This document shows positions 1 to 64,000 of a stretch of DNA of 64,000 nt, one piece after another (the first letter of the stretch is position 1; each line of letters begins with the position of its first letter). The notes beneath the pieces were generated by a model. The model was not told where the DNA came from. It made no database searches and was given only the letters and a program-made list of their open reading frames with translations. Position numbers and translations under genes: made by a program. The stretch is from Comamonas sp. (lineage in GTDB: Bacteria; Pseudomonadota; Gammaproteobacteria; Burkholderiales; Burkholderiaceae_C). The stretch lies in contig JAQVCA010000003.1 of assembly GCA_028690035.1 (NCBI GenBank), forward strand, positions 124,001 to 188,000, written 5' to 3'.

Positions 1-501
1 CCCTTTCTCGATGCCGTGCTCGCTCCAGTAATCGGTGAGCTTGTTGCGCGTTTCCTGGCCGGTCATGCGCTGGGCAATCCACTTGTCGCTGCGGCCTTGC
101 TGCTGCCAGGTTTGGCGCGCACGCTCCAGCGCCTGGGCCGGATCAGCAATCTCCTGCATGCGCTCGTAGCCCACCTTGGCCAGCCACCGCTTGATGGGTT
201 CGGCCTTGGGGCTGGGGATGGATTGCACGATGCGCAGCAGGCTCTGGGCGGTGGCGCAGTCGGTTTCGCGCTGCTTTCCATCAGGGGCCGTCAATTTCAA
301 CCTTACGATTTTTTCGTAAGGTTGCTCAGAACCAGCCTCCTGCGCCAGCTTGCGCTTGAGGTCAGACCAGTACCGGTTGGCGTTGGTGCTACCGGTCAGC
401 ACCTGCACGATGTCGATGACCGAGAACCACCAGGTCTCAGTGGCTTCGTCGTACACGCGGCGGATGGCCTGGCCGTCGAATTGGGTGGGCAGGATTTTCA
501 T
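1..501 (-). CDS. Bro-N (BRO family / phage antirepressor-like) protein, 3' end beyond window
   Basis: Reading the minus strand from an ATG at 499-501 gives 167 codons open to the window edge. The N-terminal ~100 residues look like a Bro-N domain: 'WWFSVIDIVQVLTGS' near residues 24-38 followed by a region ending 'SIPSPKAEPIKRWLAKVGYE'. This layout is typical of BRO-family proteins found in phages and bacterial chromosomes, which are DNA-binding in the cases studied. The gene starts only 13 bp after the cas7 stop, in the same direction, so it is probably co-transcribed with the cas genes; only a weak GGGG Shine-Dalgarno-like run precedes it. In ordinary type I-C operons the next gene after cas7 is cas4. 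Family call is confident; role in the operon is unknown. Confidence 0.8.
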   Translation of the reverse strand, partial: MKILPTQFDGQAIRRVYDEATETWWFSVIDIVQVLTGSTNANRYWSDLKRKLAQEAGSEQPYEKIVRLKLTAPDGKQRETDCATAQSLLRIVQSIPSPKAEPIKRWLAKVGYERMQEIADPAQALERARQTWQQQGRSDKWIAQRMTGQETRNKLTDYWSEHGIEKG

Positions 502-514
502 GCGTGGCCCCGGG

Positions 515-1513
515 TCAGAAAAGCCGGGTCAAGGTCACGCCCGCTGCGGGTTGCAGCGATTGCCCTACGGCCAGACTTTGGCCATCAAAGGTGACCGTAT
601 AGGCATCAAAGCTGCGCGCCACGGTACCAGCTTCTTTGGGCTGGACTTGCAGGCACTCAAACAAAGCGTGCGCCGGGGCGTTACCCAGTTCGCTGTCGTG
701 CTGGAACACGTACAGCCCGCGCGTGGACATTTCGCCGCGTGCAGCCGAGCGGTCGTGCTCAAACATCTGGCCCAGCGCCTGCCACAGCAGCTGCAGGTCG
801 TCGGCACCAAAGCCGGTTTGCTTGGCCAGGAAGGACGAGACAAAGCCGTGGGCCACGTACACGCCATAGGGCACGGTGTGCTTGCGGCCCATGGTGCGGT
901 TGTCGCCTTGCTGCTTTTCTGCCTCAGCCTCGGTGGCAACGGCCATGCGGGTGATGGAGTGCTCCAACGCCACGATGGGCTCCACCGACCGCGCAAAGGT
1001 GAGCTGCACCGGGCCGCGCACCTGGCCGCAGTTGATCCCGGTGGACATGACGGCGCCAAAGGTACGCACATCAAAAAAGTTCTGGCACATCCATTGGCGC
1101 GCCAGGGCCACTTCGTCGGCGCTGCCTTTGCGCTTGTCTTTGGCGGGTTTTTTCTTTTTGGCGTCTGTTGCTTCGTTTTCTGTAGCTGCTGGCGCTTTCT
1201 CCTCGGGCGTTACAGCCAGATTTAACGCTGAATAAGCGCGCTCATGTTGCAGGTTGAGGATGGCTTTTTCGCGCACGTAGATTTCAAAGCGCTTTTCGCC
1301 ATCCATAGGCGCGCGCTCGTCTTGTTCTTTCACCAGCCCGACAAAGTTGCGCACTTTGCGCTTGAGCGATACATCGGTCACCAGGCCATGGCCAGATTCA
1401 GCATCCAGGCGCGGCATATTGCCCGCGTCGGGATCGCCGTTGGGGTTGCCGTCTTTGACATCAAAAATCAGCACAAAGTCATAGCGGTGGGCAAGGGGTT
1501 GGGCGGGGCTCAT
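515..1513 (-). CDS. cas7c: Type I-C Cascade backbone protein Cas7 (Csd2)
   Basis: This 332-residue protein is the Cas7 subunit that polymerises along the crRNA spacer to form the Cascade filament. The N-terminal block '[19 protein letters not shown]' is the hallmark of the Csd2/Csh2 family, and '[19 protein letters not shown]' matches the conserved core. Its ATG overlaps the cas8c stop in an ATGA, which indicates translational coupling. A lysine-rich, low-complexity stretch around residues 105-130 ([14 protein letters not shown]) looks like a surface-loop insertion. The gene order cas3-cas5-cas8-cas7 supports subtype I-C. Confidence 0.96.
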
Positions 1514-1902
1514 GCGGGTGTTCCTTCCGTGTTGGTGGTGGTGTGCGCGGTGGCGTCGGTTTTTTTGCTGAAAAAGTCTTGCCGCTGGTGGTAGTAGCCC
1601 AAGGCAAAGCGGCCTTGGTCGGGCAGCGGCAAGTGCTTGGGAAATTCGCTGACCGGGCCGAGCACTTCGCCCAGCAGCTTCTCAAACTGGGCGGTGCGCC
1701 CGGCGGAGAGTTTTTTCAGGTGGGCGTTTTTCAGGCGCAGCAAGGTGGTGAACACCGCCACCGGTGTGCTGGAAGCCGCGCCGTAATAGCGGTCGCGGAT
1801 GGTGGCGTTCAGCCCGGGGCTGGCTTCTTCCTGGATTTTTTCCAGCACCGCAAAGAGCCGCCCCAGGCGGTAGGCCGGGTGCGTGTTGCTGAGGTCGAGC
1901 AT
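1510..1902 (-). CDS. cas11c: Nested small subunit Cas11c, internal start inside cas8c
   Basis: Inside cas8c, codon 496 is ATG (1900-1902), preceded 9 nt upstream by AAGGAG (minus-strand reading of 1912-1917, within AAAAGGAG). Initiation here would give a 130-residue protein identical to the Cas8c C-terminus, starting '[14 protein letters not shown]'. Type I-C systems studied experimentally make Cas11c by internal initiation from cas8c, and the expected product is about this size. The Shine-Dalgarno match and spacing are seen directly; that the protein is made here is inferred. Confidence 0.75.
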
Positions 1903-3387
1903 GGGCAAAAACTCCTTTTCAAGTAAGTGCGGTGGCGCAGAAAGGTTGGCTCGGCGTATCTGTCGATTGAGGTAGGCTTTGATGGCAGCCGCCCTGGCAT
2001 ATGGAACGTTCTGTGCCTGCGCGCCTTGTTGGGTTTTCTTGGCCTGCTCTGCACGGCAGCGCCCTACGGCGGCGTTGAGCCACATCGCTGGATAGGGGGC
2101 GTTTTCACCGGCAAAAATGGCATCCACGATGGCGCCACCCAAATTGGGCGGTAGGCGATCCATGTCGCCAAACGGTTGTTTACTGGTGGCCAGACAAACC
2201 GTCTGCAGCAAGCGTTTCAAACTGGGGTACTGCGCGTCGTGCGGGCCACGCACCAAGGCCACATCCTCGAAATGCTGGGCGATGCGCTGGCCCAGCTCCC
2301 GCAAAGTCACGCAGTGAAAAAAGCGCACGCTGATGCGCGCCGCGTTCGGTGCCAGGCCCAGCACGTAAAAGCGCAGGGTCTCATCCGACTGGCCCCATTT
2401 GCCACTGTGAACAGCCTGCAGCAGGGCCTGCACGGCGCGGGTGCCTGCGTCGGGATCGTCCTTGGGCGGGTCGCCAAAAATGTCGGCGGGCAGCGTTTCA
2501 AATTCGGTCTCGCGCTCGGCCCAGAACACGGTGGAGGCATCGCCCACCTGCACGCGCTGGGGCGAGTCTTGGCGCAGCAGGTGGTTCAGCGCGGTGGTGT
2601 AGGCAAAAGCAGCGGCGCGGCTGACCGGGGCGTTTTCCCCTTGGCGCTCGGTTTTGCCGTAGGACTCGAAGGCACGCGCGTTGAACGAGACGATGTTGGC
2701 ACCGGATGTTTGTGCGCCCCACACGCCCTTGATGGCAGTGTGTAAGCGCTCCACAGGGGCGTGCTCGCCAGTGACCAGGCACATCGCCTGGGGCGCATCG
2801 TCCTGGCCAGCGGTGTTGAGCGCTGCCTGCACCACGGCGGGGCGCTGGCACACCAAGTCCAGATCGCCGTGCAGGCGAAAGCTCAATACCGGGTTGGTTG
2901 CCAGCACATCGCCCCACCCGGGCTGGCACTCCAATCGCTCTGTGTGCGCACTTTGCAGAAATTTCAGTACCGCGATGATCCCCGTGTCCTGCAAGGCTGT
3001 TGCCGAAAGCGCCTGAATTTTTGCCACAAACATCGCTTGCATCTGTTTCAAGCGTTCGCGGTACTCACCCTCCTTGCCTTTCTTTTTGTTTTCTTCCAGC
3101 TTCTTGGTGTCGGGCACGCCCAGCACGTATTCGGCGTTGTCCCACAGCAGGTTGGCGGCTACGCCGGAGGTCTTTTTGATGCCCATCGGCACCTTGAAAA
3201 CACGGCCCACTTTTTTCTTGCCCTGCAGTTCGCGCGTGTCGCGCAGTTGCAGCAGTTCGCCCTCGGCGGTGATTTCCAGAATGAACGGGATTTCCTTTTG
3301 CTCCAGCCCGAACAGCGGTAGATGCTGCGCGGGGTCAGGGTCATCGCATTTGCGGCGGTAGTAGTCGCTCAGGGCTTGCAAGATCAT
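1510..3387 (-). CDS. cas8c: Type I-C Cascade large subunit Cas8c (Csd1)
   Basis: This 625-residue protein is the large subunit that recognises the PAM and helps position target DNA. The start '[16 protein letters not shown]' is characteristic of the Csd1/Cas8c family, and the length is within the usual 570-650 range. The start codon overlaps the end of cas5c by 4 bp and the stop overlaps cas7 by 4 bp, so the three genes are translationally coupled. The C-terminal 130 residues match the portion that is separately translated as the small subunit Cas11c in type I-C systems; an internal ATG with a good Shine-Dalgarno lies exactly there (see the nested entry). Confidence 0.95.
1912..1917 (-). promoter_or_regulatory. 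Internal Shine-Dalgarno for Cas11c
   Basis: AAGGAG on the minus strand, 9 nt before the internal ATG of cas8c. It falls in codons for Lys-Glu (AAG GAG), so the site is embedded in coding sequence. Confidence 0.7.
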
Positions 3388-4040
3388 CCGCGTGTCTCCT
3401 CGAACGGCGGCACCTGCACCACGCCACGCTCCATCTTCGCGTTGAAAAAGCGTGGCTGCGGGTCGGCGGGGTTCGAAAAATCTAGGTCGTGCAGCATCCA
3501 GCCCAGCTCGCGCGTGTCCTCAATAGGTGGGGCCTGGGGCGCGTCGGCAGTGACCAAACGGAAGTCGGCGGCGAACTCGCGGCAGCCCAGGTAGGGCTGG
3601 TTCACACACTGGCCTTTGCGGGCGCGGCGGGTGAACATTTCGGTGTATTTCATCAAGGGCTCGGTGCAGCCCGGTGCCAGTGCCAGATCGGCATGGATGC
3701 GATAGGCCACATCGCGCAAAAAGTAGCCCGCACGCTGCTGGCGCTCGTCTTCGATATACAGGCCCAGCGTGCCGCTGCCCGCTGCCATGGCCTGCTGCAC
3801 ATTGCGTGTGGACACCACGGCGCTGACCTCATTGCGCCGCAGGTTGATCCAGCGGATGGGCTTGAGCACTTCAATGCGCTGCACGCGCCAGCGAATGGCG
3901 GGTTTCCACAAAATGGACTCGAACACGGCGCGGGCGGCGGACGGCGTCATCACGTCGTAGGACACGCGCTCCACCTTCATCTCCGGGCGGGTAAAGCAGG
4001 CGAAGGGGCCTGCGACTTCAAGGCAAAAGCGGGATGACAT
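3384..4040 (-). CDS. cas5c: Type I-C Cas5 (Cas5c/Cas5d), pre-crRNA endonuclease
   Basis: This 218-residue RAMP protein belongs to the Cas5d group. In type I-C systems, which lack Cas6, Cas5 cleaves pre-crRNA and then caps the 5' handle in Cascade. The N-terminal 'LEVAGPFACFTRPEMKVERVSYDVMTPSAARA' region is typical of the family: the first beta strand, the F/R turn and the 'YDVMTPSAARG-like' motif. No cas6 is visible in the window, as expected for I-C. It begins 9 bp after cas3 and overlaps cas8c by 4 bp. Confidence 0.95.
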   Translation of the reverse strand: MSSRFCLEVAGPFACFTRPEMKVERVSYDVMTPSAARAVFESILWKPAIRWRVQRIEVLKPIRWINLRRNEVSAVVSTRNVQQAMAAGSGTLGLYIEDERQQRAGYFLRDVAYRIHADLALAPGCTEPLMKYTEMFTRRARKGQCVNQPYLGCREFAADFRLVTADAPQAPPIEDTRELGWMLHDLDFSNPADPQPRFFNAKMERGVVQVPPFEETRG

Positions 4041-4049
4041 GAAGCTCCT

Positions 4050-6308
4050 TTACAAGACAAAAGCGCTGGGCTGGTAGAGGTCGGCATCGCCCGCCAAACC
4101 CAGAATATCACTGTATAAATTGTCAGCATCGGCCAGCACATACAGCCCCGGCACGGGCAGCGAGAGGTCGCCTTGCGCCAGCATCTTGTCAGCCTGGCGT
4201 TTCGGGATGCTGACGGTGTAACGCTGCAGCTTGCGCATCAGCCAGCGCTGCGGGCCTTGGGTGGCCAAAATGGCCAGCCATTGTTCGATGGCCTCGCGCT
4301 GCGGCGCGTAGCGCACCAGCACGCTGGCTTGATCGGCATCGTCGATCAGCTTGAACTTCTCGGCAGCCGAGCGAAATTGCACCGCCAAGCTGCGCGGTTC
4401 CACCTTGAGCAGGCCGGTGATGCCGTGCGCGTCCACATCTACCGAGTGATAGAACTCGGTGAAGTAGCGTGCAAACAGGCCACGCGCCAGCGGGTCGTGC
4501 GCTTGGCCATGCAGGGTGGCAATGCACGCATCTGCGCCTTGGCGCAGGTGGCCTGGCGGGGCTGGCTCAGGCGGCACAAACACCACCACGCGCCCCATGC
4601 CTGGCAGCTGCCCTTCACGGTTGCAGCGGCCAGCGGCCTGGGCGATGGAGTCGAGCCCCGCCAACGCGCGGTACACCACGGGAAAGTCAATGTCCACGCC
4701 CGCCTCCACCAGCTGGGTGCTGACCACGCGCAGGGGGCGCAGATCGCGCCCGGTGCGTTTGGCTTGCAGGCGTTGTTTGATTTCGGCAATGACATCCTTG
4801 CGGTGTGCGCCGCACATCAGCGCCGACAGGTGCAATGTGCCCTCGGGCATCAGGCGCTGCAGCTCACGCGCGGCTTTGCGGGTGTTGACGATGGCCAGCA
4901 CGCAATCCTCGGCGCCGAGCTGCGCGGCCACATCGGCCCAGGGCGTAGGCGTTGTCCAGTCGGGTGGCAGTTCCACCTGCACGCGCTTCAGCGCCTGGTA
5001 CAAAGCATCGGGGTCGTCGATGATTTCGCGCACGTTGTGTAGCCCACGCAGGTTTTTTCTGGCGTCAAAGTAGGCCGTGCTGTTCAGCGCGGGTTGGGTG
5101 GCAGTACACAGCAGTACCGTCACGCCGTAGTGCGCCACCAGCAGTTTGAGCACGTCCAGAATGGGTTGCAGAAACGCGGGCGGCAGTTGCTGCGCCTCGT
5201 CCAGCACGATGACGCTGCCCGCCAAGTTGTGCAGCTTGCGGCAGCGTGAGGTTTTGGCGGCAAACAACGACTCGAACAACTGCACGTTGGTGGTGACGAC
5301 CAGCGGCGCATCCCAGTTTTCGCAGGCCAGACGGCTGCGCGCAGTTTCGTCCTTCTCGGCGGCGTCAAACTGGCTGTGGTGTTCGATCAGCACCTCATCA
5401 CCCAGCAGCTTGAAGACCTTGCGGAACACATCCGCCGTCTGCTCAATGATGCTGGTGTAGGGAATCGCATAGACGATGCGGCGCTTGCCGTGCGCCAGCG
5501 CATGCTCCAGCGCAAAGGCCAGGCTGGAGAGAGTTTTGCCGCCGCCCGTTGGCACCGTGAGCGAGAAGAAGCCCGCTGGCAAGGCCGCCTTGGCACGGCA
5601 CTGGCGCAGGATGTCTGCGCGCAAGGTGTTCACCGGGGTGTCCGCAACCGGCATGGCTGCCATGTGCACGTCGAGCGCCTGCCGCATCTGCGCCAGTGTC
5701 GGAAAACCTTCGCGGCGGGCGGGCCTGCCCGCGTCGAAGTGTGCCTCCGTGTCGAGGAAGTCAGCATCCACCAGGCAGGAGAACAGCATACGCACCCACA
5801 AGGCAAAGCCGGTCGCACCACCAGGAATCTGCGCGACCAGATTTCCATGCGCTAAAAGCTCCGCTGGGGGACTGGCCGCCAGCGTGTCTTGCAGTTCCTG
5901 CTGGGCGTCTTCGCCTTGCAATCGCTCTTTCAACCCAACATGCCAATCGTCCAGCCCCACATGGTGGCCTGCAATCAAGTACGCCAGGATGTGGCCATAG
6001 GGGCGGCCTGGTTGGTTCAGCTGCTGCATGGCCCACAGTGCCCCGGCAGCGGAATGCGTTTTCTCGCGCCCGCCTACTTTGCCTTCGATGTGCGCGTTCT
6101 CACCATCGGCCAGGCGCACATACCGCTGAAACCCGGGTCGGTATTTGCCTAGGTCGTGCCACAGGCCCGCCAGATAGGCCCAGCGCTGTGTGGGTTCAGT
6201 ACTGCCATCAAAAGCTTGAGAAAACTCTGCAGCAAGCGCTGCAACTTTTTTGAGATGCTCTTGCAGCAGATGCCCACCGGAGTGGGCCCAAGCAGGCGTA
6301 GATGACAC
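4050..6308 (-). CDS. cas3: CRISPR-associated helicase/nuclease Cas3 (HD + DEAD-box), type I-C
   Basis: This 752-residue protein is the effector that degrades target DNA after Cascade binding. The N-terminal HD nuclease has 'HD' at residues 51-52 and 'GHH' near 114-116. The helicase part carries Walker A 'PTGGGKT' (253-259), a DEAH-like box 'DEAQ' (370-373), 'CTATQPA', and motif VI 'QAAGRCNREG'. The start is GTG at 6306-6308, chosen because GGAGG lies a few bases upstream (6314-6318 on the minus strand). It begins 23 bp downstream of the pyrC stop on the same strand, which suggests read-through from pyrC or a promoter inside pyrC. Confidence 0.95.
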   Translation of the reverse strand: MSSTPAWAHSGGHLLQEHLKKVAALAAEFSQAFDGSTEPTQRWAYLAGLWHDLGKYRPGFQRYVRLADGENAHIEGKVGGREKTHSAAGALWAMQQLNQPGRPYGHILAYLIAGHHVGLDDWHVGLKERLQGEDAQQELQDTLAASPPAELLAHGNLVAQIPGGATGFALWVRMLFSCLVDADFLDTEAHFDAGRPARREGFPTLAQMRQALDVHMAAMPVADTPVNTLRADILRQCRAKAALPAGFFSLTVPTGGGKTLSSLAFALEHALAHGKRRIVYAIPYTSIIEQTADVFRKVFKLLGDEVLIEHHSQFDAAEKDETARSRLACENWDAPLVVTTNVQLFESLFAAKTSRCRKLHNLAGSVIVLDEAQQLPPAFLQPILDVLKLLVAHYGVTVLLCTATQPALNSTAYFDARKNLRGLHNVREIIDDPDALYQALKRVQVELPPDWTTPTPWADVAAQLGAEDCVLAIVNTRKAARELQRLMPEGTLHLSALMCGAHRKDVIAEIKQRLQAKRTGRDLRPLRVVSTQLVEAGVDIDFPVVYRALAGLDSIAQAAGRCNREGQLPGMGRVVVFVPPEPAPPGHLRQGADACIATLHGQAHDPLARGLFARYFTEFYHSVDVDAHGITGLLKVEPRSLAVQFRSAAEKFKLIDDADQASVLVRYAPQREAIEQWLAILATQGPQRWLMRKLQRYTVSIPKRQADKMLAQGDLSLPVPGLYVLADADNLYSDILGLAGDADLYQPSAFVL

Positions 6309-6331
6309 AAAGACCTCCGGCTTTCAACCAC

Positions 6332-7372
6332 TCACTGCAGCTTCCACCCCAACATCTCGCCCGCCGCCAAGGGTTTGAGTTCAGCGCCTTCGCCAAAGGC
6401 AAAGCTTTCGGGCGGGGTCCAGCTTTCTTTGACCAGGGTGACGGTGCTGGTGTTGCGCGGCAAGCCGTAGAAGTCGGGGCCGTGGAAGCTGGCAAAGCCC
6501 TCGAGCTTGTCCAGCGCGCCTGCGGCTTCGAAGGCGGTGGCGTACAGCTCCAGTGCGGCGTGCGCCGAGTAGCAGCCGGCACAGCCGCTGGCGTGTTCTT
6601 TCAGGTGCGCGGCGTGGGGGGCGCTGTCGGTGCCCAGGAAGAATTTGTGGCTGCCGCTGGTGGCCACTTGCACCAGCGCTTGGCGGTGCTCTTCGCGCTT
6701 GAGCACGGGCAGGCAGTAGTAGTGCGGGCGGATGCCGCCGGTAAAGATGGCGTTGCGGTTGAACAGCAGGTGCTGCGGCGTGATGGTGGCGCCGACAAAG
6801 CGGTCGGCCTCGCGCACGTAGTGGGCGGCTTCTTTGGTGGTGATGTGCTCGAAGACGATTTTCAGCTCGGGGAAGTCGCGGCGCAGCGGGATGAGTTGCT
6901 GGTCGATAAAGGCGGCCTCGCGGTCGAACAGGTCGATGTCGCTGCTGGTGACTTCGCCGTGGACGAGCAGCAGCAGGCCCTCGCGCTGCATGGCTTCCAG
7001 CACCGGATAAATTTTGCGCAGATCGGTCACGCCAAAGTCGCTGTTGGTGGTGGCACCGGCCGGGTAGAGCTTGCAGGCGACGATGCCGGCCGCCTTGGCA
7101 CGGGCGATTTCTTCGGGGGCGAGGTTGTCGGTCAGGTACAGCGTCATGAGCGGCTCAAACGGCACGCCTGCGGGCACGGCTTCCAGAATGCGCGCTTTGT
7201 AGTCCAGCGCCTGCGCGGTGGTGGTCACCGGCGGTTTGAGGTTGGGCATGATGATGGCGCGCGCAAATTGCGCAGCGGTGTGCGGCACGACAGCGTGCAT
7301 GGCAGCACCATCGCGCACGTGCAGGTGCCAATCATCGGGACGGGTGAGGGTCAGTTGCGTAGTGGTAGTCAT
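6332..7372 (-). CDS. pyrC: Dihydroorotase
   Basis: This 346-residue zinc amidohydrolase catalyses the third step of pyrimidine synthesis, cyclising carbamoyl-aspartate to dihydroorotate. The metal-binding motif '[10 protein letters not shown]' is at residues 12-21 (the HxH ligands), and the length matches class II PyrC (~348). The start is the ATG giving '[18 protein letters not shown]'; an ATG three codons upstream is possible. A divergent gene starts 66 bp away, so the two promoters are tightly packed. Downstream, cas3 follows after 23 bp with no obvious terminator. Confidence 0.96.
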
Positions 7373-7438
7373 GCACGGCATTATCGTTGTGGCACAGTCA
7401 GGCCCGTTGTACGACACACGCCAAGAAAGGGACTCCAC

Positions 7439-8449
7439 ATGAGCTACGCACTGCTGCACTACACCCAGACCTGGGGACGCCTTGGACTGCCCGGACTGGC
7501 CCTGCTGGCAGGCAGTTTGTCGGCACTGCCGGCCGCGGCCCAGAGCGCTGATGCCACGCAGGTGCAAAGCGCGCCCGCTGCAGGCACTGGCGACAGCATC
7601 GCCTGGCTGGAAAAATCGCGCACCTACACGCGCAGCGGTGCCACAGCGCTGGTCAGCACCGTGGACAGCTGGTTTGGTGACAAGCCCTTTGCGGCCAGCG
7701 GCGGCGAGGTCTCGGGCTATCTGCGCCTGGGCGGGCTGTGGAAGCAGCACGACGGCACCAACGCGCTGCTGCGCTTTCGGCTGCGCGCGCACCTGCCCAA
7801 TCTGCAAAACAAAGCGTATGTGTTTGTGGGCCGCGACAACGAGGTCGAAGAAGTGAAAGACCAGCCCGAGGCCTTTACGCGCGAGCAATTGCTGCAGCGC
7901 GAAAACCGCAACCAGGACCATTCCTTTTTTGCCGGGGTGGGCTATGGCCTGCGCGACAACGTCGATTTCCGGCTTGGTGTGCACGGCGGCTGGAAGCTCT
8001 ACGCCCAGGCGCGCTACCGCCAGCAATGGGCACTGAGCGCGCGCGATACGGTGTTTTTCCGCGAAAGCGTGTTCTGGTCGGTCCACGAGCACCTGGGCTC
8101 CACCACCGTACTGGACTACGAACGCCAGCTCACCCCCAGCCTGGTACTGCGCTGGAGCAACGTGGGCACCATCACCCAGCGCAGCCACACCCTGGAATGG
8201 CAAAGCAGCCTGGGTCTGCACAAAAGCCTACCCGGGCTGCGCAATGCAGGGCTGGAGTTGCTCACCGAAGGGCGCGGCAACCGGCGCGATCTGGTGGAGT
8301 ACGGCGTACGCGCCAGCTGGAGCCAGCCGCTGTACCGCGACTGGCTGATCGGCAAGGTCACGCTGGGGCATTTCTGGCCCAAGGACGAAGCCCACCAGCC
8401 GCGCCAGCGCGCCTGGGCCGTGGGCGCGCATGTGGATATGCATTTTTAG
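7439..8449 (+). CDS. Putative exported outer-membrane beta-barrel protein
   Basis: This 336-residue protein begins with a clear signal peptide (hydrophobic '[22 protein letters not shown]', cleavage near residue 36). The mature part alternates polar and hydrophobic residues in short strands rich in aromatic residues and arginine ('[21 protein letters not shown]', '[13 protein letters not shown]'). It ends in phenylalanine ('HVDMHF'), a common C-terminal signature of proteins inserted by the Bam complex. No enzymatic motif was recognised. The Shine-Dalgarno AAGGGA lies ahead of the ATG. It converges with glmS with only 4 bp between them. The specific family is not recognised. Confidence 0.65.
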
Positions 8450-8453
8450 GCGG

Positions 8454-10352
8454 TCATTCCACCGTCACGCTTTTTGCCAGGTTTCGGGGCTTGTCCACAT
8501 CGGTGCCGCGTGCCACGGCGGTGTGGTACGCCAGCAGCTGCAGCGGCACGACGTGCAAGATGGGGGAAAGCGCCCCGTAGTGCTCGGGCATGCGGATCAC
8601 GTGCAAGCCTTCGGCACTGGTGATCTGGGTGTTGGCGTCGGCCAGCACGTAGAGCACGCCACCGCGCGCGCGCACTTCTTGCATGTTGCTTTTGAGTTTT
8701 TCCAGCAGCTCATCGTTGGGCGCGACGGTGACCACCGGCATGCTGTTATCGACCAGCGCCAGCGGGCCGTGTTTGAGTTCGCCCGCCGGGTAGGCCTCGG
8801 CGTGGATGTAGCTGATTTCTTTGAGCTTGAGCGCCCCTTCCAGCGCAATCGGGTAATGGCGGCCACGCCCCAAAAATAGCGCGTTCTGGCGCTTGGCAAA
8901 GTCTTCGGCCCAGCTGACGATTTGCGGCTCCAGCGCCAGCACGGCCTGCAGGGCCATGGGCAGGTGGCGCATGGCCGTCAGGTAGTCCTGCTCCTGCGCT
9001 TCGCTCAAACGGCCCTTGCTTTGCGCCAGCACCAGCGTCAGCAAAAACAGACCGGCCAGTTGGGTGGTGAAGGCTTTGGTGCTGGCCACGCCAATTTCCA
9101 CGCCCGCGCGGGTGATGTAGGCCAGCTTGCACTCGCGCACCATGGCGCTGGTGCCTACGTTGCAGATGGTCAGCGTCTGCGTCATGCCCAGACTTTGCGC
9201 GTGGCGCAAAGCGGCTAGGGTGTCGGCGGTCTCTCCCGACTGGCTGATGGTGACAACCAAAGTGCGCGGATCGGGCACGCTGGTGCGGTAGCGGTATTCG
9301 CTGGCCACTTCCACATTGCACGGAATACCAGCGATCGACTCCAGCCAGTACTTGGCCGTGCAGCCGCTGTAGTAGCTGGTGCCGCAAGCCAAAATGAGCA
9401 CGCGGTCGATCTCTTTGAACACGCGCCAGGCCGCTTGGCCGTCTGCACCATCGAACAGCTCGGGCACGATGTGGCCGATGCCATCCAGCGTGTCGGCAAT
9501 GGCACGCGGTTGCTCAAAAATTTCTTTTTGCATGTAGTGGCGGTACGGGCCCAGCTCGACCGCGCCGCTGAAGGCCTGCACGGTTTTGACGGGGCGCTGC
9601 ATGGGCAGCAGTGCGTGGCCGGATTTGTCGGCCAGCCAATAGCGCCCGGGCTGCAGATCGACCAAATCGCCCTCTTCCAGATAGACGATCTGGTCGGTCA
9701 CCCCGGCAATGGCCATCGGGTCGCTGGCCAAGAAAAACTCGCTGTTGTCCACCCCCAGGCCCAGCACCAGGGGCGAACCGGCGCGCGCACCGACCACGCG
9801 GTGCGGCTCGTCCTTGTGCAGCACGGCAATGGCGTAGGCACCGTGCAGCTGGGCGCGAGCGGCTTTGACGGCCTCAAACAAGTCGCCGTTGTAGTGGCTA
9901 TCGACCAGGTGGCCGATGACTTCGGTGTCCGTCTGGCTGGCAAACACATAGCCCTTGGCCTGCAGCTGGGCGCGCAGCTGTTCGTAGTTTTCGATGATGC
10001 CGTTGTGCACCAGCGCCACACGCGCCGGTTTGCCGCTGTCGGCATCGGCACCTGGCCCATAGCTGAAATGCGGGTGCGCGTTGCACACCTCGGGCGCGCC
10101 GTGCGTGGCCCAGCGCGTGTGGGCAATGCCCGTCAGCCCCTGCAGGTCGTCGTGCTGCACCTGCGCCAGCAGCTCGGCCACGCGCGCGGTACTGCGCGCG
10201 CGCTGAATGCCCTGGCTGATGGGCGAACCGGCCACCATGCGGTGTACAGCCACCCCGCAGGAGTCGTAGCCCCGGTACTCCAGGCGCTGCAAGCCCTGCA
10301 CCAACAGGGAAACAATGTTGCGGGTCGAAACCGCAGCGACGATGCCACACAT
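8454..10352 (-). CDS. glmS: Glutamine--fructose-6-phosphate aminotransferase (isomerising)
   Basis: This 632-residue enzyme makes glucosamine-6-phosphate from fructose-6-phosphate and glutamine, the committed step toward UDP-GlcNAc. The N-terminal glutaminase begins 'MCGIVAAVS', with Cys2 becoming the catalytic N-terminal cysteine, and has the expected 'RWATHG' motif. Two SIS sugar-isomerase domains follow, with '[13 protein letters not shown]' and '[19 protein letters not shown]' at the very C-terminus. glmU lies 1.5 kb away on the same strand. No glmS ribozyme was seen upstream; that class is typical of Gram-positives. Confidence 0.98.
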
Positions 10353-10432
10353 AAGCCAAATCCTTCCGTCTTGAAACTTGACCGGGGCGATGCTAAAACC
10401 AGCAACAAGAAATTTTTATGTGATTTTTTATA

Positions 10433-10484
10433 ATTTCAGAAATCAAATTACATATAACGCCAAAAATAAATGAAAATTTCAGAA
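10433..10484 (+). promoter_or_regulatory. AT-rich glmS/lrp divergent region with two direct repeats
   Basis: The 133 bp between glmS and the Lrp-type gene are strikingly AT-rich. ATTTCAGAA occurs at 10433-10441 and again at 10476-10484, 43 bp apart (about four helical turns). The second copy ends one base before the regulator's ATG. Lrp/AsnC proteins often autoregulate by binding helically phased sites, so these are candidate operators. Confidence 0.4.
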
Positions 10485-10485
10485 T

Positions 10486-11007
10486 ATGCTAAAAAATGAA
10501 ATTCAAGAATCTACAACAGCGCTGGATCACATCGACTGGCAACTGCTCGATGCTTTGCAGCGCGACGCGGGGCGCAGCAACCAGGAGCTGGCCGCGCAGG
10601 TGGGCATCTCGCCGCCCACCTGCCTGCGCCGGGTGCGCCGCCTCAAGGCCCTGGGGCTGATCGAGCGCCAGGTGGCCATCCTCAACCCCCAGGCGCTGGC
10701 CACCGTGGCCGGGGCGGGCCTGCAGGCGCTGGTCGAGGTGACGCTGGAGCGCCAGAACGCCGACACGCTGGCCGCTTTTGAAGCCCTGGCCTGCGCGCAC
10801 GATGCCGTGCAGCAATGCTGGCGCGTGGCCCCGGGGCCGGACTTCATCCTGGTGCTGGCCTGCCGCGATATGCCGCACTACCTGCAGGTCGGCCAGGCGC
10901 TGTTCACCAACCACAGCAACGTGCGCAATGCCAAGGCGTTTTTTGCGACGAAACGCGCCAAGTTCAGCACGCACAGCGCGCCACTGGCGCTGCCCGCCAA
11001 CAACTAA
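10486..11007 (+). CDS. Lrp/AsnC family transcriptional regulator
   Basis: This 173-residue protein has an N-terminal winged helix ('LDHIDWQLLDALQRDAGRSNQELAAQVGISPPTCLRRVRRLKALGLI', residues ~13-58) followed by an AsnC ligand-binding/oligomerisation domain (~75-155). Lrp proteins sense amino acids and regulate amino-acid metabolism or transport. No target operon is adjacent other than the divergent glmS, so the regulon cannot be told from the sequence. No clear Shine-Dalgarno precedes the ATG, which sits at the edge of an AT-rich promoter region. Family call is secure; effector unknown. Confidence 0.93.
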   Translation: MLKNEIQESTTALDHIDWQLLDALQRDAGRSNQELAAQVGISPPTCLRRVRRLKALGLIERQVAILNPQALATVAGAGLQALVEVTLERQNADTLAAFEALACAHDAVQQCWRVAPGPDFILVLACRDMPHYLQVGQALFTNHSNVRNAKAFFATKRAKFSTHSAPLALPANN

Positions 11008-11011
11008 AAAC

Positions 11012-11090
11012 ATAGCTGCTAGCGCTGGATAGATAAGCTTTTCAGCATGAAAACACGCTGAAATGACGCCAAATAAGCGGATACAGCTAT
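11012..11090. repeat. 80-bp family inverted-repeat element (copy A)
   Basis: Starts ATAGCTGCTAGCGCT and ends ACAGCTAT, with an internal palindrome TTTCAGC...GCTGAAA. It lies between the convergent ends of the Lrp-type gene and the histidine kinase, where it could act as a bidirectional transcription end. Confidence 0.75.
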
Positions 11091-11094
11091 TCTT

Positions 11095-11862
11095 TTAGGG
11101 GGTTGGCAAGGGCAGTGCTGCGGGCCAATCGAGCAGCACCGTGCAGCCTTGCCCGGGCTGCGCCGCAATGGACAGCTGCGCGCCCTGGCGCTGGGCGAGC
11201 GCTTGGGCCAGCGCCAGACCACAGCCCAGGCCGGGGAATTCGCTCTCGCGGTGCATGCGCGCAAAGGGCTGAAACAGCGCTTGCGCGCGCGTGCCATCAA
11301 AGCCCACGCCGTTGTCCTGCAGCTGCAGCTGCCAGCGGCCATGGGCCTGGCGCTGGGCGCTGAGGTGGATCTGCGCGCGCGGCGCAGCAAACTTGCAGGC
11401 ATTGGCCAGCAGCTCTTGCCAGACTTGGGCCAGCGCCTGCGCGTCGGCCTGCACCAGCACCGGCGTACCAGGAAGGTGCAGATGCGCCTGGGCATAGTGC
11501 GGGTGGCGCGCCAGCACGTCGTGCCATGCCGCCTGGCACAGCGCCACGGCATCGACCGGCTGCAGCTGCAGATGGGCACGCGCAGCGCGCGAGAGCTGGG
11601 TCAGCGCCTCCACCATCTGCGCCATGCGCTGCGCGCCTTGCTGCATATGCTGGGCAAATTCCCGCGCATCCTCGGCCACTTGCTGCGCGCTGGGGTCGTG
11701 GCGCACCGCCTGGGTCAGCTCCTGCACCGACTCCATGAGCAGCGGCGCAAACGAGTTCACATGGCGCAGCGGCGCGCGCAGGTCGTGGGCGATGGCGCGC
11801 AGCAGCGCTTCGTGCTGCTGGCGCAGCAGGGCCAGTTCTTGCTCGGCGGTGAACCGTGCCAT
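11095..11862 (-). CDS. Sensor histidine kinase without sensor domain
   Basis: This 255-residue protein consists almost only of a HisKA dimerisation/phosphoacceptor domain ('AIAHDLRAPLRHV', phospho-His near residue 25) and a HATPase_c domain with N box 'ELLANACKFAA', G1 'QDNGVGFD' and G2 'GLGCGLALAQAL'. There is no transmembrane segment or obvious input domain, so it is probably cytosolic and receives its signal from a partner. The small domain set resembles the transmitter part of phytochrome-type or hybrid kinases. It starts 33 bp after glmU on the same strand; no response regulator is adjacent. Confidence 0.88.
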   Translation of the reverse strand: MARFTAEQELALLRQQHEALLRAIAHDLRAPLRHVNSFAPLLMESVQELTQAVRHDPSAQQVAEDAREFAQHMQQGAQRMAQMVEALTQLSRAARAHLQLQPVDAVALCQAAWHDVLARHPHYAQAHLHLPGTPVLVQADAQALAQVWQELLANACKFAAPRAQIHLSAQRQAHGRWQLQLQDNGVGFDGTRAQALFQPFARMHRESEFPGLGCGLALAQALAQRQGAQLSIAAQPGQGCTVLLDWPAALPLPTP

Positions 11863-11895
11863 GGAGAGCCTTTCTACGCGCGGTGCGCGACAGAG

Positions 11896-13338
11896 TTACG
11901 CAGCGGGCTGCTTGGTGGGGCGCGCCCAGTTTTCTTTGGTCAGTTGCTTGCCGCGCGCCACGCTCAAAGCGCCCGCCGGAGTGCTCTTGGTGATGGTGGA
12001 GCCGCCGCCCACAGTGCCACCTGCGCCAATCGTCACCGGTGCCACCAGCACGCAGTTGCTGCCGATGTGGGCGTCGGCCTCAATCACCGTGCGGTGCTTG
12101 TTGGCGCCATCGTAGTTGGCGGTGATGCTGCCTGCGCCGTAGTTGACGCGCTCGCCCACCGTGGCATCGCCCAGGTAGGCCAGGTGGTTGGCTTTGGCGC
12201 CGGCGGCCAGGGTGGAGTTTTTCACTTCGACAAAGTTGCCAATGTGTACCTCCGTGCCCAGCTGTGCGCCCGGGCGCAAACGCGCAAACGGGCCAATCAA
12301 GGCGCCCTCACCCACGCTGGCGCCCAGTGCTTCGCCGTCGATGTGGGTGAAGGGGTGGATCACCGCATCGGCGGCAATCACGGCGTTGCTGATGTGGCAG
12401 TAGGCACCAATGCGCGCACCCGCGCCAATCTCCACCTGGCCGGTGAAGATGCAGCCCAGGTCGATGTCCACATCCTGCCCGCAAACCAACCGCGCGGGCG
12501 TGCCGTTGGCATGGTCGCGCAGATCGAAGCGCGCCGGGTCGGCCAGGCGCACGCCTTGCTCCATCAGCGCCTGCGCCTGGCGCAGCTGGTGGGCACGCTC
12601 CAGCTCGGCCAGCTGCTGCGGGCTGTTCACGCCAGCGACCTGCACGGCATCGGCAATGCAGTGCGCCACCACCGGCACGCCCTGGGCCACGGCCATGGCC
12701 ACCACATCGGTCAGGTAATACTCGCCCTGGGCGTTGTCGTTGGTCAGTTGCCCCAGCCACGGGCGCAGCAGGCGCGCGGGCACGGCCATGATGCCGCTGT
12801 ACACCTCGTCGATGGCGCGTTCGCCCGCGCTGGCGTCTTTGTGCTCCACGATGCGTTGCACGCCGCCTTGCGCATCGCGCACGATACGGCCATAGCCGGT
12901 GGGGTCGGGCAGGCGCACGGTCAGCAGCGCAAGCCGGTCGTGGCCCGCAGCGTCCACTAGCGCCTGCAAGGTGGCCGCCTGGGTCAGGGGCACATCGCCC
13001 GAGAGCACCACGACCACGCCCTCGTCACTGAGCGCTGGCAGCGCCTGCTGCACGGCGTGGCCGGTGCCCAGCTGGGGTTCTTGGCGGGCAAATTTCAAGT
13101 CAAATTGGCCACACAGGCTTGCTACACAAGCGCTAAATGCTTCTACTTCAGGAGCACCATGGCCGGTAATGACCACCGCCGTGCGCGCCTGCAGTTGTCC
13201 GGCGACCGCCAGCACATGGCCCAACAGGGGGCGGCCTGCCAATTTTTGTAGCACTTTGGGTGTGCGACTTTTCATACGGGTGCCTTTTCCGGCCGCCATA
13301 ATGACAATTTCTAAGGGGAGCGATGCGGTCATAGCCAT
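11896..13338 (-). CDS. glmU: Bifunctional GlmU: GlcNAc-1-P uridyltransferase / GlcN-1-P acetyltransferase
   Basis: This 480-residue enzyme carries out the last two steps to UDP-GlcNAc. The N-terminal pyrophosphorylase has the nucleotide-binding motif 'MAAGKGTRMKSRTPKVLQ' (residues ~14-31). The C-terminal half is a left-handed beta helix of hexapeptide repeats with 'GNFVEVKNS' and 'HLAYLGDA', the acetyltransferase active-site region. Length is slightly above the E. coli 456. An alternative start two codons in (MTASLP...) is possible. It is likely transcribed with the histidine kinase that follows. Confidence 0.97.
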   Translation of the reverse strand: MAMTASLPLEIVIMAAGKGTRMKSRTPKVLQKLAGRPLLGHVLAVAGQLQARTAVVITGHGAPEVEAFSACVASLCGQFDLKFARQEPQLGTGHAVQQALPALSDEGVVVVLSGDVPLTQAATLQALVDAAGHDRLALLTVRLPDPTGYGRIVRDAQGGVQRIVEHKDASAGERAIDEVYSGIMAVPARLLRPWLGQLTNDNAQGEYYLTDVVAMAVAQGVPVVAHCIADAVQVAGVNSPQQLAELERAHQLRQAQALMEQGVRLADPARFDLRDHANGTPARLVCGQDVDIDLGCIFTGQVEIGAGARIGAYCHISNAVIAADAVIHPFTHIDGEALGASVGEGALIGPFARLRPGAQLGTEVHIGNFVEVKNSTLAAGAKANHLAYLGDATVGERVNYGAGSITANYDGANKHRTVIEADAHIGSNCVLVAPVTIGAGGTVGGGSTITKSTPAGALSVARGKQLTKENWARPTKQPAA

Positions 13339-13467
13339 TCAAAAAATGTGCAAACATGCCTAAGCGGCACCAGTCCTGATAAACCACCTCGACTGGACTG
13401 GCCTGAAGCGTTCGATTATCTGCTTAGGGTGTGCGCACTGAGCGCAGCGCTGCACACGCAGACTGAA

Positions 13468-13481
13468 TTGATGCACGTCAA
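13468..13481 (+). promoter_or_regulatory. FNR/Anr/Dnr-type binding site upstream of hemerythrin gene
   Basis: TTGATGCACGTCAA matches the CRP/FNR-family consensus TTGAT-N4-ATCAA at nine of ten specified positions. A TAATAG at 13501-13506 could serve as the -10, which puts the site near -40, the usual place for class II activation. The hemerythrin ATG follows at 13568 after a ~55-nt leader. Confidence 0.6.
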
Positions 13482-13567
13482 AGCCCTACGCCTGTCTTGG
13501 TAATAGTCCTGAATCTTGCGCAGACATTAACGCCTATGCTGGCGCTTTTATATAGGAGTCACCGATC

Positions 13568-13990
13568 ATGACCTTCATGCCTTGGTCCTCAGCACTAGAG
13601 CTGGGGGTACCCACGATCGATGAACAGCACCGGGTGCTGGTGGATTTGATCAATGCTCTGCACGCAGCCATTTCGGACACTGCCGGCTCACGCAGCGCCA
13701 TCGCCGACATCCTAGAAGGCCTGTTGGAATACACGCACAACCACTTCATTGTCGAGGAAGTGATGTTCAAGAAATACGGCTACCCCGAAGCGGCCAAGCA
13801 CTTGACCGAGCACAGCAGCTTCACCGGCAAGATGATGGACTGGTTGATGCGCTTTGAGGATGGTGAAGACGTCAACCAAGAAGTGATGGGCTTCCTCAAA
13901 GACTGGCTGGTTCACCATATCTGCGAGGAAGATCGGGCTTATTTGCCTTTCATGCGCGCGGCCATAGCCGACGAAACCATGGCCGCCTGA
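13568..13990 (+). CDS. Bacteriohemerythrin
   Basis: This 140-residue single-domain protein carries a non-heme di-iron oxygen-binding site in a four-helix bundle. The ligand set is complete: H21 in 'DEQH', H59 and E63 in 'HNHFIVEE', H78 and H82 in 'HLTEH', and H116 and D121 in 'HHICEED'. Such proteins bind O2 and sometimes NO, and serve as oxygen carriers, sensors or stores. TATAGGAGT gives a good Shine-Dalgarno ahead of the ATG. An FNR-type site upstream fits expression at low oxygen. It is free-standing, with no kinase or GGDEF fusion. Confidence 0.93.
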   Translation: MTFMPWSSALELGVPTIDEQHRVLVDLINALHAAISDTAGSRSAIADILEGLLEYTHNHFIVEEVMFKKYGYPEAAKHLTEHSSFTGKMMDWLMRFEDGEDVNQEVMGFLKDWLVHHICEEDRAYLPFMRAAIADETMAA

Positions 13991-13994
13991 TCGC

Positions 13995-15230
13995 TCAATC
14001 CAGGGTCACGCGCACAAACTTGCGTTTGCCCACCTGCAGCACAAAGGTGCCTGCAGGCAACTTCAAGCCACGCTCACCCACCACGCTGCCATCCACGCGC
14101 ACGCCACCACCATCGATCAAACGGTTGGCTTCGCTGGTGGAGGGAGCCAGCTGGGTCTGCTTAAGCAAAGCTGCCACGCCCAGCGGCGCGCCACTGATCT
14201 GCACCTCTGGGATGTCATCGGGAATGCCGCCGCGGCTGCGGTTGTTGAAATCCTGCTCGGCAGCATCGGCGGCAGCTGCGCTGTGAAAGCGCGTGGTGAT
14301 CTCTTTGGCCAGCAGCACCTTGGCCTCTTTGGGATTGCGTCCTGCAGCCACTTCGGCCTTGAGCGCGGCAATCTCTTCCAGGCTCTTGAACGACAGCAAC
14401 GTGAACCAGTCCCACATCAGGGTGTCGGAAATCGACAAGATCTTGGCGAACATGGTGTTCGCGTCTTCGGTGATGCCCACATAGTTGTTCTTGGATTTGG
14501 ACATTTTGTGCACCCCATCCAAGCCGACCAGCAACGGCATAGTTAGCACACACTGTGGCTCTTGCCCATATTCTTGCTGAAGATGGCGTCCCATCATCAG
14601 GTTGAATTTCTGATCGGTGCCACCCAGCTCCAGATCGGCTTTCAATGCCACGGAGTCGTTGCCCTGCAGCAGCGGATACAGAAACTCATGCAAGCTGATC
14701 GAATTACCGTCAGTGAAACGCTGGTGAAAATCGTTGCGCTCCATCATGCGCGCTACGGTGTACTTGGCGGCCAGCTCGATCATGCCGCGCGCGCCCAGGG
14801 CATCGCTCCACTCGCTGTTGTAGCGGACCTCGGTCTTGGTGGGGTCCAGCACCTTGGCCGCCTGGGTGTAGTAAGTCTCGGCATTCGCTTTGATCTGCTC
14901 GGCCGTCAGCGGAGGGCGCGTGCTGTTGCGTCCCGAGGGGTCACCAATCAACGTGGTGAAGTCCCCAATCAAGAAAATCACCGTATGGCCCAAATCTTGC
15001 AGCTGGCGCATTTTGTTCAGCACCACCGTGTGACCCAGATGGATGTCGGGAGCCGTGGGGTCCAGCCCCAGCTTGATGCGCAGTGGCTGCCCAGTGGCCG
15101 CCGAACGCGCCAACTTGCGTTGCCACTCTTCCTGGGGCAGCAGCTCATCCACCCCACGCAGAGTCACGGCCATGGCCTGACGAACGGCATCCGTGACTGG
15201 GTAATCTTTGGTAACAGAAGTTTGATTCAT
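13995..15230 (-). CDS. tyrS: Tyrosyl-tRNA synthetase
   Basis: This 411-residue class I synthetase charges tRNA-Tyr. The HIGH-equivalent motif is 'HLGH' in 'APDIHLGHTVVLNKM', the KMSKS loop is intact ('HKMSKSKNNYVG'), and the C-terminal ~60 residues form an S4 RNA-binding domain ('SEANRLIDGGGVRVDG'). Length fits the bacterial TyrZ-like group found in many proteobacteria. It converges with the hemerythrin gene (4 bp apart) and is divergent from the M23 peptidase gene, an arrangement common in Burkholderiales. Confidence 0.97.
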   Translation of the reverse strand: MNQTSVTKDYPVTDAVRQAMAVTLRGVDELLPQEEWQRKLARSAATGQPLRIKLGLDPTAPDIHLGHTVVLNKMRQLQDLGHTVIFLIGDFTTLIGDPSGRNSTRPPLTAEQIKANAETYYTQAAKVLDPTKTEVRYNSEWSDALGARGMIELAAKYTVARMMERNDFHQRFTDGNSISLHEFLYPLLQGNDSVALKADLELGGTDQKFNLMMGRHLQQEYGQEPQCVLTMPLLVGLDGVHKMSKSKNNYVGITEDANTMFAKILSISDTLMWDWFTLLSFKSLEEIAALKAEVAAGRNPKEAKVLLAKEITTRFHSAAAADAAEQDFNNRSRGGIPDDIPEVQISGAPLGVAALLKQTQLAPSTSEANRLIDGGGVRVDGSVVGERGLKLPAGTFVLQVGKRKFVRVTLD

Positions 15231-15362
15231 AAGGGTTTTCTTCTAGGAATGGGGGTGGCAGCGCCGATATACTCGGCGGCTTCGATTCGCGCTGGGCTGG
15301 CGCATTTTAGTCAGGCTACTTTTTGACATAGTGCAAGTCGCGGTTTTCACACGATCGGCACA

Positions 15363-16814
15363 ATGGCAAAGCTTGGCGTACCCGTTGCGGTGCCATCGCC
15401 CCCTTCGCAAAAATCTCCCCGTTTTCTTGCCATCCCTGCCGACTGGACGCCTGTGTTCAATACCCGCTTTTTTTCTGCCAGCGCCCCCCTGCTTGCACAA
15501 CTGGCTCAGTCCCTCCAACGCCACCCCAAACGTATCACCGCTGCCATCGCGGGTCTGTTGTTGACCGCTGGCGGCGGCGCGTTTGCCGTCGCCTCCCTGG
15601 GGCCCGACGCCGACAACGTCCCCGTGCGCACCGTAGTCTCGCCCGTGACCTCACTGGTCGAGGGCAGCACCCTGGCACAGCTGACCGACAACCCCGATTT
15701 TTCCCTGTACCGCAGCGATTACACGCGTTTTTCCGATACGCCCGAGTCGCTGCTGCAGCGTCTGGGCGTGGCCGATCCTGTCGCCGTGGATTTTTTGCGC
15801 AACAACGCACAAACGCGTCAATACGTGCTGCGGCGCAGTGGGCGTCTGGTCAGCGCGGAAACCAGCAGCGACCACCAGCTGCAACAGCTCACCGTGCGCT
15901 GGATCCAAGACGAGCAAAGCGGCAACTTCCAGCGCCTGACGCTGCGACGCAACGCCCAGGGCTCTTTCGACACCGACCTGAGCAGCGCACCGCTGACAGT
16001 GAATACGCGCTTGGCCGGTGGCACCATCGAGAGCACACTGTTTGCCGCGACCGACGCTGCCAGCATCCCTGACAGCGCGGCTACGCAGATCGCCGACATC
16101 TTCCCCGAGATCAACTTTTACCGCCTGTTTAAGGGTGACCGCTTCACACTGGTGTACGAAACCCTGGAAGCCGACGGCGAACCCCTGCGCGCCGGGCGCG
16201 TGCTGACGGCACAGTTCATCAACCGGGGCAAGACCTATGAAGCCATGTGGTTCCAAGAACCCAACCAGCGCGGCTCTTATTACGCACTCGATGGCTCCAG
16301 CTTGCGCCGTGCCTACCTGAATTCGCCTGTCGAATTCTCGCGCATCAGCAGCACCTTTGGCGGACGGATTCACCCGATCAAAGGGTCTTGGCGCCAGCAC
16401 CTGGGTACCGACTACGCCGCCCCCACAGGCACCAAAGTGCGCACCGTGGGCGATGGCGTGGTGGATTTTGCCGGCTGGCAAAACGGCTTTGGTAATGTGG
16501 TGTACGTCAAGCATGCCAACAAGCAACACGTCACTGTCTATGCCCACCTGAGCCGTATCGATGTGCAAAAGGGCCAGCGCCTGGAGCAAGGCGATGGCAT
16601 CGGTGCTGTCGGCTCGACCGGCTGGTCCACAGGCCCGCACCTGCACTTTGAATTCCGCGTCAATGGCGTCCACCAAGACCCGCAGACCATCGTGGCAGAA
16701 AACGCAGCCAACCCCATCTCAGACAAGGTGAAGAAGGCCTTTATGGCCCAGGCCCACCAGATGCGTGAGCACTTGGCCTCTGCCGCCCTGATCTACGGTG
16801 CCAATGCGCAGTAA
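15363..16814 (+). CDS. M23 (LytM/MepM-like) murein endopeptidase
   Basis: This 483-residue protein has one N-terminal membrane anchor or signal region (hydrophobic ~60-78, 'ITAAIAGLLLTAGGGAFAVASL'), an OapA/LysM-like middle part, and a C-terminal M23 metalloprotease domain. The zinc ligands are visible: H346 and D350 in 'HLGTD' and H428 in 'GPHLHFEF', with H426 as catalytic histidine. It probably cuts peptidoglycan cross-links in the periplasm, as E. coli MepM does. The next gene, anmK, recycles anhydro-MurNAc, so the pair fits cell-wall growth and recycling. The long N-terminal tail before the membrane segment leaves the start codon uncertain. Confidence 0.92.
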   Translation: MAKLGVPVAVPSPPSQKSPRFLAIPADWTPVFNTRFFSASAPLLAQLAQSLQRHPKRITAAIAGLLLTAGGGAFAVASLGPDADNVPVRTVVSPVTSLVEGSTLAQLTDNPDFSLYRSDYTRFSDTPESLLQRLGVADPVAVDFLRNNAQTRQYVLRRSGRLVSAETSSDHQLQQLTVRWIQDEQSGNFQRLTLRRNAQGSFDTDLSSAPLTVNTRLAGGTIESTLFAATDAASIPDSAATQIADIFPEINFYRLFKGDRFTLVYETLEADGEPLRAGRVLTAQFINRGKTYEAMWFQEPNQRGSYYALDGSSLRRAYLNSPVEFSRISSTFGGRIHPIKGSWRQHLGTDYAAPTGTKVRTVGDGVVDFAGWQNGFGNVVYVKHANKQHVTVYAHLSRIDVQKGQRLEQGDGIGAVGSTGWSTGPHLHFEFRVNGVHQDPQTIVAENAANPISDKVKKAFMAQAHQMREHLASAALIYGANAQ

Positions 16815-16845
16815 GTAGCCCACGCGCCCCATACCCACCACTCCC

Positions 16846-16870
16846 AAGAGCCTCCCATCGAGGCTCTTGG
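16846..16870. other. Hairpin between M23 peptidase gene and anmK
   Basis: CAAGAGCCTC...GAGGCTCTTG forms a perfect stem of about ten base pairs with a short loop, in the 69-bp gap between the two genes. No T-run follows, so it is not a standard terminator; it could stabilise the mRNA end or reduce read-through into anmK. Confidence 0.6.
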
Positions 16871-16883
16871 CGCATGTGTCCCC

Positions 16884-18065
16884 ATGCCCACTCCGCCCAC
16901 CCTCTTCGCCAACACCGCCAGCGCACCGCACGACGGCCATTACATCGGTCTGATGTCGGGCACCTCTCTGGATGGGGTGGATGGCGTACTGGCCCGCTTC
17001 AGCCCCGCTGGCCCGCAGGATAGGCCGGTGCAAGTGCAGGCCTACGCCAGCTGCGCCATGCCCACGGCACTGCGCGCCGAGCTGCTTGCGCTGAACAGCC
17101 GCCATGGCCACGATGAGCTGCACCGCGCCGCGCTGGCGGCCAATGCCCTCAGCGGCCTGTATGCGCAGGTGGTGCAGCAACTGCTGACAGACAGCGCAAT
17201 GCACCCCGCACAGATCCATGCCATCGGCGCCCATGGCCAAACGGTGCGCCATCAGCCAGGGCTGCACGATGGCTGCGGCTACACGCTGCAGCTGCTCAAC
17301 CCGGCATTGCTGGCCGAGCGCAGCGGCATCACCGTCGTGGCCGATGTGCGCAGCCGCGATGTCGCTGCCGGTGGCCAGGGCGCACCCTTGGTGCCGGCCT
17401 TTCACCAGCAGGTGTTTGCACCGCGCCATGGCGTAGGTTTGGTGTTGAACATCGGTGGCATTGCCAACGTGAGCGTGCTCCATCCCGCAGGCAGCCCCCA
17501 CACCGTGACCGGCTGGGACTGCGGCCCGGGCAATGCCTTGATCGATGCCTGGTGCCAACGCCACACCGGCCAGCCCTACGATGCCGACGGCGCCTGGGCC
17601 GCCTCCGGGTGCGTGCTCCCGGCCCTGCTGGAGCAACTGCTGCGCGAGCCATTTTTGCAGCAGCCACCGCCCAAAAGCACCGGGCGCGATCTCTTTCACA
17701 CGGCCTGGCTGGGGCAGCAATTGCACGGCTTTACCACGGCGGCACCGCAGGACGTGCAGGCCACGCTCACCGCCTTCACGGCACAAGCCTGTGCCGACAG
17801 TGTGCGCCACTGTGCCGATCCAGCCCGCACGCTGCTGGTGTGTGGCGGCGGGGCGCTCAATGCTCGCCTGATGGCCGAGTTGCAGCAGCGCCTGCCCCAG
17901 CTGCAGGTGCTCTCCACGGCCAGTCAGGGCCTGCCGCCGCTGCAGGTCGAGGCCGCCGCCTTCGCCTGGCTGGCGCGCCAGTGCATGCTGGGGCTGCCGG
18001 GCAACCTGCCGGCGGTGACGGGCGCTGCCGGGCCGCGTGTGCTGGGCGCCATCTACCCCGCCTGA
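16884..18065 (+). CDS. anmK: Anhydro-N-acetylmuramic acid kinase
   Basis: This 393-residue ASKHA-fold kinase phosphorylates and opens 1,6-anhydroMurNAc to MurNAc-6-phosphate during cell-wall recycling. The N-terminal phosphate motif is 'YIGLMSGTSLDGVDGVLARF' (~20-39), with 'GAHGQTVRH', 'NIGGIANVSVL' and 'CGPGNALID' further on, all typical of AnmK. The N-terminus is about 15-20 residues longer than in E. coli; ATG 16884 was kept because no better internal start precedes the motif. It follows the murein peptidase gene by 69 bp. Confidence 0.96.
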   Translation: MPTPPTLFANTASAPHDGHYIGLMSGTSLDGVDGVLARFSPAGPQDRPVQVQAYASCAMPTALRAELLALNSRHGHDELHRAALAANALSGLYAQVVQQLLTDSAMHPAQIHAIGAHGQTVRHQPGLHDGCGYTLQLLNPALLAERSGITVVADVRSRDVAAGGQGAPLVPAFHQQVFAPRHGVGLVLNIGGIANVSVLHPAGSPHTVTGWDCGPGNALIDAWCQRHTGQPYDADGAWAASGCVLPALLEQLLREPFLQQPPPKSTGRDLFHTAWLGQQLHGFTTAAPQDVQATLTAFTAQACADSVRHCADPARTLLVCGGGALNARLMAELQQRLPQLQVLSTASQGLPPLQVEAAAFAWLARQCMLGLPGNLPAVTGAAGPRVLGAIYPA

Positions 18066-18078
18066 CAAACAAAAAAGG

Positions 18079-18158
18079 ATAGCTGCTTGCGCTCATTAAA
18101 AAAGGATTTCAGGTATTTTTCAACCTGAAATCCTTTTTATTCAAGCGCTAGCAGCTAT
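18079..18158. repeat. 80-bp family inverted-repeat element (copy B)
   Basis: Begins ATAGCTGCTTGCGCT and ends AGCGCTAGCAGCTAT. The core is a perfect 16-bp inverted repeat (18099-18114 with 18123-18138) flanked by A and T runs, so it can terminate both convergent genes, anmK and erpA. Confidence 0.85.
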
Positions 18159-18163
18159 GTTTT

Positions 18164-18508
18164 TTACATAGAAAAGCTCGAACCGCAACCGCAAGTGGTC
18201 TGTGCATTGGGATTGCGAATCACAAACTGCGCCCCTTGCAGGTCTTCTTTGTAGTCGATCTCAGCGCCGACCAAATACTGGTAGCTCATGGCATCGATGA
18301 GCAGGGAGACACCGTTCTTGGTCATGGTGGTGTCGTCCTCGTTGGTTTCCTCGTCGAAAGTGAAACCGTACTGAAAGCCCGAGCAGCCCCCACCTTGCAC
18401 AAACACGCGCAGTTTCAGCTCAGGATTGCCTTCTTCGGCAATCAGATCGGCCACTTTGGCGGCGGCGCTGTCGGTAAACACAATGGGATCGGGCAATTGG
18501 GCGGTCAT
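18164..18508 (-). CDS. erpA: Iron-sulfur cluster insertion protein ErpA
   Basis: This 114-residue A-type carrier accepts Fe-S clusters and hands them to apo-enzymes, including those of respiration and isoprenoid synthesis. The three cluster-binding cysteines are present: C42 in '[11 protein letters not shown]' and C106/C108 in 'TTCGCGSSF'. Length and the '[17 protein letters not shown]' core match ErpA rather than IscA. The gene lies between anmK and the rplM-rpsI operon, its common location in Burkholderiales. It is monocistronic here, with copy B just beyond its stop. Confidence 0.95.
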
Positions 18509-18583
18509 GGAAAGCTCACTTCAGAGAAGAACAACAAGATGGCGTGCATCGTAGCGCAGGGGCTGCCTGGGTGCTGCCTGGCA

Positions 18584-18621
18584 TAAAAAAACCACCTGGG
18601 CACTGGGCACAGGTGGTTTTT
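18584..18621 (-). terminator. Intrinsic terminator of rplM-rpsI
   Basis: On the minus strand AAAACCACCTG pairs with CAGGTGGTTTT, and a run of seven T follows. It lies 60 bp past the rpsI stop and before erpA. Confidence 0.85.
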
Positions 18622-18643
18622 GCAGCTCGGGCTGCGTGATGAC

Positions 18644-18674
18644 CGGTGGCCCGTCGGTACACCGACGACCACCG
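18644..18674 (-). other. Stable hairpin directly after rpsI stop
   Basis: Two stacked perfect stems, CGGTGG/CCACCG and CGTCGG/CCGACG, close on a TACA/TGTA tetraloop. The structure starts six bases after the rpsI stop codon and has no T-run, so it is distinct from the terminator further downstream; it may protect the mRNA 3' end. Confidence 0.6.
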
Positions 18675-18680
18675 AAAACA

Positions 18681-19073
18681 TCAACGCTTGGAGAACTGCT
18701 TGGCGCGGCGTGCGGAACGCAGACCGACCTTTTTACGCTCGACTTCACGGGCATCGCGGGTCACGAAACCAGCGGCGCTCAGTGCAGGCTTGAGGCCGGT
18801 GTCGTAGTCGATCAGAGCGCGGGTGATGCCGTGACGGGCTGCACCAGCTTGACCGGATTCGCCGCCGCCACGCACGTTGATCTGGATGTCAAAGCTTTCC
18901 AGATTTTCCGTCAGGGCCAAAGGCTGCTTGACCACCATGATGGAGGTTTCACGACCGAAGTAATCTTGGATGTCCTTACCGTTCACGGTAATTTTGCCGC
19001 TGCCCTTTTTCAGGAAGACGCGAGCGACGCTGGACTTGCGACGGCCAGTGCCGTTGTTCCATTCACCAATCAT
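18681..19073 (-). CDS. rpsI: 30S ribosomal protein S9
   Basis: This 130-residue protein binds 16S rRNA in the head of the small subunit; its basic C-terminal tail reaches the P-site tRNA. The family features are '[25 protein letters not shown]' at the N-terminus and the terminal 'RRAKQFSKR'. It follows rplM by 11 bp, the standard bacterial rplM-rpsI operon. A strong hairpin and then an intrinsic terminator lie downstream. Confidence 0.99.
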
Positions 19074-19084
19074 CTCAAGACTCC

Positions 19085-19513
19085 TTAGATTTCCAGCACT
19101 TTGGGCTGTTGGGCGCTGTGGGGATGCTCAGCACCGCCATAGACCTTCAGCTTCTTGATCATGGCGTAGCCCAGGGGGCCCTTGGGCAGCATGCCCTTGA
19201 CAGCCTTTTCCAGAGCGCGGCCAGGGAACTTGGCCTGCAGATCACGGAAGTTGGTGGCAGTGATACCGCCGGGGAAGCCCGAGTGACGGTAGTAAATCTT
19301 GTCGGTGTTCTTGGTACCGGTCACCTTCAGCTTGGAAGCATTGATGATGACGATGTAATCGCCGGTATCGACGTGAGGCGTGTAGATGGCTTTGTGTTTG
19401 CCGCGCAGACGCAGGGCCACTTCGCTGGCGACCCGGCCAAGCACCTTGTCGGTGGCGTCAATCACATACCAATCGTGCTGCACCTCAGCGGGTTTTGCGC
19501 TGAATGTAGACAT
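19085..19513 (-). CDS. rplM: 50S ribosomal protein L13
   Basis: This 142-residue protein assembles early onto 23S rRNA. '[25 protein letters not shown]' and '[21 protein letters not shown]' are classic L13 blocks, and the length equals the E. coli protein. First gene of the rplM-rpsI operon. A TATAAT -10 element on the minus strand (19659-19664) predicts a leader of about 140 nt, which includes a 7-bp hairpin; L13 regulates its own operon in E. coli, so the leader is a candidate control site. Confidence 0.99.
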
Positions 19514-19598
19514 GGGGAGTTCTCTTTACAAAGAAGTAAACGTATCCTTTTCTGCGGTCGGTGCTTCTTCTGACGATGGAAGCCTCTTAGGCAGGGGG

Positions 19599-19664
19599 CA
19601 TTGGCAACGGGGCCAATGACTTCGCCGCGGGATACTTAAAATCGCTGCGAAGCCCGCCATTATA
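19599..19664 (-). promoter_or_regulatory. rplM promoter -10 and leader hairpin
   Basis: TATAAT is read on the minus strand at 19659-19664. Downstream in the leader, CATTGGC (19599-19605) pairs with GCCAATG (19612-19618), with a 6-nt loop. The same AT-rich stretch could also provide a -10 for the divergent rlmJ. No convincing -35 was seen. Confidence 0.4.
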
Positions 19665-19709
19665 TAAAGTACCTGCTTTGCGCGCTAGCGCCTCTTGAGA
19701 AAAGCCACT

Positions 19710-20600
19710 ATGTTCAGCTACCGACACGCCTTCCATGCCGGCAACCACGCCGACGTGCTCAAGCACACCACCTTGCTGGCCATCGCCCAGTATCTGGTGC
19801 AAAAAGACACGGCCTTGAGCGTGATCGACACCCATGCTGGCGCGGGCCTGTACCGCCTGGATGGCGACTTTGCCAACACCAGCGGCGAGGCGCAGCACGG
19901 CATCGTGCCCATCATGGCCGCCGATCCTGCCAAGCTGGCTCCGGCGCTGCAGTCTTATGTGGAGCTGGTGCGCAGCTTTAACCCCGGGGCGCAGCTGCGT
20001 AACTATCCCGGATCGCCCGCTTTGCTGGCCGGATTGCTGCGCCCGCAAGACCGCCTACGCCTGTTTGAGCTACTGCCCCAAGATGCGCGCTCCTTGCAGG
20101 GCAATATGGCGCAGCTGGAAGTGCCTTGCCCGGTGCAGGTGCTCATGGAAGACGGCTTTGCCGGGGTCAAGCGTTTTGTACCCCCACCCTCACGCCGGGG
20201 TCTGCTGCTGTGCGATCCCAGCTACGAAATGAAGAGCGATTACGCCAAAGTGGCCGCCTTGATGGAAGACTGCCTGCTGCGCTTTGCCACCGGCTGCTAC
20301 GCCGTGTGGTACCCGATCATTGCGCGCCAACAGGCGCACGACGTGCCACGCCGTCTGAAGACACTCGCCACCAAAGCGGGCAAGGGCTGGCTGCACGCCA
20401 CGCTCACCGTCAAATCGAGCAAGCTGCACACCCTGCCCGACGGCCAAGTGCAGCGCCCCGGCCTGCCAGGCAGCGGCATGTTCATCATCAACCCACCCTT
20501 TGCGCTGCGTGCAGCGCTGGAGCCTGCACTGCCGCAAATGGTGCAGCTGCTGGGTCAGGATAAGCACGCTGCCTTTACGCTGGAAAGCGCCGGGGGCTGA
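19710..20600 (+). CDS. rlmJ: 23S rRNA (adenine(2030)-N6)-methyltransferase
   Basis: This 296-residue SAM-dependent methyltransferase modifies A2030 of 23S rRNA. The N-terminal 'MFSYRHAFHAGNHADVLKHTTL' is the family hallmark, and the catalytic motif IV is 'DPSYE' in 'GLLLCDPSYEMKSDY'. The ATG at 19710 was chosen over an in-frame TTG five codons earlier because it matches the conserved N-terminus. It is divergent from rplM, with 196 bp between them. Confidence 0.95.
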   Translation: MFSYRHAFHAGNHADVLKHTTLLAIAQYLVQKDTALSVIDTHAGAGLYRLDGDFANTSGEAQHGIVPIMAADPAKLAPALQSYVELVRSFNPGAQLRNYPGSPALLAGLLRPQDRLRLFELLPQDARSLQGNMAQLEVPCPVQVLMEDGFAGVKRFVPPPSRRGLLLCDPSYEMKSDYAKVAALMEDCLLRFATGCYAVWYPIIARQQAHDVPRRLKTLATKAGKGWLHATLTVKSSKLHTLPDGQVQRPGLPGSGMFIINPPFALRAALEPALPQMVQLLGQDKHAAFTLESAGG

Positions 20601-20635
20601 CCGCCCCACGCTGTGCTGTCTGGCGCAAGCGCTGT

Positions 20636-21220
20636 TCAGGGTGTGTGGGCGTCGGTGTCTGGCGTTGTGGCCTGGGCCAGCAAGTGCTCTGGACAACTGT
20701 CTTCGCCATCGTCCAGACGCCACAGTTCCACGGCGCGCAGGCCCGACATCTCCAACGCCTGGGCGGCGCCCTTGCTCAGGTCAATGATGCGCTTTTTGCT
20801 GAAGGGCCCGCGGTCATTGATACGCACCACCACACTTTTTCCATTGTTGGGGCTGAGCACGCACACCAAGGTACCAAACGGCAGGCTGGGGTGGGCAGCC
20901 GTCAGGGCGTATTGGTCAAAGCGCTCGCCGCTGGCCGTACGCCGCCCATGCAGACCCGGGCCATACCAGGACGCCATACCCGCTTGATCGTAAGGGCGCT
21001 CAGCCTCCAGGGGTTTGGGCAGGCGCAGACCCGGCGCAGGGGCCATGCGGCTGAGCATCTCGGTGGTGGATTGTGGGTGGGGTGTGCGCAACTGCGCGTG
21101 CCCTGCATCTGGAGCAACGGTGGACAAAGGCGCGCACGCGGCCAACACAGCGGTCAGTGTCACTGCAGGGGCCCAGCGCGGCCAGCGCCCCAAGGTATTT
21201 AAAGCAATCGTCATCGGCAT
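20636..21220 (-). CDS. rlpA: RlpA-like septal lytic transglycosylase lipoprotein
   Basis: This protein of about 194 residues is a predicted lipoprotein: the N-terminal hydrophobic segment ends 'LTAVLAAC' with the lipidated cysteine at ~29. The double-psi beta-barrel RlpA domain follows: 'GMASWYGPGLHGRRTASGERFD', 'LPFGTLVCVLSPNNGKSVVVRINDRGPF' and 'RIIDLSKGAAQALEM'. RlpA cleaves denuded glycan strands at the septum. There is no C-terminal SPOR domain, so how it finds septal peptidoglycan is unclear. Start is ATG 21220 or the one two codons later. Confidence 0.9.
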   Translation of the reverse strand: MPMTIALNTLGRWPRWAPAVTLTAVLAACAPLSTVAPDAGHAQLRTPHPQSTTEMLSRMAPAPGLRLPKPLEAERPYDQAGMASWYGPGLHGRRTASGERFDQYALTAAHPSLPFGTLVCVLSPNNGKSVVVRINDRGPFSKKRIIDLSKGAAQALEMSGLRAVELWRLDDGEDSCPEHLLAQATTPDTDAHTP

Positions 21221-21341
21221 GCCGTTTCCATGGTGTCGTATGGAGCACCAAGCGCTGCATAGCTGGTGCTCCTGCACACCGCGCCCTGCGATGGCGCAGC
21301 GCTTTGGCGCGGCGCGCAGCACAGGGCGGCAGGCAACTTTT

Positions 21342-22178
21342 TTACAGCCCCAGGCGATCGCACACCGCCAAGGTAGCAACGCTTTGGTTCATGGTGTAAA
21401 AGTGCAAGCCCGGTGCCCCCAGGGCACGCAATCGCTCGCACAAGGCAGCCACCACATCCAGACCAAAAGCACGGATGGAGGCCGCATCGTCGCCATAGGC
21501 TTGCAGCCGCAGGCGAATCCAGCGCGGGATTTCTGCGCCAGTGGCATCAGAAAAACGCATGAGCTGGGAAGAATTGGTGATCGGCATGATACCGGGAACC
21601 ACTGGAATGCTCACGCCCAAGCGCTGCACATCGTCCACAAAGCGCGCATAGGCATCGGCGTTGTAGAAGTACTGGGTGATGGCCGCATTGGCCCCGGCAC
21701 GCACTTTGGTGGCGAAGGCTTGCAGGTCGGCTTCGGGGCTGCGCGCCTGGGGATGCATCTCCGGGTAGGCGGCCACTTCAATGTGGAAATAGTCGCCAAA
21801 CTCTTGGCGAATAAAAGCCACCAGATCGCTGGCGTAGTGAAATTGCCCACCCATGCCGTAGCCGCTGGGCAGGTCGCCACGCAGCGCCACCAAGCGGCGC
21901 ACGCCCATGCTTTGCAGCTGCTGCAGCTCGGCGCGCACCTTGTCGCGTGTGGCGCCAATGCAGGAAAAGTGCGCCGCTGCCGCCATGCCTTCTTGCTGGA
22001 TGGCCTGCACCATGGCAAAGGTGCCTTCTTGCGTCGAGCCACCGGCACCGTAGGTGACCGAGCAAAACTGCGGCGCACGCGCATACAGCGCTTGGCGCAC
22101 CTGCACATGCTTGGCCGCACCTTCAGGCGTCTTGGTGGGGAAAAACTCAAAACTGATAGGGAAAGCGCTGGCGCTCAT
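21342..22178 (-). CDS. metF: 5,10-Methylenetetrahydrofolate reductase [NAD(P)H]
   Basis: This 278-residue FAD-containing TIM-barrel enzyme reduces methylene-THF to methyl-THF, the methyl donor for methionine synthesis. 'SFEFFPTKTPEG' at the N-terminus, 'SVTYGAGGS', 'LVALRGDLP' and 'PGIMPITN' are conserved MetF blocks. It lies in the minus-strand series ahcY-tlyA-metF, which links it to the methyl cycle, although a repeat element and gaps separate the genes. Confidence 0.97.
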   Translation of the reverse strand: MSASAFPISFEFFPTKTPEGAAKHVQVRQALYARAPQFCSVTYGAGGSTQEGTFAMVQAIQQEGMAAAAHFSCIGATRDKVRAELQQLQSMGVRRLVALRGDLPSGYGMGGQFHYASDLVAFIRQEFGDYFHIEVAAYPEMHPQARSPEADLQAFATKVRAGANAAITQYFYNADAYARFVDDVQRLGVSIPVVPGIMPITNSSQLMRFSDATGAEIPRWIRLRLQAYGDDAASIRAFGLDVVAALCERLRALGAPGLHFYTMNQSVATLAVCDRLGL

Positions 22179-22222
22179 GGGTTCTCCCGAAAAAATCTTG
22201 GATCAAACTCGGCACTTATTAC

Positions 22223-23395
22223 TTAAGCTGGACGCTGCTTGCGCTTGGGGCGCGCTGGGCCAGGGACGTTGTAATCGTCGTCCTCGTCGGGGTCGATCAG
22301 GTGGGCACGCTTTTGTTCGCGCTGCACGGTGCGCGAGACGCGCGCCGGTTTGGGCACGGCGGGCTGATCGGGCAGCGGTGCATCCAGGTGCTGCACCTGC
22401 GCGCCTTGCTGGGCGTGGACAAAAAACTCGTGGTTGCCATCGCCACCGGTGATGGGCGAATCCAGCCACGCCTTCACCTCCAGGCCCAGTTGCGTCAGGC
22501 AGTCGCACACGCGCTGGCGCACCTCGGCGTACAGCGCCGGATCGCGCACGATGCCGCCCTTGCCCACTTGGCCCGGTTGCAGCTCAAACTGGGGCTTGAC
22601 CAGCATCAGCAGGTGGCCGTGGGGCTTGAGCAGGCGCACCACCGCGGGCAGCACCAGGGTCAGCGAAATAAAAGAGACATCGCCGGTGACAAAGTCAAAC
22701 TGCGGCGTGGTGTCCACCTCGGCAAACTCGGGCTTGCGGCGCAACTGCGTGGGCAGCGCTCCGGCCTCACGCGCCTGGGCGCGGGCGAGGCGCTCGGCCT
22801 TGAAGGCCTCGATCTCGGCGTCCTTGGCGTCGCGGCTGTCGTCGTAATCCTCATCGACCAGGCCACCGTTGCGCATCCACGCATAAGGCGCCTGGGGTTG
22901 GGTGTCGTTGTCTTCTTCTTCCACGCAGACTTCAGAAATGGCGGCTTCGCAGGCCTGCTCCAGGGCTTGAGCGGTCATGCTGCGTGCGTTCAAGCCTTCC
23001 ACGCAGACCACGCGCACATCGGCGCGCAGGCGCTCGTGCAGCTGGCCTTGGCCCACATCCACACCAATGACCTGCGCCGCGCCCGCTTGCAGCAGGCAGT
23101 CGGTAAAGCCGCCGGTGCTTTGCCCCACGTCCAGGCAGCGCAGGCCGCGCACCGACAGGCCCGTGGTGGCCAGCGCCCCTTCCAGCTTCAAGCCCCCGCG
23201 CGAGATGTATTTGGCTTCGGCCACATCGAGCAGTTGCAGCTCGGCCCCGGCGGGAATGTCGTCGCCGTTTTTTAGCACTTTCTTCCAGGGCAGCAGGGGC
23301 GAAGTGCGCCATTGCACGCCCGAGGCAATCAGGCGCTGCGCCTGGGAACGGGTACTGGCATGGCCCATGTCGACCAAAAAAACATCTGCACGCAT
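22223..23395 (-). CDS. TlyA family rRNA 2'-O-methyltransferase (S4 + FtsJ), enlarged
   Basis: The protein starts with an S4 RNA-binding domain ('MRADVFLVDMGHASTRSQAQRLIASG') followed by an FtsJ-like methyltransferase with 'LDVGQSTGGFTDCLLQAGA' (SAM site) and 'GDVSFISLTLVLP'. TlyA proteins methylate ribose of cytidines in rRNA. At 390 residues it is far longer than the usual 240-280: an acidic/charged insert of about 75 residues sits between motifs (after 'ISEVCVEEEDND'), and a basic tail follows 'HAQQGAQV'. No Shine-Dalgarno is evident. The enzyme fold is clear; the function of the additions is unknown. Confidence 0.88.
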   Translation of the reverse strand: MRADVFLVDMGHASTRSQAQRLIASGVQWRTSPLLPWKKVLKNGDDIPAGAELQLLDVAEAKYISRGGLKLEGALATTGLSVRGLRCLDVGQSTGGFTDCLLQAGAAQVIGVDVGQGQLHERLRADVRVVCVEGLNARSMTAQALEQACEAAISEVCVEEEDNDTQPQAPYAWMRNGGLVDEDYDDSRDAKDAEIEAFKAERLARAQAREAGALPTQLRRKPEFAEVDTTPQFDFVTGDVSFISLTLVLPAVVRLLKPHGHLLMLVKPQFELQPGQVGKGGIVRDPALYAEVRQRVCDCLTQLGLEVKAWLDSPITGGDGNHEFFVHAQQGAQVQHLDAPLPDQPAVPKPARVSRTVQREQKRAHLIDPDEDDDYNVPGPARPKRKQRPA

Positions 23396-23437
23396 AAGAG
23401 GAACAATAAAAAACAGGAAGGGTTTAGAATTTATTTG

Positions 23438-23517
23438 ATAGCTAGCTGCGCTGTATAGAAAAGGATTTCAGGCAATTTATGGCCTGAAATCCTTACTCAA
23501 TCAGCGACAGCAGCTAT
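23438..23517. repeat. 80-bp family inverted-repeat element (copy C)
   Basis: Begins ATAGCTAGCTGCGCT and ends CAGCAGCTAT, with core AAGGATTTCAGGC...GCCTGAAATCCTT. The core is nearly identical to copy B. It lies 5 bp past the ahcY stop, upstream of tlyA, so it may end most ahcY transcripts. Confidence 0.85.
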
Positions 23518-23521
23518 GCTT

Positions 23522-24943
23522 TTAGTAACGATAGGTGTCGGGCTTGTAAGGGCCCGACTTGCTCACGCCGATGTAGGCCGCCTGATCGTCGGTCAGCTCG
23601 GTGAGCATGGCGCCGACCTTCTTCAGGTGCAGGCGCGCGACCTTTTCGTCCAGGATCTTGGGCAGCACATACACCTTGCCCACTTCGTAGGCGTCGGGGC
23701 GGGTGAACAGCTCGATCTGTGCCAGGGTCTGGTTGGCAAACGAGTTGGACATCACGAACGAGGGGTGGCCGGTGGCGCAACCCAGGTTCACCAAACGGCC
23801 TTTGGCCAGCAGGATGATTTTCTTGCCATCGGGGAAGATGACGTGGTCCACCTGGGGCTTGATCTCTTCCCACTGGCAATGCTGCTCCAGCTGCGCCACT
23901 TCGATTTCGTTGTCAAAGTGACCGATGTTGCAGACGATGGCCTCGTCCTTCATGGCCTGCATGTGCTTGAAGGTGATCACATCGCGGTTGCCGGTGGTGG
24001 TCACAAAGATGTCGGCCTTGTCGGCGGCGTATTCCATGGTCACCACACGATAGCCTTCCATGGCGGCTTGCAGGGCGTTGATGGGGTCGATTTCCGTCAC
24101 CCACACTTGGGCGGACAGGGCGCGCAGGGCTTGGGCCGAGCCTTTGCCCACATCACCGTAGCCCGCCACCACAGCCACTTTGCCGGCAATCATCACGTCG
24201 GTGGCGCGCTTGATGCCATCGACCAGGGATTCGCGGCAGCCGTACAGGTTGTCAAACTTGGACTTGGTGACGGAATCGTTGACGTTGATGGCGCGGAACA
24301 GCAGCGTGCCCTTGGCGGACATTTCGTTCAGGCGGTGTACGCCGGTGGTGGTTTCCTCGGTCACGCCGATGATCTGCGCGCTCTTGCGGCTGTACCAGGT
24401 GGGGTCTTGTGCCAGCTTGGCCTTGATGGCGGCAAAGACGATACGCTCTTCTTCCGAGCCGGGGTTGTCCAGCACAGAGAGGTCTTTTTCCGCGCGCTTG
24501 CCCAGGTGCATGAGCATGGTGGCGTCGCCGCCGTCGTCCAGGATCATGTTCGGGCCTTCGGCATCGCTGCCTGCGGGGCCGAATTCAAAGATGCGGTGGG
24601 TGTAGTCCCAGTAGTCTTGCAGCGATTCGCCCTTGATCGCGAACACGGGGGTGCCGGTGGCGGCGATGGCGGCGGCGGCGTGGTCCTGGGTGGAGAAGAT
24701 GTTGCACGAAGCCCAGCGCACGTCCGCGCCCAGGGCCTTGAGCGTTTCAATCAACACGGCGGTCTGGATGGTCATGTGCAGCGAGCCGGTGATGCGCGCG
24801 CCCTTGAGGGGCTGCTGCGCAGCGAACTCTTCACGCACGGCCATCAGGCCGGGCATTTCAGTTTCAGCGATTTTGATTTCTTTGCGGCCCCAGTCGGCCA
24901 GGTTGATGTCGGCGATGGCGCAGTCTTGCGTAGCGTTGCTCAT
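23522..24943 (-). CDS. ahcY: S-adenosylhomocysteine hydrolase
   Basis: This 473-residue NAD-dependent enzyme splits SAH to adenosine and homocysteine, relieving product inhibition of methyltransferases. Family blocks include '[18 protein letters not shown]', the NAD-binding '[17 protein letters not shown]' and the C-terminal '[10 protein letters not shown]'. The ATG at 24943 gives the conserved N-terminus; the longer upstream frame is leader. An SAH riboswitch lies about 150 nt upstream, so expression should rise when SAH accumulates. Downstream are tlyA and metF. Confidence 0.98.
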
Positions 24944-25092
24944 GGTTTCTCCACTCGAAAAAAGCAGCTGGAAAAAACCACGCTCCGTGGCTGGGGCACA
25001 TGGGCTATGGGGCCTCACCGCACAAAAGCGTGGGGTGAGCGTCGTTGCCAGAAAGCAGCACACCAGATACAGAGAGGGGTGCGGCTGCCGCC

Positions 25093-25151
25093 TTTCCGAG
25101 CCTCACGCCTGTGGCGGTCTTGCGACCAGGCGCTGCAACGCTCCTCGGAAA
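25093..25151 (-). promoter_or_regulatory. SAH riboswitch of ahcY
   Basis: The minus strand reads TTTCCGAGGAGCGTTGCAGC at the 5' side and AGGCTCGGAAA at the 3' side. This reproduces the SAH riboswitch core: the closing stem CCGAG(G)/(A)GGCTCGG and the conserved GAGGAGCGYTGCARC stretch. SAH riboswitches are known upstream of ahcY in beta- and gammaproteobacteria and act as ON switches. It sits about 150 nt before the ahcY start, the only gene on this strand nearby. Confidence 0.92.
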
Positions 25152-25272
25152 GAAGAAGCCAGCGATTGTAAGCGAGGCGCAAAAGGCCAGGCCGTTGTCT
25201 CTAACTCGCCCCTTAAAATTCAGGCTCTGTAACTGGGCCAAATTTTTGCTATAGCCCCTATCAATCTTTGCT

Positions 25273-27441
25273 ATGGATTTTAAATCCGCTATAAATGGCC
25301 ATATGACCACGCCAACGCAGCCTGTGCCTGCCCCAGTCCCCGACGGCAACCACCCGCACCCCGCGCACGCCCAGTCTGCAGCGCAGTCGTCGTTGATGCG
25401 TTCGGTGGCAGATGCCATGCCAGCCCAGATTGCGTATTTTGATCGTGAGCAGCTGCGCTGCCGCTTTGCCAATGCGCGCTATGCGCATGCCTATGGCCAC
25501 ACCCCAAACTCCATCCTGGGACTGACGGTACAGGAGGTTCTGGGTCCACAGCGGTGGCAGGTGAACCAAGCGCACATTCTGCAATGCCTGCAAGGAGAGG
25601 CCGCGCACTACAACCTGCCCTATCGCGATGCCCGTGACAAAGAACATATGCTGGAAATTCATCTGGCTCCGCATACCGAGGGCCGCCAGGTGCTGGGCAT
25701 GTTTGTGCTGGTGTACAACATCACACCGCATTGGCTGGCACAGCGCAGCGCACGCGAGAACGAAGAGCGCATGCGCAAGTTCAGTGCGGTATCGCAAGAG
25801 GCCATTGTTTTTCACCAAAACGGCGTTATCCAGGACGCCAACCCTGCCACTGAGCGCCTGACCGGCTACAGCTTGGCCGCCTTACGCGGGCGCTGCATCT
25901 TTGACCTGCTCATCATCCACCACGAGGGCCGCAACACCGCACTACCGACCCCTACCGATGGGCACGACGAGGAGCTGAGCGAAAGCATCCTCGTGCGCCG
26001 GGATGGTCAGACGGTAGAGGTGGAAGTGTCGGGCAAGACGCTACCCTATCTGGGGCAAGAGCAGGGCGTGGTTGTCATCCGCGATATTTCGGCACGCAAG
26101 CAGGCGCAGGAGCAAGCCACCTTCATGAGTCGGCATGACCCCCTCACCAGCCTGCCCAACCGCCAGCACCTGCTGCTGCACATGGAGCAGATGTTCAAAA
26201 ACCTGCACAGCGGCCTGCCATGCCAGCGCGCTGCCGTGCTGTTCATCAACCTGGATCATTTCAAAACCATCAACGACACCCTGGGCCACTATGTGGGCGA
26301 TGAGTTGCTGCGGGCCGTGGCACGCCGCCTCAAGGCCAGCGTGCGTGCGCAGGATTTTGTGGCCCGTCTGGGCAGCGATGAGTTTGTGGTGCTCATCCCC
26401 GACCTGAACGATGCACACAACGTGCCCATGCTGGCGCACGAGCTGCTGCAGCTGATCAGCGCCCCCCTGGAGCTGGCGGGCATGCCGATCTCGCTGTCGC
26501 CCTCCATCGGCATCAGCCTGTACCCGGAACATGGCACCTATGGCGAAGAACTGCTGCGCCGCGCCAACCAGGCCATGGTGTACGCCAAGGAAAGTGGGCG
26601 TGCCCACAGCCAGCTCTACACCGAAAGCATGGATGGGCGTGTGCCCTACCAAGACTTGGCGCTGGAGCGCGAACTGCGCGAAGCCATCGCCCAGCAACAG
26701 CTGGTGCTGCACTACCAGCCGCAAATACGGCTGGCCGATGGCCAGCTGGCCGGTTTTGAAGCCTTGGTGCGCTGGCAGCACCCGCAGCGCGGCTTGGTCG
26801 GCCCCAACGATTTCATTCCCTTTGCCGAGAAGCGGGGGTTGATCTCTGCGATTGGTCGCTGGGTGCTGCACGAGGCCTGCCGCCAGCTCAAGGCTTGGCT
26901 GGATGCTGGCCAGCTACCACCCGTGCCTGTGGCGGTGAACATCTCTGCCTTGGAGCTGCGCCAGCGCGATGTCTTGAGCGACATTCAGCAAGCGCTGTCC
27001 GACACAGGCTTGGAGCCCCAATTTTTGGAGGTGGAAATCACCGAATCGGTGCTGATGCAACAAATCAGCCCCACGCAGAACATCCTGACAGCACTGCAGT
27101 CCCTGAGGGTGGGGGTGGCTATCGACGATTTTGGCACCGGCTACTCGTCGCTGGCTTACCTCAAACGCTATCCCGTGGACAAATTGAAAATCGACCGCTC
27201 TTTCCTGAGCGACATTCCGGGCAGCCAAGATGATGTGGCCATCGTCACTGCCATCATCCAGATGGCGCGCAGCCTGCAGTTGCAGGTGGTGGCCGAAGGG
27301 GTGGAGCACCCACAGCAGCGGGCATTGCTGCACGACCTGGGTTGTGCGCTGGCCCAGGGCTATGGCCTGTCGCACCCCCTGGACGCCGAGCAAATTCCAA
27401 GCTGGTGGCAATCCTGGAAAATGCAGCAAAAACCTGTATAA
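25273..27441 (+). CDS. PAS-PAS-GGDEF-EAL cyclic-di-GMP signalling protein
   Basis: This 722-residue protein has two PAS-like sensor domains (~40-150 and ~165-280), a GGDEF domain (~285-450) and an EAL domain (~460-715). The diguanylate cyclase signature is 'RLGSDEFVVL', i.e. GSDEF instead of GGDEF, a variant that can be active. The phosphodiesterase signature 'GFEALVRW' is intact, and 'IDDFGTGYSSLAYLKRYPVDKLKID' carries the second conserved acidic block. No transmembrane segment is seen, so the PAS domains probably sense a cytosolic cue. ATG 25273 or ATG 25303 could be the start; neither has a clear Shine-Dalgarno. Confidence 0.93.
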   Translation: MDFKSAINGHMTTPTQPVPAPVPDGNHPHPAHAQSAAQSSLMRSVADAMPAQIAYFDREQLRCRFANARYAHAYGHTPNSILGLTVQEVLGPQRWQVNQAHILQCLQGEAAHYNLPYRDARDKEHMLEIHLAPHTEGRQVLGMFVLVYNITPHWLAQRSARENEERMRKFSAVSQEAIVFHQNGVIQDANPATERLTGYSLAALRGRCIFDLLIIHHEGRNTALPTPTDGHDEELSESILVRRDGQTVEVEVSGKTLPYLGQEQGVVVIRDISARKQAQEQATFMSRHDPLTSLPNRQHLLLHMEQMFKNLHSGLPCQRAAVLFINLDHFKTINDTLGHYVGDELLRAVARRLKASVRAQDFVARLGSDEFVVLIPDLNDAHNVPMLAHELLQLISAPLELAGMPISLSPSIGISLYPEHGTYGEELLRRANQAMVYAKESGRAHSQLYTESMDGRVPYQDLALERELREAIAQQQLVLHYQPQIRLADGQLAGFEALVRWQHPQRGLVGPNDFIPFAEKRGLISAIGRWVLHEACRQLKAWLDAGQLPPVPVAVNISALELRQRDVLSDIQQALSDTGLEPQFLEVEITESVLMQQISPTQNILTALQSLRVGVAIDDFGTGYSSLAYLKRYPVDKLKIDRSFLSDIPGSQDDVAIVTAIIQMARSLQLQVVAEGVEHPQQRALLHDLGCALAQGYGLSHPLDAEQIPSWWQSWKMQQKPV

Positions 27442-27470
27442 AGCCACTCTCAACAAGCCTGAAGCGCTAT

Positions 27471-27507
27471 AAAAAAACGCCAGTTCGATCGCTCGAAACT
27501 GGCGTTT
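27471..27507. terminator. Bidirectional terminator between GGDEF-EAL gene and ackA
   Basis: AAACGCCAGTT (27475-27485) pairs with AACTGGCGTTT (27497-27507), with further TCG pairing inside and A/T runs at both edges. It serves convergent genes. Confidence 0.8.
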
Positions 27508-27540
27508 GCCGTATGTGGGCCGTGCTGGCAAGCCAATGCG

Positions 27541-28764
27541 TTAGGCCAGCGCAGACTCCAACAGCGAAGCCTGCAGCAGCAAAGCTGCGGCCTCGCGTGC
27601 AGCCACGCGACCCTCGTCGGTAGGCACGACCCAGATTTCGATGCGGCTGTCGGGTGCATGCACCGCCCAGACCGGTTTGCCATCGGCCTGCAGGTTGCGC
27701 TCGCGGTCGATACGCAGGCCCGTCCACTCCAGACGCTCACACACCTGTTGGCGCAGCACGGCATCGTTCTCGCCAATGCCACCGCTGAAGGCGATCAAGT
27801 CCAGCCCGCCCAAGCAGGCCGTCAAGGCACCTGTCTCGCGGATGACGCGGTGTGTGAACTGGTCGATGGCGCGTTGCGCATCGGCCTTGCCTCCCGCTGC
27901 TGCCTCACGCAGGGTGCGCATGTCGGCCGAGATGCCCGACACGCCCAGCAACCCCGACTGCTTGTAGAGCAGCTTTTCGATGCGCTTGGCATCCCAGCCC
28001 TGCTCCAGCAAGTAGAGCAGCACACCCGCATCCAGACTGCCGCTGCGTGTGCCCATCATCAGGCCATCCAGCGCGGAAAAGCCCATGGTGGTGGCCACGC
28101 TCACCCCACCCACAGCAGCGCACAGGCTGGCGCCATTGCCCAGGTGGGCCATGACCACGCGGCCGCGGCCCCGGATGGTTTCCTTCTCCAGCACCGACAT
28201 GACGTACTGGTACGACAAGCCATGAAAACCGTAGCGGCGCACGCCCTGCTCCTGCAGTGCTTTGGGCAGGGCAAAGGCGTAATCGACCTCAGGCATGCGC
28301 GCGTGGAATGCGGTGTCAAAACATGCCACCTGAGGCACTTCGGGAAAAGCCTCGCGGAACTGGCGAATGCCTTCCAGGTTGTGCGGTTGGTGCAGCGGGG
28401 CCAGGGAGTTGAAGCGCGTCAGGCGTGCCAGCACCTCGTCGGTGACCTGCACGCTTTCCGAGAACTCGCCACCACCGTGCACCACACGGTGCGCAATCGC
28501 ATGCAGCCCTTGCGAGGCCGCCAATTCATGCACCAAGGCGCGCAAACGTGCCAACGCTACATGAAAAGGAGCTTCTCCCGCAGGCACAGCAAGGGTTTCC
28601 TCGTGTTTTTTCCCTTGGTATTTCCAACCCAGCTGCGGCTGACCGCCAGGCTCTAGGCCCTGGAAGTTGCCCGACACCGTATGCGGTAGCACCTGTCCGC
28701 CTTCCAGCGGGTGCAACGAAAATTTCAGCGAGGACGAGCCCGCGTTCACAGCAAGAATGGCCAT
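27541..28764 (-). CDS. ackA: Acetate kinase
   Basis: This 407-residue ASKHA-family enzyme interconverts acetate + ATP and acetyl phosphate. 'MAILAVNAGSSSLKFSLH' at the N-terminus, 'HRVVHGGGEFSESV' and 'HLGNGASLCAAVGGVSVATTMGFS' are the family signatures. It is the last gene of the fabI / hydratase-Pta / ackA series (27 bp after the preceding gene). With the upstream phosphotransacetylase part it converts acyl-CoA to acyl phosphate and then to free acid plus ATP; propionate or butyrate may also be substrates. Confidence 0.97.
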   Translation of the reverse strand: MAILAVNAGSSSLKFSLHPLEGGQVLPHTVSGNFQGLEPGGQPQLGWKYQGKKHEETLAVPAGEAPFHVALARLRALVHELAASQGLHAIAHRVVHGGGEFSESVQVTDEVLARLTRFNSLAPLHQPHNLEGIRQFREAFPEVPQVACFDTAFHARMPEVDYAFALPKALQEQGVRRYGFHGLSYQYVMSVLEKETIRGRGRVVMAHLGNGASLCAAVGGVSVATTMGFSALDGLMMGTRSGSLDAGVLLYLLEQGWDAKRIEKLLYKQSGLLGVSGISADMRTLREAAAGGKADAQRAIDQFTHRVIRETGALTACLGGLDLIAFSGGIGENDAVLRQQVCERLEWTGLRIDRERNLQADGKPVWAVHAPDSRIEIWVVPTDEGRVAAREAAALLLQASLLESALA

Positions 28765-28791
28765 AGCACTTTTCGATGTTGCAACCGGGGA

Positions 28792-30231
28792 TCAGCCCTG
28801 TTTCCAGGCGTTGTCCTGCGCTTTTTTACGCAGATCGTGTGCGGCCAGAACCGCCAAGATGGTGGACGCTACGCGCGCCATCGGACCATCGGCACGGCTG
28901 GTCAGGGCGATCGGCACGCGTGCGCCCAGCACCAAGCCCGAGCCGTTGGCACCGGCCAGGTACTCAAGCTGCTTGGCCACCATGTTGCCGCTTTCCAGAT
29001 CAGGCACGGCCAGAATGTCGGCTTGACCAGCCACTTTGGAAGCAATGCCCTTGATGCGCACCGATTCCATGGACACGGCGTTGTCAAAGGCCAGCGGGCC
29101 ATCGAGCAGACCGCCTGTAATCTGGCCACGGTCGGCCATCTTGCACAGCGCGGCAGCGTCCAGCGTGGAGGGGATAGCAGCCGTGACCGTTTCCACCGCC
29201 GACAAGATGGCCACCTTAGGCTCATCAATACCCATCACGCGCGCAAAGTCGATGGCGTTCTGCACGATATCGACCTTCTCCTGCAGCGTGGGCACGATAT
29301 TGATGGCTGCATCGGTAATGATGAGCGGCTTGGGGTACAGCGGCACATCGAAGCGGAATACATGCGACAGGCGGCGACCCGTGCGCAGCGCCTTCTGACC
29401 CAGCACAGCCTTGAGCAGCTCGTCGGTGTGCAGGCTGCCCTTCATCAGGATCTCCACCTCCTTGCGTGCTGCCATTTCAGCAGCCAATTCGGCTGCAGCG
29501 TGGCTGTGTTCCACGGAGATGATTTCAGCGCCCTGCAGGCTGATACCGGCCTCTTCGGCCACGCGGCGGATACGGCCTTCGGGGCCAATCAGCACAGGCT
29601 TGATCAGGCCGTGGTTGGCAGCATCCATCGCGCCCGACAGCGAGCCCGCATCGCAAGGATGCACCACGGCACAGCGCACGATTTCCAGCGACTGCACTTT
29701 GTCGAGCAGCGCGTTGAAGCGTGCTTCGGGATCGTAGAGCTGGATGCTGGGCGCCTCAACGCGCTGCACGCGCACCTTCTGCGTGGGCGGCATCAGGTTG
29801 GCTTCGCCCTTGAGCACGACCTCGCCATGCTGGTTGCTTACCTGGCAATCGAGCTTGATGCGCTTTTTCTCATCGTTTTTCTCGGACACCGTGGCCAGCA
29901 CCGTCAGCGTGTCGCCGATGCGCACCGGCTTGGTGAACCTGAGCTCCTGGCCCAGATAGATCGTGCCAGGGCCCGGGAACTGCGTGCCAAACAGCGCCGA
30001 AATCAGCGCTGCGCCCAGCATGCCGTGGGCGATCACACCATGGAACATGGTGGCATCGGCGTACTCGGGGTTCAAGTGGGCGGGGTTGATGTCGCCCGAA
30101 ACTGCCGCAAACGCCTGGATGTCTTCCAGGGTCACGGTGCGCACCAAGCGTGCGCTTTGACCAACGGAGAGTTCGTCGTAGGTGACGTTTTCCATCCACA
30201 GGCCATCGGTGGCCGTAGTTTCAATACTCAT
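28792..30231 (-). CDS. Bifunctional enoyl-CoA hydratase / phosphate acetyltransferase
   Basis: This 479-residue fusion has an N-terminal MaoC-type hot-dog domain (~1-150) with the hydratase-2 motif 'GDINPAHLNPEYA', and a C-terminal phosphate acetyl/butyryltransferase domain (~165-479) with 'PLIITDAAINIVPTLQEKVDIVQNA'. The first part should hydrate enoyl-CoA to (R)-3-hydroxyacyl-CoA; the second exchanges CoA for phosphate. ATG 30231 gives the conserved 'MSIETTATDG' start; a longer start is possible. It lies between fabI and ackA in one transcription unit, tying fatty-acid or PHA intermediates to acyl-phosphate production. Confidence 0.93.
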   Translation of the reverse strand: MSIETTATDGLWMENVTYDELSVGQSARLVRTVTLEDIQAFAAVSGDINPAHLNPEYADATMFHGVIAHGMLGAALISALFGTQFPGPGTIYLGQELRFTKPVRIGDTLTVLATVSEKNDEKKRIKLDCQVSNQHGEVVLKGEANLMPPTQKVRVQRVEAPSIQLYDPEARFNALLDKVQSLEIVRCAVVHPCDAGSLSGAMDAANHGLIKPVLIGPEGRIRRVAEEAGISLQGAEIISVEHSHAAAELAAEMAARKEVEILMKGSLHTDELLKAVLGQKALRTGRRLSHVFRFDVPLYPKPLIITDAAINIVPTLQEKVDIVQNAIDFARVMGIDEPKVAILSAVETVTAAIPSTLDAAALCKMADRGQITGGLLDGPLAFDNAVSMESVRIKGIASKVAGQADILAVPDLESGNMVAKQLEYLAGANGSGLVLGARVPIALTSRADGPMARVASTILAVLAAHDLRKKAQDNAWKQG

Positions 30232-30298
30232 GGGAAATCCTTTGTTTGGGAGCAATCGTTGTGCGCGGGGTTAGGCATCTGCAGATGCCTGTGCGGCA

Positions 30299-31075
30299 TC
30301 AATCCATGGCATGCACGCCAGCATCCACGTAGATGGTCTGGCCGCTCATGCCGCCTGCCGCGTCCATGCACAGAAAGGCACTCAGCTGGGCGATTTCTTC
30401 CAGCGTCACCAAGCGCTGCAGCGGCGCCTTGGCCTGGGCAGTGGCCATGAGCTGGTCAAACTCGGCAATCCCGGAGGAAGCGCGCGTCAGGATCGGGCCG
30501 GGCGAGACCGCATGCACGCGGATGTTCTTGGGGCCCAGCTCCATGGCCATGTAACGCACCAGCGACTCCAGCGCGGCCTTGACCGGGCCCATCACGCCGT
30601 AATTGGGCACCACCTCGCCCGAACCCAGGTAGGTCATCGACAGCATGCTGCCGCCTGCGGGCATGTGCGGCACGCACAGCTTGGCCACTTCGGCAAAGCT
30701 GTGGCACGACACGCTCATGGCACGCGCAAAACCATCGCGCGAGCTGTCGACCACATCGCCATGCAGGTCTTCCAGGGGCGCCCAGGCAATCGAGTGGATC
30801 AGAAAGTCGATCTGGCCAAATTTCTTCACGGCATGCTCCACCACCGCTTCCAGCTGACCGGGTTGTTCGACGTCGCAGTTGAGCAAGTCCACGCCCACTG
30901 AGTCGGTCAAGGGCTGCACGTATTTGCGTGCTTTGTCGTTCAAACAGGTGGCCACCACTTCAGCACCCAAAGCACGGAATAGCTGGGTGCAGCCCCAGGC
31001 GATAGACCGATCATTGGCCACACCCAACACCAAACCTTTTTTACCCGCGAGACTGAAAGTCGTTGCAGCGTTCAT
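30299..31075 (-). CDS. fabI: Enoyl-ACP reductase (NADH) FabI
   Basis: This 258-residue short-chain dehydrogenase reduces enoyl-ACP in the last step of fatty-acid elongation and is the target of triclosan in related bacteria. The cofactor motif is 'GLVLGVANDRSIAWGCTQ', and the FabI-specific 'SMTYLGSGEVVPNYGVMGPVKAALE' contains the Tyr-(6)-Lys catalytic pair. ATG 31075 has a purine-rich Shine-Dalgarno (GGAAGGGAAAAG). It is the first gene of the minus-strand operon that continues to ackA. Confidence 0.96.
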   Translation of the reverse strand: MNAATTFSLAGKKGLVLGVANDRSIAWGCTQLFRALGAEVVATCLNDKARKYVQPLTDSVGVDLLNCDVEQPGQLEAVVEHAVKKFGQIDFLIHSIAWAPLEDLHGDVVDSSRDGFARAMSVSCHSFAEVAKLCVPHMPAGGSMLSMTYLGSGEVVPNYGVMGPVKAALESLVRYMAMELGPKNIRVHAVSPGPILTRASSGIAEFDQLMATAQAKAPLQRLVTLEEIAQLSAFLCMDAAGGMSGQTIYVDAGVHAMD

Positions 31076-31374
31076 AGAAATCTTTTCCCTTCCAACCAAT
31101 ATCGGCCACATAAAAAAACAGCACACCAACACCATGCGCTGATCGCAAAATCTGCTTGCCGCAACCAACACGGCAAGACAATGCATTCTCGGTAAAAACC
31201 CGAGGTCTCACAAGCGTTTCAACAAGCCCGCCACCTTACTCGACTTTAAGGGGCGTCACACGCTAGACACCTCGCCTTGACGCAATTGACGGGGTCTAGT
31301 GAAAAATCAAAGTGCCATAAAAACTGGCTACCATGAGTGCGTTCTCAACCCTCTCAGGACTTTCAGGAAGACTT
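31076..31374. other. Intergenic region, divergent fabI / 3-hydroxybutyryl-CoA dehydrogenase promoters
   Basis: This 299-bp stretch has no credible gene. It contains TTGACG twice in close succession (TTGACGCAATTGACG around 31277-31291), either of which could act as a -35 for the plus-strand gene. No good -10 or known operator was recognised. Confidence 0.4.
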
Positions 31375-32223
31375 ATGAACATCGAAACTGTAGGCATCAT
31401 CGGCGCTGGCACCATGGGCAACGGCATTGCACAGGCTTGTGCCACTTCGGGCATCAACGTGATCATGGTGGATATCTCCGAAGCCGCTGTACAAAAAGGC
31501 TTGGCCACCGTCACTGGCAGCCTAGATCGTCTGATTAAAAAAGAAAAAATCACCCCAGCCGATAAAGATGCTGCACTGGCACGCATTCAAATTGCCACCG
31601 ATTACGCCGCCTTGCAGGGTGCGCAGTTGGTCATTGAAGCGGCCACAGAAAACGAAGCCCTGAAGATCAAAATCTTGCAGCAGGTCGATGCGCTGGTGGC
31701 TCCCGAGGTAATCATTGCGTCGAACACCTCCTCGATTTCCATCACCAAACTGGCGGCTGTGACCCAGCGCGCCGACAAGTTCATTGGCATGCACTTCTTT
31801 AACCCCGTGCCCATGATGGCGCTGGTGGAAATCATCCGTGGCCTGCAAACCTCAGACACCACGCACGACGCGGTGAAATCGCTGGCCGAGCGTCTGGGCA
31901 AATCCCCCATCACCGTCAAGAATGCCCCGGGTTTTGTCGTCAACCGCATCCTGATCCCCATGATCAACGAAGCCTTCTTCGTGCTGGCCGAAGGCCTGGC
32001 CACCCCCGAAGACATCGACGCCGGTATGAAGCTGGGCTGCAACCACCCCATCGGCCCGCTGGCGCTGGCCGACATGGTGGGCCTGGACGTGTGCCTGGCG
32101 ATCATGGAGGTGTTCCTGCAAGAGCTGGGCGATAGCAAATACCGCGCCTGCCCGCTGCTCAAAGAGTACGTGGCCGCTGGTCGTCTGGGACGCAAGACGG
32201 GCCAGGGCGTGTACACCTACTAA
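31375..32223 (+). CDS. 3-Hydroxybutyryl-CoA dehydrogenase
   Basis: This 282-residue NAD(P)-dependent enzyme interconverts acetoacetyl-CoA and (S)-3-hydroxybutyryl-CoA. The Rossmann motif 'VGIIGAGTMGNGIAQACATSG' opens the protein; 'EAATEN', 'SNTSSISITKLA', 'GMHFFNPVPMMALVEIIRG' and 'NPIGPLALADMVGLD' (here 'HPIGPLALADMVGLD') are the family blocks. Length matches Hbd/PaaH-type enzymes (282). ATG 31375 is preceded by AGGAAG at good spacing. It is monocistronic, with a bidirectional terminator after it. Confidence 0.95.
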   Translation: MNIETVGIIGAGTMGNGIAQACATSGINVIMVDISEAAVQKGLATVTGSLDRLIKKEKITPADKDAALARIQIATDYAALQGAQLVIEAATENEALKIKILQQVDALVAPEVIIASNTSSISITKLAAVTQRADKFIGMHFFNPVPMMALVEIIRGLQTSDTTHDAVKSLAERLGKSPITVKNAPGFVVNRILIPMINEAFFVLAEGLATPEDIDAGMKLGCNHPIGPLALADMVGLDVCLAIMEVFLQELGDSKYRACPLLKEYVAAGRLGRKTGQGVYTY

Positions 32224-32283
32224 GCGACTAAGCGCTCCTGAGCGCTGCGTTGCATGCTACCCCGCCGCCTAAAGGGCAAGCAT

Positions 32284-32316
32284 AAAAAAACCGCCTGCAC
32301 TTGCAGGCGGTTTTTT
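32284..32316. terminator. Bidirectional terminator
   Basis: CCGCCTGC-ACTT-GCAGGCGG with A7 before and T6 after, between the 3-hydroxybutyryl-CoA dehydrogenase gene (plus) and the hypothetical gene ending at 32336 (minus). Confidence 0.92.
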
Positions 32317-32335
32317 GTGGTGGCAGCCGGGGCAT

Positions 32336-32794
32336 TCACAAGCCCCCGGTGCGTTTGACCTTGGGGTCTTGGTAGGTCAAAGGTTCGGTGCGCACCTGCA
32401 CCATGTTGCGCTGTTGCTGATCAACCTTTTGCGCCTCTTCCAGCGCATCCACGGCCAAGGCACTGGCACGCCACATGGACTGAATGAACTCAATCAGCTG
32501 TTTGGACAAGGGCTCTTTACTCTGCTCTTCCTGGATGTCTTTGAGGGACTTCGTTTCTTCTTGCAATTCAGGCTTGGCCGTCCAGTCCAGATCCTGAGCG
32601 CTGCGATCCGTGGGGCGCTCAGGATTTTTGATGGTGACGGTCACGCCCTCGCCCAGCTTGTCGGTGGATTCGGTAGCGTTGACGGCATGTACCGGACGCA
32701 CAGCAGACGGGCCCGATGCGCCCGTAGAGTACAGATTGGCGCCCTGCGGGTTGGCCCACTCAATGGGATGGCGGTCTAGCGGTGGAACTGGCAT
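32336..32794 (-). CDS. Hypothetical hydrophilic protein (152 aa)
   Basis: No family was recognised. The protein is hydrophilic and lacks a signal peptide or membrane segment. The first ~50 residues are proline- and polar-rich and look disordered. The second half is charged and probably helical ('ELQEETKSLKDIQEEQSKEPLSKQLIEFIQSMWRASALAVDALEEAQKVDQQQRN'), with spacing suggestive of amphipathic helices. GAGGG lies 7 nt before the ATG, and a promoter-like pair (TTGTAA/TACACT) lies upstream, so it appears to be a real, separately transcribed gene. It may be linked to the neighbouring cyanophycin genes, but nothing in its sequence shows that. Confidence 0.7.
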   Translation of the reverse strand: MPVPPLDRHPIEWANPQGANLYSTGASGPSAVRPVHAVNATESTDKLGEGVTVTIKNPERPTDRSAQDLDWTAKPELQEETKSLKDIQEEQSKEPLSKQLIEFIQSMWRASALAVDALEEAQKVDQQQRNMVQVRTEPLTYQDPKVKRTGGL

Positions 32795-32877
32795 GGCAGG
32801 GCCCTCGGTCTAAAAGCTGCAACAGCTCAGGTAGCAAAAACAGGTCTTCGCGTCCTCTATCGGCAACCTGAAGGCAT

Positions 32878-32905
32878 AGTGTAGAGGTATTGCTTTTTTT
32901 TACAA
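32878..32905 (-). promoter_or_regulatory. Predicted promoter of the hypothetical gene
   Basis: Minus-strand TTGTAA (32900-32905), 16-bp spacer, TACACT (32878-32883). The leader would be ~77 nt. Confidence 0.45.
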
Positions 32906-32986
32906 TTCGCGACGTGCTGCCTAGGTGCTGTATCGGCACCTGGCCCGCACACATAAAGGCATAGGCTCAGGACACAGGCACCAAAA

Positions 32987-33478
32987 CTACAAAAAGCGCT
33001 CCAGCCGCTTCAGGGAGGGCTTGTCCAGCTGCGTCAGATCGGGGATGCGGTACTGCACGCCTTCGCGGCTGGTGATGAGCAGGTGGTTGGTGTCCAGGCG
33101 CCGAATGTCTTCTTCGGCCTTGAGCACCAGGGTGGCACGCCCGCGATCGGTGGCCACGTCCCAGCGGCTGGGCACGCTGATGGAATCGACGGCCAGAATC
33201 TGCGCGATCACCGGAATCAGCTCACGCGCAGCGAACTCTTCTTCCAGCAACTGGCGCTGGGGCGCGGCCAGCGCGTCCAGATGTTCCAGCCAGAGCACTT
33301 CCTTGCCATCAGCGCCCAGCAGCGAGATACCCTCTTGTGGCGCCTGAATCGGAAAGGAGCGCACCGGCACCACGCCTTCGTGCGTCGTGCCATCGGGCAG
33401 CGCCACGCACAGCTGGCCACGGAGGTTGCGGCTCAAGCGCACCAGGGCAAGGGGGTCGGAAGTAGGCAGATCGGCCAT
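32987..33478 (-). CDS. Cyanophycin-associated DUF1854 family protein
   Basis: This 163-residue protein matches the DUF1854 family, which in betaproteobacteria is found beside cyanophycin synthetase genes. Features: 'GTTHEGVVPVRSFPIQAPQEGISLLGADGKEVLWLEHLDAL' in the first half and 'RGRATLVLKAEEDIRRLDTNHLLITSREGVQYRIPDL' in the second. No signal peptide or membrane segment; predicted cytosolic, mostly beta strand. It follows the ABC transporter gene by ~128 bp (with repeat copy D between) on the same strand. Biochemical role unknown; the conserved neighbourhood suggests a part in cyanophycin turnover or export. Confidence 0.85.
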   Translation of the reverse strand: MADLPTSDPLALVRLSRNLRGQLCVALPDGTTHEGVVPVRSFPIQAPQEGISLLGADGKEVLWLEHLDALAAPQRQLLEEEFAARELIPVIAQILAVDSISVPSRWDVATDRGRATLVLKAEEDIRRLDTNHLLITSREGVQYRIPDLTQLDKPSLKRLERFL

Positions 33479-33518
33479 GGGAGTTCTCGCAGCTGTGACG
33501 GCAGGGCTATAAATAATG

Positions 33519-33598
33519 ATAGCTGCTTTCGCTTATTTGGCAAGGATTACAGCATTTTTTATTGCCAAAATCCTTGCCTATCAAGCGCGAGCAGCTCC
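33519..33598. repeat. 80-bp family inverted-repeat element (copy D)
   Basis: Begins ATAGCTGCTTTCGCT and ends AAGCGCGAGCAGCTCCT, with core GGCAAGGATT...AATCCTTGCC. It lies between the ABC transporter stop and the DUF1854 start. Confidence 0.8.
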
Positions 33599-33606
33599 TA
33601 AATTAA

Positions 33607-35919
33607 TCAGACTGGGCTGGGCCCAGTACCTGGCACCAAGGCGTCGGGGGCCCGCAGGTCGGTCGCCAAGACCAGGCCGGCGGCCTGCGCGTCTTCTTCG
33701 GCGCGACGTGCCTGGGCCTGGTACAGACGCCAGTAGGCGCCCTGCGCGGCCATGAGCGCGTCGTGCGGGCCGACCTCGACGATTTCGCCACGGTCCATCA
33801 CCACCAGCCGGTCGGCCTTGCGCAGTGTGGACAGGCGGTGCGCAATGGCGATGGTGGTGCGGCCTTGCACCAAGTTGTCCAGGGCTTTCTGGATTTCTTT
33901 TTCGGTCTCGGTATCGACGGCGGACGTGGCCTCGTCCAGGATGAGCAGGCGCGGGTCGATGAGCAGGGCGCGCGCAATGCTGATGCGCTGGCGCTCGCCA
34001 CCCGACAGGCCCTGGCCGCGCTCGCCCACCACCGAGTCGTAGCCGTGCGGCAGGCGCAGGATGAACTCGTGCGCGTGCGCGGCGCGTGCGGCGGCCACGA
34101 TCTCGGCGCGCGTGGCATCGGGCTTGCCGTAGGCGATGTTCTCGGCCACGGTGCCAAAAAACAAAAAGGGCTCTTGCAGCACCAGGCCGATGTTGCGCCG
34201 GTAGTCGGCCACGGCCAGGCGGCGCACGTCGATGCCATCGAGCTGGATGCTGCCCTCGGTGACGTCGTAAAAACGGTTGATCAGGTTGACCAGCGTGCTC
34301 TTGCCCGAGCCGCTGTGGCCGACCAGACCAATCATCTCGCCCGGGCGAATGTGCAGGTTGAGCTGGCGGATCACCTGGCGGCTGCCGTAACGGAAACCTA
34401 CATCCTGCAGCGTGATGGCGCCTTGCACCGGCTGGGGCAGCGCCACGGGGTGGGCGGGCTCAGGCACGGTGCTGACCTGATCGAGCACGTCAAAAATGCG
34501 CTTGGCGCCAGCCGCGGCCTTTTGCGTGATGTTGACGATGCGGCTCATGGAATCGAGCCGCGTATAAAAGCGCCCGATGTAGGCGATAAAGGCGGTGAGC
34601 ACACCCACGGTGATCTGGTGGTCGGACACCAGCCAGATGCCAAAGGCCCAGACGACGAGCAGGCCAATTTCGGTCACCAGCCCCACAGTGGGCGAGAACA
34701 GCGCCCAGACTTTGTTGACGCGGTCGTTGGCCTCCAGGCTGCGCCGGTTGGCGGCGCGAAAGCGCTCGATCTCGCGTGCTTCTTGGGCAAAGGCCTTGAC
34801 CACGCGCACGCCGGGGATGGTGTCGGACAGGACGTTGGTCACCTCGGCCCAGACGCGGCTGATGCGGTCAAAGCCCACGCTCAGACGGCGGCGCACCTGG
34901 TGGATGAGCCAGGCGATGAAGGGCAGCGGCACCAGCGTGACCAGCGCCAGCCAGGGGTTGATGCCCACCAGGATGACGGAGATCATGAGGATCATGATCA
35001 CGTCGGTCACAAAGTCGAGCGCGTGCAGCGACAAGAACATGTTGATGCGGTCGGTGTCGGAGCTGATGCGGCTCATCAGATCGCCCGTGCGCTTGCTGCC
35101 AAAGTATTCGAGCGACTGGTTGAGCATGTGCGCGTAGGTGGTGGTGCGCATGTCGGCACCGATGCGCTCAGAGACCTTGGCCATCACCCAGGTGCGCGCC
35201 CAGCCCAGGCCCCAGGCCAGCAGGGCCGACAGCAGCAGCCCGCCCAGGTACAGCGCCACCAGGCTGGCATCGATGGGCTGGCCGCTTTTCTGGTGCGGGA
35301 TGAGGATGTCGTCCATGATCGGGATGGTCAGGTACGGCGGCACCAGCGTGGCAGCGGTGGACAGCAGCGTCAGCACAAACCCCAGCAGCAGCAGGCCTTG
35401 GTAGGGCTTGGCAAAGCGCCCGATGCGCAGCAGCACCCAGGTCGAGGGCTTGGCCGCGCTCTGGCGCGCGCAAGCCGGGCAATCTTGGGCGTGCGGGGGC
35501 AGGGGCTCGCCGCAATCGGCGCAGGTGGCCGCTTCTTCAGGTTGCAGCGCCTGGGCCGCCGGGCCATGTGCGGCAGCGGCACACTGGGCATTGGCGCGCA
35601 GCAGCAGGCGCAGCATGGTGGGCTGCTGGGCCAGGGTAAAACGCCACCAAGCCAGCCGCTGGTGCGGGTCGTGCAGTTCCAGCGTGCCCACGCCCGCGTG
35701 GTCGTGCAGGCGCAGTTGCAGCGCCTCGTGCAGTGGCCAGCTTTCCCAGGGTGCCCCGGGGGCGGCGCAGCTGAGCAGGCGCCGCTGGGTCAACACCAGC
35801 TGGCCCTGGGCAAAGTGCAAGTGCCGATCCAAGTCAACCGCCGCTTGCGCCAATACGTTTTCTTCGGGTGCCAGCAGCGCCTGCAGGCGGGCTTGATCGT
35901 CTATCTGGGGATGTTGCAT
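33607..35919 (-). CDS. Cyanophycin-associated ABC transporter (fused permease-ATPase with zinc ribbon)
   Basis: This 770-residue half-transporter has an unusual N-terminal ~165 residues: a PH-like beta domain (~10-110) and a CxxC-(10)-CxxC zinc ribbon (C133, C136, C147, C150). A six-helix type 1 exporter domain (~175-470) and an ATPase domain follow. The ATPase has Walker A 'GHSGSGKST', signature 'LSGGERQRISIARA' and Walker B 'LLILDEATSAVD'. It sits beside DUF1854 and divergent to two cyanophycin synthetase genes, a neighbourhood conserved in betaproteobacteria. The substrate is unknown; it may move peptide or amino-acid material related to cyanophycin. ATG 35919 was chosen as the start of the conserved frame. 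Confidence 0.88.
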   Translation of the reverse strand: MQHPQIDDQARLQALLAPEENVLAQAAVDLDRHLHFAQGQLVLTQRRLLSCAAPGAPWESWPLHEALQLRLHDHAGVGTLELHDPHQRLAWWRFTLAQQPTMLRLLLRANAQCAAAAHGPAAQALQPEEAATCADCGEPLPPHAQDCPACARQSAAKPSTWVLLRIGRFAKPYQGLLLLGFVLTLLSTAATLVPPYLTIPIMDDILIPHQKSGQPIDASLVALYLGGLLLSALLAWGLGWARTWVMAKVSERIGADMRTTTYAHMLNQSLEYFGSKRTGDLMSRISSDTDRINMFLSLHALDFVTDVIMILMISVILVGINPWLALVTLVPLPFIAWLIHQVRRRLSVGFDRISRVWAEVTNVLSDTIPGVRVVKAFAQEAREIERFRAANRRSLEANDRVNKVWALFSPTVGLVTEIGLLVVWAFGIWLVSDHQITVGVLTAFIAYIGRFYTRLDSMSRIVNITQKAAAGAKRIFDVLDQVSTVPEPAHPVALPQPVQGAITLQDVGFRYGSRQVIRQLNLHIRPGEMIGLVGHSGSGKSTLVNLINRFYDVTEGSIQLDGIDVRRLAVADYRRNIGLVLQEPFLFFGTVAENIAYGKPDATRAEIVAAARAAHAHEFILRLPHGYDSVVGERGQGLSGGERQRISIARALLIDPRLLILDEATSAVDTETEKEIQKALDNLVQGRTTIAIAHRLSTLRKADRLVVMDRGEIVEVGPHDALMAAQGAYWRLYQAQARRAEEDAQAAGLVLATDLRAPDALVPGTGPSPV

Positions 35920-36026
35920 GGTGATAAAAGAAAACGCTGCCTGCGCGCTTGTGGCGAGGCAGCAGCTCCTGTAACGCAAGAGCGCATATTCTGGCTGACA
36001 CCGCCTTTGCTGAAAGACCTTCGCCC

Positions 36027-38051
36027 ATGGCTCTCACCCAAGCCCCCTCCGTCTTCCCAGACATCCAACTGCTGCGCACCACCTATCTGCGCGGCCCCAG
36101 CATCTGGACCTACCGCCCTGTACTGGAGGTGTGGCTGGATTTAGGCCCCCTGGAGGACCACCCCTCCAACCAGCTGCCCGGCTTTACCGAGCGCCTGACC
36201 GACTGGCTGCCCGGCCTGATCGAGCACCACTGCGGCGTTGGCCATCGCGGTGGTTTTTTGGAGCGCCTGCGCGATGGCACTTGGTGCGGCCATGTGCTGG
36301 AGCACACCATCATCGAGCTGCTGAACCTGGCAGGCATGGCCGCCGAGTTTGGCCAAACACGCAGCACCAGCCAGCGCGGTGTGTACCGCATGGTGTTCCG
36401 CTGCCCTGAGGAATCGGTGGCCCAGGTGGCACTGGCGCAGGGCCATGCGCTGATCATGGCGGCCATCAACGACCGCCCTTTTGATGTGCCAGCCGCCGTG
36501 GCCACAATTGCCAAGGCCATCGAAGAGCGTTACTTGGGCCCCAGCACGGCTTGCATCGTGCACGCGGCCACGCAGCGGCGCATTCCGTTCATTCGCCTCA
36601 ACGATGGCAACCTGGTGCAACTGGGCTATGGCGCGGCGCAGCGGCGCATTTGGAGCACCGAAACCGATATGACCAGCGCCATCGGCCTGGGCATCAGCGA
36701 AGACAAAGACCTGGCCAAGCAGCTCATCAAGGCCTGCGGCATCCCGGTTCCCGACTGGGAGCTGGTCTATAGCGCCGATCAGGCCTGGGAAGAGGCCGAG
36801 TACATGGGCCTGCCCGTAACCATCAAACCCTACACCTCGAACAAAGGCGCCGGCGTGGGCGTGAACCTGCAGGACGAGGCCGCCGTGCGTGCCGCCTATG
36901 CCCAGGCGCGCGCGATCACGCGCCATGTGATGGTAGAGCGCCACATTCCCGGCTACGTACACCGCCTGTTGGTGGTGGGGGGCCAGGTGGTGGCGGCCAC
37001 GCGCGGCCAGTACCCCGGTGGCCAGCACGACCCACGCGCCAAGGTGGTCACCGTGGACTGCACCGCGCAAGTGCACCCTGAAGTGGCCTATATGGCCACC
37101 CTGGCGGCCAAGGTGGTCGGCCTGGACATTGCCGGCGTCGATCTGGTCTGCACCGACATTGGCCAGCCCCTGGATGCCCAAGGCGGCGCCATTCTGGAAG
37201 TCAACGCTGGCCCAGGCTTGCTGATGCACCTGCACCCCACCCAGGGCGTGCCCCAGCCGGTGGGCGAGGCCATCGTGCAGCACCTCTTTCCCGCGGGCGA
37301 TACGGCCCACGCCGACAAGGACGGTCTGGCCGCGCGCATTCCACTGGTGGGTATTGCGGGCACGCGCCACAACGCCTGGATTGCGCGCCTGGTGGGCTGG
37401 CTGCTGCAGCTGTCGGGCAAACGCACGGGCGTGGCCTGCAGCCTGGGCAGCTTTTTGAATGGGCGTCTGACGCAAGCAGGTGACCACACGCGTTGGCAGG
37501 CTGCACACCGCCTGCTGGTCAACCGGCTGGCACAAGCGGCCGTCATCCAGACCACAGCGCGCTCCATCCTAGAAGAAGGCCTGGCCTACGACCGCTGCCA
37601 AGTGGGTGTGGTCACCGACATGGACGGCTGGGAAGCCCTGGCCGACCACGATGTGCGTGCAGCGAACGATATGCGCCGCGTGCTGCGCTGCCAAATCGAT
37701 GTGGTGCTCAGCCAAGGTGCTGGCGTGCTCAACGCCGACGAACCCGCCGTGGCCGAACTGGCCGAACTGTGCGATGGCCAGGTGGTGCTCTACAGCCAGG
37801 ATGCGGCGCACCCCACCGTGGCCGCCCACCGCGCCCAAGGTGGCCGCGCCGTGCTGCTGCAAGGCGATGCGGTGGTGCTGGCCCAGGGCAGCCAAGAACA
37901 GGTGCTGGGCAGCTGCGCCAGCCTGCGCCCGGTACAAGGCCCGCCACCCGACACCCCTGCGCTGCTGGCCGCCGTGGCCACGGCCTGGGCGCTGGACATC
38001 GCGCCCGAGCTGATTGCCGCCGGGGTCAAAACCTTTGATGCCCCCGTCTGA
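36027..38051 (+). CDS. Cyanophycin synthetase-like protein with degenerate Mur-ligase site
   Basis: This 674-residue protein has the CphA domain order: N-terminal domain (~1-160), ATP-grasp (~190-430) and a Mur-ligase-like domain (~435-640). In the last domain the phosphate-binding loop GTNGKT is replaced by 'GTRHNA' (residues 445-450), lacking the lysine, so that site is probably inactive. The C-terminal Mur region is also shorter than in the neighbouring CphA. Beta-proteobacteria often carry such a second synthetase beside cphA. It may add one amino acid only, or act with or regulate the full enzyme. A partial repeat (copy E) and ~113 bp separate it from cphA. Confidence 0.9.
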   Translation: MALTQAPSVFPDIQLLRTTYLRGPSIWTYRPVLEVWLDLGPLEDHPSNQLPGFTERLTDWLPGLIEHHCGVGHRGGFLERLRDGTWCGHVLEHTIIELLNLAGMAAEFGQTRSTSQRGVYRMVFRCPEESVAQVALAQGHALIMAAINDRPFDVPAAVATIAKAIEERYLGPSTACIVHAATQRRIPFIRLNDGNLVQLGYGAAQRRIWSTETDMTSAIGLGISEDKDLAKQLIKACGIPVPDWELVYSADQAWEEAEYMGLPVTIKPYTSNKGAGVGVNLQDEAAVRAAYAQARAITRHVMVERHIPGYVHRLLVVGGQVVAATRGQYPGGQHDPRAKVVTVDCTAQVHPEVAYMATLAAKVVGLDIAGVDLVCTDIGQPLDAQGGAILEVNAGPGLLMHLHPTQGVPQPVGEAIVQHLFPAGDTAHADKDGLAARIPLVGIAGTRHNAWIARLVGWLLQLSGKRTGVACSLGSFLNGRLTQAGDHTRWQAAHRLLVNRLAQAAVIQTTARSILEEGLAYDRCQVGVVTDMDGWEALADHDVRAANDMRRVLRCQIDVVLSQGAGVLNADEPAVAELAELCDGQVVLYSQDAAHPTVAAHRAQGGRAVLLQGDAVVLAQGSQEQVLGSCASLRPVQGPPPDTPALLAAVATAWALDIAPELIAAGVKTFDAPV

Positions 38052-38100
38052 GCGCGACGCCCAGGGGGGCCCAGAGACGGAACCAATAGATAAAAAGCAG

Positions 38101-38151
38101 AGCTGTTAGCGCTTACCCAGCAAGGGTTTGAGCCATATTTCATCTAAAACT
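38101..38151. repeat. Partial 80-bp family element (copy E)
   Basis: Only the left arm (AGCTGTTAGCGCTT, 38101-38114) is well kept; the right arm is degraded. It lies between the two cyanophycin synthetase genes. Confidence 0.5.
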
Positions 38152-38164
38152 TACGAGCTGCCTT

Positions 38165-40753
38165 ATGAACATCACCCGCACGCGCGCCCTGCGTGGCCCC
38201 AATCTGTGGAGCCGCAACACCGCCATGGAATCCATCGTGGTCTGCACTGCGCAGGAATGCGACTTCACCACCATCGCCGGCTTTGAGGAGCGCGTGCGCG
38301 CCCGCTTTCCGGCCATTGGCGGCCTGCAGGCGCAAGGGGTGGACAACCTGCTGTCCATTGCCCATGTGCTGGAGTCGGCCGCACTGGCGCTGCAGGCCCA
38401 GGCGGGTTGCCCGGTCACGTTCAGCCGCACCCATGCCACCGTGGAAGACTGCACCTTTCAAGTGGTGGTGGAGTACAGCGAAGAAGCCGTGGGTCGCCGT
38501 GCCGTGGAGCTGGCCGAGCAGCTGGTGCAAGCCGCGTTGAACGACACGCCCTTCGACATCCAAGCCGCCATCACCGAACTGCGCGAGCTGGACGAAGAAG
38601 AGCGCATGGGGCCATCGACGCAATCCATCGTCGATGCCGCCCTGGCGCGGGGCATTCCCTTCAAGCGCCTGACCAAAGGCAGCCTGGTGCAGCTGGGCTG
38701 GGGCAGCAAGGCACGCAAATTTCAAGCTGCCGAGGTCGATCAGACCAGCTCGGTGGCCGAGGCCATCGCCCAAGACAAAGACCTGACCAAGCGCCTGCTG
38801 CATGCCGCCGGGGTGCCCGTGCCCATGGGCCGCCCCGTCACCGACCTGGACGATGCCTGGGCCGTGGCCCAGGAAGTGGGGCTGGCTGAGGGCTGGCCCG
38901 TGGTGGTCAAGCCCCAGGACGGCAACCAGGGCAAGGGCGTGACGGTGAACATCACCACGCGCACGCAGCTGGAGGCGGCCTACGCCACCGCGCTGGAGTA
39001 CGGCAGCGTGGTCATGGTCGAGCGCTTTTTGCCCGGCTACGACTACCGCCTGCTGGTGGTGGGCAACCAACTGGTGGCTGCGGCCCGCCGCGATCCGCCC
39101 CAGGTGCTGGGCGATGGCCAACACACCGTGCGCGAGCTGGTGGACGCCATCAACCAAGACCCGCGCCGCGGCAGTGGCCATGGCACGGCGCTGACCAAAA
39201 TCCGCCTGGACGACATTGCCCTGGCGCGCCTGGCCAGCGCGGGGCTGACACCAGACAGCATCCCCGCCCAGGGCCAGCGCGTGGTGCTGCGCAACAACGC
39301 CAACCTGTCCACCGGCGGCAGCGCCACCGATGTCACCGACGACGTGCACCCCGCCATTGCCGCGCGCGCCATTGAGGCCGCCGCCAGCGTGGGCCTGCAC
39401 ATCTGCGGCGTGGACGTGATTGCCGAGTCCATGCTCAAGCCCCTGGAGGCCCAGGGCGGTGGCATCGTCGAAGTGAACGCCGCACCCGGCCTGCGCATGC
39501 ACCTGGCGCCCTCGTTTGGCAAGCCGCGCAACGTCGGCCAGCACATGATCGATTTGCTCTTTGCCCCCGGCGACGATGGCCGCATCCCGGTGATTGCCGT
39601 CACCGGCACCAACGGCAAAACCACCACCACCCGCCTGGCCGCGCACCTGCTGCACAGCCACGGCCTGCGCGTGGGCATGACCAATACCGATGGCGTGTAC
39701 GTCAATGGCCGCCAGATCGACAGCGGCGACTGCTCGGGCCCACGCAGTGCGCGCAATGTGCTGGCCCACCCCGAGGTGGATGCCGCCGTGCTCGAATGCG
39801 CACGCGGCGGCATCCTGCGCGAAGGGCTGGGGTTTGACCGCTGCCAGGTGGCCGTGGTCACCAACGTGGGCGAAGGCGACCACCTGGGCCTGAACTACAT
39901 CACCACCGTGGAAGACGTGATGGTGCTCAAGCGCGTCATCGTGCAAAACGTGGCCGCCAGCGGCTACGCCGTGCTCAACGCTCTGGACCCGCACGTCGTG
40001 CCCATGGCACGCATGTGTACCGGGCAGGTGATCTTTTTTGGTGCCGACCGCCACCACCCCGTCATGGCCACGCACCGCGCCCAAGGCCAGCGCGTGATTT
40101 ACGTGGCCGATGGCCACATCGTCGCCGCCGAGGGCGCCTTCAAAGAGCGCATTGCACTGGCCGACATTCCCTTGACGCGCAATGGCAGCATCGGCTTTCA
40201 GGTGGACAACGCCATGGCAGCCATTGGCGCTGCCTGGGCAGCCGACATTCCCTGGGAGGCCATCCGCCGTGGGCTGGCCAGCTTTCACAACGACAGCGCG
40301 AATGCGCCCGGGCGCTTCAACCTGTTTGACTACCGGGGCGCCACCGTCATTGCCGACTACGGCCACAACCCGGACGCCATCCGCGCCCTGGTGCAGGCGG
40401 TGGATGCCATGCCTGCACACAAGCGCAGCGTGGTCATCAGCGGCGCGGGCGACCGGCGTGACCAGGACATCATCGAGCAGACGCGCATCCTGGGCGCGGC
40501 TTTCGACGACGTGATCCTTTACCAAGACGCCTGCCAGCGTGGCCGTGCCGATGGCGAGGTGCTCGCCCTGCTGCGCCAGGGGCTGGAAGGCGCACCGCGC
40601 ACCCGCTACAGCACCGAAATCTACGGCGAATTTTTGGCCATAGACCATGCCCTGGAGCGCCTGCAGCCCGGCGACCTGTGCCTGGTACTGGTCGATCAGG
40701 TGGAAGAAGCCCTGGCCCACCTGCGCCAGCGCACACAATCGCAATCTGCTTAA
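38165..40753 (+). CDS. cphA: Cyanophycin synthetase
   Basis: This 862-residue enzyme polymerises aspartate and arginine into cyanophycin (multi-L-arginyl-poly-L-aspartate) without ribosomes. The ATP-grasp domain, which adds Asp, shows 'PVVVKPQDGNQGKGVTVNI' (~250-270) and 'VEVNAAPGLRMHL'. The Mur-ligase domain, which adds Arg, has an intact P-loop 'GTNGKTT' (481-487), 'NTDGVYV' and 'VTNVGEGDHLG'. Length fits CphA1 (860-900). The product is a nitrogen and carbon store deposited as granules. No cyanophycinase gene is in the window. Confidence 0.97.
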   Translation: MNITRTRALRGPNLWSRNTAMESIVVCTAQECDFTTIAGFEERVRARFPAIGGLQAQGVDNLLSIAHVLESAALALQAQAGCPVTFSRTHATVEDCTFQVVVEYSEEAVGRRAVELAEQLVQAALNDTPFDIQAAITELRELDEEERMGPSTQSIVDAALARGIPFKRLTKGSLVQLGWGSKARKFQAAEVDQTSSVAEAIAQDKDLTKRLLHAAGVPVPMGRPVTDLDDAWAVAQEVGLAEGWPVVVKPQDGNQGKGVTVNITTRTQLEAAYATALEYGSVVMVERFLPGYDYRLLVVGNQLVAAARRDPPQVLGDGQHTVRELVDAINQDPRRGSGHGTALTKIRLDDIALARLASAGLTPDSIPAQGQRVVLRNNANLSTGGSATDVTDDVHPAIAARAIEAAASVGLHICGVDVIAESMLKPLEAQGGGIVEVNAAPGLRMHLAPSFGKPRNVGQHMIDLLFAPGDDGRIPVIAVTGTNGKTTTTRLAAHLLHSHGLRVGMTNTDGVYVNGRQIDSGDCSGPRSARNVLAHPEVDAAVLECARGGILREGLGFDRCQVAVVTNVGEGDHLGLNYITTVEDVMVLKRVIVQNVAASGYAVLNALDPHVVPMARMCTGQVIFFGADRHHPVMATHRAQGQRVIYVADGHIVAAEGAFKERIALADIPLTRNGSIGFQVDNAMAAIGAAWAADIPWEAIRRGLASFHNDSANAPGRFNLFDYRGATVIADYGHNPDAIRALVQAVDAMPAHKRSVVISGAGDRRDQDIIEQTRILGAAFDDVILYQDACQRGRADGEVLALLRQGLEGAPRTRYSTEIYGEFLAIDHALERLQPGDLCLVLVDQVEEALAHLRQRTQSQSA

Positions 40754-40757
40754 AAAA

Positions 40758-40796
40758 ATAGCTGCCAACGCTTGCTGGTATTGCGTTGGCAGCCTA
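40758..40796. terminator. Bidirectional terminator, short variant of the repeat family (copy F)
   Basis: GCTGCCAACGC (40761-40771) pairs perfectly with GCGTTGGCAGC (40783-40793), flanked by A7 and TATTT. The outer ATAGCTG/CAGCCTAT resembles the 80-bp family ends. It separates convergent cphA and nnrS. Confidence 0.8.
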
Positions 40797-40813
40797 TTTG
40801 ATACTGAATTGAT

Positions 40814-42019
40814 TCAGCCGTCCTTGCCATCCAGACGTGTGCGCAGCAGCCACGGGGTGTACACCACCAGGTAGAGCACAAACGCCAGCGCCCACAGCGT
40901 GGCGGAAATTTCCAACATGCGCACATACCACTCAGGCTGCACGGCAGGCACCACAGCGCGCAGCACGGCAGCCGACAGCACCAGCACGTAGGCCCCAACC
41001 TCTGGGGCCGAAGCCACCAGCGTGCGCCCGGTGTGGCCGCGCGCCGTGCGCGTCACCATGCCGATGATCAGGCCGCCCACCACCCCCACGGCCAAGGCGT
41101 GGATGGCCAGCGATTCGCCTACCCACCCCCATTGGGCCAGCGCCAACATGGCCAAGCCCAGCGGCAGCCAGGCATAGGACAGGTGCAACACCCACAAAAT
41201 GGGGCGCTTGAGCGTGACCCACGGGCTCCAGCGGTACAGGCGCAGTGCATGCATCAGCGCAGCCGCAGCACTTGCCAGCGCCACCACGGCAGCGGGGGCG
41301 GCACCTACCCACAGGATCAGGGCCACTGCCGTGATGGCCAGCAGACTCCATTCAAAACGTCCAGAGCTCTGGATCACCAGGCCCGGGGTGACATTTTTGG
41401 TGAACATGGGCACCACGCGCCCGGTAATCACCGTCACCACCAGCAAGATCAAGGCCAGCTGCGCATGCAGCATCTGCATGGGATCGACGGCCAGCAGCTG
41501 CAGCACCCCCAGGTGAAACAGCAGGTTGGCGATAGCCATCAGCAGCAGCAGCCCGACAAGGGGCATGTTGCGTCGATTGCCGGCCTGCACCAACACGCGC
41601 AACAGCAACAGCGCCACCACGGGCAGCAGCAACAGATCCAGCACGGCAAACACCACGTAAGGCGCCCACAGCGCTGCCACACGCGCGGCCAGCCACAGCA
41701 GCGCCAGCGCTCCCAATAGCGGGCCCCGGGCCGTCATCGCCCCCGTCCAGGCACGTACGGCCGTGAGCAAAAAACCGATCACCACACCTGCGGCAAAGCC
41801 GAACAGCATCTCATGCCCATGCCACAGCAGGGCGGACAACGGTCTGTTCCAGGGTAAATAGCCTAAAAAAGCGGCTACCCACACCGGCACCGCCAAGCAG
41901 GCAAACGCCGCAGTCAGCAGATAGAAAGGCCGAAAACCCAACCTCAGCACGGGCCATCCAGACAGGGGGGTGGGCACCTGTGAGGGCAAGGGCGGGTGGG
42001 GTGTAGGTGCAGAGGACAT
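40814..42019 (-). CDS. nnrS: NnrS family membrane protein
   Basis: This 401-residue integral membrane protein has about twelve hydrophobic segments through its length. 'LRLGFRPFYLLTAAFACLAVPVWV', 'LWHGHEMLFGFAAGVVIGFLLTAVRAWTG' and 'VITGRVVPMFTKNVTPG' are the conserved NnrS blocks; the histidines in 'WHGHEM' are candidate heme/metal ligands. NnrS proteins protect against nitric-oxide stress and are often under FNR/NNR-type control. It starts 10 bp after the aldehyde dehydrogenase gene and is probably co-transcribed with it. No denitrification gene is adjacent. Confidence 0.92.
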   Translation of the reverse strand: MSSAPTPHPPLPSQVPTPLSGWPVLRLGFRPFYLLTAAFACLAVPVWVAAFLGYLPWNRPLSALLWHGHEMLFGFAAGVVIGFLLTAVRAWTGAMTARGPLLGALALLWLAARVAALWAPYVVFAVLDLLLLPVVALLLLRVLVQAGNRRNMPLVGLLLLMAIANLLFHLGVLQLLAVDPMQMLHAQLALILLVVTVITGRVVPMFTKNVTPGLVIQSSGRFEWSLLAITAVALILWVGAAPAAVVALASAAAALMHALRLYRWSPWVTLKRPILWVLHLSYAWLPLGLAMLALAQWGWVGESLAIHALAVGVVGGLIIGMVTRTARGHTGRTLVASAPEVGAYVLVLSAAVLRAVVPAVQPEWYVRMLEISATLWALAFVLYLVVYTPWLLRTRLDGKDG

Positions 42020-42029
42020 ATCCTCACCC

Positions 42030-43487
42030 TCACACCATGGCGGTCGATACCACCTTGGGCGTCAGATAGGGCTGCAGCGCCTCTGGCCCGCCCTCGGAGC
42101 CATAGCCCGAGTCCTTGGTGCCACCAAAGGGCAGCTCCGCCGAAGTCAGTGCCGCCTGGTTGATCCAGAGCATGCCGGTTTCCACGCGCTGGCCCAGCAG
42201 GTGCGCGGTGTGCATGGAGCGGGTGAAAGCGTATGCTGCCAGGCCATAGGGCAGGCGGTTGGCCTCGGCGATGGCCTCGTCCAGCTGGTCAAAGCCGCGC
42301 ACCACGGCCAGCGGGCCAAAGGGCTCGGTGTTGCACACCGCTGCCTGCTGGGGGGCATCCACCAGCAGCGTCGGGGCAAAGAAATTGCCCGGCCCGGCCA
42401 GCGCCCGACCGCCGACAGGCACCTGGGCACCATGTGCCTGGGCATCGGCCACCAGTTGCTGCATGGCGGCCACGCGGCGCGCGTGCGCCAGCGGGCCCAT
42501 CTGCACGTCGGCCTCCAGGCCATTGCCCACTTTGGCGTCGGCAAAGTACGCTGCCAGCTGCTCGACCAGGGGCGCCTGCACGCTGCGGTGTACCAAAAAG
42601 CGCGTGGGCGAGATGCACACCTGACCGGCGTTGCGCAGCTTGGCTGGGCCGATGGCTTTGAGCACCAGCGCCAGATCAGCATCCTCGGCCACGATCACCG
42701 GCGCATGGCCACCCAGCTCCATGGTGCAGCGTTTCATGTGCTGCCCGGCCAGCGCCGCCAGCTGCTTGCCCACAGCGGTCGAGCCGGTGAAGGTGATCTT
42801 GCGGATCGCCGGATGGGCAATCAGGTACTGCGAAATCTGCGCTGGATTCCCATACACCAACCCCACCACACCGGGCGGAATACCGGCATCGACAAAGCAG
42901 CGCAGCAATTCAGCGGGAGAGGCAGGCGTGTCCTCGGGCGCCTTGCACAAGAACGAGCAGCCCGCCGCCAGCGCCGCACCCAGCTTGCGCACGATCTGGT
43001 TGATCGGAAAGTTCCATGGCGTGAACGCCGCCACCGGGCCGACGGGCTCTTGCAGCACCAGCTGCTGCACATCGCCACGGCGGCAAGGCACCAGGCGGCC
43101 ATACAGGCGCAGGCCCTCATCGGCAAACCATTCGATGATGTCGGCCCCGGCGCGCACCTCGACCAGCGCCTCGGGCAAGGGCTTGCCCTGCTCCAACGTC
43201 ATCAAGGTGGCGATGGTGTCGGCGCGTTCGCGCAGCAGGCCAGCAGCGCGGCGCAGGATGGCCTGGCGCTCGTGCGCGCTCATCCAGCGCCACACGGTAA
43301 AGCCGCGCTGCGCGGCGGCCACCGCGCGTTGCAGATCGGTCTCGTCGGCGCAGGCCACATGGCCCAGCACCTGGGCGGTGGCCGGGTTGGTCACCTCCAG
43401 CGTGGCACCACTGGCGGCGTCCTGCCATGCGCCATCGATCAGCAATTGAACAAAGGGATAGGTCGGCTGCGTGTCCGCCATGGGCAA
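42030..43487 (-). CDS. NAD(P)-dependent aldehyde dehydrogenase, succinate-semialdehyde type
   Basis: This 485-residue ALDH superfamily enzyme resembles the succinate-semialdehyde/glutarate-semialdehyde group. The catalytic glutamate is in '[11 protein letters not shown]', the catalytic cysteine in '[11 protein letters not shown]', and the cofactor site in '[11 protein letters not shown]' and '[12 protein letters not shown]'. The substrate cannot be fixed from sequence; neighbours do not include a GABA transaminase. It starts just after a divergent promoter region shared with the FTR1 gene and leads into nnrS. Confidence 0.88.
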
Positions 43488-43574
43488 TCTCCTGCTGTGG
43501 TCCGCAAAACGTCAAAAGACCCATTCTAGAGAGGATGTCGGCACCATCGGCGCATACCGATATACAAAACGCTA

Positions 43575-43593
43575 GAATATAAGAATCATTCTC
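43575..43593 (+). promoter_or_regulatory. Fur box of the iron permease gene
   Basis: GAATATAAGAATCATTCTC matches the 19-bp Fur consensus GATAATGATAATCATTATC at about 14 positions, including the AATCATT core. It lies 20 bp before the FTR1 ATG, in the right place to block transcription when iron is plentiful. Confidence 0.75.
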
Positions 43594-43612
43594 ATTTAAA
43601 ACCTCTCCTCTT

Positions 43613-45541
43613 ATGCATCGCAAATTTTGGTGGATATGGACCGTGCTGTCGTGCTGGCTGGCTGGGCATACCTGGGCACAAACCACAGCACCTGCCCCAG
43701 CCGAAGCACGCCAGCTGTGGCAATTGCTGGAATACGTGGCCGTGGACTACGGCGGTGCCGTGCAAGATGGCCGCATCGCCGATGCGGGCGAATACGCCGA
43801 AATGCTGGACTTCTCTGCCTCGGCGCAGCGCCAGATTCTGGAGCTGCCCGAGCGCCCAGGCCGCACCGAACTGGCCGGGCGCATCGACCAGCTGCGTGCA
43901 GCCATTGAGCACCAAGCCGCCGCCGATGCCGTGGCCACCCTGGCCCACGGCGCTGCCGCACAGCTGGCCCAGCTCTACCCCTTCCCGATGGCCCCCGTGT
44001 TCCAGCCCGACCTGGCCCAAGGCGCTGCGCTCTACGCCCAACACTGCGCCAGCTGCCACGGCGCCACAGGCGCGGGCAATGGCCCGGCGGCCCAGGGCCT
44101 GGAGCCAGCGCCCATTGCCTTCACCGACGCCGAGCGCGCCGACGTGCGCAGTCTGGCGGCGCTGTTCCAGGTCATCACCCAGGGCGTGCAAGGCACCTCC
44201 ATGGCCGCCTACGAATCCTTGCCGGAAGAAGACCGCTGGGCGCTGGCATTCTTCACCGGCACCCTGTCCTACGACGATGCCCTGCGCCAGCGCGGCCAGC
44301 AGCAGTGGCAAAGCGATGCCGCACTGCGTGCCCACTTCCCCGATCTGGGCGCGCTCACCACTGCCACACCGGCCAACCTGCGCCAGGCCCAGCCCCAGGC
44401 CGATGCCCGGGCCACGCTGGCCTACCTGCGCCAGCACCCACAGGCCATCACGGCCCACCAGCCCACGGGCCTGGCCCTGGCACGCCAGCGCCTGCAAGAA
44501 AGCATGGCCGCGCTGCGCGCGGGCGACACGGTGCAGGCCACACGCCTGGCTCTGTCCAGCTACCTGGATGGTTTTGAGCCCTTAGAGCCTGCCGTGGCCA
44601 GCCGCGACAAACGCCTGATGGTCGCCGTGGAAAACGCCATGTTGCAGTACCGCGCAGCCATCCAGCAACACGATCTGGCGGCTGCCGAAACAGCGGCTGG
44701 CCTGCTGCAATCGCAATTTGGCCACGTCGAGCAACTGCTGCACGAAGGCGCCAACGACACCAGCGCCACATTCCTGGGCGCCTTCACCATCTTGCTGCGC
44801 GAGGGGCTGGAGGCCATGCTCATCGTCATCGGCACCATGGCCCTGCTGCGTCGTGCGCAGCGCCGCGATGCCCTGGGCTACGTGCATGCAGGCTGGATCA
44901 GCGCGCTGGTGGCTGGCATGCTGACCTGGGTGGCGGCCACCTACCTGGTAGAGATCAGCGGTGCCAGCCGCGAGCTGACCGAGGGACTGGGTTCGGTGCT
45001 GGCCGCGGTCATCCTGCTGAGCGTGGGCCTGTGGATGCACAGCAAAAGCAGTGCCGGGCGCTGGCAGCAGTACCTGGACGGCAAACTCCAGCACGCCCTG
45101 GGTCAAGGCTCGCTGTGGGGGCTGTTTCTGCTGAGCTTCATCGCGGTGTACCGCGAGGTGTTTGAAACCGTGCTCTTTTACTCCGCCCTGGCTGCCGATG
45201 GCCACTACAACGCCCTGCTGGGCGGGGGTCTGAGTGCGCTGGTGCTGCTGGCCCTGCTCGCCTGGGCGCTGCTGCGCACCAGCGCGCGCATGCCGATTGG
45301 CAAATTCTTCAGTGCCACCTCCATCCTGGTGGGTGTGCTGGCGGTGGTGCTGATCGGCAAGGGGGCCGCAGCCCTGCAAGAAGCCGGTTGGCTCAGCGCC
45401 ACGCCCATCGCTGGACCGCGCCTGGAATGGTTGGGGCTGTACCCCACCAGCCAGACCGTGCTGGCACAAGCGCTGGTGCTGGCCGTGGTGGTGCTGGGCT
45501 TTGGCTACAACCTGTGGAGCGCACGCCGACTGGCTCAGTAG
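43613..45541 (+). CDS. Cytochrome c / FTR1 family iron permease
   Basis: This 642-residue protein has a signal peptide (~1-22), a periplasmic region with a c-type heme site 'CASCH' (145-149) and a C-terminal FTR1 permease with about seven membrane helices. The iron-binding REXXE motifs are 'REGLE' (near 396) and 'REVFE' (near 513). The family imports iron across the inner membrane; the attached cytochrome may oxidise Fe(II) or pass on electrons. A Fur box directly upstream supports iron regulation. No Shine-Dalgarno is evident before ATG 43613. No EfeO or EfeB gene is adjacent. Confidence 0.93.
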   Translation: MHRKFWWIWTVLSCWLAGHTWAQTTAPAPAEARQLWQLLEYVAVDYGGAVQDGRIADAGEYAEMLDFSASAQRQILELPERPGRTELAGRIDQLRAAIEHQAAADAVATLAHGAAAQLAQLYPFPMAPVFQPDLAQGAALYAQHCASCHGATGAGNGPAAQGLEPAPIAFTDAERADVRSLAALFQVITQGVQGTSMAAYESLPEEDRWALAFFTGTLSYDDALRQRGQQQWQSDAALRAHFPDLGALTTATPANLRQAQPQADARATLAYLRQHPQAITAHQPTGLALARQRLQESMAALRAGDTVQATRLALSSYLDGFEPLEPAVASRDKRLMVAVENAMLQYRAAIQQHDLAAAETAAGLLQSQFGHVEQLLHEGANDTSATFLGAFTILLREGLEAMLIVIGTMALLRRAQRRDALGYVHAGWISALVAGMLTWVAATYLVEISGASRELTEGLGSVLAAVILLSVGLWMHSKSSAGRWQQYLDGKLQHALGQGSLWGLFLLSFIAVYREVFETVLFYSALAADGHYNALLGGGLSALVLLALLAWALLRTSARMPIGKFFSATSILVGVLAVVLIGKGAAALQEAGWLSATPIAGPRLEWLGLYPTSQTVLAQALVLAVVVLGFGYNLWSARRLAQ

Positions 45542-45554
45542 TATTTCTAAATTG

Positions 45555-45634
45555 ATAGCTACTCTCGCTTGAAAAATAACACTTTCAGTCGCCAAACAGC
45601 CTGAAAACTTTAAATTCAAAGCGCAACCAGCTAT
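45555..45634. repeat. 80-bp family inverted-repeat element (copy G)
   Basis: Begins ATAGCTACTCTCGCTT and ends AAGCGCAACCAGCTAT, with core TTTCAG...CTGAAA. It lies just downstream of the FTR1 gene. Confidence 0.75.
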
Positions 45635-45655
45635 CAAAAATAACATCATATGCTT

Positions 45656-45739
45656 GGCCCCTGGTGCAAGAGCGAACCTGTGCATACTCCTTACCTTGCA
45701 CAAGGCATGACGCCCTGGGGCACCCCGGGGCGTTTTTTT
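45656..45739 (+). promoter_or_regulatory. ribE leader with terminator-like hairpin and possible antiterminator
   Basis: A GC-rich hairpin (45711-45732) followed by seven T (45733-45739) ends directly at the AGGAG of ribE. Upstream, GTGCAAG (45664-45670) pairs with CTTGCAC (45695-45701). GCCCC (45657-45661) could pair with GGGGC in the terminator's 5' arm (45717-45721). This is the layout of an attenuator or riboswitch. It does not match the FMN riboswitch. It could instead be the terminator of the FTR1 transcript. Confidence 0.5.
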
Positions 45740-45756
45740 AGGAGCGCACCCATTCC

Positions 45757-46467
45757 ATGTTTACCGGCATCATCCAAGCCGTTGCCACCATTGCTGCCAT
45801 CGACGAGCAGCCGGGGCTACGCACTTTCACCCTCGATTTTCCCGTCGGCTTTTGCCAGGACTTGGCCATTGGCGCCAGCGTAGCCCACGATGGCGTGTGC
45901 CTGACGGTGACCGAACTGCTCTCACCCACGCAGGCACGTTTTGATGTGATGCTGCCTACCCTGAACATCACCACCCTGGGCAGCTACGGCGTGGGCCAGC
46001 GCGTCAACGTGGAGCGTGCCGCCAAAGAAGGTGCTGAGGTGGGCGGGCATATCCTCTCGGGCCATGTCGATGGCACCGCGGCCCTGGTGCAGGTGGTGCC
46101 CACCGACACCAACTACCAGATGCGCTTTGAGCTGGCGCCCGCACTGCGCCCCTACGTGTTTGGCAAAGGCTATATCGCCATCAACGGCGCCAGCCTGACG
46201 GTGGCCGAGGCCAACCGCCAGGAAGGCTGGTTCGAGGTCTGGCTCATCCCCGAAACCCGGCGCATGACGGTGTTTGAAGACAAGCGCCCGGGCGATCGCG
46301 TCAACATCGAGCTGGAGCGCAGCACGCAGGTCATCGTCGATACCGTGCGCGACACGGTGGCCGCCACCCTGGGGCCGCTGCGCCCAGCCCTGGAGGCGCT
46401 GCTGGCCGAAAAAGGCCTGACGCTGGACAACTTTGTGGCACCCATCCACCCGGCACAACGCACATGA
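45757..46467 (+). CDS. ribE: Riboflavin synthase, alpha subunit
   Basis: This 236-residue enzyme dismutates two 6,7-dimethyl-8-ribityllumazine molecules into riboflavin. It has the two lumazine-binding repeats: the first starts 'MFTGIIQAVATI' with 'VAHDGVCLTVTEL'; the second includes 'GGHILSGHVDGTAALV' and 'YIAINGASLTVAE'. It is ~20-35 residues longer than the usual 200-215 because of its C-terminal helix/tail. AGGAG lies 13 nt upstream. It overlaps the following DUF3108 gene by 4 bp (ATGA). The other rib genes are not in the window. Confidence 0.95.
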   Translation: MFTGIIQAVATIAAIDEQPGLRTFTLDFPVGFCQDLAIGASVAHDGVCLTVTELLSPTQARFDVMLPTLNITTLGSYGVGQRVNVERAAKEGAEVGGHILSGHVDGTAALVQVVPTDTNYQMRFELAPALRPYVFGKGYIAINGASLTVAEANRQEGWFEVWLIPETRRMTVFEDKRPGDRVNIELERSTQVIVDTVRDTVAATLGPLRPALEALLAEKGLTLDNFVAPIHPAQRT

Positions 46468-47288
46468 ACCTGACTGCACGCACCCCCGCCACCTTGCTGC
46501 GCCTTGCCCTGCTGGGCCTGGCCGGCTGGGCCAGCACCGTCGCCCTGGCCCAGCCGGCCTTGCAGGTCACGCCTCCCCAGGCCTCCGCTTTTGCCTGGGA
46601 GCAGCTGAAGTGGCAAGCGCCGCCCAGCGCCCAGCTGGCTTTCAGCGTACAAGGCAAGGCCAAAGGCTTTTCTTACAGTGCCCACGCGCAACTGCACTGG
46701 CAAGTGGCCGACGGGCGCTACGAAGCCGCCCAAGAAGTGCGCCTGCCCCTGCTGGGCGGGCGGCGCCAGTCCAGCGTTGGCAGCACAGGTGCGCATGGCC
46801 TGCAGCCGGAGGTCTTTCTGGATCGCACGCGCAAGGAATACAGCGTGAGTTTTGACACCAGCGCTGGGCAGATCGTCTTCAGCCGTGGCGGCGCCCACCC
46901 CTGGCAGGCGGGCACGCAAGACCGCTTGAGCGTGTTCTTCCAGCTCGCGGGCATGCTCGCGGCCCAGCCCGATCGCTACCCACAGGGCACGCGCATCGTG
47001 GTGCAGGCGGCCAGCAAAAGCGCCGTCAAACCGTGGATTTTCGTGGTGCAGGCGCCAGAGCAGCTCACCTTGCCGGCCGGGCGCATGCGTGCCCTCAAGC
47101 TGCAGCATCTGGATGCCGATAATGCAGGCAGCGTCTCTGCAACGGCAGGCGGGCCAGCCACAGAATCGGCCACGGAATCGGCCCTGTGGCTGGCACCCCA
47201 GCTGGGGTATCTGCCGGTGCGCATCCGCATGCAGGAAAGCGCACAAGACTTGGTGGACTTGCAATTGCAGAGCTTGCCACCACTGTAG
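46464..47288 (+). CDS. Exported DUF3108 family protein
   Basis: This 274-residue protein has a signal peptide ('LLRLALLGLAGWASTVALA', cleavage near residue 29) and a periplasmic domain of alternating beta strands, with 'RYEAAQEVRLPLLG', 'DRLSVFFQLAGMLAA' and a C-terminal 'LGYLPVRIRMQES'. These match DUF3108 proteins of Burkholderiales. Function unknown. Translation is coupled to ribE through an ATGA overlap. Confidence 0.75.
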   Translation: MNLTARTPATLLRLALLGLAGWASTVALAQPALQVTPPQASAFAWEQLKWQAPPSAQLAFSVQGKAKGFSYSAHAQLHWQVADGRYEAAQEVRLPLLGGRRQSSVGSTGAHGLQPEVFLDRTRKEYSVSFDTSAGQIVFSRGGAHPWQAGTQDRLSVFFQLAGMLAAQPDRYPQGTRIVVQAASKSAVKPWIFVVQAPEQLTLPAGRMRALKLQHLDADNAGSVSATAGGPATESATESALWLAPQLGYLPVRIRMQESAQDLVDLQLQSLPPL

Positions 47289-47347
47289 TGGTTACAAAAT
47301 CTGACACCGTGCGCACCCCGCGCGACGTTTTTCAACAGGAGGATCAC

Positions 47348-47641
47348 ATGCAAATGCTGTACGACTCAGACTCTTTTGTGGTGCTCCATATGCAGCCTGA
47401 CCTGGGCCTGCCCACCCACATCACGCGCGCCGATGGCAGCACCACCCCCGCATTGCCGCGCCACGGCTTTGAGATCGTGGACAAGCGCTCAGGCAAAGAG
47501 GTGTATCTGGACGGCGCCTGGGCCGAGCTGTTCCAGCGCCAGATTCACGCCTGGCAGCACGAAGCGCCCTCGGAAGAAGAGGTCGAATCCACCCTGGAGC
47601 GCTACGCCAGCCTGGCGCAGAACCCGGTGCTGATCCACTAG
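47348..47641 (+). CDS. DUF3567 family protein
   Basis: This 97-residue soluble protein begins 'MQMLYDSDSFVVLHM' and contains 'RHGFEIVDKRSGKEVYLDGAWAELFQ', the conserved core of DUF3567, a small family restricted mainly to Burkholderiales. No catalytic motif is evident and the function is unknown. CAGGAGG 6 nt before the ATG is a strong ribosome-binding site, so high expression is likely. Confidence 0.85.
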   Translation: MQMLYDSDSFVVLHMQPDLGLPTHITRADGSTTPALPRHGFEIVDKRSGKEVYLDGAWAELFQRQIHAWQHEAPSEEEVESTLERYASLAQNPVLIH

Positions 47642-47721
47642 GCATGCACGCACTGGATGGCGCGGCCCGTGATCGTGGACCGCGCAGCACGGCCCGGCAA
47701 TGCTGCGACAATCCGCAGGCT

Positions 47722-48570
47722 ATGACCCAAGCCTACATCCTCACCCTATCCTGCCCCGACCGCCTGGGGCTGGTGCACGCAGTGTCCGGCTTTTTGCTGG
47801 AGCTGGGCGCCAACATCGAAGAAGCCGCGCAGTACAACGACCATGCCACGGGCCTGTTCTTCATGCGCGTGCAATTTGCCTGCGAAAACGGCGATCTGGC
47901 CAGCCTGAAGGCGGCAACGGCCACCATGGCCGAACCCTTCCAGATGCAGTGGAAGTTGCACGCCCAGGAAGAGCGCATGAAAACCGTGATCCTGGTCAGC
48001 CGCCAGGGCCACTGTCTGAACGACTTGCTCTTTCGCTGCAAATCCGGGCTGCTGCCCGTGGATGTGCGCGCCATCATCAGCAACCACCGCGACTTTTACC
48101 AACTGGCGGCCAGCTACAACATCCCGTTCCACCACATCCCCGTCACTGCGGCCACCAAGGCCCAGGCCGAGGCGCGCCAGCTGGAGGTGATCGAGCAAGA
48201 AGGCGCCGAGCTGGTCGTGCTGGCGCGCTACATGCAGGTGCTGTCCAACGACCTGTGCCACAAGCTGCAGGGCCGTGCCATCAACATCCACCACAGTTTT
48301 CTGCCCAGCTTCAAGGGTGCCAAGCCTTATTACCAGGCCCACGATCGCGGCGTGAAACTCATCGGCGCCACCGCTCACTATGTCACTGCCGACTTGGATG
48401 AAGGCCCGATCATTGAGCAAGACGTGGCCCGCGTGGATCACACCGACACCGTCGATGACCTCACCGCCCGCGGCCAAGACACCGAAAGCCTGGTGCTGGC
48501 CCGCGCCGTCAAATGGCACAGCGAACGCCGCGTGATCCTGAACGGCCACAAAACCGTGGTGTTCCGCTAA
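47722..48570 (+). CDS. purU: Formyltetrahydrofolate deformylase
   Basis: This 282-residue enzyme hydrolyses 10-formyl-THF to THF and formate, balancing one-carbon pools and feeding formate to purine synthesis. An ACT regulatory domain is at the N-terminus ('YILTLSCPDRLGLVHAVSGFLLELGANI'). The C-terminal formyltransferase-like domain has 'SNHRDF', 'YMQVLS' and the catalytic 'INIHHSFLPSFKGAKPY' with downstream Asp. ATG 47722 fits the conserved N-terminus. Length equals the family norm. Confidence 0.96.
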   Translation: MTQAYILTLSCPDRLGLVHAVSGFLLELGANIEEAAQYNDHATGLFFMRVQFACENGDLASLKAATATMAEPFQMQWKLHAQEERMKTVILVSRQGHCLNDLLFRCKSGLLPVDVRAIISNHRDFYQLAASYNIPFHHIPVTAATKAQAEARQLEVIEQEGAELVVLARYMQVLSNDLCHKLQGRAINIHHSFLPSFKGAKPYYQAHDRGVKLIGATAHYVTADLDEGPIIEQDVARVDHTDTVDDLTARGQDTESLVLARAVKWHSERRVILNGHKTVVFR

Positions 48571-48594
48571 GCCCTGCGCCATTCTTTAAAAACC

Positions 48595-48674
48595 ATAGCT
48601 GCTGGCGCTTGCCTGCATTGGATTTCAGGACATAAAAACCTTGAAACCCCTGTGTAGCAAGCGCCAGCAGCTAT
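48595..48674. repeat. 80-bp family inverted-repeat element (copy H)
   Basis: Begins ATAGCTGCTGGCGCTTGC and ends GCAAGCGCCAGCAGCTAT, a perfect 18-bp terminal inverted repeat, followed by T7. It lies between convergent purU and the YciI gene. Confidence 0.9.
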
Positions 48675-48678
48675 TTTT

Positions 48679-48996
48679 TTATTTCTGGTTCTTTGTTTCC
48701 GGGCGCACCGGCGTCTTGGCCAGGTCGCCGATCACGGTGTTCCAGGGCTGGATGGTGAAGCTGTCGACCAGGCCGTGGCGCACGTAGGGGTCGGCCAGGA
48801 CAAAGGCCTGAATGGGTTTTTCATCGGCGCAGTCGAACAGGAAGACGGCGCGGTCGATGGGGTCGCCGGCGGTGCCGCCCAGCACCATCTGGCCACGCTC
48901 TTGCGCGGCCCAGGCGCGCGCGAGGTGGGCGTCGCGGAACTGGCCTCGGCGCTCCAGGTAGTCGGCGGTGTAGTGGTAGGTGAGCAGGTAGTGCAT
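48679..48996 (-). CDS. YciI-like protein
   Basis: This 105-residue protein of the YciI ferredoxin-like fold starts 'MHYLLTYHYTADYLERRGQFRDAHL' with the family's 'H' and 'D' residues in 'FVLADPYVRHGLVDSF', matching the conserved 'DP(F/Y)...GL' motif. YciI relatives act in varied dehydrochlorination or muconolactone-type chemistry; the substrate here is unknown. ATG 48996 gives the standard start; an upstream extension in the same frame is not conserved-looking. Confidence 0.85.
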   Translation of the reverse strand: MHYLLTYHYTADYLERRGQFRDAHLARAWAAQERGQMVLGGTAGDPIDRAVFLFDCADEKPIQAFVLADPYVRHGLVDSFTIQPWNTVIGDLAKTPVRPETKNQK

Positions 48997-49039
48997 AGGG
49001 TGGTGCTTTCTTTCCAGAGCAGGCAGTGGATGCATCGGT

Positions 49040-52000
49040 TCAGGGCGCGGTGATGCGCCAGGGGGCGTTGGGCAACTCGCCGAACATTTCTGGCGCATAG
49101 AGCGCTTCCACGCGCGAGGGTGGCAGCGCAAATTGACCAGCGTTGTTCAGGCGCAGGGTGTATTCCACGCGGGTGGTGCCTGGGGGCAGGTGGCTCCAGT
49201 AGGCGCGGTAGCTGTCTTGGCCGCGCTCGACAAAGGTCGGCGCGCGTCCGGCGTCATCCGGTGCGTTTTTGCCTTGGCCCTCGCCTTGGGTGGCAATGGC
49301 CGAATCGCGCCCCAGGCCGCTGCCCAAAATGGTGGCACCGGCGGGAATGGGGTCGGTCAGGGCCACCCAGGTCATGTCGGCGCTGGCTTCCATCTCCAAG
49401 CGCACACGCACCAGATCGCCCCGGTGCCATTGCGTCTGGTTGGCGTCTTGCAGCGGGATCAGGGTCTTGCGCAGGCGGTAGCCCGCATCCACCGGTTGGG
49501 TGCGCGCTACGGCGGCGATGGATTGCAGCGCCATCCACGGTTTGCCGGTGCCCCGGTGCTGCACGCTGAACTGCCCCCGGTCGCGCTCGCCACCGGACAG
49601 GAACAGCATGTTGGGTGCCAGGGGCGCATCCAGGGCGGTGCTGCCCGTGGGCAGCAAACGGCTGGGCTGGGCCTGCGCCTGGGCCGCAGCCGCCTTGGAG
49701 TCGCTGGTGCGCTGCTGCAGCGCCGCCCAGTGCAGGGTGTGCGTGCTGGCATTGAGCATGGCGGTGGTGTCGCCACCGACGGACTCGGTCTCATAGCGCT
49801 GGCTGAACTGGCGCAGCGCCAGTCCGGCCCACAGGTTGGCGTTGGTGGTGCCCCAGTGGCCATCGCGCTGGCGGGCCAGCAGGCCGGCGACCAGGCGGGG
49901 GCGCTCGGTATCCCAGTCGGCATGGCCGATGGTGGCCTGCAACAGGCGCGCGGCGTTGACGTCGGGGCCCTGCATCAGCCACCACCAGCGGTCTTGCGCG
50001 TCGCTGCTGAAGCCCAGCTGCGTGCCGCTGTACGACAGGCGCTGGCGCAGCACCTGCCAGGCCTGCTGCTGCAGTGCCGCGCGGCCCGGCAGCTGCACGT
50101 GCTCCAGCACCTGCAACCAGTCGAGCACGCTGTGCGTGGGCCAGCCCCCGGGGTCGATGTCCAGGCTGTCGAGCATGGCAGGCGTGGCTTTGCCATCGAG
50201 CGCCAGCGCGGCAATGGCCGCCAGCTTGCGCGCCGTCAGGTCGGGGCGCGGGCTCCAGAAGGTGCGCTGCAGCTTGCCGCCGACAAAGGCGATGAGCGCT
50301 TGCTGCATGCGCGCCCGTTCGGCCTGCGGCAGCGTAAAGCGTGCGTCGATCGGGCCCATGTGGTGCGACAGCGTGAGCAGGTGCGCCGTCAGCGTGTCGC
50401 TGCCCTGGTGGTCGCTGCCCGCCTGGGCCGGGAAGTACAGAGCCAGGCCATCGTCGTCCAAGTAGGTGGGCAGGCGGCCCATCAGGTCGGCCCACAGCGC
50501 GGCATCGTTCAGACCCACGGCGCGGCTGGTGCTTTGCTCCAGGCAGCTGTAGGGGTAGTTCTGCCACCAGTCGCGCAGGCCGGGCACGCCCTCTTGCGGA
50601 TCGGCCAGCTGGGCACTGAAGGTCAGCAACAGGCCACTTTTGCCGGGCAGCGCCTGGGGGGACCATTGCACGGGCAGATCCAGGCGCCCGTCGATTTGTG
50701 TGAGCACGGCCTGCTGCACCGTTTGGGGCACAGCAGGCAGCAGGCGCTGGCTGAAGGTCAGGCTGTCGCTGGCACCGCTGCTGCGGTCGCGCGCCTGCAG
50801 GCTCCATTGCAGCGCACCGCTGGCGGACTGGGCCAGGGCGGTGGGCACCTGCACCTGCCATTGCACGGTGGTGGCCTCGCCAGCGGGCACGTCCACCTGC
50901 TGCGGCGCCAGCTCCAGGTTGGTCACCTGGGGCTTGAGCTGCACCTGCATGGGCTGGCCGGTGCTGTTGCGCACAGTGAACAAGGCGGTGAACTGGTCGC
51001 CCTCGCGCACCACGGGGGGCAGGCCGCTGATGAGCTGCAAGTCCTGCTGGGTGGCGATGGTGGTGCTGCCGGTGCCAAACTGGCCCGCACCCGCATCGGC
51101 AATAGCAACGATTTCAAAGCTGGTCAAGGCATCGTTGAGCGGCACACGCACCTGGGCACGGCCCTGGGCATCGAGCTGCACCACCGGCTGCCACAGCAGC
51201 AGGGTGTCGAACAGTTCGCGCGTGCTGCTGCGCCCGCCACCGCCCCCCGGTGCGGCGGCTTTGCGGCCATAGTGGCGTCGGCCCACCACCTCCATCTGCG
51301 CGGTGGCGGTGCTGACGTTCCAGTCGCGCCGACGCCATAGGCCATCGGCCAGGTTCCAGCTGGTGTTGGGCATCAGCTCCAGCAGCGCCTTGTCCACCGC
51401 CGCCAGTGCCACTTGGGCGTTGGCGGCAGGCTGGCCGCTGCTGTCGCGCACCTGAATGTCGATCAGCGCCGCATCGCGCACCTGATAGCGCGGCTGGTCG
51501 GCCTGCACCTGCACCTGCAGGCGCTGGGCTGGGTCTTGCACCTGCAGCGGTGCCACGCCCAGACGGAATGCGGGCTTGCTCAAATCCACCATGGCGGTGG
51601 GCGCGACGTACTCCTTGCCGCCGTACCAATAGGCGTTCCACCACTGGCGCGGGGCTTGGTAACCCCAAGTGAAAAAGCTGTACCACGGCACGTCGTACAA
51701 ACGCCCGCGCAGCGCCAGCACGCTCACGTACACATTGGGGCCCCAGCCTTCTTGTATGCGCAGCTGCACCACGGGGTCGGTGCCCTTGAGCTGCACCACC
51801 TCGCTGTGCAGCACGCCTTCGCGCTCCACGGTGACCAAGGCGGTGGCTTCACGAAAAGGCATGCGCACCTGCAGACGCGCGGTCTCGCCCACGGTGTAGC
51901 TGGGTTGTTCGGGCAGCAGCTCCATGCGGTCGTGGTCCTGACCACCAAACCACAGCTCGCCCTGACCGGTGACCCACACGGTATCGGCGGCTTGGGCGGT

Positions 52001-55000
52001 GCGACCCTCGGCATCGCGGGCGGTGACGATCAGCTCCACCTCGCCCGGCTGGGTGAGGGCAACGTCACAGCGCAGCAGCCCGGCGCGGTCGCTCTTGCCG
52101 CTGCACAGTTTGCCCAGCGGGGTGCGTTGGGTCTGGTTGTCGTAGCTGTAAAAGCCGCCCACCAAGCGCTTGCGCGTGCTGGTGGTGGTGGTCAAAAAGG
52201 CATCGACTTGCAGCGCCACCCCGGCCTGCGGGCGCCCTTGGGTGTCCACGGCCACGGCTTGGAGCTTGAGCTTGCGCTGCACCGAGGCCCAGTTCTCCAC
52301 CGCAATGCCGGGCAGCACAGCCGCAGGCCACAGGGTGTGGCTGCTGCGCAGGGTTTGGATTTCGCCATTGGGGTCGGCAAAGCTGGCTTCGAGCAGCAGC
52401 TGGCGCGGGCGCGGCAACGGCCCCACCTCGGGCAACTCGACCTGGCCTTGGCCTTGGGCGTCCAGAGTCAGCGCCAGCTTGTCGGCCAGCAGGCGGGTGT
52501 TCTCCCCGGTGGCCGCTTCCTCGGGCGCGCTGGCGTCGCGGGTGCTGGCAGCGCTGGCGCTGTCGCTGCCGGCACTGCTGGGCGCAGCAAAACGGTATTG
52601 CGACCAACGCTCAAACTGCACCTCATGGTCACGCAGCAGGGCGCTGACCTGCACCGCCTGCCCCTTGGCCGAGCCGCCATTGAGGTATTGCAGTTGCACC
52701 GCCACCGGCAGTGCCTGCGGCTGCACCAGCGGCGTGGGGCCCACGGGCTGCACGCTGCCCTCCAGCACCGGCAGTCGGAATGCTTCCACACGGAACTGGC
52801 CCGAGGTCAGAGCGGGGTAGGTGGAGGCATCGGCATCGTCCTCCTCGCCCGGGCCCCACAGCAGCTCCAGGCGGTATTCGCCCAGTTTGGCGGCGGGGGG
52901 CACGACAAAGCTGCTCAGGGCATGGTGCGCCCCGGCGGGGTTGGCCACCCATTGCAGCGGCTGGCGGTATTCCTGACCGCTGCCCACATGGGTGATGCGC
53001 AAGGTGCTGGGCCAGTGGCGTGGTTCCTCCAGCCCCTGCTGGGTCTGGGCACGCACAAAGTGCTTCATGGACACGGTTTCGCCCGCACGCACCAGGCTGC
53101 GGTCGAGCACGCTGTGCGCCACCAGCTCGGGGGCTGCGCCCCAGCCGGTGGGCAGGTGGAAGCGCCACGGCTCAATCCCACGCTGCCAGTCGCTCCAGAT
53201 GAAGGCCATGTCGTCCTCGGCGCGGGCGCTGATGAACCATTGCCCGCTTGCCTCGGCCTGCGCGCACTGCGGTGCCTGGCGCACCACGTCGGGCAGCAGC
53301 AAGAGGCCCTGGCTGTCGGTCAGCCCCTGGGCATGCAACTTGCCGCTGCAGTCGGACAGGCGCACCTGCGCACCGGCCACCGGCTGGCCATCGTCCAAGC
53401 GCGTGACCCAGACGGCAGAGTTTTCTTGCCCCAACTTGGCGTGGACGGCCAGATTGGTCACCAAAGCGCTGGTGCGCACGTACATGCGCCGCTGCGCGCC
53501 CAGGCGCTCATCGAGCAAGGCCGCACCCAGGCGCGGCGAGTCCAGCTCCAGCACGTGAAAGCCCGGCTGTGCCAGGGGCACGCCGATCACCTCGAACGGG
53601 CGTGGATCGCCCTCTTTCGGTGCGGGCAGCAGCACCTGCTGCACGCCCTGCTGGCCCTGCAGCAGCGAGATGCTGCGCGTGGAGACGGTGTTTTCATCGG
53701 CCTCGCGCAGGTCGGGGGCATCGGCCGCCGGGCGCGGCAGGGCCTGGGGCAAGGGGCCACGCACATCCTGGGTGGCCACTTTGCGCTCCACCCGGCCCCA
53801 GCGGTAGCGCTGCAGTTTTTGCCACCAGGCGATGATGTCGGCGTCCTCGGTCAGGTGCAGATCGCGCAGCTGCGCCGCGCCATCGCGCTGGCTCAGGCCC
53901 TCGATGTGGCGCACCGTCAGGGGCAGCACGCCGCCGTCGCGCTGGTCGCGGCCCTGCGCAAAGCGCTCCAGCACGCCAAACTCATCGCTGGCAAATTTGG
54001 CCAGCGCCGGTGCTTCGCCGGTCTGCACCGACAGCGGAAAGCTGGCGGCATTGCCCAGCGGGCGGCCGCTGTCGTCGGTCAAGTCGGGCGGCAGCTGCAC
54101 TTGGTAGCGCGTATTGGGCTGCAGGGGCGCGGCAAATTCCAGGCCCTCCACGGTGTTGCTGGCGGGCGTGTCGGCGTCCAGCGTGGGCGCGATGGGGGTG
54201 CCCGCACCGTCTTGCGCCACCAGCCGCACTTGGGCGGCCAGGGCTTTGTCCACCGGCGCGGTGAAGTTCAGACGCAGCGGGCGGATCGGCATGCAGCCCG
54301 CGTTGGCGCGTTCGCGCTCGCACTGCATCTCGGCAGTAAAGGCCGGGCGCACCGAGAACTCCAGCACCTGGCGCTGGGCGTTGCGCACGCCGCTGGGCGT
54401 TTGCACCCCGCTGCCATAGACCAGCTGCACCTCGCTGCCCGGCGTCAGGCGGCGCTGGCAGGCCACCAGTGCCCATTGGTTCGGCTCCTGCGCGGCCTGT
54501 TGGGCCAAGTCCAGGCCCTGCAGAATTTGTGTGGCCTGCGTTCCTTCTACCCAGCGCAGGGGAATGCGTTCACCCACCTCGGGGCTGCGGCAATGGCTGT
54601 GCTGCAGCAAGCTGTCGCGCGTGGCCGGGGCGTTGAGGCGCAGCACAAAGACCTGCTCTTCCTCGATGGTGGCGTAGCCATCGGGCCAGCTTTGCAGCAC
54701 CCGTGGGCCAGCCACTTCAAAAGTGTAGCTGGTAGCGCCCGTCAATCCTGCGTTTCCAGGCGATTTGAATGATTTTTCTAGCTGCACCTGGCAGAGCACC
54801 CCGGCGGGCACAGGGCGGGCAAATTGCCAGACCCATTCGCGCGTGCTGTTCCAGCGGCCTGCGCCCGCCGCCGCTTGCGCCGGATTGCAGCGCACGCGCA
54901 CGGGCGCGGCGGCCTGCGCATCGCCCAGGCGCACCGCGTCCTGATCGGTGCGCACGATCACCTGGCGCGCCTCATTGACCGTGCCCTGGGGGCTCACATG

Positions 55001-55075
55001 CTGGACTTTCAGTGCCCAAACGGGCGTTGCGCACGCCAGTACAGCGAGAAGTGCTATTGTTTTTTTGAATGCCAT
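49040..55075 (-). CDS. Alpha-2-macroglobulin family protein with thioester
   Basis: This 2011-residue exported protein has an N-terminal signal ('MAFKKTIALLAVLACATPVWA'; signal peptidase I cleavage is likely, lipidation at C15 is possible), many macroglobulin (MG) beta domains, and the A2M bait/thioester core. The thioester motif CLEQ is intact in 'NYPYSCLEQSTSRAVG', and the alpha/alpha toroid follows. Bacterial A2Ms trap attacking proteases in the periplasm. E. coli-type genes are next to pbpC; here no penicillin-binding protein is adjacent. GAGGAG precedes ATG 55075. Glycine/serine-rich 'APGGGGGRSSTREL' near the middle is a candidate bait or linker loop. Confidence 0.93.
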   Translation of the reverse strand: MAFKKTIALLAVLACATPVWALKVQHVSPQGTVNEARQVIVRTDQDAVRLGDAQAAAPVRVRCNPAQAAAGAGRWNSTREWVWQFARPVPAGVLCQVQLEKSFKSPGNAGLTGATSYTFEVAGPRVLQSWPDGYATIEEEQVFVLRLNAPATRDSLLQHSHCRSPEVGERIPLRWVEGTQATQILQGLDLAQQAAQEPNQWALVACQRRLTPGSEVQLVYGSGVQTPSGVRNAQRQVLEFSVRPAFTAEMQCERERANAGCMPIRPLRLNFTAPVDKALAAQVRLVAQDGAGTPIAPTLDADTPASNTVEGLEFAAPLQPNTRYQVQLPPDLTDDSGRPLGNAASFPLSVQTGEAPALAKFASDEFGVLERFAQGRDQRDGGVLPLTVRHIEGLSQRDGAAQLRDLHLTEDADIIAWWQKLQRYRWGRVERKVATQDVRGPLPQALPRPAADAPDLREADENTVSTRSISLLQGQQGVQQVLLPAPKEGDPRPFEVIGVPLAQPGFHVLELDSPRLGAALLDERLGAQRRMYVRTSALVTNLAVHAKLGQENSAVWVTRLDDGQPVAGAQVRLSDCSGKLHAQGLTDSQGLLLLPDVVRQAPQCAQAEASGQWFISARAEDDMAFIWSDWQRGIEPWRFHLPTGWGAAPELVAHSVLDRSLVRAGETVSMKHFVRAQTQQGLEEPRHWPSTLRITHVGSGQEYRQPLQWVANPAGAHHALSSFVVPPAAKLGEYRLELLWGPGEEDDADASTYPALTSGQFRVEAFRLPVLEGSVQPVGPTPLVQPQALPVAVQLQYLNGGSAKGQAVQVSALLRDHEVQFERWSQYRFAAPSSAGSDSASAASTRDASAPEEAATGENTRLLADKLALTLDAQGQGQVELPEVGPLPRPRQLLLEASFADPNGEIQTLRSSHTLWPAAVLPGIAVENWASVQRKLKLQAVAVDTQGRPQAGVALQVDAFLTTTTSTRKRLVGGFYSYDNQTQRTPLGKLCSGKSDRAGLLRCDVALTQPGEVELIVTARDAEGRTAQAADTVWVTGQGELWFGGQDHDRMELLPEQPSYTVGETARLQVRMPFREATALVTVEREGVLHSEVVQLKGTDPVVQLRIQEGWGPNVYVSVLALRGRLYDVPWYSFFTWGYQAPRQWWNAYWYGGKEYVAPTAMVDLSKPAFRLGVAPLQVQDPAQRLQVQVQADQPRYQVRDAALIDIQVRDSSGQPAANAQVALAAVDKALLELMPNTSWNLADGLWRRRDWNVSTATAQMEVVGRRHYGRKAAAPGGGGGRSSTRELFDTLLLWQPVVQLDAQGRAQVRVPLNDALTSFEIVAIADAGAGQFGTGSTTIATQQDLQLISGLPPVVREGDQFTALFTVRNSTGQPMQVQLKPQVTNLELAPQQVDVPAGEATTVQWQVQVPTALAQSASGALQWSLQARDRSSGASDSLTFSQRLLPAVPQTVQQAVLTQIDGRLDLPVQWSPQALPGKSGLLLTFSAQLADPQEGVPGLRDWWQNYPYSCLEQSTSRAVGLNDAALWADLMGRLPTYLDDDGLALYFPAQAGSDHQGSDTLTAHLLTLSHHMGPIDARFTLPQAERARMQQALIAFVGGKLQRTFWSPRPDLTARKLAAIAALALDGKATPAMLDSLDIDPGGWPTHSVLDWLQVLEHVQLPGRAALQQQAWQVLRQRLSYSGTQLGFSSDAQDRWWWLMQGPDVNAARLLQATIGHADWDTERPRLVAGLLARQRDGHWGTTNANLWAGLALRQFSQRYETESVGGDTTAMLNASTHTLHWAALQQRTSDSKAAAAQAQAQPSRLLPTGSTALDAPLAPNMLFLSGGERDRGQFSVQHRGTGKPWMALQSIAAVARTQPVDAGYRLRKTLIPLQDANQTQWHRGDLVRVRLEMEASADMTWVALTDPIPAGATILGSGLGRDSAIATQGEGQGKNAPDDAGRAPTFVERGQDSYRAYWSHLPPGTTRVEYTLRLNNAGQFALPPSRVEALYAPEMFGELPNAPWRITAP

Positions 55076-55174
55076 GGTGCGCTCCTCGCGGCAAGGCGGC
55101 CAATGGGTGTCCCCATGCAAGGCGCATAAGGTACATGGGCTTTGCTCGCCCAGCGGTGTGCCACCAGTGGCACG

Positions 55175-56641
55175 TTAGCCCAAACGCGCGCGGTGGCGCT
55201 GCAGCTGCGCACGCACCTGGGCCGGGGCAGTGCCGCCCAGCGTGTTGCGGGCGTTGAGCGAGCCTTCCAGGCTCAGCACCTCAAACACGTCGGCCTGCAC
55301 ATTGGGGTTGAACGACTGCAGTTCTTCCAGTGGCAGCTCGCTCAGGTCCACGCCCTTTTGCGTGGCCAGCTTGACGGCGTGGGCCACGGTTTCGTGCGCG
55401 TCACGGAAGGGCAGCCCCTTTTTCACCAGATAGTCGGCCAGATCGGTGGCCGTGGCATAGCCCTTGAGTGCCGCGGCGCGCATGTTGGCGGCGTTGACGG
55501 TGATACCGCCTTCCTTGGTGCCCGTCGCTGGGTTGACTTGGCCGCCGATCATTTCGGCGAAGATACGCAGCGTGTCTTTGAGCGTGTCGACGGTGTCGAA
55601 CAGCGGTTCCTTGTCTTCTTGGTTGTCCTTGTTGTAGGCCAGCGGCTGGCCCTTCATCAGGGTAATCAGGCCCATCAGGTGGCCGACCACGCGACCGGTC
55701 TTGCCACGTGCCAGTTCGGGCACATCCGGATTTTTCTTCTGGGGCATGATGGACGAGCCGGTGGTGAAGCGGTCGGCAATCTTGATGAAGCCAAAGTTCT
55801 GGCTCATCCACACGATCAGCTCTTCGGACAGGCGCGAGATGTGCACCATCACCAGGCTGGCAGCGGCAGAAAACTCAATGGCAAAGTCGCGGTCGCTCAC
55901 GCCGTCCAGACTGTTCTGGCACACGCCTTCCATGCCCAGTGTGCGGGCCACGCGCTCGCGGTCCAGGGGATAGGTCGTTCCGGCCAGCGCGGCAGAGCCC
56001 AGCGGCAGCACGTTCACACGCTTGCGCACGTCCAGCATGCGCTCGGCGTCGCGCTTGAACATCTCCACATAGGCCAGCATGTGGTGGCCAAAGCTCACCG
56101 GCTGGGCCACCTGCAGGTGGGTGAAGCCGGGCAGGATCACGTCCACGTTTTGCTCGGCCACTTCCACCAGCGACAGCTGCAGCTCATTGAGCAAACCTGC
56201 AATCAGATCGATCTCATCGCGCAACCACAGGCGCACGTCGGTGGCCACCTGGTCGTTGCGGCTGCGGCCCGTGTGCAGGCGCTTGCCGGCATCGCCCACC
56301 AAGGCGGTCAGGCGCGCTTCGATGTTCAGGTGCACGTCTTCCAGATCCAGCTGCCATTCAAAAGCGCCAGATTCAATTTCTTCTTGGATCTGTGCCATGC
56401 CTTTTTGGATGGCTTCGTAATCGGCCTGCGCGATCACGCCTTGCGCGGCCAGCATCTCGGCGTGCGCCAAGGATCCGGTGATATCGGCCTTCCACATGCG
56501 CTTGTCAAAAAACACGCTGGAGGTGTAGCGCTTGACCAAGTCGCTCATGGGTTCAGAGAACAAAGCCGACCAGGCCTGGGCCTTGGTGGCAAGCTGATTG
56601 GCAGAGGGTTGGGGAGAGGTTGCGGGGGTATCAGAAGACAT
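55175..56641 (-). CDS. argH: Argininosuccinate lyase
   Basis: This 488-residue enzyme splits argininosuccinate into arginine and fumarate. The fumarase/aspartase signature '[12 protein letters not shown]' is intact, with '[13 protein letters not shown]' and 'TGYLPLQ-like' region '[13 protein letters not shown]'. It has ~25 extra N-terminal residues rich in Ser/Pro/Gln compared with E. coli. Arginine is a substrate of the cyanophycin synthetase elsewhere in the window, a metabolic but not positional link. It is divergent from the sensor kinase gene. Confidence 0.97.
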
Positions 56642-56703
56642 GGGGCAATAATTCCAGAGAAATTCCAGCGAGAAGGGCGCGACACCCGCCACCCGGATGC
56701 CTT

Positions 56704-57831
56704 ATGCACAACCCCGAAATTCTACCCAGCCCACCCCTGCCCCCATCCGCGCCCACGCCGTGGATGTTCGATGCCTGCCAATTGGGCGTGGTGCTGCGTG
56801 CCGTACTGGCGGTGCAGCTGCTGCTGGGGCTGATCGCCGCCTACACCAGCACCGGCTGGCTTGATTGGCTGTTGCAGACGGCATGGCTGACCAGCGGCGG
56901 CCTGTCGGGCACACTGGCCTGGCTGGTGCTCACCTGCGCCAGCAAACGCTTGTTGCAGCGCTGCCCGCCTTGGCTGCAATACGCCACGGGCGTGGCGTTG
57001 GGCGCGCTGTGCGGGGCGTACGCCTGTGCGGTGCTGCACTTTGGCGGGCCGTTGCCAGCGGTGCACTGGTTGCCCAATACCGTGCTGGGCGGCGTGCTGG
57101 CCAGCATGCTGATGGGCTGGATGCTGCTGCGCGCGCGCGCGCGCACACCTGCGGCCACCTTGGCACAGCTGGCACTGCTGCAGGCACGCATCCGCCCGCA
57201 TTTTTTGTTCAATGCACTCAACAGTGCCATCGCCCTGGTGCGCGCCGACCCGGCACTGGCCGAGCAACTGCTGCAAGATTTAAGCGACCTGTTTCGCGCC
57301 GCCCTACATGAGCAGCGCAGCACCATCTCCCTGGGCGAAGAAGTGGAGCTGGCCCAGCGTTATCTGGACATCGAGCAAATCCGCTTTGGTGCGCGCATGC
57401 AGGTGCGCTGGGAGATTGACCCCTCTGCGCTGCATCTGCCGGTGCCACCGCTGCTGCTGCAGCCCCTGGCCGAAAATGCCGTCAAGCATGGCATTGAGCC
57501 TTCAGAAAGCGGGGGGCTGATCCGCATCAGCGCACGCCGCCATGGCCGCAGTGATGCCCTGATCACCGTCACCAACACCGTGGCCCAGCGCCGCGCTGGC
57601 ATGCCGCCCGCCTCGGCTGGGCTGGGCATGGCGCTGGCCAATGTGCGCCACCGCCTGCACCTGCTCTACGACATGGACTGCCACATGCAGCTGCGCCAGA
57701 AAAGCCACGCGTTTCAGGTACGCCTAAGATTGCCGCTGCCGCCCCCCCGCACCAACCCAGACAGGGGTCTGAAACATGAATCCCCTGTGAAATCTGTGAA
57801 ATGGCTGTGTCATGCATGTACTGATCGTTGA
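56704..57831 (+). CDS. LytS/AlgZ-type sensor histidine kinase
   Basis: This 375-residue protein has four predicted membrane helices in the first ~145 residues, then a HisKA_7TM-linked 'His_kinase' domain with phospho-histidine H166 in 'ARIRPHFLFNALNSA' and an HATPase_c domain with 'PLAENAVKHGIEP' and 'GLGMALANVRHRL'. This is the LytS/AlgZ/YehU class. It overlaps the response regulator gene by 20 bp, so they form a two-component pair. The stimulus is unknown. Confidence 0.92.
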   Translation: MHNPEILPSPPLPPSAPTPWMFDACQLGVVLRAVLAVQLLLGLIAAYTSTGWLDWLLQTAWLTSGGLSGTLAWLVLTCASKRLLQRCPPWLQYATGVALGALCGAYACAVLHFGGPLPAVHWLPNTVLGGVLASMLMGWMLLRARARTPAATLAQLALLQARIRPHFLFNALNSAIALVRADPALAEQLLQDLSDLFRAALHEQRSTISLGEEVELAQRYLDIEQIRFGARMQVRWEIDPSALHLPVPPLLLQPLAENAVKHGIEPSESGGLIRISARRHGRSDALITVTNTVAQRRAGMPPASAGLGMALANVRHRLHLLYDMDCHMQLRQKSHAFQVRLRLPLPPPRTNPDRGLKHESPVKSVKWLCHACTDR

Positions 57832-58579
57832 CGACGAACCCCTGGCACGCAGCCGCCTGCGCCTGCTGCTGAGCGATTGCCAAGACCCTATCGATCCCTT
57901 CCTCCTGAGCGAAGCGGCCAGCGCCAGCCAAGCCATGCAGGTGCTGCAACAAAACGACGCGGTGGATGTGGTGCTGCTGGACATTCAGATGCCTGGCACC
58001 AGCGGCATGAGCCTGGCACACACCCTGCAGCAGCAGGCGCAGCCCCCGCTGCTGATTTTTGTGACCGCACACAGCCAGTACGCCGCACAAGCATTCGATG
58101 TGCAAGCCTGCGACTACCTGACCAAACCAGTGCGTCTGCAACGCCTGCAGCAAGCCCTGCACAAGGCACGCCAACTGCGCCAGCTGCAGCCGCCGCGCAG
58201 CACAGAGGCCATGTGCGCTGCAGCTGCGCTCACCATCCCCAGCGCCAGCGGCACGCACGGACACACCGAGCGCCTGCCGCTGGCGCAGGTGGCCTATATC
58301 CAGGCCGAACTCAAGACGCTGACCGTACACACCCTAACGCGCAGCCTGCTCATCGACGGCAGCCTGCTGGAGCTGGAACAACGCTTTGGTGCCCAGCTGC
58401 TGCGCTGCCATCGCAGCTATCTGGTCAATCTGGAGCACATCTGCGCCCTGGAAAAGACCCAGGGCACGGAAGACGGCGAAGGCTGGGTGCTGCACCTGCA
58501 CAGCCTGCCGCAGCGGCTGCCGGTTTCACGCCGCCAGCTGCCGATTGTGCGTGCGGCGCTGGCGCAGCGGGCGCTCTAA
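57812..58579 (+). CDS. LytTR-family response regulator
   Basis: This 255-residue protein has a receiver domain (~1-120; acidic pocket D7/D8, phospho-Asp D57 in 'VVLLDIQMPG', lysine in 'YLTKPV') and a C-terminal LytTR DNA-binding domain ('VAYIQAELKTLTVHT', 'LLRCHRSYLVNLEHI'). It resembles AlgR. The targets are unknown. It overlaps the kinase gene by 20 bp. Confidence 0.94.
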   Translation: MHVLIVDDEPLARSRLRLLLSDCQDPIDPFLLSEAASASQAMQVLQQNDAVDVVLLDIQMPGTSGMSLAHTLQQQAQPPLLIFVTAHSQYAAQAFDVQACDYLTKPVRLQRLQQALHKARQLRQLQPPRSTEAMCAAAALTIPSASGTHGHTERLPLAQVAYIQAELKTLTVHTLTRSLLIDGSLLELEQRFGAQLLRCHRSYLVNLEHICALEKTQGTEDGEGWVLHLHSLPQRLPVSRRQLPIVRAALAQRAL

Positions 58580-58674
58580 AAATCTCAAACTGGGCCTTGG
58601 CACAGAACATACCAACATGCACAGATTTGGGAAATTGCGCAGCCATGGTTGACAATGCGCGCTGTGACCTGTCT

Positions 58675-58748
58675 TTGTTTGTAACAGGACGCTGGCTACA
58701 ATCGCCCCGCTGCTGGGGGTAGTCCTGCCCCGTCCCATTTTTACCCCC
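58675..58748 (+). promoter_or_regulatory. Promoter and leader hairpin of the TPR gene
   Basis: TTGTTT (58675-58680), 16-bp spacer, TACAAT (58697-58702). In the leader GGGGGTA (58715-58721) pairs with TACCCCC (58742-58748), ending 10 nt before the ATG and where a ribosome-binding site would be expected; none is visible. Confidence 0.5.
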
Positions 58749-58758
58749 TATTTCTACA

Positions 58759-59916
58759 ATGACCACCACCCCAAGCCCCTTGCCCCATGTTTTTCGCTCT
58801 GTGTGCGCGGCTGTGTTGTTGAGCACCTGCGGCTGGTATGCCCAGGCACAGACCCCAGCACCAGCGACGCCCGATACCAGTGCGCTCACTGAGCTGTTGC
58901 GCGCCAATCAGCCCGAACAGGCCATGGTGGAACTGGACAAGCTGCTCAAACAAAATCCCAAGGGCCCACAGCTGCGCTTTTTGCTAGGTGTGGCACAGGC
59001 TATGGCCAACAAGAACAACGAGGCCATAGAGACATTCACCAAGCTGACACAGGAATACCCCGAGCTGCCTGAGCCGTATAACAACCTGGCCGTGCTCTAC
59101 GCCAACCAAAACCAGCTGGCCAAATCGCGTGAAACACTGGAGCGCGCCATTCGCACCAACCCCAGCTATTCCACCGCCCATGAAAACCTGGGTGATATCT
59201 ACGCCAAGCTGGCCAGCCAGGCCTACAGCAAGGCGCTGCAGCTGGATGCCAACCACACCGCCTCGGTACAGCCCAAGCTGGCACTGATTCATGAACTGTT
59301 CTCGGTCAGCCAAAACAGTGCTCTGACCCAAAGCAAACCAGCAAGCACCCAGGTGGCAGCCGCTACCCCAGCGACCGCCACCCAGGCCGCGCCCAGCCCT
59401 AGCACAACCACTGCGGCCCCCATCAAGGTGGTCGTGCCTGCACGGGCCAACCCCGCTACCACCCCGGTAGCGCCCCCCAGCCTGCTGCCTACTACAGCCT
59501 CTGTGCCCGCACCTACTGTGACGGATGCAAGCGCTGCGCCTGAAGCACCCAACAAGTCCTCGACACCCAGCGCTGCTGCCGAGCAGGCCGTACAGGTCGC
59601 CGTGCAGGCTTGGGCCAAGGCCTGGGCTGCCCAAGACATGGGGGCTTACCTGGGTGCCTACAGCCCCAACTTCCAGCCTGCGGGCAAGCAGAGCCGCAAA
59701 GCCTGGGAAAACGAACGCCGTGCGCGCATTGTGGGCAAGCGCCGCATCAGCGTGCAGCTGTCCAACCTGGAGATCAGCCTCCAGAATGGACGGGCCACGG
59801 CACAATTTCAGCAGGCGTACAAGGCCGACACCTTCCAGTCCAACAGCCGCAAAACCTTGACATTGGAAGAGCGCAATGGCAAATGGCTGATCGTGCGCGA
59901 AACTGTGGGCGGCTAA
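58759..59916 (+). CDS. Exported TPR protein with C-terminal Cds6-like (NTF2-type) domain
   Basis: This 385-residue protein has a signal peptide (~1-31), three or so tetratricopeptide repeats (~40-175, 'AIETFTKLTQEYPELPEPYNNLAVLYANQNQLAKSRETLERAIRTNPSYSTAHENLGDIYAK'), a long Ala/Pro/Thr-rich linker (~190-270) and a C-terminal domain ('VQAWAKAWAAQDMGAYLGAYSPNFQP ... GKWLIVRETVGG') of the kind attached to Cds6-type L,D-transpeptidases. It lacks a YkuD catalytic domain. The next gene encodes an L,D-transpeptidase with a similar C-terminal domain, so it may be a partner or scaffold for cell-wall cross-linking. Confidence 0.82.
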   Translation: MTTTPSPLPHVFRSVCAAVLLSTCGWYAQAQTPAPATPDTSALTELLRANQPEQAMVELDKLLKQNPKGPQLRFLLGVAQAMANKNNEAIETFTKLTQEYPELPEPYNNLAVLYANQNQLAKSRETLERAIRTNPSYSTAHENLGDIYAKLASQAYSKALQLDANHTASVQPKLALIHELFSVSQNSALTQSKPASTQVAAATPATATQAAPSPSTTTAAPIKVVVPARANPATTPVAPPSLLPTTASVPAPTVTDASAAPEAPNKSSTPSAAAEQAVQVAVQAWAKAWAAQDMGAYLGAYSPNFQPAGKQSRKAWENERRARIVGKRRISVQLSNLEISLQNGRATAQFQQAYKADTFQSNSRKTLTLEERNGKWLIVRETVGG

Positions 59917-60032
59917 CGCAATCTACAGCACCGGTTGCCCCTATACACAGCGCTGCTACCGCCAGCGCTGTTACTTTTTTATATAGTCCCACCTTTTCTG
60001 AATTTCTGCCCGTGCGTGTGTTGTTTGATGTG

Positions 60033-61235
60033 ATGCGTTTCCCCCGTCTTGGTGGCTTGGCTCTGGCCAGTGTCCTGCTGCTGCCCTGTGCGCACAGCGC
60101 TCCGCCGCTGCGCGATGGTCAGGCCGAGGCCCAACTGTTGCAGGTACTGACCCTCACCAGCGCTGGGCAAGCCGCACAGGCGCTGCAACTGGCCGAGCAA
60201 CTGGTGCGCGAACACCCCAACTTCCAACTTGCGCAATTGGCCCTGAGTGATTTGCTGCTGGCGCGCACCGGTGCAGTCGGCGCACTAGGCAGCCTGCAGC
60301 CGGCACCAAGCGATGCCCTGGCTACGCTGCAAGCGCTGCGCACCGAATCGCAGCGCCGCATCGCTGCGCAACAACCAGCCTACCAGCCCCCCGCAGGCAG
60401 CGTTCCAGCACAGCTGGTGCAGCTGCCCAGCAGCTTTCGCCATGTGATTGCCGTAGATGCCACACTCTCGCGCCTGTACCTGCTGGAAAACAGCACCCAG
60501 GGTGTACGCGTGGTGGCCGATTACTACGCCTCGGTGGGCAAGCTGGGCATCGATAAAGCGGTCGAAGGCGACCAGCGCACCCCACTGGGCGTGTACTTTG
60601 TCACCAGCAACCTGGATCCCAAATCGCTGGATGCGTTTTACGGTGCGGGCGCGCTGCCACTCAATTACCCCAACCCGCTGGATATGCAGCGCGGCAAGAC
60701 CGGCCACGGCATTTGGCTGCACGGCACGCCACCCGACCAGTTTGCGCGCGCCCCCCAGGCCACCGATGGCTGCGTGGCGCTGGCCAACCCCGATCTGGAG
60801 CGCCTGCTGCGCACCGTGGAGCCGCGCACCACCCCGGTGGTGATTGCCGAGCAGCTGCAGTGGGTGCAGCCCACCGCACTACAACCTGTGCGCGAACAAT
60901 TTCATGCCGCGTTACAAGCGTGGCAGAAGGCCAAGACCAGCGGCCAGCTAGAAGCGCTACTGCGCTTTTACACGCCCGACTTCAAGGGCCTGAAAAAAAC
61001 CACTCTAGACGACTGGCGCCGCCAGCTGCAGGCCGAACTGCCACGCCAGCAAGGACGCACGCTACAGCTCAAAGACTTGTCGCTGCTGCACTGGCAAGAC
61101 AGCGACGACACCATGGTGGTCACCTTTGGCGAGGTGGCCCAGGGCGCGCGCAGCGGCCCGATCAAGCGCCAGTACTGGCGCCATGAGGGCCCGCAACAGG
61201 GCTGGAAAATATTTTTCGAGGGCGTGATCGGCTGA
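60033..61235 (+). CDS. L,D-transpeptidase (YkuD) with C-terminal Cds6-like domain
   Basis: This ~400-residue exported protein has a signal peptide ('LGGLALASVLLLPCAHSA'), a short helical repeat region, a YkuD domain (~130-275) and a C-terminal NTF2-like domain (~290-400). The YkuD catalytic residues are H230 in 'HGTPPDQF' and C247 in 'TDGCVAL' (Thr replaces the usual Ser of SxGC). It should form 3-3 peptidoglycan cross-links or attach proteins to the wall. ATG 60033 was chosen; a GTG seven codons earlier is possible. It converges with an MpaA-like gene 1 bp beyond its stop. Confidence 0.9.
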   Translation: MRFPRLGGLALASVLLLPCAHSAPPLRDGQAEAQLLQVLTLTSAGQAAQALQLAEQLVREHPNFQLAQLALSDLLLARTGAVGALGSLQPAPSDALATLQALRTESQRRIAAQQPAYQPPAGSVPAQLVQLPSSFRHVIAVDATLSRLYLLENSTQGVRVVADYYASVGKLGIDKAVEGDQRTPLGVYFVTSNLDPKSLDAFYGAGALPLNYPNPLDMQRGKTGHGIWLHGTPPDQFARAPQATDGCVALANPDLERLLRTVEPRTTPVVIAEQLQWVQPTALQPVREQFHAALQAWQKAKTSGQLEALLRFYTPDFKGLKKTTLDDWRRQLQAELPRQQGRTLQLKDLSLLHWQDSDDTMVVTFGEVAQGARSGPIKRQYWRHEGPQQGWKIFFEGVIG

Positions 61236-61236
61236 T

Positions 61237-62346
61237 TCACCGCGCTGTCTGCGCGGGCAGGTGCCGATCCATCCATGCCAGCAAATCGCGCCACATGGTG
61301 TGGATCTCGCTGCGCACCGGCATGCGCAGCGCATGGTGCAGCTCGATCGTCACCACCGGCACATCCAGATGCTTGCCGCCGTAGTTGCCCAGCGAACCCG
61401 GAAACACGCCCAGCTGGTCCAGCTGCAGCGGCCCCAGCTTTTGCGGCGGGGTTTGCGGGCCATCAAAGTCCAGCACCCCATAAGGCGCGTGGATGCTGAC
61501 CACCAGATCGGGATCGAAAGCCTGCATCTGCGCGTGCAGAAATTGCGACTCTGGCTCGGACAGCGGCGCCGGGCCAGGCCAGCGGCGCGGATCACGGCGC
61601 GTGCGTTTGTCCCAGTACAGCGGGGCGTCGCGCTCCCAGTCGGCGGTGGGGAAGTTGCGGTTCAAATCCACCCCTGAGGCATTGGTGCGCGTGGCCGGGC
61701 GCGCCAGCAGTCCATCGGGGTTGAGTACCGGAATAAAGCGCCAATGCACGGCGCGCCCCTCTTGCGCGAGGGCCTGCTGCGCCAGCGGCACCCAATGCAG
61801 TGCCAATGCCGCCGAGGTCAACTCATCGCCATGCATGGCCCCTATCACCAGCACGCGCCGGGGCGCCACCTGGCTGGCAGGCGGTGCCACATCGCGCCAG
61901 GCAATGGGGCGACCACGCACCGACTGCGCACCGCTGGGCGCCAGCTGCGCCTGCTCGCACAACGGGCGGCTCAGCGCGGCCCAGCGCGCCAACCAGGGGG
62001 CACATACCGCCGCCGGCACACTGGCATCGGCAGGCAGCGGCAAGACGGCCACAGGCGGCGGCGCCGGTGCAACACCGGGTGTCGGGGTGGGGCCCTGCGC
62101 GGGAGACTGTCCCCCAGCCGGCACCCCATGCTCCACGTGCAGATGGTGCAGGGCCACAGGAGGCCCTGCCTGGCGCATCTGCTGCACCGCATACCAGCCC
62201 ACGCCACCCAGCCCCAGGCAGAGCAATACCGCCAGGGCCAGGCCGCGCCGACGCGGCACTGGGGCAGCGCTGTGCATGGCAGATGTGGTCGCGCTCGCAG
62301 TGGTCGCGGTGGTGTCGGCTTCAGTGGGGCGTGGCGGTGTGGTCAT
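61237..62346 (-). CDS. M14 zinc carboxypeptidase, MpaA-like
   Basis: This 369-residue protein has a Thr-rich N-terminus, one membrane helix (~35-54) and an M14 domain. The zinc ligands are H172, E175 ('MHGDE') and H286 ('SIHAPYG'); substrate Arg is in 'DLNRNFP' and catalytic Glu335 is in 'VVTIELHHAL'. The pattern resembles murein peptide amidase A, which releases diaminopimelate from murein tripeptide. With a membrane anchor it would act outside the cytoplasm, unlike E. coli MpaA. The start at 62346 overlaps the ZIP gene by 26 bp; ATG 62277 is an alternative. No Shine-Dalgarno at either. Confidence 0.88.
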   Translation of the reverse strand: MTTPPRPTEADTTATTASATTSAMHSAAPVPRRRGLALAVLLCLGLGGVGWYAVQQMRQAGPPVALHHLHVEHGVPAGGQSPAQGPTPTPGVAPAPPPVAVLPLPADASVPAAVCAPWLARWAALSRPLCEQAQLAPSGAQSVRGRPIAWRDVAPPASQVAPRRVLVIGAMHGDELTSAALALHWVPLAQQALAQEGRAVHWRFIPVLNPDGLLARPATRTNASGVDLNRNFPTADWERDAPLYWDKRTRRDPRRWPGPAPLSEPESQFLHAQMQAFDPDLVVSIHAPYGVLDFDGPQTPPQKLGPLQLDQLGVFPGSLGNYGGKHLDVPVVTIELHHALRMPVRSEIHTMWRDLLAWMDRHLPAQTAR

Positions 62347-63322
62347 GGGTGTCGTGGTTGTGGTCGTCGTGTCCATGGACGGGGTCGTGCTCGTGATCGT
62401 GGTGCAGCGCTGGAGCAGCGCGCTGCACGGGAACATGGGGATCGTTGGGGCCATGGTCATGCCCGGCATGCGCCCAGCCGTGCGCCAGGTGGCTGACCAG
62501 CGCCACCAGCACAATGCCCACCACCAGCCACAGCACCTGGGCCAAGGTCTGGGTGGGTGACAGGCGCTTTTGCAGCTGTGGAATCAAATCCGCCAGCGCC
62601 ACATAAATAAAACTGCTGCATGCCACTGTCAAAAAGAACGGCAGCCAGTCGTGCAACTGCCCCACCAAAAAGTAACCGGTCAGCCCTCCCAGGGCCGTCA
62701 CCGCCCCGGCCAAAGAGACTTTGAGCATGGCCGTGCGCCGATGGCTGCCTTGCCCCAGCACCACCAGATCGCCCATGTGGTGCGGCACCTCATGCGCCAG
62801 CACCGATACAGCGGCAATCAGCCCCAGGCGCATGTCGGCCATGAAGGCCGAGGCAATCAGCACGCCATCGCCAAAGCAGTGCACGCTGTCGCCCGTCAGC
62901 AGCGACCAGCCACCACTGGCACGATGGTGGTGGTGCCCATGATCGTGCCCATGGCTGTGGTCGTGCGTCTGGTGGCTGGGGTGCAGGCTTTGCACCTCGG
63001 GGGCTGCGGCGTGCTCGGCATGCGCATGGCCATGCTCATGGCCGTGGTGCCACAGCTCGGCCTTGGTCAGCAGGAAGAAAAACACAATGCCCACCAGCAA
63101 CGTAGCAAACAGTGGCTGCGGGGCGATGCCGCTGGAAAATGCCTCAGGCAGCAGGTGCATGAAGGCGGTGGCCAACAGGGCGCCAGCCGCCAGACTGAGC
63201 AGCCCCTGCTGCGCACGCCCCGCACTGCCCTGGCCAAAGCCCACGCGCAGCAGCACATCGGCCACCCACACGCTGCCGATACCTGCGGCCAGTGTGGCCA
63301 AAAAAATTGCTACCAAAATCAT
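62321..63322 (-). CDS. ZIP family metal (zinc) transporter
   Basis: This 333-residue membrane protein has about eight helices and histidine-rich loops: a long one at ~92-133 ('HHGHEHGHAHAEHA', 'HDHSHGHDHGHHHHRA') and a His-rich C-terminus. The conserved transport motifs are 'HCFGDGVLIASAF' and 'HEVPHHMGDLVVL' in TM4 and TM5. ZIP proteins move zinc or related divalent ions into the cytoplasm. A perfect palindrome TGCAATATTGCA directly abuts the start codon. The gene overlaps the MpaA-like gene. Confidence 0.93.
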   Translation of the reverse strand: MILVAIFLATLAAGIGSVWVADVLLRVGFGQGSAGRAQQGLLSLAAGALLATAFMHLLPEAFSSGIAPQPLFATLLVGIVFFFLLTKAELWHHGHEHGHAHAEHAAAPEVQSLHPSHQTHDHSHGHDHGHHHHRASGGWSLLTGDSVHCFGDGVLIASAFMADMRLGLIAAVSVLAHEVPHHMGDLVVLGQGSHRRTAMLKVSLAGAVTALGGLTGYFLVGQLHDWLPFFLTVACSSFIYVALADLIPQLQKRLSPTQTLAQVLWLVVGIVLVALVSHLAHGWAHAGHDHGPNDPHVPVQRAAPALHHDHEHDPVHGHDDHNHDTHDHTATPH

Positions 63323-63334
63323 TGCAATATTGCA
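63323..63334. promoter_or_regulatory. Palindrome at the start of the ZIP gene
   Basis: TGCAATATTGCA is a perfect 12-bp palindrome immediately upstream of the ATG. No ribosome-binding site is visible. It may be an operator; it does not closely match the usual Zur consensus. Confidence 0.3.
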
Positions 63335-63339
63335 CCCGT

Positions 63340-63358
63340 AAAAAAAGGGCCGAAGCCC
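63340..63358 (-). terminator. Terminator of the uvrD-type gene
   Basis: On the minus strand GGGC-TTCG-GCCC is followed by seven T. The UUCG tetraloop makes the short stem stable. It lies ~94 bp after the helicase stop and just before the ZIP gene. Confidence 0.8.
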
Positions 63359-63451
63359 AAAAAGTTCGCAATTGTTACCCAGCGGCCTAGCCCCCCGGGT
63401 AACTCCTCATGAAAAACATACACGCGCTGTCAAGCCCCCCGCTGGGGCGCT

Positions 63452-64000
63452 CTACTCCACCACGGTCAGTTTGGCAATGCCCAGCGCCAGCCACTTGCTG
63501 CCGTGGCGCGCAAAGTGGACATGCGCGCGCGCATCCTCGCCCACGCCTTCCACCGCCAGCACCTTGCCCTCGCCAAACTTGGCGTGGAACACCTTCTGCC
63601 CCGCCTGAATGCCCGCACTGTTCGATGCGCTGCGGGCCTGACTGGTGCCACTGGTGGCGCTTGCTCCTAAAAAAGAAGCTGCTGGCGCTGACATGTAGTC
63701 ATTTTTTTGATTAAAACCACTTGAAAACCCATATCCGCCAGCGCCAAAAGCTTCTTTTTTAGGAGTGAACATGCCACGACCTGGCATGAGGCGCTTGAGC
63801 GCGCCATCGGGCAGTTCCTCCAGAAAACGGCTGGGCAGATTGAAGTTGGTGCGCCCATGCAGCATGCGGCTGTCGGCATGGCTCAGGTACAGGCGCTTGC
63901 GCGCGCGCGTCATGGCCACGTACATCAGGCGGCGCTCTTCTTCCAGACCCTCGCGGTCGCTCAGCGCGTTGTCGTGCGGGAACAAGCCCTCTTCCAGGCC
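63452..64000 (-). CDS. uvrD: UvrD/PcrA-type DNA helicase, 3' part only
   Basis: The visible 182 codons are the C-terminal end of a superfamily 1 helicase; the 5' part is outside the window. The sequence 'GLEEGLFPHDNALSDREGLEEERRLMYVAMTRARKRLYLSHA' carries motifs V-VI. After a linker, 'GIQAGQKVFHAKFGEGKVLAVEGVG...ARVHF-like' forms the Tudor-like C-terminal domain that contacts RNA polymerase in PcrA/UvrD. UvrD acts in nucleotide-excision and mismatch repair. An ~80-bp element of the window's repeat family lies inside the linker (see repeat copy I). Confidence 0.93.
   Translation of the reverse strand, partial: GLEEGLFPHDNALSDREGLEEERRLMYVAMTRARKRLYLSHADSRMLHGRTNFNLPSRFLEELPDGALKRLMPGRGMFTPKKEAFGAGGYGFSSGFNQKNDYMSAPAASFLGASATSGTSQARSASNSAGIQAGQKVFHAKFGEGKVLAVEGVGEDARAHVHFARHGSKWLALGIAKLTVVE
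63664..63765. repeat. 80-bp family element inside the uvrD coding region (copy I)
   Basis: A 26-bp near-perfect inverted repeat (63664-63689 with 63740-63765) encloses the same type of sequence. The core from GAAGCTGCTGGCGCT (63675) to AAAAGCTTC (63754) is exactly 80 bp. Its centre (AAAACCACTTGAAAACCC) resembles copy H. The reading frame stays open through it, encoding a Gly/Ala/Ser-rich linker. Confidence 0.75.

Follow-up and report, generated by a model that had tools for sequence, protein, structure and literature searches.

The Type I-C Operon and Its Additional Gene

The stretch of DNA analysed here, called the window, is 64,000 nucleotides long and covers C9:124001-188000, where C9 is contig JAQVCA010000003.1 of Comamonas sp. 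It begins within a gene encoding a protein of 299 amino acids with a Bro-N domain (the Bro-N gene), which as a whole occupies C9:123602-124501, part of it before window position 1. The gene is preceded by cas3, cas5c, cas8c, and cas7 (Table 1). Beyond it, the ATG of cas4 is reached after 5 bp, followed by cas1, cas2, and a CRISPR array of 24 copies with the repeat GTTTCAATCCACGCCCGCCATTGCTGACGGGCGAAC. Among the neighbours, Pfam recognizes Cas7, Csd1 (Cas8c), Cas5d, Cas3, Cas4, Cas1, and Cas2, and NCBIfam types Cas7, Cas8c, Cas5c, and Cas1c of the window operon as I-C. With cas3-cas5c-cas8c-cas7, cas4-cas1-cas2, and an array, the operon is an intact type I-C operon, in which the Bro-N gene sits at the border between effector and adaptation genes. 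The first-pass annotation, made within the window, had described a same-strand Bro-N gene 13 bp after cas7 in a type I-C operon. Open reading frame coordinates, the Pfam match, and NCBIfam typing bear out both points, and the extended contig supplies the cas4-cas1-cas2 genes and the array beyond position 1.

Table 1. Features of the window at the type I-C operon
Feature	Position	Strand	Evidence or remark
Bro-N gene, N-terminal 167 codons	1..501	-	Pfam Bro-N, E 3.1e-9; Foldseek DdrC, E 5e-8, for the 97%-identical P0004
Gap between cas7 stop and Bro-N gene ATG	502..514	-	13 bp; no promoter- or terminator-like site found
cas7 (Csd2), type I-C	515..1513	-	Pfam Cas_Cas7, 7.6e-104; TIGR02589, 8.5e-120
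cas8c (Csd1)	1510..3387	-	TIGR01863, 2.9e-160; 4-bp overlap with cas7
cas5c	3384..4040	-	TIGR01876, 4e-57
cas3, first gene of the operon	4050..6308	-	Pfam Cas3 HD, DEAD, and Cas3-like C-terminal domains

The Bro-N gene had been taken as part of the operon, and a consensus scan of L003:2400-11600 agrees with this. Neither the gene nor its two junctions hold a terminator-like site on the operon strand, and the whole scanned stretch has no promoter-like site against a shuffle mean of 1.3; the missing promoter is weak evidence, because the scan is also silent in the ~290 bp upstream of cas3, where the operon promoter is expected. The array itself (L002:14662-16369) is not uniform in its repeats. 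GCTGGCGGGCGAAT is present in five copies and GCTGGCGGGCGAAC in one, all of them towards the leader-distal end; the other repeats have GCTGACGGGCGAAC or -AACT forms, and the final repeat is degenerate.

Domains and Predicted Fold of the Protein

The Bro-N domain (PF02498) covers residues 15-109, with 37.8 bits against a Pfam cut-off of 25.6. Searching PDB sequences with profiles returned no significant match. Two proteins of the DNA damage response resemble the Bro-N protein, one by predicted fold and the other by sequence: DdrC, the DNA damage response protein C of Deinococcus, and DinD, an SOS-induced modulator of RecA in E. coli.

DdrC (PDB 7UDI, 8U0G, 7QVB) is the sole significant match of the predicted fold, as modelled for P0004. 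In this model (pTM 0.56), the two-domain fold of DdrC is present, with a different placement of the domains (rmsd ~10 Å). The two proteins share ~17% identity, and the Bro-N protein reaches 19.6 bits with the DdrC equivalog model NF033622, far below its cut-off of 150; DdrC also belongs to other bacteria, whereas the Bro-N protein is encoded in a cas operon. DdrC binds DNA without sequence specificity, prefers single-stranded DNA, protects it from nucleases, and has annealing activity (PMC5436757).

With E. coli DinD, the Bro-N protein has the Pfam Bro-N domain in common. The two show 24% identity over 141 aa by BLASTP and match in profile comparison at E 6e-5 with a probability of 65%; the likeness is confined to the C-terminal ~140 residues. 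Judged from these alignments, the C-terminal part is distantly related to DinD. Differences are nonetheless clear. P0004 scores 17.1 bits with the DinD equivalog model NF008573 (cut-off 242), the window's own protein has no match to it at E 0.1, and weak matches occur in 11 of 84 relatives; moreover, the window gene lies in a cas operon and has no LexA-like box within 150 bp.

Recurrence in CRISPR Loci

At least 539 relatives were confirmed in a genome collection, and the nearest 80 were kept as loci. CRISPR-linked loci number 25 of these 80, a figure that is not an unbiased rate since the loci were chosen by nearness to a cas-linked query. In 20 of the 25 (among the best 80 of at least 539), the gene stands before cas4-cas1-cas2 in the same orientation. 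Its distance to cas4 is 547-714 bp in L040, L041, L051, and L059, and an extra stretch separates cas4 from cas1 in L038, L049, and L058. L077 and L100 have the Bro-N gene between cas4 and cas1 with overlapping frames, its start lying 11 bp inside cas4 and its stop overlapping the cas1 start by 4 bp. It is upstream of cas3 in L093, and L036 has an array of 12 repeats and a cas7-like stretch of 34 residues nearby. Finally, L099 is a type I-Fv locus with a cas3 fragment, cas7fv, an ORF, cas6f, the Bro-N gene, and a 39-repeat array (L099:874-7047); adaptation genes were not seen within the fetched stretch, as far as genes were identified. Cas neighbours had been searched with I-C and I-C-like queries, which L099 escaped, and a scan for arrays in all 80 loci and the 40 described below found no further non-cas-labelled locus with three or more repeats, though cas loci of other types that lack an array would escape such a scan.

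The cas7-Bro-N adjacency recurs in wider samples as well. At the family level, cas8c is present in 53 of 399 genomes, 12 of which, the window's genome included, have the Bro-N gene at the cas7-cas4 junction; the junction is off the contig in two loci (L144, L194), and 3 of 11 matches duplicate loci among the nearest 80. At the class level, 33 of 369 genomes have a Cas1c match (32 above cut-off). The Bro-N gene is present in 3 of the 30 loci read with 1.5-kb flanks, the window's own included; in L266, where the match is partial, and in L272 it is placed between cas4 and cas1. From the order- and phylum-level samples, 40 listed places were taken after short fragments and repeats had been dropped; none is cas-linked by I-C-type queries or has an array. 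L222 and L224 duplicate L087 and L106. A one-off insertion is thus rejected, because the gene recurs in the cas operons of other genomes. Array lengths with and without the gene show no clear difference, the counts being limited by the ~4 kb read.

The cas7-cas4 Junction as an Accessory Slot

The junction is occupied in different ways. In 23 fetched I-C operons without the Bro-N gene, cas7 and cas4 are within 135 bp of each other, as measured from alignment ends. In 16 others, the junction holds other stretches of 487-1771 bp, among them HicA in L170, a RelE/Xre pair in L168, and an NYN gene in L149 (all by Pfam). HicA is also placed there in L263 and L280, by similarity to that of L170. HicB-like and further HicA-like genes are seen by eye at the junctions of L152, L155, L161, and L189, and the HicB-like ORF of L170 has no Pfam match. 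Further loci with junction stretches are L159, L174, L178, L183, L184, L188, L192, L193, and L195. In the class-level sample, RhuM precedes cas4 in 3 of the 30 loci, and HicA is present in 2. The cas7-cas4 junction is therefore a general accessory slot. HicA and RelE/Xre, which share the slot with the Bro-N gene, are toxin-antitoxin genes, whereas the Bro-N gene has no fixed partner and tracks the divergence of cas4 and cas1.

In an I-C lineage, RhuM stands directly before cas4 (L077, L100, L270, L271, L276). In L100, RhuM belongs to PF13310 by Pfam, and its stop overlaps the cas4 start. RhuM was ruled out as a sequence relative of the Bro-N protein, as BLASTP gave no significant match between the two; it represents another family. 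RhuM genes occur in restriction-modification (R-M) operons, where RhuM has been proposed to act as a toxin (PMC3710099), and in type II-C systems of Bacteroides fragilis RhuM lies between cas1 and cas9 (PMC5704556). Like the Bro-N gene, RhuM is common to R-M and CRISPR operons and placed at an effector/adaptation boundary. These published cases agree with an accessory slot that takes in various genes.

Restriction-Modification, Unlinked, and Phage Contexts

Type I R-M operons account for 16 of the nearest 80 loci (of at least 539 relatives). There, the Bro-N gene is between or beside hsdM, hsdS, and hsdR, as confirmed by Pfam for L076. In the order- and phylum-level samples, hsd-like neighbours are found at 12 of the 40 places, 6 of them strong and 6 resting on matches of 25-38%. 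The remaining 40 of the 80 loci were classed outside cas and type I R-M operons, with L099 still counted there, and many of these have no close neighbour on the same strand. Ten neighbouring proteins of such loci were scanned for annotation. L101 has a DNA methylase and a type III-like restriction gene around the Bro-N gene, L083 a Schlafen-type gene beside it, L081 a TerB neighbour, and L113 an adjoining sacsin-like gene and transposase; the rest of the ten show no defence link or no match. No fixed partner gene was found in neighbour clusters, a test that a solo toxin would escape.

The first-pass annotation had called BRO/antirepressor proteins typical of phages and mobile DNA, and a phage-type reading is mostly unsupported. 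Phage records with a relative number 4 of 50,697, and plasmid records 14 of 72,556; a scan of viral contigs with the Bro-N protein, for close relatives only, returned none. Phage Bro-N/Ant antirepressors have the N-terminal Bro-N domain in common with the protein, but their Ant/KilA-C C-terminal domain is absent here, Pfam finding Bro-N alone; the antirepressor family PHROG 2011 matches weakly (E 0.083). On the record counts, the missing Ant domain, and the DdrC-like fold, a phage antirepressor was set aside. PHROG 15286, a family of prokaryotic-virus proteins, speaks against that: it is a close relative, matching residues 8-265 at E 3e-85, and on this profile match relatives do occur in viruses or proviruses.

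Evolution Within cas Operons

Trees were built by quick searches and with no bootstrap, with 13 rows (duplicates, fragments, odd frames) left out; for the tree of residues 91-266 and the AU tests, 12 more long-branch rows were left out. In all trees, L099 carried the label unlinked. The 107-protein tree requires 9 changes of the label cas-linked, against 27.8 in shuffles, and its starred branches force 6; the tree of residues 91-266 (95 rows) again requires 9. A single origin in cas operons, as an exclusive clade of all 32 cas-linked rows, is rejected (p-AU 2.6e-9, in part due to unlinked rows nested among the cas-linked ones). A constraint that keeps L077, L100, and L093 together with the main group of 43 rows withstands the test (p-AU 0.107). 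In the free tree, these three loci lie outside the Burkholderiales group and share a starred group with L099, itself CRISPR-linked as described above; in the tree of residues 91-266, their smallest group contains L094 and not L099. Because the gene has three placements (before cas4, between cas4 and cas1, and after cas6f) and because of the free tree, more than one entry into CRISPR loci is favoured, though not proven.

Co-divergence was measured by protein distances in the 15 I-C loci with all genes readable, a set outside of which the window's own locus lies. Distances of the Bro-N protein correlate with those of Cas4 (0.64) and Cas1 (0.58), to be compared with 0.56 for Cas1 against Cas4, and less with those of Cas5 (0.34), Cas7 (0.30), Cas2 (0.28), and Cas8 (0.23). 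For residues 91-266, the values are 0.78 for Cas4, 0.50 for Cas1, 0.41 for Cas7 (p 0.009), 0.32 for Cas5, 0.31 for Cas2, and 0.25 for Cas8. In I-C loci, the behaviour of the Bro-N gene is thus mostly that of an adaptation-block gene: it is conserved in its linkage to cas4 and cas1 and co-inherited with them, as an adaptation accessory would be, and only weakly so with cas2.

The block made up of the Bro-N gene and cas4-cas1-cas2 is joined to three effector sets: the usual I-C set, a divergent I-C set (L040 type) whose Cas5c, Cas8c, and Cas7c are above cut-offs, and a set of the L054 type that is very divergent and scores below cut-off. Divergent sets with this block are observed in L040, L054, L058, L059, and probably L186 and L187. 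In L054 and L058, the effector order is cas5, a further gene, cas7, and cas3; the second effector gene of L054 (751 aa) has no NCBIfam match. In 22 cas-linked loci, the median dN/dS of the Bro-N gene is 0.18, which indicates purifying selection and is the highest among seven genes (cas8 0.175, cas4 and cas7 0.14, cas5 0.11, cas1 and cas2 0.09).

An Exchangeable Cassette in the Bro-N Domain

Residues 36-72, which in the model form the second helix and the wing, occur as at least three cassette types. Cassette identity is below 55% in 212 of 570 locus pairs whose flanks are at least 85% identical at the protein level, and when every row is compared, the same contrast appears in 638 of the 2,886 pairs whose flanks are at least 90% identical. 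Cassette exchange is found between proteins otherwise up to 99% identical (for example, L048/L074, L050/L187, and P0005/P0017); in L048/L074, DNA identity drops from ~90% to ~50% over codons 31-90 and then recovers. Swapping of specificity domains occurs in HsdS, which the cassette exchange resembles. The idea that the Bro-N part recognizes something variable is strengthened by this exchange.

LexA-Like Boxes

The pattern CTGT-N8-ACAG with at most one mismatch was sought within 150 bp upstream of the gene. Such a LexA-like box precedes 11 of the 40 loci classed outside both operon types, 7 of them exact (shuffle means 1.8 and 0.1); L099, counted among these 40, has none. It precedes 1 of 24 cas-linked loci (L099 apart) and 0 of 16 R-M loci. 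Unlinked and operon-linked loci differ (Fisher p 0.0016 when one mismatch is allowed, 0.006 when exact boxes alone are counted), relatedness being ignored. For the window gene, the best match in the 150 bp upstream has 3 mismatches, which gives no sign of LexA/SOS control, and it and eight further cas-linked loci each have at least 2. In the order- and phylum-level samples, searched over 200 bp, a box is found at 2 of the 40 places (L242, exact; L219, an R-M locus, one mismatch). Since the box occurs in 11 of 40 unlinked against 1 of 40 operon-linked loci, part of the unlinked relatives look like SOS genes by this motif, a sign that captured copies lack.

A Possible Role in CRISPR Adaptation

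What is observed is the position in the operon, its recurrence, a co-inheritance that is closer with cas4 and cas1 than with effector genes, the three placements, and the purifying selection. In addition, the predicted fold is DdrC-like, and the gene has no LexA-like box, unlike part of its unlinked relatives. We consider it an even chance that an SOS-type protein binding DNA ends has been recruited as a CRISPR accessory, most likely of adaptation. With a Bro-N winged helix and a helical C-terminal half of the DdrC/DinD type, the product would be a DNA-binding protein of the SOS/DNA-damage kind. Its gene would now form part of the adaptation block and would probably be expressed from the cas transcript instead of a LexA-controlled promoter. 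The protein may bind single-stranded DNA or broken DNA ends arising from Cas3 cleavage, Cas4 trimming, or spacer integration, and hold, protect, or channel the fragments for Cas4-Cas1-Cas2. Alternatively, it could stabilize gaps and breaks that arise when targets are cleaved and spacers inserted. In either case it might act by excluding RecA from the ends. Its occurrence in type I R-M operons would fit a general handling of DNA ends made by translocating nucleases.

Several results count against an adaptation role: the weak correlation with cas2, though cas2 is a gene of the adaptation block; the correlation with cas7; the highest dN/dS of the seven genes; and L099, where the gene is not beside adaptation genes. 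The scores below both the DdrC and the DinD equivalog cut-offs, the low pTM and large rmsd of the model, and the p-AU of 0.107, which leaves separate entries to placement and the free tree, also stand against this account, as do the 23 operons without the gene, a junction that hosts HicA, RelE/Xre, and NYN, the similar array lengths, and the order- and phylum-level places, none of 40 cas-linked and 2 with a box.

The first-pass annotation had offered a cargo gene, a regulator of cas expression, or a defence partner. The last is now best supported, and the other two are kept as rivals; the likelihoods given here overlap and are not meant to sum to one. That the junction is a general accessory slot keeps the cargo explanation alive. 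The gene would then be tolerated cargo or an addiction-like passenger, one of several small mobile genes that settle in a permissive cas7-cas4 slot, kept by a toxin-like or guard effect or simply in transit, which we regard as possible though on balance unlikely. HicA, RelE/Xre, and NYN fill the same slot elsewhere, RhuM, the proposed R-M operon toxin, precedes cas4 in five loci, and the contexts are many, with half of the 80 loci classed outside cas and type I R-M operons and neighbours such as those in L101, L113, and L083. Against a passenger stand the divergence that follows cas4 and cas1, the reading frames that overlap with both in L077 and L100, the purifying selection, and the lack of LexA-like boxes in captured copies; neighbour clusters, too, reveal no fixed partner gene.

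An improbable alternative, which overlaps with the adaptation account, is a partner in interference or repair, that is, a RecA antagonist blocking the recombinational rescue of cleaved phage DNA. Such an activity would be equally useful to type I R-M and type I CRISPR systems, in line with the sharing of the gene with R-M operons (16 of the nearest 80 loci and 12 of 40 order- and phylum-level places, 6 of them strong) and with its position beside cas6f and an array, away from adaptation genes, in L099. DinD acts on RecA, but similarity to DinD is limited to the C-terminal ~140 residues, and co-inheritance in I-C loci is closer with cas4 and cas1 than with effector genes. Least probable, in our view, is a regulator of the cas operon that uses its winged helix to bind the promoter of the cas genes or of the leader. 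Bro-N domains are winged helices that bind DNA, and residues 36-72 are swapped as cassettes as if specificity changed; however, the same type of gene is found across unrelated operons, the antirepressor match is weak, and DNA binding by DdrC, to which alone the fold is significantly related, is not sequence-specific (PMC5436757).

To return to recruitment for adaptation, a fuller account is tentative and, taken whole, somewhat doubtful: a DdrC/DinD-type SOS protein acting on breaks would have been domesticated as an ancillary factor of CRISPR, probably more than once, giving up its LexA promoter for the cas operon; it would feed or guard the ends used by Cas4-Cas1-Cas2, and its winged-helix recognition cassette would be reshuffled among proteins that are nearly identical elsewhere, as if tracking a changing target or inhibitor. 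Bro-N, DinD, DdrC, and I-C operons are each known. In the open-access literature searched on Bro-N and CRISPR, no report of the gene in I-C operons was found, nor one that joins these elements as a conserved part of the adaptation block.

The ways in which type I-C systems find, protect, and trim prespacers, and in which cells withstand the intermediates of their own cleavage and integration, are understood only in part. If the account is true, a break-handling protein that is under cas instead of SOS control and tracks cas4 and cas1 would link DNA repair to CRISPR memory, and its occurrence in type I R-M operons and a type I-Fv locus suggests one helper common to several DNA-cutting immune systems. 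A last observation concerns the 300 bp upstream of cas3. In the window's operon, the best match to the LexA-like box there has 3 mismatches; among 9 other loci tried, L039 has an exact box and L043 one with a single mismatch. Some I-C operons may, on this pattern, be SOS-controlled as a whole.
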